From: Bacteroidales bacterium
GTDB lineage: Bacteria > Bacteroidota > Bacteroidia > Bacteroidales > UBA7960
DNA length: 37,853 bases
Direction of reading: 5' to 3'
Assembly: GCA_012521995.1 (NCBI GenBank)
Contig: JAAYLH010000012.1
Span: 1 to 37,853, forward strand
The notes under the pieces are model-generated. The model saw only the letters and a program-made list of their open reading frames with translations. It was not told the DNA's origin and did not search any database. Both the position numbers and the translations under genes were made by a program. Position 1 is the stretch's first letter. Each line of letters starts with the position of its first letter. Positions 1-37,853 of the stretch are shown piece by piece.

Positions 1-71
1 ACAGAAACAACCGGCTTAGCCGAAAGGTTCAGGCCCTGAAAAATTCAGCGGCACGGAGCCGGCTCATTGCA
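1..71 (-). other. Structured 3' region after the aspartyl protease gene
   Basis: Downstream of the protease stop (minus strand), CCGGCT at 11-16 can pair with AGCCGG at 57-62. Inside lies a perfect 5-bp hairpin, CTGAA (36-40) with TTCAG (44-48) and a 3-base loop. There is no clear U-run, so this may be a weak terminator or only a folded 3' end. The window edge cuts off the rest. Confidence 0.3.
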
Positions 72-1367
72 TCAGTCAAAGCGGATGAACATCCGGTTGA
101 AATTGATTGTCATCATTTCAAAGGCCCCGATGAGATCCTGCCCGATGTTGCCATACATGGCGCTCCAGCCCTCGCGGATGTCCTCCACCAGCAGGTCGAC
201 CTGTTCAATTTCTATGCTTTTGCCCTGGATGCTTGCCCGAAAGGGCAGGGAATATCCCTGGAAAGTCTGCACTCCGCCTGCGCCCCCGTATCGGACTTCC
301 GCAAGGGTGTAATGTTCTTCTATCTCCTTGCGGAAAGCTTCAAAATAAGGCCTGAACAGCAGGCTGCGGTCAGCGCCCGTGTCGAAGCGGTAATGCCTCC
401 CGTCAATGCGTATCAGGGGCTGCAGCTTGTCCATCGCCAGGTTTTGTTCTCCGGGAAAAGGGGTCTCTTCTAGTGGAACCCTGAAAACGCCCTCGCGGCT
501 GATCTGAATCTCGCCCAGGGCTTCCATCACCGGGAACCCAATGATGCCCCGGATGTGATAATCGACCTGGGGAAATGAAAGGGCTTCATCCTCCAACACC
601 AGAAAGATGGCATTTCGGATGACAGCCTGCCCGAGTCTCAGGTGCTCGCAAAGGGCCAGACGGGCAAAAACTGATTGCCCTGTGATGGTGCCGACCTCTA
701 TGGTGTCGGCGGTCATTTTCATGCCAAAACGCTCTGCTGTCGAAAGGGTGACCGTGGAGATATTGGCCCCGGTGTCAAAAATAAAAAGCTCGGTGATCTC
801 CCCTGAAGAGACCTCCAGATTGTTCAGGCCGGCCTTGTCCTTCACCATCTGCATTTCCACCCCGCCCCCAAGCAGCACCTCTTGCGAAGGCACATCCTTC
901 ACGGCGTTCCATAACTTCAGGCTGTTGCGCACATCGTCTTCATCCTTTTCGGTAAGGCCTTCGGGATGCTCGTTTAAAAGGGCGTTAAGGGCTTCAGCCG
1001 CTTCCCCGTATTGATAAAGGCGCACCGCATTCTGGTGTTTGATCTGATAGAGTTCGCGCAGCACTGAATCCGGGAGTTGTGCCTTGAATTCCAAAAAAAG
1101 GCGCTCAATATGGGCGTTGGATTCTGCGGGGCGGTTAAAGGCATTGTCAATAAAAGCCGCTGACAATTGCTGTTCCATTGGGGACAAGGCCTGGCCATCG
1201 GCAAGGAACAAATCACGGGCAGTGAAGAAATCCTTTTTGGCGATCCATTCATAGATCTTTTCAAAACCCGGAGAGAGTTCCGGCTGTTGGGCCATAGAGC
1301 GGAGGGGCAGTATCAAAAAAGCGGCAAGGATAAGGAGCCCCGCGCCTGTTTTCATGTTTTTAAGCAT
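72..1367 (-). CDS. Exported retropepsin-like aspartyl protease with two DTG halves
   Basis: 431-residue protein. A hydrophobic stretch at about residues 8-26, ending near SMAQQ, looks like a signal peptide, so the protein probably acts in the periplasm or at the cell surface. Residues 30-160 are helical and TPR-like in character. Two aspartyl protease signatures follow: FDTGA with Asp198 and FDTGA with Asp329. Each is followed by a hydrophobic Gly-containing segment (GIIGFPVM near 274-281, GNIGQDLIG near the C-terminus), as in retropepsin folds. Viral retropepsins carry one such lobe per chain and dimerise; here both lobes are in one chain. The substrate is unknown. The start at 1367 gives a good signal peptide; Met5 (1355) is an alternative. 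It lies 73 bp downstream of the DUF5362 gene on the same strand and may be co-transcribed with it. Confidence 0.8.
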   Translation of the reverse strand: MLKNMKTGAGLLILAAFLILPLRSMAQQPELSPGFEKIYEWIAKKDFFTARDLFLADGQALSPMEQQLSAAFIDNAFNRPAESNAHIERLFLEFKAQLPDSVLRELYQIKHQNAVRLYQYGEAAEALNALLNEHPEGLTEKDEDDVRNSLKLWNAVKDVPSQEVLLGGGVEMQMVKDKAGLNNLEVSSGEITELFIFDTGANISTVTLSTAERFGMKMTADTIEVGTITGQSVFARLALCEHLRLGQAVIRNAIFLVLEDEALSFPQVDYHIRGIIGFPVMEALGEIQISREGVFRVPLEETPFPGEQNLAMDKLQPLIRIDGRHYRFDTGADRSLLFRPYFEAFRKEIEEHYTLAEVRYGGAGGVQTFQGYSLPFRASIQGKSIEIEQVDLLVEDIREGWSAMYGNIGQDLIGAFEMMTINFNRMFIRFD

Positions 1368-1440
1368 AGAAAAAAAGATTGAATGAATTCAGTCTTGTCC
1401 CGATCTGAAGGATAAGAATGAAGGAGAAAAAAATATATTA

Positions 1441-1890
1441 TTAAAAGGCGCTCCCCAAGCCTATCCCGATGATCATCCCCAAAATGGCCACCACATAAAT
1501 GACGGCCCCGATAATGACCAGCACACCCATATACTGATAATGCAGCCTCAGGAAATGCAAAGCACGTTCCAGGGCATTTTCATCGCGGGTTTCAAGGGCC
1601 GACTTCGACAGACGCGAGAACTGCAGCAGGTACCAGAACGGGAAAAAATAAATCACCGCAAAGATCAGCAGCGGGATCAGCGCAAGCATGGGCGTTCCGA
1701 AGGCCGGCATTTCGGGCAGGGTGAAATGACGCAGGGTTAAAAAGGGCGTAAGCACCATCAGGGCGATAAAGATCAGACCCATTATAGAAAGGAAAAGCGT
1801 CCATTTCCTGGCCTTCTCCAAATGGCTCATGGCTTCCTGGTTAAGCCCAAGCAGGTTTCTGTCGAGCGTTGAATCGGTAATGGTTTCCAT
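1441..1890 (-). CDS. DUF5362-type small integral membrane protein
   Basis: 149-residue protein with three predicted membrane segments: about residues 29-51, 67-90 and 118-145. A polar loop between segments 2 and 3 (SKSALETRDENALERALHFL) is probably amphipathic. The layout, and the pattern of a short acidic N-terminus followed by a helix-rich stretch, resemble the DUF5362 family common in Bacteroidota, whose function is not known. The family call rests on recognition of the pattern, not on a search. The gene sits upstream of the aspartyl protease on the same strand. A possible -7 box lies 83 bp ahead of the start. Confidence 0.7.
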   Translation of the reverse strand: METITDSTLDRNLLGLNQEAMSHLEKARKWTLFLSIMGLIFIALMVLTPFLTLRHFTLPEMPAFGTPMLALIPLLIFAVIYFFPFWYLLQFSRLSKSALETRDENALERALHFLRLHYQYMGVLVIIGAVIYVVAILGMIIGIGLGSAF

Positions 1891-2188
1891 AAAGCTTTGT
1901 TTTTAGTTTGACTTGAGAAAAAGCGGTTCTTGAATGGAACCTCCTGAAAGTCAGGACAAGCCTCATTCAATACAAATGTATTCAATAATGGACAAAAGGA
2001 AAAGGTCTGGCAGCCATTATTTCGCAAACAGAAACAGACCAAATGCAATGCCCTGTCCTTCCGCCATTACCGGATGATTACCCGAATCAATCCTATCCAA
2101 ATACCATAGATGCTATGATTTTTTATTAAGTTTGAATGATCTTTTCCAAAAAAAAAGAACCTTAACATCCTTTCAGTAAAATTTTTTC
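1891..2188. other. Divergent intergenic region
   Basis: This is the gap between the DUF5362 gene (minus) and the DUF1847 gene (plus). It holds a minus-strand -7 box at 1973-1980, a small hairpin CCTGA/TCAGG around 1943-1955 and another, CATAG (2105-2109) with CTATG (2113-2117), followed by an AT-rich run. No coding potential is visible. Confidence 0.4.
1973..1980 (-). promoter_or_regulatory. Bacteroidota -7 box for the DUF5362 gene
   Basis: On the minus strand this reads TACATTTG, a match to TAnnTTTG. It is centred in a near-palindrome (AATAC, 4 bases, GTATT). No good -33 TTTG is found 19-21 bp upstream. It would give a leader of about 75 bases. Confidence 0.4.
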
Positions 2189-2800
2189 ATGATGGATGAC
2201 AAAACCGTAAACTGTTCGGGATGCAAGACCTACCCTTGTTACCAGGGCGAGGACTGCGTCAGGGGGCAGGATTTCAGCCAATATGACGGCCCCGTGCGAA
2301 AGGCCCTCAGCGTGGAGGAAAACAGAAAAATGCTGGAGGTGTCAAGCCGGATCGAAGGCGAACACTATATGGAATGGACTCGGCTAGAGGAGATCATCGG
2401 CTTTGCTGAACAAATGGGCTACAAAACCATCGGCTTAGCCCATTGCGTGGGCCTTACCAACGAGGCAAAGCTGCTGAGGGACATCCTCCAGAGCAAATTC
2501 ACCGTCCATACCATTTGCTGCAAATTCTCGGGCATCGACAAGAAGGACTACAAGCTCAGCCAGATCAGAGACGAGCGTTATGAAGCCATCTGCAACCCCA
2601 TCGGGCAAGCCCTGATCCTGAACGACCTCAAGACCGACCTGAACCTGATCGTAGGCTTGTGCATAGGCCACGATATCCTGTTTTCAAAATATTCGAAAGC
2701 CCCCGTAACCACCTTTCTTGTCAAGGACCGGGTGACCGGCCACAATCCTGCCGTGGCCCTCTATTCCAACTATTACAAGAAAAAACTTAACACGCCCTGA
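2189..2800 (+). CDS. DUF1847 family cysteine-rich protein
   Basis: 203-residue soluble protein with no signal peptide. The N-terminus has Cys9, Cys12, Cys17 and Cys23, a likely metal site. More cysteines follow at 86 (AHCVGL), 110-111 (ICCKFSG), 135 (AICNPIGQ) and 158 (GLCIGHD). The second half has the repeated hydrophobic beta pattern of an alpha/beta domain. This arrangement matches the DUF1847 family of anaerobic bacteria, where a redox or metal-binding role is suspected but unproven. Two adjacent ATG codons (2189 and 2192) could start it. No partner gene is evident; both flanks are gene-free. Confidence 0.8.
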   Translation: MMDDKTVNCSGCKTYPCYQGEDCVRGQDFSQYDGPVRKALSVEENRKMLEVSSRIEGEHYMEWTRLEEIIGFAEQMGYKTIGLAHCVGLTNEAKLLRDILQSKFTVHTICCKFSGIDKKDYKLSQIRDERYEAICNPIGQALILNDLKTDLNLIVGLCIGHDILFSKYSKAPVTTFLVKDRVTGHNPAVALYSNYYKKKLNTP

Positions 2801-2979
2801 TTCCTTTTTTAAGCTCCCGGTGTCATTCTTTTTTTCTTGTTCCTGGCTGAACCGTAGAAGGGCATTTATTTTCCTGATATTTATTTTGACAATGTGCTTT
2901 TGCATATCGTTGACTTAAAAAGCCCTTGAAAAAAATTTAATGAAGGGTAAATTTCCGGGATTTTTATTGGTTTTGCAGC

Positions 2980-3145
2980 CTTCTTTACTCCTTATTTCAC
3001 GGGACCATCTTAGGGGTTTAGACGGTTTATATCGTCTAAGCGTATGACCAAAACAATGCCCCGGCAGCTTGGAAAAATCACCCGCTTAATGCTGGAAAGC
3101 CTCAAATGACGGGGAAATTCTGAACCTGAAGGAGGTTTTTTTTCG
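2980..3145 (+). ncRNA. Possible small structured RNA
   Basis: Three elements line up on the plus strand. First, a hairpin of TTAGACG (3018-3024) with CGTCTAA (3033-3039), extendable by one G-T and one G-C pair. Second, a nested helix of CCCCG (3059-3063) with CGGGG (3110-3114), enclosing CAGC (3065-3068) with GCTG (3091-3094). Third, AACCT (3123-3127) with AGGTT (3133-3137) running into Ts, like a short terminator. A -7-like box with one mismatch lies at 2968-2975. It matches no RNA family that I recognise (not SRP RNA, tmRNA or a known riboswitch). The pairing could be chance. Confidence 0.22.
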
Positions 3146-3151
3146 GGGAAC

Positions 3152-3193
3152 AAAAAAAAACCAACGCCCGGAAACCTTGTCCTGAGGTTGGTT
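3152..3193 (-). terminator. Intrinsic terminator downstream of the SDR gene
   Basis: On the minus strand AACCAAC (3193-3187) pairs with GTTGGTT (3165-3159) across a 21-base loop, followed directly by a run of Ts (3160-3152). It lies about 105 bp past the dehydrogenase stop. Confidence 0.6.
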
Positions 3194-3296
3194 ATTCTTG
3201 TTTTTATATCTGCAGCAAAAGGCGGGTCAAGCGGGGGTTGCCTTTGTCAGCTCCCGAACAGACGCCCTTGAATGAGGGGATAAAAGGGGGTTCCTT

Positions 3297-4106
3297 TTAT
3301 TTCAGCAGGTGGCCCATTTTTTTGGCGACCAGATTGGTGGCCCACTTGGGTTTGAAGCGATAGAGCCTGATCAGGAACCGGGCATCCTTGCCGACGCAAA
3401 ACCGAGCCCTGTCTTTTTCCATCCCTTCAATGATTTTGCGTGCAGCCTCATCGGCAGGCAGGGGTTTGATCTTACTGGCTTTGTCGTCGGTTTCAGCTTC
3501 GCCTTTCATCTCCACTCCTGAATTGCCGGTGATATTTGTTGCAATGGCTCCCGGGAAAACAATGGTGACTTTCACATTGGTGTCTTTCAGCTCGGAAAAG
3601 AGGCCTTCCGTAAGGAGTTTGGTGCCGGCCTTGGCAGCCCCGTAAATGCTTTGTCCGGGCACGGGAACGAAACCACCCATGCTTGACAGATTGACGATAT
3701 GCGCCTCGGGCCGCTTCAGGAAATGGGGCAGGAAAGCCTTAGTCATATAAAGCGTTCCTTAAAAATTGACATTCATTACCCTTTCAATGGTTTCGTATTC
3801 CAGGTCGTTGATCTTAACAAAGGGCTGGATGATGCCTGCATTATTGATCAGGCCATCCACCTGCCCGTGAATGGCAACGACCTTTTCGGGAAGGCTGATC
3901 ACCGCAGGTTTATCGATGATGTCGACCACGTGGCTGGAGAGGTTTTTACTGAGCTCACCCGCCAGGTTTTGGGTTTCCTGAAGGCCTTTTTCGCTGATAT
4001 CAACAGCAGCCACCCGGGCTCCGTCTTTCAGGAGGGCAAGCACCAGCTCACGGCCGATGCCGTTGCCGCCGCCTGTAACGACAATGGTTTTATTCTTAAT
4101 TTTCAT
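3297..4106 (-). pseudogene. Short-chain dehydrogenase/reductase interrupted by an in-frame TAA
   Basis: Read through, this is a classical SDR of about 269 residues. The N-terminal part carries the Rossmann motif TGGGNGIG, the acid of VDIS after beta-strand 2, and INNAG. The C-terminal part carries the catalytic Ser (NLSSMGG) and YGAAK. Both parts are in the same frame, split only by TAA at 3759-3761 within MNVNF-stop-GTLYMTKAFLP. SDRs usually have an aromatic residue (Tyr or Trp) here, so one base change from TAT or TAC would explain it. The start is set at ATG 4106; a TTG at 4133 would add nine unlikely residues. As it stands, the first product (115 residues) lacks the active site, and a restart at ATG 3746 would lack the cofactor site. 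It is either a recent pseudogene or a base-call error. Confidence 0.8.
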
Positions 4107-4320
4107 ATAGCACTGAATTTTAATGGTTAACAAAATACATCATGAGAAACCGCATAAATAATCCCTGTTTATTCTCCAAAAATGGGTAGTCAAAATGATA
4201 CGGAAAATGAAGGGGTTAAGAAAAGAATGAAAGCTTACCCAAAGTAAACATTTACTAAAACTAAATTGTTCATTGGAATGGCTGAAAGCTAAGGCGGCCT
4301 GATGTCATATGTAAAAATCT

Positions 4321-4328
4321 TATCTTTG
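4321..4328 (+). promoter_or_regulatory. -7 box for exodeoxyribonuclease III
   Basis: TATCTTTG matches TAnnTTTG exactly and lies 18 bp before ATG 4347. Because it falls inside the longer reading frame that opens at 4302, it supports 4347 as the true start. Confidence 0.55.
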
Positions 4329-4346
4329 CCCTTTAGATTTACCGCA

Positions 4347-5117
4347 ATGCGAATTATTTCCTATAATGTAAACGGCATTCGTTCAGCTATCAGCAAAGGT
4401 TTCCTTGAATGGCTTGATGGGGAGCGGCCCGATGTGGTGTGTCTGCAGGAGACCAAGGCCCAGCCCGATCAGATTCCGGTGTTTCACTTTGAAGAGCTGG
4501 GCTACAGCAGTTACTGGCACTCGGCCGAGAAAAAGGGCTACAGCGGGGTTGCAATTCTGAGCCGCGAGGAACCTGACCAGGTGGAATATGGGATGGGCAA
4601 TCCCCTTTACGACAGGGAAGGCCGTGTGATCCGCGCCGATTATGGCCCGCTCTCGGTTATGAGCGTGTATCATCCCAGCGGCAGCAGCGGCGATGAGCGC
4701 CAGGCCTTCAAGATGCAATGGCTGGAGCATTTTCTGCACTACAGCCTTGGACTCAGGAAGGAGCGTCCATATTTGGTGATGGCAGGCGACTACAATATCT
4801 GTCACAAGCCCATTGACATCCACGACCCGGTAAGAAATGCCAAATCTTCAGGCTTCCTGCCCGAGGAGCGCGAGTGGGTGAGCCGTTTCCTGGCTGCAGG
4901 GCATATCGACACCTTCAGGTATTTCGACCAGTCGCCCCACCAGTATTCGTGGTGGAGCTTCAGGGCCAACGCCCGTCAGAAGAACCTGGGCTGGCGTATC
5001 GACTACAATATGGTGACCGACAACCTGGAGCAGCACCTCATGGGGGCAGGGATCATGCCCCAGGTGGTGCATTCCGACCATTGCCCTGTCTGGGTGGACC
5101 TGAACAGTAAATTTTAA
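4347..5117 (+). CDS. xth: Exodeoxyribonuclease III (AP endonuclease)
   Basis: 256-residue member of the endonuclease/exonuclease/phosphatase fold that cleaves DNA at abasic sites in base excision repair. Family residues are visible: Asn7 and Asn9 in YNVNGIR, the metal ligand Glu35 in LQETKAQ, Tyr108 in VYHPSG, Asp148 and Asn150 in GDYN, Asp219 in WRIDY, and the catalytic Asp-His pair 244-245 in SDHCPV. The length is normal. An upstream ATG at 4302 is in frame but adds 15 residues not expected in the family and precedes the -7 box, so 4347 is preferred. It reads away from the broken SDR gene and is followed by the OmpA-type lipoprotein gene. Confidence 0.93.
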
Positions 5118-5234
5118 ACCAAAGCCTGATAAAAAGGAGCTCGAATCGATCCTTTTTTGTAAATTTACGTGTTCAGGCAAAAACAGGAACAATCCAAGTT
5201 TTTTGCACAAGAAGGAAAATCAAAACTCAAACCT

Positions 5235-6218
5235 ATGAACCGAAAGCTATTTGTTATTATGTTGCTGGCCTCCGTGATGGCAGGCGGATGTGTATCGGCG
5301 CGCAAGTACCAGGATATGGAGGCGCGCTATCTGGAAGGAAGGATGGAGAACGATCAGCTCATGCGCGACAACCGATCGGCGGAGAATCGCATCGCAAGCA
5401 TCAACGACGAGATGAGTGAGATCAACCGTCAGTACCGCCTGCTGGTGGAAGACACCATGCGGCTGGGGACGAATATCCGCAACCTTACCGCCAATTACGA
5501 GGCCCTGAACCGCACCTATGCACTGGTGCAGGAGCAGAACGAGAAACTTCTGGAAGGCCGTGCCTCGGAGACCCAGCAAATTCTGGGCAAATTACAGGAG
5601 ACTCAGGAAGACTTGCAGCGTCGAGAAGACGAGCTGCGTGAAAAGGAACAAAACCTGAACCGGCTGATGGGTGAGTTTGCCGCCAAGGAAGCCCGGGTCA
5701 ACGAGCTGGAGAGCATCCTCAACCGGCAGGAGGCCGTGGTGCAGGAGCTTCGCCGGACCGTTTCGAGTGCCCTACTGGGCTTTGAAAACAACGGCCTTAC
5801 TGTGGAGACCCGCAACGGCAAGGTGTATGTCTCGCTGGAAGAGAGCCTGTTGTTTGCATCGGGCAGCACCACGGTGGACAGCAAAGGTGAGTCGGCCCTG
5901 AAGGAGTTGGCGCAGGTGCTGGAACGCAATCCCGATATCAGTGTCATGATCGAGGGCCATACGGATGACGTGCCGCTTCGCCCGGGGGCTTCCATTCGCG
6001 ACAACTGGGATCTGAGCGTGCTGCGGGCCACGGCCATTGTGCGAATCCTGCTCAAGCACGGCAGCATAGAACCCGAGCGTTTCATCGTGGCCGGACGCGG
6101 CGAACACCTGCCCATCGATCCTGCCAAGACCGCTGAGGCCCGCCGCAAGAACCGCCGTACTGAAATCATCCTGACCCCAAAACTCGATGCACTCTTCCAA
6201 ATCATTGAAATGAACTGA
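5235..6218 (+). CDS. OmpA-family peptidoglycan-binding lipoprotein with coiled coil
   Basis: 327-residue outer-membrane lipoprotein. The signal peptide ends in VMAGGC, with Cys19 as the lipidation site. Residues 25 to about 180 are charged and heptad-like (long coiled coil). The OmpA C-terminal domain occupies about 193-322, with EGHTDDVP, the ligand-binding Asp in DNWDLS and the Arg in RKNRRTEI that grip the peptidoglycan peptide. It therefore probably tethers the outer membrane to the wall across a helical spacer. The start at 5235 gives a complete lipoprotein signal; the longer frame from 5169 would bury it. A likely -7 box TAAATTTA lies at about 5160-5167. A strong terminator follows, so the gene appears to be a single unit. 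Confidence 0.9.
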   Translation: MNRKLFVIMLLASVMAGGCVSARKYQDMEARYLEGRMENDQLMRDNRSAENRIASINDEMSEINRQYRLLVEDTMRLGTNIRNLTANYEALNRTYALVQEQNEKLLEGRASETQQILGKLQETQEDLQRREDELREKEQNLNRLMGEFAAKEARVNELESILNRQEAVVQELRRTVSSALLGFENNGLTVETRNGKVYVSLEESLLFASGSTTVDSKGESALKELAQVLERNPDISVMIEGHTDDVPLRPGASIRDNWDLSVLRATAIVRILLKHGSIEPERFIVAGRGEHLPIDPAKTAEARRKNRRTEIILTPKLDALFQIIEMN

Positions 6219-6239
6219 TTCCCTTTCAGGAAAATACTT

Positions 6240-6267
6240 ACCGGGCTTGGAAGGGCCCGGTTTTTTT
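6240..6267 (+). terminator. Strong intrinsic terminator after the OmpA-type gene
   Basis: ACCGGGC (6240-6246) pairs perfectly with GCCCGGT (6255-6261) across an 8-base loop, followed by a run of seven Ts (6261-6267). It lies 22 bp beyond the stop codon. Confidence 0.88.
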
Positions 6268-6333
6268 ATGCAATAATTGTATCGAAATCAAAAAATAAAG
6301 GCCCAAAGAAGGTATCGAACTAGGCAAAATTTA

Positions 6334-6341
6334 TATCTTTA
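6334..6341 (+). promoter_or_regulatory. -7 box for malic enzyme
   Basis: TATCTTTA is a seven-of-eight match to TAnnTTTG, 22 bp before ATG 6364. No -33 TTTG is evident at the right distance. Its position rules out the longer frame that opens at 6277. Confidence 0.45.
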
Positions 6342-6363
6342 CCTCAAACAAAAACCGGAACCC

Positions 6364-7821
6364 ATGAAGCAGCTGAATCTGACCCTCGACAACCTGGATG
6401 AGATGTTTCCCAAGGAATTCAGCCAGGAGCAGAAAGCCAAGGCCAAGACTCTTTTTTACAAGGAGCTGGCTTTGCATGCGCACAAGTTCTACAGCGGCAA
6501 GATGCAAACCTTGCCTAAGGCCCCGGTTTTGGGCTTTAACTGGTTTAATGCCTGGTACACCCCGGGGGTGTCCAAGGTTTCAACCACTATTCGCGATGAC
6601 AACGACCTCTCGTATGAGCTTTCGAACCGGGGCAACCTGGTGGCGGTGGTGAGCGATTCGACCCGCGTGCTGGGTGATGGCGACTGCACGCCTCCCGGCG
6701 GGCTGGGCGTGATGGAAGGAAAGGCTTTTCTGATGAAATACCTGGGGGGCGTCGATTCGGTGGCCCTGTGTGTTGACAGCAGAGGCAAGGACGGAAAGAA
6801 CGACCCCGAGAAAATCATTGAATTTGTTAAAATGGTACAGCACAGCTTTGGTGCGGTGAACCTGGAAGACATCTCGCAGCCCAACTGCTACAGGGTGCTG
6901 GATGTGCTGCGCGAGGAGTGCGAAATCCCTGTCTGGCATGATGACGCACAGGGGACGGCCTGCGTAACCCTGGCAGGGCTGATCAATGCGCTGAAGCTGG
7001 TGGACAAGAAAATGGAAGATATTAAGATTGTGTTTTATGGTGCAGGCGCCAGTAATGCCACCATTGCGCGCATCATCCACGCTGCGGGTGCCGACCCTGC
7101 AAATTCTATCATGTTTGATTCGCATGGCAGCCTTCACCTGAACCGCAAGGACATCCGTGCCGACAAGCGTTTCTACCGAAAATGGGAGCTGTGCCAGGTA
7201 ACAAATCCCGATTTTGTAGATGACATCATGGATGCCATGCAGGGTGCAGATGTGCTGATCAGTCTTTCGAGGCCCGGGCCCGATGTGGTGAAGCCCGAAT
7301 GGATCAAGGCCATGGCACCCAAGCCCATCGTATTTGCCTGTGCCAACCCTGTTCCGGAGATCTATCCCTATGCAGCCAAGGAAGCAGGGGCTTATATCGT
7401 GGCTACGGGGCGTGGTGACTTCCCCAACCAGGTGAACAACTCGCTGGGTTTCCCCGGCATCCTGAAAGGCGCCCTGATGGTTAGGGCCCGCAAGATCACC
7501 GACACCATGGCCATTGCCGCCGCCCATGCCATTGCCCGTTACTCAGAGCAGCGAGGCATTGACCCCGACAACATCACCGCAAAGATGGACGAGCCCGATG
7601 TATTTCCCGTAGAGGCCGCCGACGTGGCCATGCAAGCCATCAAAGACGGGGTGGCCCGCAAAACGATGACCTGGCGGGAAGCCTTCGATGAGGCCAAGGC
7701 AGGCATCATCCACGCACGCAAAACTACCGAATTCCTGGTGGACCATGGTCTGATCGCGCAGCCGCCCCGCGAGCTGGTAGAGCAGGCCCTGCAGAAAGCC
7801 ATTGAAAGCGTAAAACAATAG
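6364..7821 (+). CDS. NAD(P)-dependent malic enzyme
   Basis: 485-residue enzyme that oxidatively decarboxylates malate to pyruvate and supplies NAD(P)H. Visible signatures are the catalytic Tyr in YTPGVS (65-70), LGDGD (103-107), the catalytic Lys120 in MEGKA, a metal-binding Glu/Asp in LEDISQP, the WHDDAQGTA segment, and the dinucleotide-binding GAGASNATIA. Later come CANPVPEIYP and FPNQVNNSLGFPG. It lacks the phosphotransacetylase domain of the long MaeB type and is of the short form, slightly longer than the usual 400-450 residues. The start at 6364 follows from the -7 box and the family N-terminus. The order malic enzyme, ruvA, sprA is one I recall from other Bacteroidota. Confidence 0.93.
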   Translation: MKQLNLTLDNLDEMFPKEFSQEQKAKAKTLFYKELALHAHKFYSGKMQTLPKAPVLGFNWFNAWYTPGVSKVSTTIRDDNDLSYELSNRGNLVAVVSDSTRVLGDGDCTPPGGLGVMEGKAFLMKYLGGVDSVALCVDSRGKDGKNDPEKIIEFVKMVQHSFGAVNLEDISQPNCYRVLDVLREECEIPVWHDDAQGTACVTLAGLINALKLVDKKMEDIKIVFYGAGASNATIARIIHAAGADPANSIMFDSHGSLHLNRKDIRADKRFYRKWELCQVTNPDFVDDIMDAMQGADVLISLSRPGPDVVKPEWIKAMAPKPIVFACANPVPEIYPYAAKEAGAYIVATGRGDFPNQVNNSLGFPGILKGALMVRARKITDTMAIAAAHAIARYSEQRGIDPDNITAKMDEPDVFPVEAADVAMQAIKDGVARKTMTWREAFDEAKAGIIHARKTTEFLVDHGLIAQPPRELVEQALQKAIESVKQ

Positions 7822-7853
7822 CATTTCAAGGTTTTTACATTTTAATTTCTGTA

Positions 7854-7861
7854 TATCTTTG
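7854..7861 (+). promoter_or_regulatory. -7 box for ruvA-sprA
   Basis: TATCTTTG matches TAnnTTTG exactly, 33 bp past the malic enzyme stop. The expected start of transcription would fall at about 7867-7870, inside the inverted repeat that follows. No -33 TTTG is seen. Confidence 0.55.
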
Positions 7862-7891
7862 CCGTGACCCAGGGTGACCTAGGGTCACGGC
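7861..7891. promoter_or_regulatory. Perfect 10-bp inverted repeat in the ruvA leader
   Basis: GCCGTGACCC (7861-7870) is mirrored exactly by GGGTCACGGC (7882-7891) across 11 bases. The spacer contains a further copy of the half-site (GTGACC at 7874-7879). It overlaps the predicted transcription start and ends 27 bases before the ruvA ATG. It may be a protein operator or a 5' mRNA stem-loop; there is no U-run, so it is not a terminator. Confidence 0.55.
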
Positions 7892-7918
7892 ATTGTTAAA
7901 AGACCGAAAAACCATCGC

Positions 7919-8509
7919 ATGATTGCATTTATTGAAGGAACGCTGGAGGAGAAGAACCCTGCCTTTGCAGTGATAAACTGCCAGGGGGTTGGATATATAC
8001 TGCACATCTCGCTGCACACATATTCGCAGTTGCCAGACAGGGGAACGGTAAAGCTTTTCGCCCACCAGGTAATCCGTGAGGATGCCCACCAATTGTTCGG
8101 CTTTTCAAGTGAAGACGAGCGTGAGCTTTTCCGTCTGCTGATCTCGGTGAGTGGCATCGGCCCCAACACAGCCCGCATGGTGCTCTCGTCGATGAATCCA
8201 ACGGAAGTTAAAGGCGCCATTGTCAGCGGCAACGTGTCAATGCTGCAGTCCATCAAAGGCATAGGCGCCAAGTCGGCACAGCGCATTGTGGTCGACCTCC
8301 GCGACCGCCTCGAAAAAGAAGGCGTTTTTAAAGACGAAAATTTGGTTTTTACAAACAATACTATGCACGAAGAAGCGTTATCTGCATTAGTGATGCTTGG
8401 CTTTGCAAAAAATACGGCGCAAAAAGCCCTGGCTGCCATTCTGAAAAAGAAGCAGGGGTCTTCGGTAACTACTGAAGAACTCGTAAAGGAGGCATTAAAA
8501 GGTTTCTGA
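7919..8509 (+). CDS. ruvA: Holliday junction DNA helicase subunit RuvA
   Basis: 196-residue protein that binds four-way DNA junctions as a tetramer and loads the RuvB motor in recombination repair. The N-terminal OB fold (about 1-62) opens with MIAFIEGTL and contains GVGY. Two helix-hairpin-helix motifs follow: SVSGIGPNTA (about 77-86) and SIKGIGAKSAQRI (about 110-122). A short linker leads to the RuvB-binding C-terminal domain (about 146-196, HEEALSALVMLGF). The length is typical. The stop is only 23 bp before the start of sprA and no terminator lies between, so the two are probably co-transcribed from the 7854 promoter. Confidence 0.96.
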   Translation: MIAFIEGTLEEKNPAFAVINCQGVGYILHISLHTYSQLPDRGTVKLFAHQVIREDAHQLFGFSSEDERELFRLLISVSGIGPNTARMVLSSMNPTEVKGAIVSGNVSMLQSIKGIGAKSAQRIVVDLRDRLEKEGVFKDENLVFTNNTMHEEALSALVMLGFAKNTAQKALAAILKKKQGSSVTTEELVKEALKGF

Positions 8510-8532
8510 TTCAGCAATAATCGTATACTACA

Positions 8533-11500
8533 TTGGTATTTATTAGGCGAGTTGTAATTTTTTTCTTTGGGGCCTGGTTGTTCGGAGCCCTAGCATTGTT
8601 TGCCCTGGACGCCTTTTCAACGGGAGCCTTGCCAGGGTTCATTCAGCAACCTCCTGTTGTCATCCAGGACAGCCTGCAGCCCGTTGAACCCGTTACTCTT
8701 CCCTATCCCTTTGAAGATGAAGGGGAATACACAATACACCAGTCACCACAGGGGGGCTTTTACCTTACCGATCCACCCAACGTCACCACCGACATCACCT
8801 ATGACCCTGTCTCGGGAATGTATGTAAAGACGCGCAAAGTTGGCGACCGTATCATTGGCCGTCCTACATACATCAGTTTTGAAGATTATCTGAAATACGA
8901 TTTCGACAACGCCCTTCAGCAGTACTGGCGCGATAAGGCTACTCCCCAGGGTTTTGAGCGCAGGCAAGGGGTGATCCCTGAAATATATATCGGAGGAGAA
9001 CTTTTCGACCGCATTTTCGGGGGCAGCACCATTGACATCAGGCCCACAGGCTCGGCTGAACTGATCTTCGGGGTGATGTCGAACCGCCGCGAGGACCCTT
9101 CGCTGGACGAAAAAAGACGCCGTACCACCAACTTCGACTTCCAGCAAAAAATACAGCTGAGCGTTCAAGCCAAGATCGGCGAAAAGATCGACATCCAGAG
9201 CAATTACAACACCGAGGCCACCTTCGATTTCGAGAACAGGATGAAGGTGGAATACCGGGGTACTGAAGATGAAATCCTGCAATTGGTGGAGGCGGGCGAC
9301 GTGACCCTGCCCCTGCCCGGCACGCTCATCTCGGGGACCCAGGGACTCTTTGGCTTCAAAACCCAGATGCAGTTTGGAAACACTACGGTGACCAGTGTCT
9401 TCTCGCAGCAAAAGACCGAGTCGTCCACAATCGAGGTTTCGGGAGGGGCACAAACCACTCAGTTTGAGATCAAGGCCGATGCATACGAGGAAAACCGCCA
9501 CTACTTCATCGGACAATATTTCCGCAACAACTACGATGATGCCATGTCGAGGCTGCCCATTATCAATTCCAACATCAACATCACCCGCCTTGAGGTTTGG
9601 CTCACCAACATAGGCGCAGCCACTGAAAATAACCGCAATATCGTGGCCATGGCCGACCTTGGTGAGTCGACCCCGAACAACCCCGCAGTGGGGAGTAGCT
9701 TCAACCCTGCCCCCTCCAACAACTCCAACAACATTTATTCCCAGCTTTTCGACTCACCTATCCGCAACCTGTCGGAAGCCAACAGCTACCTTCAGCAGCG
9801 ACCTGAGGGCTATGTTTCGGGCGTTGACTTTGAAAACGTCGAGAATGCCCGTTTGCTGCGCACCAACGAATTTACCTACAACCCTAAACTGGGTTTCATC
9901 TCGCTGAACCAGGCCGTAAACCCCGACCAGGTGCTTGCCGTAGCCTTCCAGTACACCCTGATCGGCGATACCACCACCTACCAGGTGGGTGAGTTCTCAA
10001 ACGAGGTGAATGCCCCGAACTCCCTAATTGTAAAATTGCTGAAGAGCACTTCCGTTGATACGCGCCTGCCCATCTGGGACCTGATGATGAAAAACGTTTA
10101 CAGCCTTGGGGCCTTCCAAATCAACCCCCAGGATTTCCGTTTGAACATCCTTTACGACAGCGAAGAGCTGGGCGTGAATGTAGGGTTCATAGATGAAGGG
10201 CCCGTGGCAGGCCAGCCCCTGATCCGTGTAATGGGTCTTGATCGCCTGAATACACAGCTCGACCCCATTCCTGATGGGGTGTTTGACTTCGTGGACCGCG
10301 CGGCAACGCAGGGAGGCACCATCCAGTCGACCAACGGACGCATCTATTTCCCTGTGGTAGAACCCTTCGGATCGCACCTGCGTGAAATGTTGCAGGACCC
10401 TGAGTTGGGCGACAAGTATGCCTTCGACTCACTCTACACCACTACCAAATACAGGGCACAGCAGTTTCCTGAGCGCAACCGCTTCTTATTGGAAGGACAG
10501 TACAAATCTTCCTCGGGTTCCGAAATCCCGCTGAATGCCATCAACGTCCCCCCCGGATCGGTGATCGTTACCGCAGGCGGAGTACCCCTGACCGAAAACG
10601 TGGACTTCACGGTGGATTACACCCTTGGACGCGTCAGGATCATCAACGAAGGGATCCTCAACTCGGGCACTCCCATCCGCATTTCACTCGAGAGCGCAAG
10701 CCTGTTCAATATTCAGACCAAAACCCTGATGGGGACGCACATCAATCACCGCATCAGCGACAACTTCAATGTGGGGGCCACCATCATGCGTCTTTCAGAA
10801 CGCCCCCTGACGCAAAAAGTGAACTACGGAGATGAACCCATTGCCAACACCATCTGGGGTCTGAACACAACCTATTCCACTGAGTCCCTGCTGATGACCA
10901 AGGTCCTCGACAAGCTTCCTTTCTACAGCAGCAACGCCGCTTCACGCCTGACCTTTATCGGTGAATTTGCCCACCTGATCCCCGGGCACTCGCGCCGCAT
11001 CGGCAGTGCAGGGACAGCCTATATTGACGATTTTGAAGGCAGCAAGTCGTCCATCGACCTGAAGAACGTACAGACCTGGTTTATTGCCAGCACACCCCAG
11101 CACCAGTTCACACCGGGTATGTTCCCTGAAGGAGCTCCCGGCACTGACTTGGCCTTCCGTTACAATGTTGCACGTCTGGCCTGGTACATCATTGACCCAC
11201 TGTTTACCCGCGTGAGCAACCTGACGCCCACGCACATCCGCAATGACGTGAACCAGCGCTCAAACCACTTCGTCAGGGAGGTGCTCGAAACCGAGATCTG
11301 GCCCAACAAGGAAAGTCCCACAGGCATCCCCTCGCCCATTGCCATTATGAATATGGCCTTTTATCCCAGCGAACGGGGCCAGTACAACTACGATGTGCTT
11401 CCATCGCCATACAGCCGCGGGGTGGCCCAGGATGGCAGCCTGCTCGACCCCGACACACGCTGGGGCGGGGTGCAGCGTGGATTGCAGACTACCGACTTCG

Positions 11501-14500
11501 AAGCATCGAATATTGAGTACATCGAGTTCTGGATGATGGACCCCTTCGTTTACAATCCGGATCACACGGGAGGATACCTGTACTTCAATCTTGGGGACGT
11601 CTCCGAAGACGTCCTGCGCGACGGGCGCAAAGCCTTTGAAAACGGGCTCCCCGTCACCGAGGAGATGGTCAATATCGACACCACCGCCTGGGGTATTGTG
11701 CCTACGGTACAGGCCGTTGTCAATGCCTTCGACAATGACCTGGCTTCCCGCCAATACCAAGACGTGGGTCTGGATGGCCTCAGCGTGGAAAAGGAACGCG
11801 AGTTCTTTGCCGAGCAGTACCTCGATGTGATCGCCAATCTTTTTGGCACTTCATCGCTTGCATACCAGCAGGCCATGGAGGACCCGTCATCCGACCTGTA
11901 TCATTACTATCGCGGCACCAATTACGATGCGGATGAGATAAGTATCCTCGACCGTTACAAACGTTATAACGGCAACGAGCGCAACAGCCCCACGGCAGAA
12001 CAGTCGCCTGAGGCCTATCCTACTTCTGCCACCAACCTTCCAAACACGGAAGACATCAACCGCGACGGCACCCTGAATGAATCGGAGCGCTATTTCCAGT
12101 ACCGTGTGAGCCTTCGCCCCGAAGACATGGTATCGGGCCAGAACTACATTACCGACGTAATGGAGACCAGCGTTCGGCTTGCCAACAATGAGGTGGAAAA
12201 TATCCGCTGGTACCAGTTCAAAATCCCGCTGCGTGACCCCAACCGGCAGGTGGTGGGCAATATCCAGGATTTCAAGTCGATTCGCTTTTTGCGTATGTTC
12301 TTCAAGGGCTTTGAAGAGCCCATTATTTGCCGCTTTGCCACCCTGGAACTGGTGCGCGGAACCTGGCGCACCTACGACCGTTCGCTGACAAGCCCCGGTG
12401 ATTATGTACCCATTGACAACGATGACACTTCTTTCGAGGTGTTCACGGTAAACCTGGAAGAAAACGGCCAGCGCTCGCCGGTACCCTATGTATTGCCTCC
12501 CGGCATTGAACGTGAGATAGACCTGGGCACCACCACCCTGCAGCAGCGCAACGAGCAGTCGCTGTCGCTGCGCGTTTTTGGCCTGAAGGACGGAGATGCC
12601 CGCGCTGTTTACAAGACTTCCGACCTTGATGTGCGCCAGTACAACCGCCTGAAGATGTTTTCTCATGCCGAGGCAGCGGGCCAGATCGAAGACCTCAACG
12701 ACGGCGATCTGACCGTTTTCATCAGGCTGGGATCGGACTTTACCAGTAACTACTACGAATACGAGGTGCCCCTTAAGGTCACGCCCTGGAACACCAGCGC
12801 GCTGAATGAGCGGGGCATCTGGCCCGAAGAGAACGAAATAGACCTGGAGTTCAATAAACTTCAGGAGCTGAAACTGTTACGCAACTCGCTTTCGCGCGAC
12901 GCTTCCTCAGGGGTCACCATGGCTGTGCCCTTCACTCAGCCCGATGGCGACAACAGAATGACTATCGTGGGCACGCCTACCCTAAGCAGCATTAAGGTAA
13001 TCATGGTAGGGGTGCGCAATCCCCGCAAGACCTTTCATACCCCCCTTGACGACGGCAGACCCAAGTCGGCAGAAGTCTGGGTCAACGAGTTGCGTCTCTA
13101 TGAATTTGATGACCAGGGCGGATGGGCTGCCAACGGACGTCTGAATGCCACCCTTGCCGACCTGGGCAATGTGACCCTGGCTGGATTTATCAGCACCCCC
13201 GGCTTTGGCGGCATCGAACAAAAAGTGAACGAGCGATCGAAGGAAGAGCTCACCTCATACGACCTGGCCACCAACCTCGAGCTGGGGCGGTTCTTCCCCC
13301 AGAATTTCGGGCTGCGCATCCCCATGCACTTCAGCTTCTCGGAAGCCATCAGCAATCCGCAGTACAACCCGCTCAACCCCGACATCCTCTTCAAGGACGA
13401 CCTGGATTCGTATGAGACCCAGGCCGAGCGCGACTCCATCCGCCACCTGGCGCAGGACTATACGCGCCGCAAGAGCCTCAACTTTACCAACGTGGCTAAA
13501 AACCGCACGGGGGGAGGCCCCAGCAGGATCTATGGCATCGAGAACTTTGACTTCACCTATGCCTTCACCGAGATCTATGCAAGAAGTGTTGACTTTGAAT
13601 ACGACCTCCAGAGGCAGTGGCGCGGCGCTCTGGGATACAACTATACGGCTAACCCCGACCCCGTCACCCCCTTCTCGAAAATCAACCTTTTCAGGCATAA
13701 GGCATTTACCCTGATCCGTGACTTCAACTTCTACTACATGCCACGGATGCTGTCGTTCCGCACAAATATAGACAGGGGATATGCTGAGTCGTTGATGCGT
13801 CCCAAGAGTACGGGGCTTGTGCTGCTTGAGCCAAACTTTGTGAAGACCTTCTCGTGGAACAGGCTTTATGACCTGCGCTGGGATTTGACCCGCGGATTGA
13901 AACTGGAGTTCACGGCCACCAACAATGCACGTATCGATGAGCCCGAGGGGCGTATCCAGCGGGGACAGGATGACTACCAGTGGAAACGCGACTCCATCTG
14001 GGAAAACATACGCAGTTTCGGGCGCACCACCTTTTACAACCACCGGATGAAGGTCACCTACAACATCCCCATCAACAAACTGCCCTTGCTCGACTGGGTC
14101 AATGCCAATGCCGAATATGCGGGCAATTACGACTGGGCCGCTGCAGCCCTGGCAGCCAGGGAACTGGGCAACACCGCCGAAAACTCACAGACCAAGCGAC
14201 TGAATGTGAACGCCAACCTGGTCAACCTGTACAACAAGGTAGGCTTCCTGCGCGAAATCAACCAGAAGAGCCAGGCCAGCGCAGGCCCCCAGCGACCCGG
14301 GGGACGACCGCGGCCGCAGCAACAAGAACAGGCCCAGCAGGACACCCTGCCCCCTGAACGACCCAACTATGGAAAGATTATCTTTAACGGCACTCTGCGT
14401 TTCCTGATGGGCTTCCGCAATTTCTCGATCAACTACACCGAAAGCAATGGTACCCGCCTGCCGGGCTTTGAACCTACTCCCGGCCTGCTGGGTCAGAACT

Positions 14501-15753
14501 GGTCACAAATGGCTCCCGGTACGGGCTTCATCTTTGGAAGCCAGGAAGACATCCGCGAACAGGCGGCACGCGAAGGATGGCTCACTACCAACCCCATGCT
14601 CAACAACGCTTTCGCAAAAAACCACACCCAGAACCTCTCGGCACGGAGCCAGTTTGAGCCCTTGCCCAACCTGCGGGTCGAGTTTACAGCCATCAGAAAC
14701 TACGCCTTGTCGCGCTCCGAATATTTCAAGGCCGACTCTCTGGGCAACTTCGGGTCGTTTAGCCCTATGGAAACGGGTAGTTTCAGCATTTCGTTCTTCT
14801 CGTTCAAAACGGCCTTCGAGTCATTCGACAGCAGGTTCAACACCTCCGAAAACTTCCAGAACTTCAAGGAATACCGTGAGCAAATTGCATTCCGCCTTGC
14901 GCAACGAAACCCCAACTGGGATCAGACCCTCGATTCAATTACGGGATACCCTTCAGGTTATGGCCCCACCTCACAGGATGTGATGATCCCTGCCTTTATG
15001 GCGGCATACGCGGGCTGGGATCCTTCAGGCTCCTCACTCTCGCCCTTCCTGAAGATCCCCATGCCCAGCTGGCGACTTACTTACGACGGCCTTTCGAAGG
15101 TTCCTGCCCTGCAGAAATACTTCCAGAATATTACCATTGCCCACGGCTACCGCAGCACCTTCAACATTGGCAGCTTCACCTCCGACATCCGCTACCGCGA
15201 ATCGTCCGACGGCTTCCAGCAAGCACGCGAAGTAACCTCGGGCAACTTCATCTCGGAACACGAAATCTCACAGGTGTCTATCAGCGAGCAGTTCAACCCA
15301 CTGATCAATTTCGACATGACCTGGCAGAACAGCCTGATGACGCGTTTCGAATACCGCAAGTCGAGAGACATTGGCCTGAGCTTTGCCAACAACCAGATCA
15401 CAGACGTGAGCAGCAACGAGATCATTATAGGGACGGGCTACCGCTTCCGCGATCTGGCCTTCAACATTGCCCAGGGCGGAGGCCGTCAGCGCATCGAAAG
15501 CGACCTGGTCCTGCGATTTGATTTGTCGATCCGTACCAACCGCACGGTATTGCGCAAACTGGTAGAAGACGTAGACCTGATCTCTGCAGGGCAACGCACA
15601 TTCTCGATCAACACCTCGGCCGACTACCAAGTTAGCCCGCGGGTAAACTTCCGCCTCTTTTACGACCGCGTCTTCACAAACCCCTTTGTGTCAAACCAGT
15701 TTGTGAACGTCAACACCAACGCAGGGTTTAGCCTCAGGTTTATGCTGATGTAA
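8533..15753 (+). CDS. sprA: T9SS outer-membrane translocon protein SprA (Sov homologue)
   Basis: 2406-residue protein, close to the length of known SprA proteins, which form a very large single-chain beta barrel (36 strands in the solved structure) that is the secretion channel of the type IX system. Residues 1-30 are a hydrophobic export signal. Family features include the early IRPTGSAEL segment with AKIGEKIDIQSNYN, the DDFEGSKSSIDLKN segment (about 828-843), and long runs of alternating beta strands with aromatic girdles to the C-terminus (FSLRFMLM). A Pro/Gln/Arg-rich low-complexity loop lies at about 1918-1945. No ATG is available near the 5' end: an in-frame stop at 8518 and the export signal leave TTG 8533 as the best start. 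It follows ruvA in an apparent operon and ends at a strong terminator. Confidence 0.95.
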   Translation: MVFIRRVVIFFFGAWLFGALALFALDAFSTGALPGFIQQPPVVIQDSLQPVEPVTLPYPFEDEGEYTIHQSPQGGFYLTDPPNVTTDITYDPVSGMYVKTRKVGDRIIGRPTYISFEDYLKYDFDNALQQYWRDKATPQGFERRQGVIPEIYIGGELFDRIFGGSTIDIRPTGSAELIFGVMSNRREDPSLDEKRRRTTNFDFQQKIQLSVQAKIGEKIDIQSNYNTEATFDFENRMKVEYRGTEDEILQLVEAGDVTLPLPGTLISGTQGLFGFKTQMQFGNTTVTSVFSQQKTESSTIEVSGGAQTTQFEIKADAYEENRHYFIGQYFRNNYDDAMSRLPIINSNINITRLEVWLTNIGAATENNRNIVAMADLGESTPNNPAVGSSFNPAPSNNSNNIYSQLFDSPIRNLSEANSYLQQRPEGYVSGVDFENVENARLLRTNEFTYNPKLGFISLNQAVNPDQVLAVAFQYTLIGDTTTYQVGEFSNEVNAPNSLIVKLLKSTSVDTRLPIWDLMMKNVYSLGAFQINPQDFRLNILYDSEELGVNVGFIDEGPVAGQPLIRVMGLDRLNTQLDPIPDGVFDFVDRAATQGGTIQSTNGRIYFPVVEPFGSHLREMLQDPELGDKYAFDSLYTTTKYRAQQFPERNRFLLEGQYKSSSGSEIPLNAINVPPGSVIVTAGGVPLTENVDFTVDYTLGRVRIINEGILNSGTPIRISLESASLFNIQTKTLMGTHINHRISDNFNVGATIMRLSERPLTQKVNYGDEPIANTIWGLNTTYSTESLLMTKVLDKLPFYSSNAASRLTFIGEFAHLIPGHSRRIGSAGTAYIDDFEGSKSSIDLKNVQTWFIASTPQHQFTPGMFPEGAPGTDLAFRYNVARLAWYIIDPLFTRVSNLTPTHIRNDVNQRSNHFVREVLETEIWPNKESPTGIPSPIAIMNMAFYPSERGQYNYDVLPSPYSRGVAQDGSLLDPDTRWGGVQRGLQTTDFEASNIEYIEFWMMDPFVYNPDHTGGYLYFNLGDVSEDVLRDGRKAFENGLPVTEEMVNIDTTAWGIVPTVQAVVNAFDNDLASRQYQDVGLDGLSVEKEREFFAEQYLDVIANLFGTSSLAYQQAMEDPSSDLYHYYRGTNYDADEISILDRYKRYNGNERNSPTAEQSPEAYPTSATNLPNTEDINRDGTLNESERYFQYRVSLRPEDMVSGQNYITDVMETSVRLANNEVENIRWYQFKIPLRDPNRQVVGNIQDFKSIRFLRMFFKGFEEPIICRFATLELVRGTWRTYDRSLTSPGDYVPIDNDDTSFEVFTVNLEENGQRSPVPYVLPPGIEREIDLGTTTLQQRNEQSLSLRVFGLKDGDARAVYKTSDLDVRQYNRLKMFSHAEAAGQIEDLNDGDLTVFIRLGSDFTSNYYEYEVPLKVTPWNTSALNERGIWPEENEIDLEFNKLQELKLLRNSLSRDASSGVTMAVPFTQPDGDNRMTIVGTPTLSSIKVIMVGVRNPRKTFHTPLDDGRPKSAEVWVNELRLYEFDDQGGWAANGRLNATLADLGNVTLAGFISTPGFGGIEQKVNERSKEELTSYDLATNLELGRFFPQNFGLRIPMHFSFSEAISNPQYNPLNPDILFKDDLDSYETQAERDSIRHLAQDYTRRKSLNFTNVAKNRTGGGPSRIYGIENFDFTYAFTEIYARSVDFEYDLQRQWRGALGYNYTANPDPVTPFSKINLFRHKAFTLIRDFNFYYMPRMLSFRTNIDRGYAESLMRPKSTGLVLLEPNFVKTFSWNRLYDLRWDLTRGLKLEFTATNNARIDEPEGRIQRGQDDYQWKRDSIWENIRSFGRTTFYNHRMKVTYNIPINKLPLLDWVNANAEYAGNYDWAAAALAARELGNTAENSQTKRLNVNANLVNLYNKVGFLREINQKSQASAGPQRPGGRPRPQQQEQAQQDTLPPERPNYGKIIFNGTLRFLMGFRNFSINYTESNGTRLPGFEPTPGLLGQNWSQMAPGTGFIFGSQEDIREQAAREGWLTTNPMLNNAFAKNHTQNLSARSQFEPLPNLRVEFTAIRNYALSRSEYFKADSLGNFGSFSPMETGSFSISFFSFKTAFESFDSRFNTSENFQNFKEYREQIAFRLAQRNPNWDQTLDSITGYPSGYGPTSQDVMIPAFMAAYAGWDPSGSSLSPFLKIPMPSWRLTYDGLSKVPALQKYFQNITIAHGYRSTFNIGSFTSDIRYRESSDGFQQAREVTSGNFISEHEISQVSISEQFNPLINFDMTWQNSLMTRFEYRKSRDIGLSFANNQITDVSSNEIIIGTGYRFRDLAFNIAQGGGRQRIESDLVLRFDLSIRTNRTVLRKLVEDVDLISAGQRTFSINTSADYQVSPRVNFRLFYDRVFTNPFVSNQFVNVNTNAGFSLRFMLM

Positions 15754-15778
15754 GACTGAAATAACATCCGAAATAACG

Positions 15779-15816
15779 GAGGCTGCCTCAAATTCAGGAG
15801 GCTGCCTCTTTTTTTT
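15779..15816 (+). terminator. Intrinsic terminator of sprA
   Basis: Two copies of GAGGCTGCCTC (15779-15789 and 15798-15808) pair as an 11-bp stem with one central T-T mismatch and an 8-base loop, followed by eight Ts (15809-15816). Each copy is itself nearly palindromic. Confidence 0.88.
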
Positions 15817-15918
15817 CCGGGGGCTTATAATCTTCCGGGCGTACCGTGACCCCAATATCCATTTCACGAAAGGGAAAAAACCATCTCCCATACCCCTTTC
15901 AGGATCGCACTTAAAAGG

Positions 15919-16028
15919 CAGATAAAACGTTAGTAAGACGTATTTAAAACGTACTTTAAACGGATTTCATACGTCTAAGGTACGTCTAAGGTACGTTTAA
16001 GGTACGTCTAAGGTACGTCTGAAGTACG
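15919..16028. repeat. Array of ten 11-bp units, each ending in ACG
   Basis: Ten consecutive 11-base units without gaps start at 15919, 15930, 15941, 15952, 15963, 15974, 15985, 15996, 16007 and 16018. All end in ACG. The last five are near-identical (consensus TCTAAGGTACG; three are exact); the first five are degenerate, AT-rich and keep mainly the final ACG. A twelfth-base slip gives one more possible unit (16029-16040). The period is close to one helical turn, so the conserved bases sit on one face of the DNA. I do not recognise it. Confidence 0.85.
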
Positions 16029-16162
16029 AAGAAAATTACGCCCGGAAAAGTTTTCGGAGGGATGATGAAACCAAACCCTTAAGGGTCCTCTTTTAAAAAA
16101 ACCGGGATTGGAAGCAACTATGGCTTCTTTTCAGAAGGCAGGGGGTTAAAAAGGAAATCAGT

Positions 16163-17098
16163 TCAATGATTCCCGCTGAAGGATGAGAAGGAGAACTTAT
16201 CCTTAAGGTTGATGAGTTCTTCTTTCATTGAAACAGGGGGCAGGCTGAGCAGGCTGAGGATGCGGTGGTCAGCTTCCACCTTAATCTCGCGCATGACGAG
16301 GTGCTGGTTGACAAAGATCATGTCGAGCCCGGGAAAGATTTCCCTGATCATTTCGGCCACCGATTCAATGGACACATTGTGCTCGCTGAGGTTATAGGTT
16401 CCAGATGGCAGGGGGTGATGGAGCAGGTTGGCAAGCACGTTGACCACCTTGTCGACGTGGATAAAAGCCCTTTGCTGTTTTCCGTTGCCTGTGATCTGGA
16501 TGCGACCGATGAAATTGGCTTCAAACATAAATCGGTTGATCACCGCGTCAAAACGAAGGCTGGGACTGTAGCCGTACACGTTTCCGCAGCGGATGATCCA
16601 GGCATCCATTTTGTTGAACAGGCGCTCGATGTGGGCTTCACCCCTGAGCTTACTGCTGCCGTAAAAGGTACGGGGATCGGGAGGGGTGTCGACGGTGATC
16701 ATCTGGTCGGAGGCGCCATATACCGAGGTCGTACTCAGGTACACGCATCGCTTTACCGGGCTTTCCTCGAGGGCATAGACCAGCTCGGCGGTGCCCCAGT
16801 GGTTTATCTGCTCGAACAGGTGTGAGTGCTCAGAAGCCAGGGGGGTTGAGACCTTGGCCGCCAAGTGATACACCACATCGATGTCTTCGAGGACTTTGCG
16901 CAGGTTGCGCGAATCGAGCAACTCGCCCATGATGAACCTGACCTTTCGGGGCTCGTAACGGTTGTCAAGAAAGAGGTTGTAGTTTCGCCTGCTGAGGTTA
17001 TCATACACCACGATCTTTTCCACGCGGGGGTCTTTCAGCAGCTCAAAAACGAGCTCGTTGCCAATGTAACCTGCGCCACCTGTAATCAGAATATTCAT
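16163..17098 (-). CDS. NAD-dependent epimerase/dehydratase (extended SDR)
   Basis: 311-residue extended short-chain dehydrogenase of the nucleotide-sugar epimerase type. The Rossmann motif GGAGYIG is at residues 7-13, Asp33 at the end of beta-strand 2 points to NAD, HLAAKV is at 78-83, the STTSVYG segment includes the catalytic Thr/Ser near 123-125, and Tyr146 and Lys150 form the YxxxK pair in YGSSK. The C-terminal part is the sugar-nucleotide-binding region (QRAFIHVDKVVNVL). The exact substrate cannot be read; UDP- or dTDP-sugars are likely from the family. It starts 38 bp after the CysH-type gene on the same strand, suggesting one transcript. Confidence 0.87.
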   Translation of the reverse strand: MNILITGGAGYIGNELVFELLKDPRVEKIVVYDNLSRRNYNLFLDNRYEPRKVRFIMGELLDSRNLRKVLEDIDVVYHLAAKVSTPLASEHSHLFEQINHWGTAELVYALEESPVKRCVYLSTTSVYGASDQMITVDTPPDPRTFYGSSKLRGEAHIERLFNKMDAWIIRCGNVYGYSPSLRFDAVINRFMFEANFIGRIQITGNGKQQRAFIHVDKVVNVLANLLHHPLPSGTYNLSEHNVSIESVAEMIREIFPGLDMIFVNQHLVMREIKVEADHRILSLLSLPPVSMKEELINLKDKFSFSSFSGNH

Positions 17099-17136
17099 CT
17101 GTGAATGTTTTGGTTAAGTTTTTCTGCCGCGGGGTT

Positions 17137-17796
17137 TCAGTTCTTTTTTTGGATGAGTTCGGCATTGAGGCCGCACTCGGTTTTTTTCTGGCCGTACCAT
17201 CGTCCGCCGCGTTTATCGTCTTTTTCAGCCGGGCGGGTGCAGGGCTCGCATCCGATGCTGGAATAGCCTTTTTCTTCGAGGGGGTGGCGCGGCAGGCCGA
17301 AGTGCCCGATGTAGGCCTCCACCATCTGCACGGTCCAGTGCAGCACAGGGTGATAGCGCAGGGTGTTGTGCTCCAGGGGGGCTTCTTCCGGCAACTGCCT
17401 GCGATGGGTGTTCTGGTCGGCACGTACCCCACTGATCCATACATCATAAAGTTCCAACAGTCCTTCTACGGGCTGCACCTTGTTGAGGAAGCAGCAATAG
17501 TCGGGGTCGGAGGTAAACAACAGGTTTCCCTCACGGTTGCGCTGCATGATCTTGGGCACCCGGGGATGCAGGTCAATGACCCGAAGGCCAAGGGCAGCAG
17601 CCACTTCTTCCTTATACATGATGGTCTCGGGAAAATGATAGCCCGTGTTGATAAAATATACAGGGATGTTGCGGTCAATACGGCTCAGGATGTGCAACAG
17701 CACCACGCTGTGGGTCTGGAAACTGGAGGTGGTAAACAGGCGCTTGCCGTCTCCCAGGTATTGCTGTATCTTATTTTGAATAGAGGTGATTTCCAT
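17137..17796 (-). CDS. cysH: CysH-type adenylylsulfate reductase, [4Fe-4S] form
   Basis: 219-residue PP-loop protein. Enzymes of this type reduce APS or PAPS to sulfite in sulfate assimilation. Visible features are a modified P-loop (TTSSFQTHS, 22-30), INTGYHFPET (49-58), and the cluster cysteines Cys101-Cys102 and Cys183-x-x-Cys186, which mark the iron-sulfur form that usually prefers APS. Cys208 is the catalytic cysteine, in KTECGLN. The family motif is ECGL/IH, so the last residue is Asn in place of His. The start at 17796 fits the family; the frame opening at 17964 would add a hydrophobic 56-residue extension and overlap the divergent promoter. No other sulfate-assimilation gene is in the window, so the substrate is inferred. 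Confidence 0.85.
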   Translation of the reverse strand: MEITSIQNKIQQYLGDGKRLFTTSSFQTHSVVLLHILSRIDRNIPVYFINTGYHFPETIMYKEEVAAALGLRVIDLHPRVPKIMQRNREGNLLFTSDPDYCCFLNKVQPVEGLLELYDVWISGVRADQNTHRRQLPEEAPLEHNTLRYHPVLHWTVQMVEAYIGHFGLPRHPLEEKGYSSIGCEPCTRPAEKDDKRGGRWYGQKKTECGLNAELIQKKN

Positions 17797-17819
17797 CAGA
17801 AAAACCACTTGGTGCAGAA

Positions 17820-17827
17820 CAAATGTA
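17820..17827 (-). promoter_or_regulatory. -7 box for cysH and the epimerase gene
   Basis: On the minus strand it reads TACATTTG, an exact match to TAnnTTTG, 23 bp before the ATG at 17796. A -33 element is not obvious. Confidence 0.45.
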
Positions 17828-17913
17828 ACAATAAAAACGAGGCAGGCCGATGGGTGGCTGAGGCTCATTTGGAACTTCAGGGCCTTAAAAAAGGATAAAT
17901 AGCAGGCACGATT

Positions 17914-17944
17914 ATTGCCGGGACAAGGGAAATCAATACCTTTA
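17914..17944 (+). promoter_or_regulatory. Promoter of the metalloprotease-like gene
   Basis: ATTG at 17914-17917 is spaced 19 bp from TACCTTTA at 17937-17944, close to the Bacteroidota -33/-7 pattern. The transcript would start about 55 bases before ATG 18008. It is divergent from the cysH promoter. Confidence 0.5.
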
Positions 17945-18007
17945 AGGGTCAAAGCCCTGTTCATTTCCTTAAGGGGAGAAAGGAAGGGCCTTGATCAATC
18001 ATTTTTT

Positions 18008-20368
18008 ATGAAGAGATGTAATGTAAATATTGCCAGGCTATTCTTGCTTGTTATGATGGTCACAGGCATCAGCTTTTTTGCCGGGGGCCAGGATGAGCGG
18101 CCTTTAAAGAGCCATTATGGCAATATGATAGACCCCCATGGTCAATACCGTTTTCTGAATGTTTTCATCAACATCATTTATGATGAGACGCCCTGGGTCG
18201 ATCCGATAGAGGACCCCAACGACACCTGGCCCGAGGCTTATGAACAAGGGATAAACACAGCCGTTCCGGTCTACCTCGGGCAATTTATGGATACCGAGTA
18301 TTATTCCTCAGGAGGTTATGGCATCATGACCCGATTGTATCGTGAGTCCTCGTTCGACCGCCTGGTTTTGCTGGGCGATTTTGTGGTGGTCAACCTCAGG
18401 CAATCGCAAATCGCGAAAAGCAACGACCGTCATTTCGGAAAGGAACTGGGGGTGTTCAGCCTTCAAGCTATGGTAAGGGCTGCCATTGAGCTCATCAATA
18501 AAAACGGCGGGTTGAAAACCATTTATGGCTACAATGACATCTCGGAATACGACCGTTTTAGCCCCACCTCCATGGGTAAGCCAAAACCTAAGGAGGCCAA
18601 CGGGAAAATTGACTTCATACAGATTATGACCCGCAACACCACTTATGTGGACACCTCATTTGTACGGGATGGAAAGACTGTGAATCACCGTCTTCAGTAC
18701 GGGCAACTGCGCTACGGACAAGGCTGGGGCAATTATAAGCCGCCCGTGGACCTCAGGCTGGCAGGCGAGTCGTATGGCTACGACCTGGGGACGATTCAGT
18801 GTGTTGGCGATGTGAACATCACTGATAACCCCACCAATATCATCCAGCACGAGTTTTCGCATAACCTGTTTGGGGGCAACAACTTCCATGCTTCGGGCGG
18901 GAACCATTACACGGGAGGTGGAACCAACACCTTCATCGGTGCCGAGGGAGGGTATGGCCTGATGGGCAGTTACCATTCCAGCCTGTTGTCGTGTAACGGA
19001 TATGAGCGTTGGCGCATGCAATGGACCAGCCCTGAATACAACCCCCTGGGTCACCCGATACAGGCGGGGGGTGTGCCTTCGGACCTAAGCAGGGAGGACG
19101 GCCCGGGTTCATTTGTCCTGAGGGACTTTGTCAGTACGGGGGATGCCATCCGCATCCTGCTGCCCTATAAGGATGAGGGGGCCTCCAATCAATACCTGTG
19201 GCTGGAAAACCACCAGGTGGGCCGCAACAATAAACTGGACTACCACCAGTATGCTCTTGATTTTTATGGAGCGCCCCTGAACCCCTGCCGCCCAGAGGGC
19301 ACACCCGGCATTTATGCTTACATTCAGGTTGGAAAAGACGTCTTGGAAGGCAGTTCGGCCGAGGTGTTTCCCTGGAACGAAACCGACAATCTGCGGGTGG
19401 TCAGCGCCGAGGGAAACTGGGATTTTGAACTGATGGATCCCGAATTCTCCTGCGTGGCCTATAATCCCAGCAGCCGCACCGAACTCAGACTAAAACCCAA
19501 CCCTTTGGCAGGATACCAGGATCAGACCACGCATTTCTTCCCGCCCGAGGGACAGGATGTGATCAAAAGAGTTGACGGGGCGGGCGTCGCCATCAAGTAT
19601 TTCTCACGGAGGGCCGGCGACAAGGATGTTTCCTTTTCTTATTATGGCGATACCCTCGATGCCTTTACAGGAAAAGCTTACATGAACCTGGGCACAAACC
19701 CCCCTGCAGCCAACGTTACGACCTATTACGTAAACCAGCGCCACGAAGGAGACAACAACCATACGGTGTCCAATCAGAACACCAACACCTCACACATATA
19801 CCTGAGCGGATTGCGCATAGGGATGGAAGACACAGGGCAGGGCACATTCAGGGTAGAGGTTCGCTGGGACGACTATGAGGTGGATCAGGATGTACGCTGG
19901 ACCGGGAATATTGTGGTAAAGGAAAAAGTCATCCTGAAGGAAAAAAGAGTCATTGAGCTGAACCAGAGCCGGACTCCTAACCAGATCACGCGTGATTCTG
20001 TTTCGGGCTTGTTCGCCAGGCCCACATCACTGAAGCTGGAAGAGGGCGCCGAATTCAGGCTGCTGAAGCGTTCAAGGCTTGACCTGAGCCAGAAGTCTTC
20101 GTTTGTAATTGAAGATGGCAGCCTGCTGGAGATAGGGGATGGTGCGGAATTGCGCCTCGGGCAAGGCGACACCCTGAGGATAGCGGCAGGGGCAAGGGTG
20201 CACATTCAAGGAAAGGGAAGGCTACGGGTGGACAAAGGGGGGGTGGTCTGCCTGGAACAAGGGGCGGAAGTCGTTTTGGAAAAAGGCCGCAGGAACCTGA
20301 AACTACACCGCAGGACAGTCATTCCACAAGGATATGCTAACCCACGCAAACTCATCCCGGGCAAGTAA
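18008..20368 (+). CDS. Secreted metalloprotease-like protein with beta-helix-like tail
   Basis: 786-residue exported protein; the signal peptide covers about residues 1-27 (RLFLLVMMVTGISFFAGG). A zinc-protease signature HEFSH lies at 281-285 (catalytic Glu282), with a third His at 294 and Met319 in GLMGSYH, which resembles a metzincin Met-turn. The following CNGYERWRMQW recalls the segment after the active site in M6 and M11 peptidases. The third ligand spacing (HExxH, then eight residues, then His) differs from the canonical HExxHxxGxxH/D. Residues about 640-770 are short repeats of alternating hydrophobic and Gly/Asp residues (EEGAEFRLL, DGAELRLGQGDTLRI), typical of a parallel beta-helix. 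No T9SS sorting domain is visible at the end. The start at 18008 begins the signal peptide; 17915 does not fit. Confidence 0.72.
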   Translation: MKRCNVNIARLFLLVMMVTGISFFAGGQDERPLKSHYGNMIDPHGQYRFLNVFINIIYDETPWVDPIEDPNDTWPEAYEQGINTAVPVYLGQFMDTEYYSSGGYGIMTRLYRESSFDRLVLLGDFVVVNLRQSQIAKSNDRHFGKELGVFSLQAMVRAAIELINKNGGLKTIYGYNDISEYDRFSPTSMGKPKPKEANGKIDFIQIMTRNTTYVDTSFVRDGKTVNHRLQYGQLRYGQGWGNYKPPVDLRLAGESYGYDLGTIQCVGDVNITDNPTNIIQHEFSHNLFGGNNFHASGGNHYTGGGTNTFIGAEGGYGLMGSYHSSLLSCNGYERWRMQWTSPEYNPLGHPIQAGGVPSDLSREDGPGSFVLRDFVSTGDAIRILLPYKDEGASNQYLWLENHQVGRNNKLDYHQYALDFYGAPLNPCRPEGTPGIYAYIQVGKDVLEGSSAEVFPWNETDNLRVVSAEGNWDFELMDPEFSCVAYNPSSRTELRLKPNPLAGYQDQTTHFFPPEGQDVIKRVDGAGVAIKYFSRRAGDKDVSFSYYGDTLDAFTGKAYMNLGTNPPAANVTTYYVNQRHEGDNNHTVSNQNTNTSHIYLSGLRIGMEDTGQGTFRVEVRWDDYEVDQDVRWTGNIVVKEKVILKEKRVIELNQSRTPNQITRDSVSGLFARPTSLKLEEGAEFRLLKRSRLDLSQKSSFVIEDGSLLEIGDGAELRLGQGDTLRIAAGARVHIQGKGRLRVDKGGVVCLEQGAEVVLEKGRRNLKLHRRTVIPQGYANPRKLIPGK

Positions 20369-20510
20369 TCGCAAGCAGAAACAGCCTTCCGTTTTTCCCG
20401 GCCTTTTCTTTCTTTCCAAAAGGCAAGAGTAAGGCTTCAATCTTTCTAACAAGGTTCCAGCGAGCTTCCAAATGAAATTATTGCTGAACCATTTATCCGT
20501 CTGAATGTTG

Positions 20511-20518
20511 TAATTTTG
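20511..20518 (+). promoter_or_regulatory. -7 box for the aroG-thiL-rnhA operon
   Basis: TAATTTTG matches TAnnTTTG exactly, 40 bp before ATG 20559. No -33 element is visible at 19-21 bp. The preceding region holds a 7-bp hairpin GCCTTTT/AAAAGGC (20401-20424) after the metalloprotease gene, without a U-run. Confidence 0.45.
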
Positions 20519-20558
20519 CATCAGAAAAAACCATTCCGAACCACAAAGAACCCTGCGC

Positions 20559-21659
20559 ATGTCGGCCAATGAATCGCTAAAGTTTCGTTCTCTGAACACC
20601 TGGCTTAAGCCTGTAAGCCTGCCCTTGCTGATCTCGGGGCCCTGCAGCGCTGAGAGCCGCAGGCAGGTGATGGAAACGGCGCTTGGACTGGCATCGACGG
20701 GAATGGTAAGCGTGATGCGTGCAGGGGTATGGAAGCCGCGCACGCGGCCCCGTTCTTTTGAGGGCAAGGGAGAAGAGGCGCTCCGGTGGTTGGTGGAGGC
20801 CCGCGAAGCCACAGGCTTGCCCCTTGCCGTAGAGGTAGCCTCGCCTGCCCACCTCGAGCTGTGCCTCAAGTACGACATCGACATGGTGTGGATAGGGGCC
20901 CGCACGAGTGTTAACCCCTTCTCTGTTCAGGAAATCGCCGATGCCCTTTTTGGCACCGAGCTGCCCGTGCTTGTAAAAAACCCCGTCAACCCCGACCTGA
21001 AACTCTGGATCGGCGCCATTGAACGCATTTACCATTCGGGCATCGACCGAATCATCGCCGTGCACCGGGGGTTTAACACCTATGAGGACAGCGTGTTCCG
21101 CAATGCACCCCTTTGGGAGATACCTATAGAGCTCAAGCGCATTTTCCCGGGCTTGCCGATGATTTGCGACCCCAGCCACATCAGCGGAAGCCGGCGACTG
21201 CTGCTTCAGGTGGCCCAAAATGCCATCGACCTGGATTATGACGGGCTGATGATTGAGTCGCACTGCAATCCGGAACAGGCGCTTACCGACTCGAGCCAGC
21301 AGGTGACCCCTGAAGGCCTCTTCGAGCTGGTCAGCAGCCTGGTAGTCAGGCGTTCGGGATGCATTAAGGGAGAAGCCACGCGCGAACTGGAAGCCTACCG
21401 CAGGCAGATTGACGACATAGACCGAAACATCCTGTATTTTCTTTCCAAGCGAATGGAAATCGTGGAAAAGATTGGTCACCTGAAAAAAAAGAACGACCTG
21501 ACCATCTTGCAGATCCGGCGTTGGAACAATATTTTCCGCGACCGCATGAAACGTGGGCAGGACCTGGGGCTTGACCCCGTCTTCCTGCGGACCCTGCTCG
21601 AAATGGTGCATCAGCAATCCATCGAGTTGCAAACCCGCATAATGAACGAAAACAGTTAA
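20559..21659 (+). CDS. Bifunctional DAHP synthase / chorismate mutase
   Basis: 366-residue fusion in the shikimate pathway. The N-terminal DAHP synthase domain (about 15-265), of the KDPS-like type I beta group, carries GPCSAES (27-33), RAGVWKPRTRP (54-64), VEVASP, WIGARTS, KNPVNP and CDPSHISG. It condenses phosphoenolpyruvate with erythrose 4-phosphate. The C-terminal AroQ-type chorismate mutase (about 275-360) has the opening RRQIDDIDRNIL with its key Arg, and a later Lys/Arg pair. This domain order is common in Bacteroidota, where the mutase also lets prephenate feed back on the synthase. It heads an operon: thiL begins 10 bp after its stop. Confidence 0.92.
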   Translation: MSANESLKFRSLNTWLKPVSLPLLISGPCSAESRRQVMETALGLASTGMVSVMRAGVWKPRTRPRSFEGKGEEALRWLVEAREATGLPLAVEVASPAHLELCLKYDIDMVWIGARTSVNPFSVQEIADALFGTELPVLVKNPVNPDLKLWIGAIERIYHSGIDRIIAVHRGFNTYEDSVFRNAPLWEIPIELKRIFPGLPMICDPSHISGSRRLLLQVAQNAIDLDYDGLMIESHCNPEQALTDSSQQVTPEGLFELVSSLVVRRSGCIKGEATRELEAYRRQIDDIDRNILYFLSKRMEIVEKIGHLKKKNDLTILQIRRWNNIFRDRMKRGQDLGLDPVFLRTLLEMVHQQSIELQTRIMNENS

Positions 21660-21669
21660 TAATACGGCA

Positions 21670-22725
21670 ATGAGTGAAAAAGAAAAAAAAGCCCTTACCG
21701 ATATCTCCAGCCTGGGTGAATTCGGGCTTATAGATCATTTGACTAAACACATACAGTTGAAGAACCCCGGAACGCTGAAGGGCATTGGTGATGACGCCGC
21801 TGTGCTGGAGGCAGGCAATGAGCTTGTGCTGGTTTCCAAAGACCTCCTGGTGGAAGGGATCCATTTCGATATGGTGTACACCCCGCTGAAGCATTTGGGT
21901 TATAAGGCGGTTGCCGTAAACCTGTCGGATATCTATGCCATGAATGGAACCCCAGCCCAGGTAATCATTGGTCTGGCGGTTTCCAGCCGCTACTCACTCG
22001 AAGCCCTGGAAGAGCTCTATGAGGGCATGTTGCTTGCCTGCGACAAATACGGGGTGGATATGGCAGGAGGCGACACCACGGCCAGCCCGAGCGGGATGGT
22101 ACTCTCGATTACGGTCATTGGCCATTCGCCCAAAGAGAAGGTGGTGTATCGTGGAGGCTCGGCAGTAAATGATTTGATTTGTGTGAGTGGCAGCCTGGGT
22201 GGGGCCTATTGCGGGCTTCTGGTGTTGAAACGTGAAAAGGCCGCCTTCAAGGGCAACCCGGACATGCAACCCGACCTGGGCAGCTATGAGCACGTTCTGG
22301 AACGCCAGTTGAAGCCAGAGCCCCGCAGAGATATTGTTGAGCTGCTGAACAAGGCAGGGGTAGTGCCTACTTCCATGATCGATGTTTCCGATGGTCTGGC
22401 TTCGGAGGTGCTTCACCTGTGCAAGAACTCGGGAAACGGCGCAGTGATCTATGAGGAGCACATCCCCATCGATCAGCGAATGGCTGCCGTGGCCCATGAG
22501 TTCAACATTGACCCCACCACCTGCGCCCTGAGCGGGGGCGAGGATTATGAGCTGTTGTTTACGGTGGGCCAGGAAGATTATGAGAAGGTGAAGGAGATGG
22601 AGGGCATCCAAATCATTGGCCACGTAGCCGATGCCACGCAGGGGGCCCACCTGGTGACCACTTCGGGGCAGTGGATCGAGCTTACGGCACAGGGCTGGGA
22701 CGGCTTGAAAAAAAGGGAGGAATAA
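21670..22725 (+). CDS. thiL: Thiamine-monophosphate kinase
   Basis: 351-residue enzyme that phosphorylates thiamine monophosphate to the active pyrophosphate cofactor. AIR synthase-like fold with GIGDDAAVL (39-47), the magnesium/ATP-binding Asp residues of SKDLLVEGIHFD (57-68), NLSDIYAMNGTPA, MAGGDTTAS, and the C-terminal half motifs MIDVSDGLASE and SGGEDYELLFT. The length is normal. It lies 10 bp after the DAHP synthase gene and 23 bp before the RNase H gene, so all three should share a transcript. No other thiamine gene is near. Confidence 0.95.
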   Translation: MSEKEKKALTDISSLGEFGLIDHLTKHIQLKNPGTLKGIGDDAAVLEAGNELVLVSKDLLVEGIHFDMVYTPLKHLGYKAVAVNLSDIYAMNGTPAQVIIGLAVSSRYSLEALEELYEGMLLACDKYGVDMAGGDTTASPSGMVLSITVIGHSPKEKVVYRGGSAVNDLICVSGSLGGAYCGLLVLKREKAAFKGNPDMQPDLGSYEHVLERQLKPEPRRDIVELLNKAGVVPTSMIDVSDGLASEVLHLCKNSGNGAVIYEEHIPIDQRMAAVAHEFNIDPTTCALSGGEDYELLFTVGQEDYEKVKEMEGIQIIGHVADATQGAHLVTTSGQWIELTAQGWDGLKKREE

Positions 22726-22748
22726 GCTTCCACAAAACAATCCCGGTC

Positions 22749-23381
22749 ATGGCGAAGACAAAGTTTTATGTGGTATGGACGGGGCATCAGACAGGGGTGT
22801 TCAACACTTGGGATGAATGCCGCAAGGCCGTCCATGGGTTTGAAGGGGCCCGCTACAAGTCGTTCGAAAGCCTGGACCAGGCCAAACAGGCCTTGAGGGA
22901 AAACCCCTTTAAGTATATCGGCAAGAATGCCGCTGCGCCCCCGCCCGATCCCGAGAAACTAAAGGCGGCGGGCAAACCCGTTGAAAACAGCATCGCGGTG
23001 GATGCCGCCTGCAATATGGTTACGGGCGACATGGAATACCGCGGGGTATATACCTTCACCAAACAAGTGCTCTTTAAGCAGGGCCCTTTCCCCAAGGCCT
23101 CAAACAACATCGGGGAGTTCCTTGCCCTGGTACATGCCCTGGCCTGGTGTCAGAAGAAAAAACTTGACCTGCCGATCTACTCCGATTCAAAAACCGCCAT
23201 TGCCTGGGTCAGGAACAAGCACGCCAAAACAAAGGTGGAGCAGAACCCCCAGAACGAGGCGCTGTTTGATATGATCGACCGGGCCGAGCGATGGCTGAGA
23301 AACAACACCTGGAAAAACCGCATCCTGAAATGGGAGACCGAAGTATGGGGAGAGATCCCAGCAGATTACGGAAGGAAATGA
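22749..23381 (+). CDS. rnhA: Ribonuclease H with N-terminal viroplasmin-like domain
   Basis: 210-residue protein that cuts RNA in RNA-DNA hybrids. Residues 5-48 form the caulimovirus viroplasmin-like hybrid-binding domain (FYVVWTGHQTGVFNTW, then a GFEGARYKSF segment). A Pro/Lys-rich linker (about 60-80) leads to the RNase H domain. The four acidic catalytic residues are present: Asp85 (AVDAAC), Glu123 (IGEFLAL), Asp146 (YSDSKTA) and Asp206 near the C-terminus. The start at 22749 begins the viroplasmin domain; the frame opening at 22671 overlaps thiL. It ends the operon, followed by a hairpin GGGCAA/TTGCCC (23385-23401) and the shared terminator near 23.48 kb. Confidence 0.92.
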   Translation: MAKTKFYVVWTGHQTGVFNTWDECRKAVHGFEGARYKSFESLDQAKQALRENPFKYIGKNAAAPPPDPEKLKAAGKPVENSIAVDAACNMVTGDMEYRGVYTFTKQVLFKQGPFPKASNNIGEFLALVHALAWCQKKKLDLPIYSDSKTAIAWVRNKHAKTKVEQNPQNEALFDMIDRAERWLRNNTWKNRILKWETEVWGEIPADYGRK

Positions 23382-23468
23382 CTTGGGCAAGGACTTTGCC
23401 CCTGGGATAACAATGGCCTACTGAGGCCGGCAGGCATCAGAGAAAGGATTTAGCCCCCCCATTAAAGC

Positions 23469-23500
23469 AAAAAAAGACGACCCATGAGGCCGTCTTTTTT
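23469..23500. terminator. Bidirectional terminator between rnhA and tRNA-Phe
   Basis: A run of As and GACG (to 23479) pairs with CGTC and a run of Ts (23491-23500); two further G-C pairs close a small loop after one mismatch. The A-run and T-run make it work on both strands, ending rnhA from the left and tRNA-Phe from the right. Confidence 0.75.
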
Positions 23501-23501
23501 G

Positions 23502-23574
<73 letters not shown>

Positions 23575-23665
23575 CTTGTCGTTTTTTTTGACGCTGCAAA
23601 TTTAAGGAAACATTTTTAATTTCAGCAGGTTTTTTTATTAATGGCAGGGGTAATATTTTTTTTCT

Positions 23666-23673
23666 TACCTTTG
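23666..23673 (+). promoter_or_regulatory. Distal -7 box in the OMP leader
   Basis: TACCTTTG matches TAnnTTTG exactly. A transcript from here would pass at once through a hairpin AATC-CCGG (23693-23701, one bulged C) with CCGGGATT (23708-23715) followed by four Ts, so it could be attenuated early. Confidence 0.35.
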
Positions 23674-23825
23674 TTGCTCATTTTCAATGAATAATCCCCG
23701 GTATTGGCCGGGATTTTACTTTGCGCAGTTTTTTTGATACACCAGCATTACAATCATATGCTATCTCAGTTATTTCCCTTTTTGGGTGATTTATGCTTTT
23801 TTAGCTTTTGCCAGCATCATTTTTT

Positions 23826-23856
23826 TTTGACAAAAACCTAAAAAATAGGATATTTG
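23826..23856 (+). promoter_or_regulatory. Proximal promoter of the envelope cluster
   Basis: TTTG at 23826-23829 is spaced 19 bp from GATATTTG at 23849-23856, an almost full match to the Bacteroidota -33/-7 promoter. Transcription would begin about 40 bases before ATG 23904. Confidence 0.55.
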
Positions 23857-23903
23857 CAGTCATAATTTTTCATCCCTGAAGGGTAACCAACTTCATAACG
23901 ATA

Positions 23904-25184
23904 ATGTCATTTTCCCTGATAAGCGGGTTTTCCCGGCGAACCATAAGCTTTGTTAGTTTAATTTTGATCCTGTTGCCTGCGGTTGCCCAGACCCGCATCA
24001 CCTCACCTTATTCCCGTTTTGGGGTGGGTGAGCTGTTGTATAATCAGAATTTCCGCAACCTGGGCATGGGGGGGCTGGGCATTGGTTACCGTTCCAACCT
24101 CTCGGTCAACGACGTGAACCCTGCTTCATATACCGCCATTGATTCCACCTCTTTTGTTTTTGAGGCAACTGCTTTTTCGCATTTCTATCACCAGACCACC
24201 CGTACGGAAGAGCAAATAGGGAATTACACCTCGCTGGCCAACTTGTCGTTTTCTTTTCCTGTTACCCGCTGGTGGGGCGTGGGCATTGGCCTGAAGCCGT
24301 TCAGCGCAGTGGGCTACAAGGTAATAAGCAGCTCAGTAGACGAAGAGGTTGGGACCGTCAACTACCTGTATGAAGGCAGCGGGGGGATCAACCAGGTATT
24401 TATTGGCAATTCGTTCAATGTGTATAAGGGTCTTTCGCTTGGGATGAATGCCTCCTACCTGTTTGGAAGCATGGAACGCCACACCACGGTGAATTCGGAT
24501 TCAGCAGGTTTTTTTCAAACGAATCACAACAGGGCCAACCAGGTCAATGACCTTTACTTAGGATTCGGGGCTCAGTATTTTCATAAGTTCTCTGACTCAC
24601 GTAACCTGACCCTTGGCGTCATTTTCGGGCCGGGCACTGACATCAGCACCCGCGAGATGGAGACCGTTCAGCGCCTGCTGCCGGGCTTCACAACTTACGA
24701 TACCATCAGTCATTATGAGGGGGTCAAAGGAAGCCTTTATCTTCCTTCATACTGGGGGGCAGGTTTTTTTGCCCGCCTCAACAACCAATGGGCAGGGGGA
24801 ATGGATTTCAAATGGCAGAACTGGGAAAAATTTGAGCTCTATGAAACTCAGCAGAACCTCAATAACACCTATCAGATAGGCCTGGGAGTGCAGCATAACC
24901 CCAATGTTCAGACCTACTCAAACTTTTTCAGCCGCCTTGAATACCGTGCAGGATTGCGTTACGGGCAAACCTATCTCAACCTCAACGAACAGGCCATTAA
25001 TGAGTTTGGCATAAGTTTTGGTGTAAGTATGCCAGTAAGGCGAACCCTCAACGGCCTGAATGTAAGTTTTGAGCTTGGCCAGCGGGGTTCAACCGATAAC
25101 AACCTGATTAAGGAGAATCTTTACCGTATAAACATCGGCGTCAACATTCAAGAGAGATGGTTCGTAAGGCGGAGATTCTACTAA
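23904..25184 (+). CDS. Outer-membrane beta-barrel protein of the lptC cluster
   Basis: 426-residue exported protein. A signal peptide (about 1-29, LILILLPAVAQ) precedes a mature start TRITSPYSRFGVGEL. The phrase SPYSRFGxGE with NLGMGGLGIG is a recurrent opening of a Bacteroidota outer-membrane family with FadL/PorV-like character. The remainder alternates in short amphipathic beta strands with aromatic residues, consistent with a barrel. The C-terminus is Arg-rich and ends in FY. The function is not established. It is the first gene of a five-gene plus-strand series with TPR lipoprotein, LptC, CorC/HlyC and PpiD-like proteins, which suggests a role in outer-membrane assembly. Confidence 0.8.
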   Translation: MSFSLISGFSRRTISFVSLILILLPAVAQTRITSPYSRFGVGELLYNQNFRNLGMGGLGIGYRSNLSVNDVNPASYTAIDSTSFVFEATAFSHFYHQTTRTEEQIGNYTSLANLSFSFPVTRWWGVGIGLKPFSAVGYKVISSSVDEEVGTVNYLYEGSGGINQVFIGNSFNVYKGLSLGMNASYLFGSMERHTTVNSDSAGFFQTNHNRANQVNDLYLGFGAQYFHKFSDSRNLTLGVIFGPGTDISTREMETVQRLLPGFTTYDTISHYEGVKGSLYLPSYWGAGFFARLNNQWAGGMDFKWQNWEKFELYETQQNLNNTYQIGLGVQHNPNVQTYSNFFSRLEYRAGLRYGQTYLNLNEQAINEFGISFGVSMPVRRTLNGLNVSFELGQRGSTDNNLIKENLYRINIGVNIQERWFVRRRFY

Positions 25185-25207
25185 AAACCAACAAAAACCA
25201 CAATACA

Positions 25208-26635
25208 ATGAAAACCAACTTCACACTGATCTTCACTGCGGTTTTATTCTTTCTTGGGGTAGCCGGAAGCTGTGCAAGCACCAAGCAAGGCACCCTGACA
25301 GCCTCCGGCGTCTCGCAAGAAGCCGCATTTGAAATGGAAGAAGAGTATCTTGATGATTCTTTTTCCGCCCTGTTGCAGGATCTCCCCAAGTATGGCAATG
25401 ACAGCGTAAAGTGTGTTACCAACTGGTCGCTTTATGCAGAGTATTATAAGCAGCGCAACTATCCCATGGCGGTAGACCCCTGGCGCTGGATGTTTTTCAA
25501 CTGCCCCCTTGCAACCCAGAACCTATATATTCATGGTGCTAACCTGATAAAATTCCTGTATCAGAATGAAACTGACCCCATTCGCAGGGAAGCCTATGTC
25601 GACACCCTGATGATGGTGTACGATCAACGCATTCAGTACTTCAACCGTGAGGGATATGTACTGGGCCGCAAGGTAGCCGACCTTTATGTATTCCGTCCCA
25701 ACAACGCCCAGGAGCACTACGATATCTCAGAGCGTTCTATTGAGCTGGAGGGCAATTCCTCACAAGCCGACGTTTTGCTGATCAACTTCCAGGCAGTAAT
25801 CCGCCTGGTCGAAGCCGGCCTGGTCGATGCCGAAAAAATCGTCATCAATTATGACCGTGCAATGGATTATGTTGATTTCAATTTGCTCAATAATCCTGAA
25901 GACTCCATTTATTACAATCTGGCCAAAAACAACATTGAGGCCCTGTTTGAGCCCTATGCCAGCTGTGAGAACCTGGTCAAGATCTACACTCCACGATTTG
26001 AAGCCACCCCTGAAGATCCTGAGTTGCTTGACAAGATCACCTATATGTTGAACCGTTCGGGATGTACCAGTGAAGAGTTGTTTTACAAGGCTACCCGCAA
26101 CTACCACCGTCTGCGCCCCACGGCACAAACAGCCTTCCTGATGGGCCGCCTGGAAAACAACCAGGAGAACTATGGTGAAGCCCTGAAGTATTATGAGGAA
26201 GCCATTGCCCTGTCCCAGAACGACGGAGATGTGGATAAATTCACCACGTATATGTTGATGGCCGACTTGTCGTACCGCAACCTGAACCGCATGTCACAGG
26301 CCCGCAGCTATGCCCTTAAGGCAGCTGAAGAAAAGGCGGACGATGGTCGCCCCTACCTGCTCATTGGCGAAATGTATGCCGCCAGCGCACGTAGTTGCGG
26401 AACAGATGAAGTCTCAACAGGTGCTGTTTACTGGACAGCCGTCGATAAATTCATTCGCGCACGCAATGTAGACAGCAACCCGGAAGTTGTTTCAAAGGCC
26501 AACCAGTTGATTTCTACTTTCTCGCAGTACTTCCCCAACAATGAGACCTTGTTTTTTCACGGCCTCGACGGAGGGAAACCTTACCGGGTAGAATGCTGGA
26601 TAGGCGAAACCACTACAGCCCGGCCAAGACCCTAA
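25208..26635 (+). CDS. TPR-containing exported (lipo)protein
   Basis: 475-residue protein. The signal peptide ends VAGSC, so Cys22 may be lipidated, though the lipobox is imperfect. The body is helical. TPR-like units are clearest in the C-terminal half, for example AQTAFLMGRLENNQENYGEALKYYEEAIALS-type spacing near 310-345 and a further pair after it. Aromatic residues at regular spacing fit protein-protein binding. The start at 25208 begins the signal peptide and lies 23 bp after the barrel gene's stop; 25157 would overlap it. It is probably co-transcribed with the neighbouring barrel protein and lptC, and may be a periplasmic assembly factor. This role is inferred from context. Confidence 0.8.
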   Translation: MKTNFTLIFTAVLFFLGVAGSCASTKQGTLTASGVSQEAAFEMEEEYLDDSFSALLQDLPKYGNDSVKCVTNWSLYAEYYKQRNYPMAVDPWRWMFFNCPLATQNLYIHGANLIKFLYQNETDPIRREAYVDTLMMVYDQRIQYFNREGYVLGRKVADLYVFRPNNAQEHYDISERSIELEGNSSQADVLLINFQAVIRLVEAGLVDAEKIVINYDRAMDYVDFNLLNNPEDSIYYNLAKNNIEALFEPYASCENLVKIYTPRFEATPEDPELLDKITYMLNRSGCTSEELFYKATRNYHRLRPTAQTAFLMGRLENNQENYGEALKYYEEAIALSQNDGDVDKFTTYMLMADLSYRNLNRMSQARSYALKAAEEKADDGRPYLLIGEMYAASARSCGTDEVSTGAVYWTAVDKFIRARNVDSNPEVVSKANQLISTFSQYFPNNETLFFHGLDGGKPYRVECWIGETTTARPRP

Positions 26636-26644
26636 AACATTGAA

Positions 26645-27244
26645 ATGGAAAGCAATTGCTTGATCCGTTTAAAAAAAATCGCAAACATTGCCATTCTTCT
26701 TGGAGTGGCAATGTTTGTTTCATGCAAAAGTGATCTGGAAACCATCCAGGCCCTGACACACAAGGACGATTCGCCCATTGAGAGCGGCTTTGATGTGGAG
26801 GTCATTTACAGTCAGAATGCCCGGATCCAGATGATCCTGAAGGCCCCCCGGATGGATCGTTTCCCGGCTGATAAGAACTACATTGAAATGCCTGAAGGGA
26901 TTTCTGTGATCTTTTATGACTCGTTGATGAACATCACCTCAACCCTCACGGCCAACTACGCCATCAACTACCTTACAGACAACCTCTTTGAAGCCCGAAA
27001 TGATGTGGTGGTCATCAACGAAGCCAATGAAAAGCTCAACACCGAACAATTGATCTGGGATCAAAAAAAAGGCGTCATATACTCCGAAAAGTTTGTCAAG
27101 ATCACCACAGCCGATGAAACCTTGTTTGGCGATGGTATGGATGCCGATGAACGCTTTACAACCTGGGAGATCAAAAACCCCCGAGGCACCTTTAGTGTCG
27201 AAACAGGGCAGGTGAGTCAGGACCAGCCACAACCCATGCAATAA
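26645..27244 (+). CDS. lptC: LPS export periplasmic protein LptC
   Basis: 199-residue protein of the LptC/OstA-like fold that hands lipopolysaccharide from the LptBFG transporter across the periplasm. A hydrophobic segment (about 12-26) ends in FVSC, so Cys27 could be lipidated, unlike the transmembrane anchor of the E. coli protein. Mature residues about 45-185 show the short beta-strand ladder of the family (GFDVEVIYSQNARIQMILKA, then ANYAINYLTDNLFEARNDVVVIN). Bacteroidota LptC proteins of this size are usual. It begins 9 bp after the TPR gene. The genes for LptA, LptB, LptF and LptG are not in the window. Confidence 0.85.
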   Translation: MESNCLIRLKKIANIAILLGVAMFVSCKSDLETIQALTHKDDSPIESGFDVEVIYSQNARIQMILKAPRMDRFPADKNYIEMPEGISVIFYDSLMNITSTLTANYAINYLTDNLFEARNDVVVINEANEKLNTEQLIWDQKKGVIYSEKFVKITTADETLFGDGMDADERFTTWEIKNPRGTFSVETGQVSQDQPQPMQ

Positions 27245-27259
27245 TTATTGTTTTTTTGG

Positions 27260-27267
27260 TAATTTTG
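27260..27267 (+). promoter_or_regulatory. -7 box before the CorC/HlyC gene
   Basis: TAATTTTG matches TAnnTTTG exactly, 28 bp before the TTG start at 27296. No -33 element is seen, so it may be a weak internal promoter. Confidence 0.4.
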
Positions 27268-27295
27268 TATGCAGAAAAAAAATTAATCCAATAAA

Positions 27296-28564
27296 TTGAA
27301 CACCTACACGATCATTGTCATCAGCCTCCTGTTTTCGGCCTTTTTCTCGGGCATGGAGATTGCCTTTATTTCGGCCAATAAACTCAAGGTGGAAGTCGAC
27401 AAGAAAGGCGGGGGTTTTTCAGCGCGCCTGCTATCACGTTTCATACATTCCGAATCAAGCTTTATATCAGCTATGCTGGTGGGCAACAACATTGCCATAG
27501 TTGTATATGGTATCGCCATTGCGGCCCTCCTTGACCCTGTCTTTGCGCGCATCCTCCCCGAACCCCTGAACAATGAAGCCGGCATATTGCTGTTACAAAC
27601 CATTGTTTCTACGATAATCATCCTGATTTTTGCCGAGTATTTGCCAAAAGCAATCTTCAGCTTTAACCCCAACCGCTTCCTGTCCTTTTTTGCACTGCCT
27701 GTTTATCTCATCTACTTCCTATTATATCCCCTGGTGCTCATCACCATCAAATTTTCGGAATTTATCCTGCGTACCCTGTTCAGGATGAAGCTGAGCAACA
27801 GCAAGAAAGTATTTGATATAGTGGATATGGATAACTTTCTTAGGGAGTTCAGCCCTGAAAAGGAGGACGAAAATGAGGAAAGCCGTGAGATACAAATCTT
27901 CCGGAATGCCATTGAGTTTCCCGACATCAAAGTGCGGGAATGCATGATACCCCGAACAGAAGTGGTGGCTGTGGCTCACGATGAAGCGGCCGAGGAGATC
28001 CGCTCTTCCTTTTCGCAGACAGGCCTGTCAAAGATCCTGATCTACCGCGAGTCGATTGACAACATCATTGGGTATGTGCATGCCTTCGACTTTTTCAAAA
28101 AACCAAAAGACATCCAGCCCATCATCAGGCCCATTATGCTGGTTCCCGAAACCATGCACGTCAACAAACTGCTGAAGAACTTCATCCAGCAACAAAAAAG
28201 TATTGCCGTGGTGGTCGATGAATTTGGCGGCACCTCGGGCATCATCACTATCGAAGACATCATGGAAGAGATCTTCGGAGAAATTGATGATGAATATGAT
28301 ACGGACGACCAGATGGAAAAACAGGTAAAGGAAGGCGAATATCTTTTCTCGGCCCGCCTCGAAATAGATTACCTCAACGAGCGTTACAACCTAAACCTGC
28401 CCGAATCGGAAGAGTATGAAACCCTGGGAGGCCTGATCCTGAACCATCTTGAGAGCATTCCCGAAAAGGGGCAGGAATTGCAGATTCCCGGGTTCATCTT
28501 GCGCATTACCCAGGTGAGTGAAAAGCGAATTGAGCTGGTTCAGGTGAAAATTTCAAACTCCTGA
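27296..28564 (+). CDS. CNNM/CBS-domain protein (HlyC/CorC family)
   Basis: 422-residue inner-membrane protein. The N-terminal CNNM (DUF21) domain, about 1-185, has four hydrophobic segments and the FFSGMEIAFIS and AEYLPKAIF motifs. Two CBS domains follow (about 215-335; MIPRTEVVAV to GGTSGIITIEDIMEEIFGEI), then a CorC_HlyC domain (about 345-420). Related proteins are linked to magnesium/cobalt transport; gliding-motility GldE belongs to the same superfamily but cannot be assigned here. No ATG fits: an in-frame TAA at 27284 leaves TTG 27296 as the likely start. The position between lptC and the PpiD-like gene is typical for Bacteroidota as I recall. Confidence 0.88.
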   Translation: MNTYTIIVISLLFSAFFSGMEIAFISANKLKVEVDKKGGGFSARLLSRFIHSESSFISAMLVGNNIAIVVYGIAIAALLDPVFARILPEPLNNEAGILLLQTIVSTIIILIFAEYLPKAIFSFNPNRFLSFFALPVYLIYFLLYPLVLITIKFSEFILRTLFRMKLSNSKKVFDIVDMDNFLREFSPEKEDENEESREIQIFRNAIEFPDIKVRECMIPRTEVVAVAHDEAAEEIRSSFSQTGLSKILIYRESIDNIIGYVHAFDFFKKPKDIQPIIRPIMLVPETMHVNKLLKNFIQQQKSIAVVVDEFGGTSGIITIEDIMEEIFGEIDDEYDTDDQMEKQVKEGEYLFSARLEIDYLNERYNLNLPESEEYETLGGLILNHLESIPEKGQELQIPGFILRITQVSEKRIELVQVKISNS

Positions 28565-28609
28565 ACGAACTAAATATAAAATTATAAGTGGTTAATTCAA
28601 TTTCTGTTA

Positions 28610-28617
28610 TACCTTTG
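28610..28617 (+). promoter_or_regulatory. -7 box for the PpiD-like gene
   Basis: TACCTTTG matches TAnnTTTG exactly, 30 bp before ATG 28648. The -33 region shows only GTG at the expected distance. Confidence 0.45.
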
Positions 28618-28647
28618 CAATCTAATTTTTAAAATGGATTTTGTGCT

Positions 28648-30771
28648 ATGGCTGTAATTAATAAAATAAGGAGTTACTCCGGTTTGCTGATTGCCGTAAT
28701 TGGTATTGCCCTTGCCGCTTTTGTACTTGGCGATTTTTTTGGATATAGCCCCGCTCGTGGCGGAAACGTTGACGTTGGGAAAATTGACAAAACCAAAATT
28801 TCCTACCAGGATTTTGAACAGCGCGTCAGCGAGCAACTGGAAGGCTGGAAAATGCAGACAGGCAACCAGAACCCGGGTTCCCAGGAAATCTTCCAGATCA
28901 GGCAGCAGGTATGGAACACCATGCTGCGCGAGACGCTCCTGAACGGCGAAATGGAGAAACTGGGCGTTGAAGTTTCTGCTGAGGAACTGTACCACCTCAT
29001 CCATGGCCCCAACCCCCACCAGGTCATTGTAAGGAACTTCTCAAACCCCACGGATGGCACCTATGATCCCCAGCAAGTCCTGGGTTTCCTCCAGAACTTC
29101 GATCAGCTTGATGCCAATACCCAGAACCAATGGATGATGATCGAACAGTTCATCAAGCGCGAGCGCCAGGAGAACAAATACCACAACCTGGTTCGCCAGG
29201 GTTATTACACCCCTTCGCTGCTGCTGAACCGTGAATACCAGGACCGCAACGCCACTGCCGACCTCCGCTATGTGGTGAAGCGTTTCGATGCCATAGCCGA
29301 CAGCCTGGTGCAGGTATCCGACCGTGAGCTAAGGAAAGTTTACGAGGAGAACCGCCACCTGTATGATCAAGAAGCCTCGCGCAGCCTCCAGTATGTAGCT
29401 TTCCCCGTCTTCCCCAGTGAAGAAGACCGCGAAGCTCTTCGCCGCGAAATCCTCGATTTGCAGGAAGAATATGCAAATACCGAAAACGTCCAGACTTTCA
29501 TCAACTCCTCTTCCGACGAGCGCTTCAACCCCACTTACTTCAGCCAGGGGCAGCTTTCGCCCGAACTGGATTCGGTGATGTTCAATTCAACTGTTGGCAC
29601 CATTTACGGGCCCATTGTTGAAGGAAACGCTTTCGTTATGGCCAAGCTCACTGATGTTCAGTTCCGCCCCGACAGCATGCGCGCCAGCCACATCCTGGTT
29701 TCCTATATGGGCTCAGCCTCGGCAAGCCCTACCACCACCCGCAGCCTCGATGAGGCCCGCAGCCTCGCCGACAGCATTCTGGGCGTGGTACGCAGGAGCC
29801 CTGCCAGGTTTAGCGACCTTGCCGTTGAACTCTCAGAAGATCCTTCAGCACAAGCAAACCGCGGTGACCTCGAATGGTTCAGAGACTTTGAAATGGTGCC
29901 CGAATTCTCCGATGCCGTCATCGGTGCCCCCGTCAACACCTTCACCACTGCTGAATCGCAGTTTGGCGTGCACGTAATCCATGTTACAGGCAAATCAACC
30001 CCCACCAAAAAAGTACAGGTAGCAAGGCTGACCCGTAACATTGAACCCAGCAACCGTACATTCCAGAGCGTATTTGGACAAGCCAGCGAGTTTTCAGCCG
30101 CACTGCGCGCAAACAAGAACTTTGAAGAAGCGGCTGAAGAAAAAGGCCTCAGTGTAAGGGAAATGGAAATGGTCCGTGAAATGGACATGAGCCTCCCCGG
30201 CATTGATAATCCAAGGGAGATCATCCGCTGGGCCTTCGACGAAAAAACAAAAATCGGCGGCTTTTCACAAATATTCGATGTGGATAACCGCTTCATCGTG
30301 GCTACCGTAACCGAAAAACGCGAAAAGGGCATTCCCAGTCTGGATCAGATCCGCGATGAAATCATGGCCCTAGCCATTCGCGAGAAAAAATACGAAGCCA
30401 TCTCCGCCGAAATGACAGCTGCCCTGGGCTCCGGCAACCTGGATGCCATCGCTGAGAAGCTGCAGCTCACCCCCGAGCAGGCCCTCGAGATTCGTTTCAA
30501 TATGATGAACCTGCCCAATGTTGGCCCCGAACCCAAAGTGGTTGGTACCGCTTTCGGCCTTCAGCCCAACACCGTATCACAACCCATCAAAGGTAATTCA
30601 GGGGTGCTGCTGGTTGAGGTGATGAATCGGGAAGAAGCCGTTGAGCCCGAAGACATGACCGCTACAGACCGCCAGCTCAGGAGTGCCTTCTCCAGCCGCG
30701 TCATCAACGATGTGTTCAATGCCATCCGGGAAAAAGCAAACATCGAAGACAACCGCACAATGTTCTATTAA
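28648..30771 (+). CDS. PpiD/SurA-like peptidyl-prolyl isomerase
   Basis: 707-residue membrane-anchored periplasmic foldase. The N-terminus MAVINKIRSYSG precedes one transmembrane anchor (about 13-32). A SurA-like N-terminal chaperone region follows (about 45-200; Gln/Tyr-rich helices). A parvulin domain lies at about 344-450, opening with RASHILVSY and ending with the FGVHVIHVTG strand. A second, degenerate parvulin-like or helical region occupies the C-terminus (about 550-690). PpiD proteins help outer-membrane proteins leave the Sec translocon; the length is close to other Bacteroidota members. It ends the envelope cluster and is closed by a strong terminator. Confidence 0.9.
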   Translation: MAVINKIRSYSGLLIAVIGIALAAFVLGDFFGYSPARGGNVDVGKIDKTKISYQDFEQRVSEQLEGWKMQTGNQNPGSQEIFQIRQQVWNTMLRETLLNGEMEKLGVEVSAEELYHLIHGPNPHQVIVRNFSNPTDGTYDPQQVLGFLQNFDQLDANTQNQWMMIEQFIKRERQENKYHNLVRQGYYTPSLLLNREYQDRNATADLRYVVKRFDAIADSLVQVSDRELRKVYEENRHLYDQEASRSLQYVAFPVFPSEEDREALRREILDLQEEYANTENVQTFINSSSDERFNPTYFSQGQLSPELDSVMFNSTVGTIYGPIVEGNAFVMAKLTDVQFRPDSMRASHILVSYMGSASASPTTTRSLDEARSLADSILGVVRRSPARFSDLAVELSEDPSAQANRGDLEWFRDFEMVPEFSDAVIGAPVNTFTTAESQFGVHVIHVTGKSTPTKKVQVARLTRNIEPSNRTFQSVFGQASEFSAALRANKNFEEAAEEKGLSVREMEMVREMDMSLPGIDNPREIIRWAFDEKTKIGGFSQIFDVDNRFIVATVTEKREKGIPSLDQIRDEIMALAIREKKYEAISAEMTAALGSGNLDAIAEKLQLTPEQALEIRFNMMNLPNVGPEPKVVGTAFGLQPNTVSQPIKGNSGVLLVEVMNREEAVEPEDMTATDRQLRSAFSSRVINDVFNAIREKANIEDNRTMFY

Positions 30772-30795
30772 CCGGACTGGTTTACTCAATAAAGC

Positions 30796-30838
30796 AAAAC
30801 AAGCCGCCCGAAGAATGACTCTTCGGGCTGCTTGTTTT
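30796..30838. terminator. Very strong bidirectional terminator
   Basis: AAAACAAGC (30796-30804) with GCTTGTTTT (30830-30838), and GCCCGAAGA (30806-30814) with TCTTCGGGC (30820-30828), form an 18-bp stem with one C-T mismatch and a 5-base loop. The A and T ends serve both strands. It isolates the envelope cluster from the surface-protein gene. Confidence 0.9.
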
Positions 30839-31122
30839 ATGCTGCCTAATCCCTTTTTAGTCCATACCACCGTCTAAACCATGAATATGTTCAAAGAAAA
30901 GCAACGCTGAAACAATGTTACAGCAGCCCGGAAGTATGCCTGAGAAGCCCTTCTGTATTTGTTTTCAGGCGATTGTGATAGGAAAAACCAAAGAACGAAA
31001 CCGAAATTCCAAAGGGGATGGCACCTTAAGACCGCTGGTTTGTTCGGAAGAAATAATTTAAAACAAAAACTTTTCAAAAAAGGAGAATTCTTTTTATATT
31101 AGCCCTTGGCTAAGAAAAAGGG

Positions 31123-31179
31123 ACCGGACGGACTTTTTTTCCGTGTTTTTGGAGAAAAGGGCAATTTTGTCCGGTTTTT
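31123..31179 (+). promoter_or_regulatory. Leader with two mutually exclusive hairpins
   Basis: ACCGGAC (31123-31129) can pair with GTCCGGT (31169-31175), followed by Ts to 31179. Alternatively ACGGA (31128-31132) pairs with TCCGT (31140-31144). The two share bases 31128-31129 and cannot both form fully. The layout resembles an attenuator, but no ligand or leader peptide is recognised. Confidence 0.3.
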
Positions 31180-31316
31180 CTAACCTTGTTAATGAAAGGA
31201 GGGATTCTTGCTTTTTGCCTTACAACCCCCTTAAGTTCACGGGAGCACCGCTTCCAAAATATTCTTGTGGATTTTTTTATCAGAACACCCTTTTTTACTT
31301 ACTTAAAACAATTACT

Positions 31317-34300
31317 ATGAAGAGAAAACTACAACTGGCCATACCTTGGTTCATGGCCTTATTGTTGCTGATCAGCTTTAACGGCTGGGGGCAGGGAACA
31401 GAAGACTTTGAAGGTTCTTCATTGCCAGGTTCCTATTCAGATGGAACATTTGTTGGCTCCGGTGGAATAACCTGGACTTATGTCCACGCAAGAAACGTAG
31501 ATACCTATCCAATTGACGGGGAAGGAATAATGCTCAGGAGGTCTGATGAGCCTTCCAGCCTTTCCGCAACAATACCCGGTGGAATAGGTGACTTTTCCGT
31601 TGACACTAGAAAAGCTTATACTGGAAACACCCAAAGAAAACTTGAATTAGTTATCAATGGCAATGTTATAGCCCAGCATGAGCCAGTTTTTGCAGACGGA
31701 GCAGATGCAACGGTGGTTCCTTTCGTTGTTAATGATATTAACATATCGGGTGACGTATCATTAACCTTACGTATGTACGGGGCAACAGGAAATCAGCAAA
31801 TCATTCTGGACAACATTTCGTGGACAGCCCCTGCTGAGATAACCCAGGTAGCTACGCCAACAATTTCTCCAAACGGCGGTAGTTTTTACGCCCCTGTTGA
31901 GGTGGCAATTTCTACCCTTACCGAAGACGCTTCCATTTATTACACTATAGATGGAACAGATCCTGATGCAACGGCTACGCTGTACACGGCTCCCTTTACC
32001 CTTAGTGAAGGCGCCACTGTAAAGGCAATCGGGATTAAGGCAGGCCTGGACAATAGCAGTATTGCTTCTGCTGCCTTCACCTTCCCCGCTGTTACCGACA
32101 TGGCAACCATTGCTGAGCTGCGGGCAGGCCTTACTGATGGCACTGCATACCGCTTGACCGGTCAGGCCCTGATCACCGCAATGGATAACTTCAACAACCG
32201 TAAATTTATCCAGGATGCTTCGGGTGCTATTATGATTTTCGACAGCAATGGTATTATTGATTCCGACTATTCGGTTGGGGATAAGATGCAGAATGTAACC
32301 GGCACCCTTACCCTGGCCAATAATATGCTGCGGTTTATTCCCGTTGCTGATCCGGGTGCTGCCGTTTCTACAGGAAACCCTGTGACCCCAACAGTATTTA
32401 CCATTGATGCACTGACCACCGACGATCAGGCAAAACTGGTAACCCTTAGGAATGTGAGCTTTACTTCAGCAGGAAACTTCAGTACCGGTCAGAACTATAC
32501 GCTTACCGATGGGACCAACGAACTGGTGCTTCGTACCGATTTTTTCAGTGCGGATTACATTGGTACTGCTATTCCCACCACACCTCAATCCATTACGGGG
32601 GTGATTATCCAGTATAACGCAGCCCTGCAGGTTGTTCCGCGTAATCTTGCCGACATGGTTACGGAGCCTTATTCTCCTTATTTCCAATTTTCTACGGCTA
32701 CCGATAACGTACCCACTTGGTTTGGCGCAAACAGGGGTATTGCTGTTCATGGCAACCATTTGCTGGTGGCCAAGCAATCGCCTGTCACCATCCAGGTTCT
32801 TGACCGCTTTTCCGGCCTGGACGCAGGCACGCTGAACGTAACCGGAATTGACGGTGGTTTCTGGGCAGTAAACGACATTGGCGTTACTGAGGACGGAGTA
32901 ATCCTTGCAGCCAATGGCACGCTTTCGCCCACTGGCGGAAACTTTAAGGTGTACCAGGTTTCAAGCGACCCCGGTGTTGCACCTGTCTTGGCTATTGATT
33001 TTGACGTGAGCGGCTTCACAGCAGTACGGCTTGGTGATAAGATCACCGTAGTAGGAAGCGTTGCCGAAGGCACTGCCGCCCTCTATGCTGCCGACGGTTC
33101 AGAAAACCGCGTGTTTAAGTGGAGCATTACAGAAGGCGTAGGTGGCAATCTCGTCATCGGTGAGCCTGAAATCATCCCCATTACCAGCAGGGGTGGCAGC
33201 AACGTAGTTGCGCCATTGCCCAACGGGAACTTCTACTATACGGGTACAGGGATCGGCATTCTGAAATACAGTGCAGAAGGCGTACTCCTGGGATCTGTTC
33301 CAACTACCGTTGCCCCGACAGGTACTACCGGCCTGAAATACTTGGGTACTGAAGGCTCGGATGACATCATTGCGGTTTACAATTATGGCAGCGCGGATGG
33401 TTACATCCGGGTAATCAGGGTTCCCAACGGAATGCCAGCCAATGCCAGCCTGATGTTCAAAACCCCTGTCCTGGGACCGAATAACTCTGCAGGCAATGGT
33501 GACCTTGCTTTTGCACCCAATGCCGACGGGGTAAACGCTGACCTGTATGTTCTGGACACCAGCGATGGTATCGGGGGCTACAAGACCAATAACCTCAACC
33601 TGGTATTCCCCGATTATTCAGAACCCGGTGATGCCGTATTTGCTGTATCTCCCACCAGCCGCGACTTTGGAACCGTATTGCTTGGGGCGACCTCAGCCGA
33701 ACAAACCTTTACCATCTCCAATACTGGCGCGGGCACCATTACCATTAACCCCACAGATATTGTTTTGAGTGGAGCTGACGCAGCCGAATTCGTGTTTTCC
33801 AATATTACTGAAACGGCGGTGCTTGATCTGAATGAGAGCGTCACCTTTACCGTGGCCTTTGCCCCGCAATCAGAGGGTGCAAAATCTGCGTTGATTACAA
33901 TCAACGACAACCTTGGCGAAAAGGTGCTTCATGAAATTTCATTAAATGGTTTAGGTGTGGATCCCACCCTTTATCCCCCATTTACCCAGGATTTCAACAC
34001 CACTCCTTTCCCGCCTGAGTTCTGGACCAGGTTTACCGGAATGCTGGCCGAAACCTCCTCCCTGACATCCACCACTTCTGGGTGGGTCCACGGAAAATTT
34101 GGTTACATCGGAACCGAAAACAACGCGGCAAGACTGAATATATACGGAAGTAGCAGGAACTACTGGATCGTTACCCCGCCCATTGACTTAGGTGATGGCA
34201 GCACAGATTACGAACTGGTGTTCGATCTGTCGCTGAACAAGTGGAACACCGCCAACCCGCCCGACATGAACGGGACGGACGATAAGTTTGCCATTATTAT

Positions 34301-37300
34301 TTCCACCGACGGCGGGCTTACCTGGTCATCAAACAACACGCTCAGATTGTATGACAACGCCGGTTCAGCCTTTGTTATGAATGACATTTCCCATACCGGT
34401 GAAACCGTTTTCATTAATCTTTCAGATTATAGCGGAATCGTTAAGGTAGCCTTCTATGGAGAATCGACCGCCTCCAATGCCGATAATGACATTTACGTGG
34501 ACAATGTAAGCGTTCAGGAAGTACCCGAAAATCCCGTCTTTGCCTTAACGCCCCTTTCTTGGGACTTTGGCGATGCAGAGGTTGGAGTTGCTTCACCTGT
34601 CCGTACATTTACCATTTCGAATGCAGGCCCCGGCACGCTGGTAGTGAACGCACCTGTTCTTGACAACAATGAAGGATTCACCCTTACTTTTGCCGCTGAA
34701 GATTTCCCCGCAGAGCTTAGCGGTTCAGAAACAGTAACTTTCACTGTTGGGTTTGAACCCGGAGATGTAGGGCCCTTTACCGGTGAAATTTCCATTGGAT
34801 ACAATGATGGAACCACAAATACAGCTACCGTAGCCCTGACTGGCAACGGCATCGTAAGACCTGCAGGTTCAACCTGTGCCAACCCATATGTGATAGCTTC
34901 TCTTCCCTTGGTTGACTTTGAAGGCGACACCGAGCCCATGGGAGATGATTATTCAAGTACCTGGATTACACCTACTTCATCTTACCTTAATGGTAATGAT
35001 ATGGTGTTCCAATTCACACTCGATGAGCCAGGCTACCTGAGTGCGAACATGACTTCAGCCAATTCATGGATTGGCATGTTTATCCTTGAAGATTGCCCTG
35101 ATGCTGAAACACCTGCAGAGGTCATTCGTTCAGCTACTTCTTCAGGAAGCACCGTTTCTTTCACCGACCAGTACATGGAAGCAGGCACTTATTTTGCCAT
35201 CGTTTCCTCTTACCCCTCACCCCAGTTTATTACCTTTACTCTTAACATGACCTTTAACGCAGGGTATACGGCAACTTTTGTTATTGAAGATGAGGAAGAA
35301 GTTCCTGTTCTTGACGCAGTTGTTACCCTGGCTGAGGTGACCAATCCCGCCGGCGATTATGTTTTCACAGCCTTGATGCCTGGCACCTATGCCTATACCG
35401 TAGTTAAGGAAGGCTACTTCATCGTAAGCGGAGAAGCTGTTGTGGTTGATGCCGATATTACAATCCCGGTTGTATTGGTTGAAACGCCTGACATTCCAGT
35501 TATTATTGCGATTACCCCTGTTGATGACGTCAATGTTGAGTATGGTACACTGGAAGCCGACGCTATTGCAGGCCTGGCACCCACCACCACCATTACCGAC
35601 AGCAACAACGATACCCATGTTGTTACCCTTAGTTGGACCATCGCCGATTATGACGGTGAGGTTGCAGGCCCATACACTGCCACAGGAACCTTTACCCTTC
35701 CTGAAGGCATTGAACAGCCTGACCCCGCCATTCCGCTGGTGGTTAGTGCAACTGTAACGGTTCTTGAACCCCCTGTCGTAATCGATACCTTCCCCTGGTC
35801 GGAAGACTTTGAACAGGATGACTTCCCACCCAACGGATGGGCCAGTCATAACTTGGATGGCGGAGGACCACAGTGGGCATTAAGCACTTCACAGAACCAC
35901 ACCACTGGTGGAACAAGGTCTGCTTACCACAACTATTCAACTGCATCAGCAGGTAACCAGGATGGCTGGATGGTAACCCCATTGTTGCAACTGCCCAATG
36001 AGGATATGCGCCTGATATTCTGGTCATACAACAGCTTCCCAACCTATTATGGGAACAACAGCGTGTTGATTTCTACCGGAAGCGCCGATCCCACCAGCGA
36101 TGATTTCACTGAGGTATGGACAACAACCGCCGTCACCTCGGCATGGGTTGAGACCATTGTTGATCTGAACGCTTATGCAGGTCAGGAGATCTATATTGCC
36201 TTCCGTTATCAGGGTACTGATGCCCACGCCTGGTATTTTGACGATGTTCTTGTTGAAGCACAACCCGAATACTACACGGTAAGCTTCACCGTAGCAGAAG
36301 ACGTCACCGCTGGTGCTGCCATTGAAGGTGCACAAATCTCTATGACTGGTTATCCCGTTCTTACAACGGATGCCCAGGGTATGGCAACGGTTGACCTGAT
36401 CGATGGCTCATACACCGCCACCATCACCAAATCAGGCTACCAAACCGAAACCGTAGATTTTATTGTTGACGGACAAGACCTGAGCATTGACGTCCTGATG
36501 CTGGATGCCATTATCAATCCGTTTAACCTCACGGTAACCACAGAAGGCCTTGAAGCCGGTGAGGCTCACCTGAGCTGGAATGAGACCTCAGTATTGCTTG
36601 AAGATGATTTCGAAGGTTACCCAAGCTTTGCCCTCGATCTGAGCCCATGGACCGTTTATGAGGAAACTGGCCACCTAACCTATACGATTGAAAACACTAC
36701 CTTCCCCAATCAGGGACTGGCCTTTGGTTACATTATTTTCGATCCTTCGGGAACCACTCCTCCGCTCACAAGCACGGGTTACGAAGCATACTCAGGAACC
36801 AAGTATGCTGCCCACTTTGCACAAACCACGGGTCCTGATAATAGCTGGCTCGTTACCCCGCAACTGAGCATTGGCGAAAACATGGTCTTCAAGTTTATGG
36901 GTAAATCCATTACTGCCAACTACGGCCTCGAGCGATTCAATGTTTATGTCTCGACTACTGGCAACGCCATCTCTGATTTCGTGAAAATTTCAGAAGGAAC
37001 CTATCTGGAAGCCCCTGTGGCCTGGACCGAGTATTCATACGACCTCAGCGATTATGCCGGTGAAGATGTGTACCTCGCCATCCAGTGTGTTTCCAATGAT
37101 GCGTTCATGCTTATGGTGGATGATGTATTTATTGGCACGCCTGAAGCCCCGCTGACAAAGACCTTCACAGGCTTCAACATTTACCTCGACGACATGAACA
37201 CCCCCGTGGCAACAGTTACCGACACCGAGTACTTGTTTACAGAACTTGAGGGAGGTACCTATACCGCCGGCGTTCAGTCTGTTTACACCACAGGCGTTTC

Positions 37301-37829
37301 CGAGATTGTTACAATTGATTTCGAAGTGGAAGGTATGATTATCCCAACCTACACTGTCACCTTCGAAGTAACCGATGAAGATGAAAATCCAATCACCGAT
37401 GCTGTAATTACCCTTGAAAGTAATGCAAACGATGCTGGCGATTACGTCTTCGCAAACCTTGAAACCGGTACTTATTCATACCTGGTTGAGAAAGAAGGTT
37501 ATTTTGATGCAACAGGCGAAGTTGTGGTTACCGATGAAGATGTTCTGGTTACTGTAACGCTGATCATCGACGACACAGGCATGCCCGGACAAGGATCAGA
37601 TCAACTCAAAATCTATCCTGTACCTGCCCAAACTACCCTGTACATTACTTCACCTGAGGTGATCCGCAACCTGCGCATCATCGATATGCTGGGTCAGGTA
37701 GCCTATGCTACCAGCACCGTTGGTTTGTCGCACGAAGTGAATGTAAGCGAATTTAAGTCAGGCATCTACTTTGTCCAGATCCTTACCGATAAAGGAATGG
37801 AGACCCGCAGAATCCAGGTACAGAAATAA
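31317..37829 (+). CDS. Giant mosaic surface protein with T9SS type A sorting domain
   Basis: 2170-residue secreted protein, a probable SprA/T9SS client. Signal peptide 1-27 (LLLLISFNGWGQ). Domains in order, approximate: jelly-roll-like 30-175; chitobiase-C-like 181-258 (SPNGGSFYAPVEV, YYTIDGTDP); DUF5689/OB-like 260-450; DUF4623-like propeller 451-767; choice-of-anchor D 774-881; choice-of-anchor J 882-1071; second anchor D 1074-1181; PPC-like 1185-1314; carboxypeptidase-regulatory-like repeat A 1316-1390; Ig-like 1395-1483; second anchor J 1492-1648; repeat B 1652-1731; fibronectin-III-like halves around a third anchor J 1733-2006; repeat C 2012-2085; sorting domain 2097-2170 (LKIYPVPAQ, then GIYFVQI). 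No catalytic domain is recognised, so adhesion or carbohydrate binding is likely. The start at 31317 gives the signal peptide. The DNA is visibly more AT-rich than sprA. Confidence 0.85.
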   Translation: MKRKLQLAIPWFMALLLLISFNGWGQGTEDFEGSSLPGSYSDGTFVGSGGITWTYVHARNVDTYPIDGEGIMLRRSDEPSSLSATIPGGIGDFSVDTRKAYTGNTQRKLELVINGNVIAQHEPVFADGADATVVPFVVNDINISGDVSLTLRMYGATGNQQIILDNISWTAPAEITQVATPTISPNGGSFYAPVEVAISTLTEDASIYYTIDGTDPDATATLYTAPFTLSEGATVKAIGIKAGLDNSSIASAAFTFPAVTDMATIAELRAGLTDGTAYRLTGQALITAMDNFNNRKFIQDASGAIMIFDSNGIIDSDYSVGDKMQNVTGTLTLANNMLRFIPVADPGAAVSTGNPVTPTVFTIDALTTDDQAKLVTLRNVSFTSAGNFSTGQNYTLTDGTNELVLRTDFFSADYIGTAIPTTPQSITGVIIQYNAALQVVPRNLADMVTEPYSPYFQFSTATDNVPTWFGANRGIAVHGNHLLVAKQSPVTIQVLDRFSGLDAGTLNVTGIDGGFWAVNDIGVTEDGVILAANGTLSPTGGNFKVYQVSSDPGVAPVLAIDFDVSGFTAVRLGDKITVVGSVAEGTAALYAADGSENRVFKWSITEGVGGNLVIGEPEIIPITSRGGSNVVAPLPNGNFYYTGTGIGILKYSAEGVLLGSVPTTVAPTGTTGLKYLGTEGSDDIIAVYNYGSADGYIRVIRVPNGMPANASLMFKTPVLGPNNSAGNGDLAFAPNADGVNADLYVLDTSDGIGGYKTNNLNLVFPDYSEPGDAVFAVSPTSRDFGTVLLGATSAEQTFTISNTGAGTITINPTDIVLSGADAAEFVFSNITETAVLDLNESVTFTVAFAPQSEGAKSALITINDNLGEKVLHEISLNGLGVDPTLYPPFTQDFNTTPFPPEFWTRFTGMLAETSSLTSTTSGWVHGKFGYIGTENNAARLNIYGSSRNYWIVTPPIDLGDGSTDYELVFDLSLNKWNTANPPDMNGTDDKFAIIISTDGGLTWSSNNTLRLYDNAGSAFVMNDISHTGETVFINLSDYSGIVKVAFYGESTASNADNDIYVDNVSVQEVPENPVFALTPLSWDFGDAEVGVASPVRTFTISNAGPGTLVVNAPVLDNNEGFTLTFAAEDFPAELSGSETVTFTVGFEPGDVGPFTGEISIGYNDGTTNTATVALTGNGIVRPAGSTCANPYVIASLPLVDFEGDTEPMGDDYSSTWITPTSSYLNGNDMVFQFTLDEPGYLSANMTSANSWIGMFILEDCPDAETPAEVIRSATSSGSTVSFTDQYMEAGTYFAIVSSYPSPQFITFTLNMTFNAGYTATFVIEDEEEVPVLDAVVTLAEVTNPAGDYVFTALMPGTYAYTVVKEGYFIVSGEAVVVDADITIPVVLVETPDIPVIIAITPVDDVNVEYGTLEADAIAGLAPTTTITDSNNDTHVVTLSWTIADYDGEVAGPYTATGTFTLPEGIEQPDPAIPLVVSATVTVLEPPVVIDTFPWSEDFEQDDFPPNGWASHNLDGGGPQWALSTSQNHTTGGTRSAYHNYSTASAGNQDGWMVTPLLQLPNEDMRLIFWSYNSFPTYYGNNSVLISTGSADPTSDDFTEVWTTTAVTSAWVETIVDLNAYAGQEIYIAFRYQGTDAHAWYFDDVLVEAQPEYYTVSFTVAEDVTAGAAIEGAQISMTGYPVLTTDAQGMATVDLIDGSYTATITKSGYQTETVDFIVDGQDLSIDVLMLDAIINPFNLTVTTEGLEAGEAHLSWNETSVLLEDDFEGYPSFALDLSPWTVYEETGHLTYTIENTTFPNQGLAFGYIIFDPSGTTPPLTSTGYEAYSGTKYAAHFAQTTGPDNSWLVTPQLSIGENMVFKFMGKSITANYGLERFNVYVSTTGNAISDFVKISEGTYLEAPVAWTEYSYDLSDYAGEDVYLAIQCVSNDAFMLMVDDVFIGTPEAPLTKTFTGFNIYLDDMNTPVATVTDTEYLFTELEGGTYTAGVQSVYTTGVSEIVTIDFEVEGMIIPTYTVTFEVTDEDENPITDAVITLESNANDAGDYVFANLETGTYSYLVEKEGYFDATGEVVVTDEDVLVTVTLIIDDTGMPGQGSDQLKIYPVPAQTTLYITSPEVIRNLRIIDMLGQVAYATSTVGLSHEVNVSEFKSGIYFVQILTDKGMETRRIQVQK

Positions 37830-37853
37830 CCTGGATTGCTGATTCTTATAAAG

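Follow-up and report, generated by a model that had tools for sequence, protein, structure and literature searches.

Dispersed palindromic arrays of 11-bp units and their link to DUF6266 genes in a Bacteroidales genome

Between a sprA-like gene and an epimerase gene of a Bacteroidales genome lies a run of 11-bp units that raises the question of what kind of element this is, whether it recurs and what might read it. The window (the whole stretch of DNA that was analysed, 37,853 nucleotides) is the entire contig C132 of a 3.26-Mb draft genome in 140 contigs (G000). A sequence-only reading had pointed to ten gapless 11-mers at 15919-16028, all ending in ACG, and this count was borne out (ACG in 10/10 units); 200 first-order Markov simulations of the window gave an in-phase ACG run of at most 3, as against 10 in the window itself. 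The neighbours that it had named, sprA and an epimerase gene, are those indicated by Pfam (SprA_N to the left, Epimerase to the right). The features of the locus are:

8533-15753, plus strand: sprA-like gene, left neighbour (SprA_N Pfam match)
15779-15817, plus strand: terminator-like hairpin with T run that follows sprA and precedes the array, outside the array itself (sequence, RNA fold pairing)
15905-15959, plus strand: weak half (promoter-side type), five degenerate inverted 11-bp units (unit parse, alignment A1)
15960-15970, no strand: centre unit ACGGATTTCAT of the inverted repeat, an 11-bp centre, class A (unit parse)
15971-16025, plus strand: strong half, five units with the class A consensus ACGTCTAAGGT, and a partial sixth core to 16028 (parse, alignment)
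16163-17098, minus strand: NAD-dependent epimerase/dehydratase gene, right neighbour (Epimerase Pfam match)

The array had been read as a plain direct repeat whose left half is degenerate but keeps period and ACG. The second part of this description stands, but the first does not, as unit parsing and alignment show the left half to be an inverted copy of the right: five degenerate units, the centre unit at 15960-15970 and five strong units form one inverted repeat. TRF splits the same stretch in two (15923-15967, 73% match; 15970-16028, 91%), and the model of the repeat family matches it at 15908-16029. The window also carries a tRNA-Phe gene on the minus strand (23501-23574).

The earlier reading had raised the question of genome-wide recurrence, and the array does recur: the window copy is one member of a dispersed family. 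BLAST with 351 bp around it returned 35 matches in G000, a count in which some places appear once per strand, and the pattern ACGT-N7-ACGT-N7-ACGT matched 221 times in the forward sense vs 0 times for the reversed control pattern. Alignment of 30 copies (A1) revealed the same unit, centre and polarity throughout, namely about five units, then a centre (11 or 10 bp), then five inverted units; typically, one half is strong, the other is degenerate with the core kept, and the whole measures ∼120 bp. A sequence-only model (R1) scored 46 places above 60 bits (strands merged by hand), followed by a gap and a second tier at 21-38 bits, from which 24 fetched loci gave 25 places: 12 of class C (CCGTATTAACT), 12 of class D (ACGGTTAAACT) and one of class E. 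Class F came from a palindrome scan, in which 61 of 62 long palindromes had 11 as their best period (582 kb, mostly stretches picked for containing arrays), and class H from a probe made of the unit before the DUF6266 gene on contig C51 (see below). Altogether, G000 holds at least 87 arrays in seven unit classes (places per class, merged by hand: A/B, 46; C, 12; D, 20; H, 6; E, 2; F, 1), a lower bound with 150 of 335 R1 candidates scored and five weak places unassigned to a class. A few arrays, among them L026, L028 and L031, are hybrids of a class A half and a class B half, as if the halves change separately.

The arrays are intergenic and lie in gaps of roughly 250-900 bp. Using our own codon-score gene caller, we found the neighbours of 67 arrays (classes A-D, including four gene-linked arrays) to be convergent in 26 cases, codirectional in 36 and divergent in 5, compared to 16, 41 and 18, respectively, for 75 background pairs of neighbours, 150 bp or more apart, from the first 30 loci. 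A position between converging genes, proposed earlier, thus describes the window locus but not the family, in which only 26/67 are convergent. A fixed polarity towards the codirectional neighbour was likewise rejected (9 vs 7). By eye, terminator-like hairpins often separate the gene from the array, as they do after sprA in the window. One type of terminator hairpin, GGCTGTCTC...GAGGCAGCC followed by a T run, recurs near many arrays (L015, L017, L028, L030, L052, window 15779-15817 and others). The genome's only Y1 transposase (RAYT-like, PF01797) lies at L078 (G000:C20:154-492) and is flanked by GTAG...GAGTCGC...ACTCA repeats unlike the 11-bp arrays.

One alternative is that the arrays act as RNA, being transcribed into hairpins that end, stabilise or process transcripts; many of them are found downstream of genes, and the window region folds better as RNA than its shuffles (z -6.5). 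We regard this as very improbable, since the array alone, folded as DNA, does no better than expected (z -1.3, equalled in 21/200 shuffles), the consensus fold of class A/B has a covariation term of only -0.37, a separate terminator often precedes the array, the gene-linked arrays described below stand upstream of the promoter and no Rfam family reaches its threshold. An assignment to Rfam 15 RNA was rejected (window 15700-16200, three matches, the best at 19.4 bits vs a gathering score of 88), as was an intrinsic terminator (a G+C-rich hairpin with a T run behind it), the units being A+T-rich and none of the 30 aligned arrays being followed by a T run (by eye). In class D, the arms are near-perfect inverted repeats (95% of cells paired) with some paired changes: the count of pairs changed on both sides (5/33) was reached in 91/500 shuffles, which counts against a hairpin, whereas the covariation score was reached in only 7/500. 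The class D pattern is what one would expect of a hairpin, but equally of a symmetric site for a protein. We also rejected the idea that the outer flanks belong to one long hairpin with the array. Single cases, the window among them, look paired across their flanks, but the left and right flanks of one element pair no better than those of different elements (self vs cross means 17.0 vs 16.8 for 45 A/B elements, 16.4 vs 17.2 for 11 of class C and 16.2 vs 16.4 for 12 of class D).

A gene beside the arrays emerged from comparing flanks with flanks by BLAST. The left flanks of L016, L043, L045 and L070, whose arrays are of classes A, B, B and C, proved homologous, and what they share is a gene of ∼212 amino acids that reads away from the array. 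Pfam assigns all four proteins to DUF6266 (PF19781; 43.0-65.8 bits vs a cut-off of 23.4), the sole match above cut-off. PF19781 has eight matches in G000, seven intact genes and one fragment at a contig end, and all seven intact genes (7/7) are directly preceded by an array that abuts or overlaps the promoter. These gene-linked arrays span six of the seven classes, class F being the one without a known gene; at least 80 arrays of G000, the window array among them, are gene-less in the sense that there is no PF19781 match at that place. The sequence-only reading had considered the array not to be an obvious promoter operator, yet arrays of the same class as the window array are found right at DUF6266 promoters.

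The association of gene and array, which is directly observed, extends beyond G000. When repeat lags from 7 to 20 were compared at 53 DUF6266 loci (of which L165 has no upstream sequence), the best lag was 11 upstream of the gene in 30/53 but downstream in only 6/53. By group, lag 11 was best upstream in 12/13 loci of this genus (downstream 3/13), in 8/25 of a draw across the phylum (downstream 3/25) and in 10/14 of the rest; the rule of an upstream array is weaker far from the genus, many loci having short or absent arrays. The motif CGTAnnAAST, in whose choice some of the tested sequences already played a part, was found 10 times in 9.1 kb upstream, 0 times in 8.8 kb downstream and 3 times in 54.7 kb of other flank at 26 loci (the 25 of the phylum draw and L127), 9 of which carry it upstream. 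A divergent pair of DUF6266 genes in G051 (L130, L141) has one array between them. A prediction from the link also held: the unit before the C51 gene, used as a probe, occurs at five further places in G000 with no control match, and additionally at one DUF6266 gene each in G002 and G003 and at one more place in G003. Among 26 genes, the distance between proteins correlates with that between units (Mantel r 0.565, with 0/5000 permutations as high; the windows of some weak arrays contain non-array sequence), and restricting the comparison to pairs with less than 65% identity (318 of 325) gives r 0.437; such a correlation is in part expected from linkage and common descent. Finally, in 12 aligned upstream regions of the genus (A5), the array ends against or over AATTT..TTA.ATTTG, like AATTTGnTTAnATTTG, which agrees with the Bacteroidetes promoter (TTTG at -33 and TAnnTTTG at -7). 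At L143, the TTTG that lies 19 bases before TATATTCG falls within the outermost weak unit, and such an overlap with the promoter may be why one half of the array is degenerate.

The predicted structure of the class A DUF6266 protein (pLDDT 91.2, with 57-80 for the N-terminal 40 residues) shows a beta-hairpin (19-32) followed by three helices (44-93), and its C-terminal part forms a fibronectin type III (FN3) domain. The latter was found by structure (best Z 9.3, rmsd 2.3 over 85 residues) and by sequence, and matches in a viral structure library are likewise mostly FN3-like. When the N-terminal part was modelled alone (pLDDT 76.1), the fold search gave a best Z of 4.5 and no reliable match, which does not demonstrate a new fold. 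Across 48 DUF6266 proteins, the near-invariant residues are M1, G14, R31, G108, W129, D142, R165, S205 and S207, and these include neither His nor Tyr nor another recognised catalytic set. As the model likewise contains no recognised DNA-binding fold, another protein, such as a host repressor or a nucleoid protein, might bind the arrays and control or silence DUF6266, itself a downstream FN3 product that does not touch DNA; the position of the array against the promoter is where the operator of any regulator would be. We think this unlikely, because each paralogue has a unit of its own that follows the protein and one regulator could not read six classes; moreover, no regulator gene was seen on inspection of the neighbours of four DUF6266 genes. 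In the mostly open-access literature searched, we found no mention of DUF6266 and no description of comparable dispersed 11-bp arrays.

A draw of 395 genomes from across the phylum contained 26 with DUF6266, and 14 control genomes contained none. Among 21 genomes that were chosen rather than drawn, 7 have it: 6 of the 8 with ACGT arrays (all but G299 and G313) and 1 of the 13 others (G037). Single-query searches of limited reach gave no match in phages and plasmids (query L127) and none confirmed in viral contigs (query L143), and one PHROG of unknown function showed a weak match (E 0.001). The array family is present in two genomes of the same genus and in one of another family; in G001, also of this genus, we found neither ACGT arrays nor DUF6266. 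Two broken DUF6266 genes, split over two frames or by a stop, lie in G003 (L200 on C24, L201 on C22). In G209, from another class of the phylum, an array of ATCAAAGACGT units (L198, G209:C1:2855986) has no DUF6266 within 10 kb, and the same unit precedes that genome's own DUF6266 match (L138), which contains stops. G299, without DUF6266, has a plain tandem repeat at one place. G313, from another class, has 31 ACGT-phased matches with the unit ACGTATTCAGT and no DUF6266 detected in the genome or beside the arrays, which are direct and not mirrored at the two loci that were read. These loci (L196 and L197, on G313 contigs C8 and C25) have about six ACGTATTCAGT units each and similar ends (GATCGA...TATCGAAGG), and perhaps represent a different system.

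At six gene pairs of G000 that have an array between them and are also neighbours in G003, a genome of the same genus, the gap in G003 is shorter by 252-554 bp (6/6), whereas 51 control pairs without an array differ by a median of 0 (range -194 to +92); a class H locus gives the same picture (about 390 vs 109 bp). The gaps of G000 grew by more than the length of an array. At the sprA locus of four relatives, the epimerase match (in one case only 48% identical) begins ∼43, 14, 46 and 247 bp after the sprA stop, as against a gap of 409 bp in G000, and the sequence read there contains no array. Four further relatives have no epimerase match next to sprA, a SprA search gave no match in G002 and G003, and a search with the PAPS gene gave no synteny in G001-G003. 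Absence from close relatives, which the sequence-only reading had set against itself, is hence true of the sprA locus in four relatives but not of other loci, the family having been found in three genomes. The window copy either arose in its own lineage or was lost in all of the compared relatives.

Some other arrays have stayed in place. The gene-less arrays that can be compared with a same-genus genome, out of at least 80, are either absent there or shared with that genome, and at three other positions the array is next to a gene that also adjoins an array in G002 or G003, a single common neighbour being the basis of each assignment. For five of the six orthologous pairs that are informative, the non-core positions of the array are better conserved than the flanks; the ACGT patterns by which the elements of G002 and G003 were found favour conserved cores, and non-core positions less so. 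Between G002 and G003, the values for array non-core vs flank were 77/81 vs 320/399, 61/66 vs 213/401 and 52/55 vs 365/426, with a fourth pair too similar to tell the two apart (55/55 vs 424/436). Between G000 and G002 or G003, they were 44/69 vs 186/363 and 41/56 vs 206/371, and in the sixth pair (L047/L111) the array is barely above its flanks (52/109 vs 136/330).

In one orthologous pair, G003 C14:372480 and L119 of G002, the strong half of one array is longer than that of the other by exactly one unit. The earlier reading had named copy number that varies only by slippage, with unit phase not conserved, as a result that would count against it; the change of a single unit does occur, yet phase is kept. 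That the arrays are ordinary tandem repeats made by slippage and without function, to which this pair lends some support, is almost certainly wrong. The same unit, centre and polarity at 30 loci, the 46 places above 60 bits, the dyad symmetry, the gene for six of the seven classes and the conservation above flanks all oppose it, and slippage alone was rejected as contradicted by the genome-wide pattern count, the alignment and the DUF6266 link.

A different account of the spread would be a selfish, REPtron-like system, in which DUF6266, alone or together with host nuclease or replication machinery, copies the array into intergenic DNA as a non-autonomous mobile repeat of no benefit to the host. 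The 6/6 comparable gaps of the same-genus genome and the sprA locus of four relatives that lack the array point in this direction, as do the many arrays in one genome vs few in relatives (a 387-kb contig of G003 has two ACGT arrays, one of them above the palindrome threshold) and the existence of several classes, each with a gene. We consider it rather unlikely, though to be taken seriously, in view of the lack of near-invariant His/Tyr or a recognised catalytic set in the 48 DUF6266 proteins, the failure to identify a target-site duplication and the arrays that stayed in place across species while their flanks diverged. Nor are flanks common to the copies: the class H copies L155, L185, L194 and L195 agree at 88-92% along 98-120 bp, with nothing in common outside. 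Either flanks decayed while arrays stayed, or each insertion carried filler of its own. One of these class H arrays, L195 (G000:C133), has no DUF6266 gene and precedes an apparent rpsF (encoded start read by eye).

We therefore favour, with a probability of about 0.5, the reading that the window array, which has no gene of its own, is a copy of the operator-like array found before DUF6266 genes, and that DUF6266 proteins may bind their arrays and control themselves. A multimeric DNA-binding protein, one of the suggestions of the sequence-only reading, is still our preferred candidate for the putative reader of the arrays, and would take up one unit per helical turn. On this proposal, a DUF6266 protein would bind its own 11-bp unit as an oligomer, with one subunit or dimer half per 11 bp, the assembly would grow cooperatively in both directions outward from the centre of the array, and by covering the -33 region it would repress its own promoter and limit its own expression. 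Gene-less arrays would be extra binding sites retained by selection for binding, and the benefit could fall to the host (regulation, chromosome structure) or to the DUF6266 lineage itself. While the link of gene and array is a matter of observation, binding, self-control and the role of the orphan arrays are what we infer from it, together with the lag test, the C51 prediction, the correlation of protein and unit, the promoter position, the arrays of G051 and G209 and the conservation of arrays. The lack of a recognised DNA-binding fold, the weaker lag of 11 across the phylum, the arrays of G313, class F without a gene and the L047/L111 pair weigh against it. Going further, we suggest only tentatively that DUF6266 is a new DNA-recognition protein on private palindromic arrays, whose paralogues, each with its arrays, would serve as parallel addressing systems within one chromosome without interfering, and whose arrays would have spread gene-free to ∼80 sites.

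The link connects a family of Bacteroidota genes whose function is unknown with a DNA target that is concrete and readable, whereby its role becomes directly testable. It also defines units of gene plus array that have scattered copies lacking the gene, and the protein of these units is not a recognised transposase. A DUF6266 protein may thus recognise sites all over the chromosome, and most of the genes examined seem to have a private array. If DUF6266 binds as proposed, the paralogues would offer a natural set of proteins that each recognise a different DNA target, and how the orphan arrays spread would become a new problem in the multiplication of bacterial repeats.

Several known systems share parts of this arrangement. 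Chromosomal proteins and regulators with recurring sites include MatP, which has scattered matS sites, and PhoB and OmpR, whose half sites are spaced 11 bp apart; unlike these, the present arrays are palindromes of ten units in several parallel classes per genome, and only DUF6266 scores above the Pfam cut-off. Closer in layout is the ParR/parC pair of parMRC, in which 11-bp repeats beside the promoter of the binder's gene are read by an oligomer of ParR, a ribbon-helix-helix protein encoded next to the gene for actin-like ParM. However, parC is one plasmid locus, as opposed to ∼80 chromosomal, mirror-symmetric copies here, and the candidate binder DUF6266 has a predicted beta-hairpin, helices and FN3, with an N-terminal part for which the fold search gave no reliable match. 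Like MITEs (miniature inverted-repeat transposable elements), the arrays are short, non-coding, palindromic and intergenic, with lineage-specific copies; in contrast to MITEs, copies share no flanks and the entire conserved part is unit-periodic. MITEs have terminal inverted repeats, a target-site duplication and homology between copies along the full insert; here, copies are homologous over the array only, the inserts are longer than the array and no duplication was seen by eye in six gaps. The nearest likeness is to REPtrons, as a DUF6266-family gene lies beside repeats of six of the seven classes, a shared logic and not a membership. REP/RAYT systems comprise short palindromic intergenic repeats in many copies, in classes tied to one gene family and co-diverging with it (PMC3116915, PMC8266576), and REPs are defined as 20-40 bp long, with one stem-loop and a terminal GTAG or CGTC tag (PMC3733652). 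The arrays are instead made of about ten 11-bp units over ∼120 bp and have no GTAG/CGTC tag, and the linked protein is DUF6266 with FN3, not an HUH Y1 tyrosine transposase of the RAYT kind; membership was rejected, the genome's sole Y1_Tnp gene lying elsewhere with GTAG-type flanks of its own. Because the repeat and the protein both depart from what defines REP and RAYT, we rate arrays and DUF6266 as a new kind of pair, which, if any repeat with a cognate gene were counted, would belong with the REP/RAYT-type systems.
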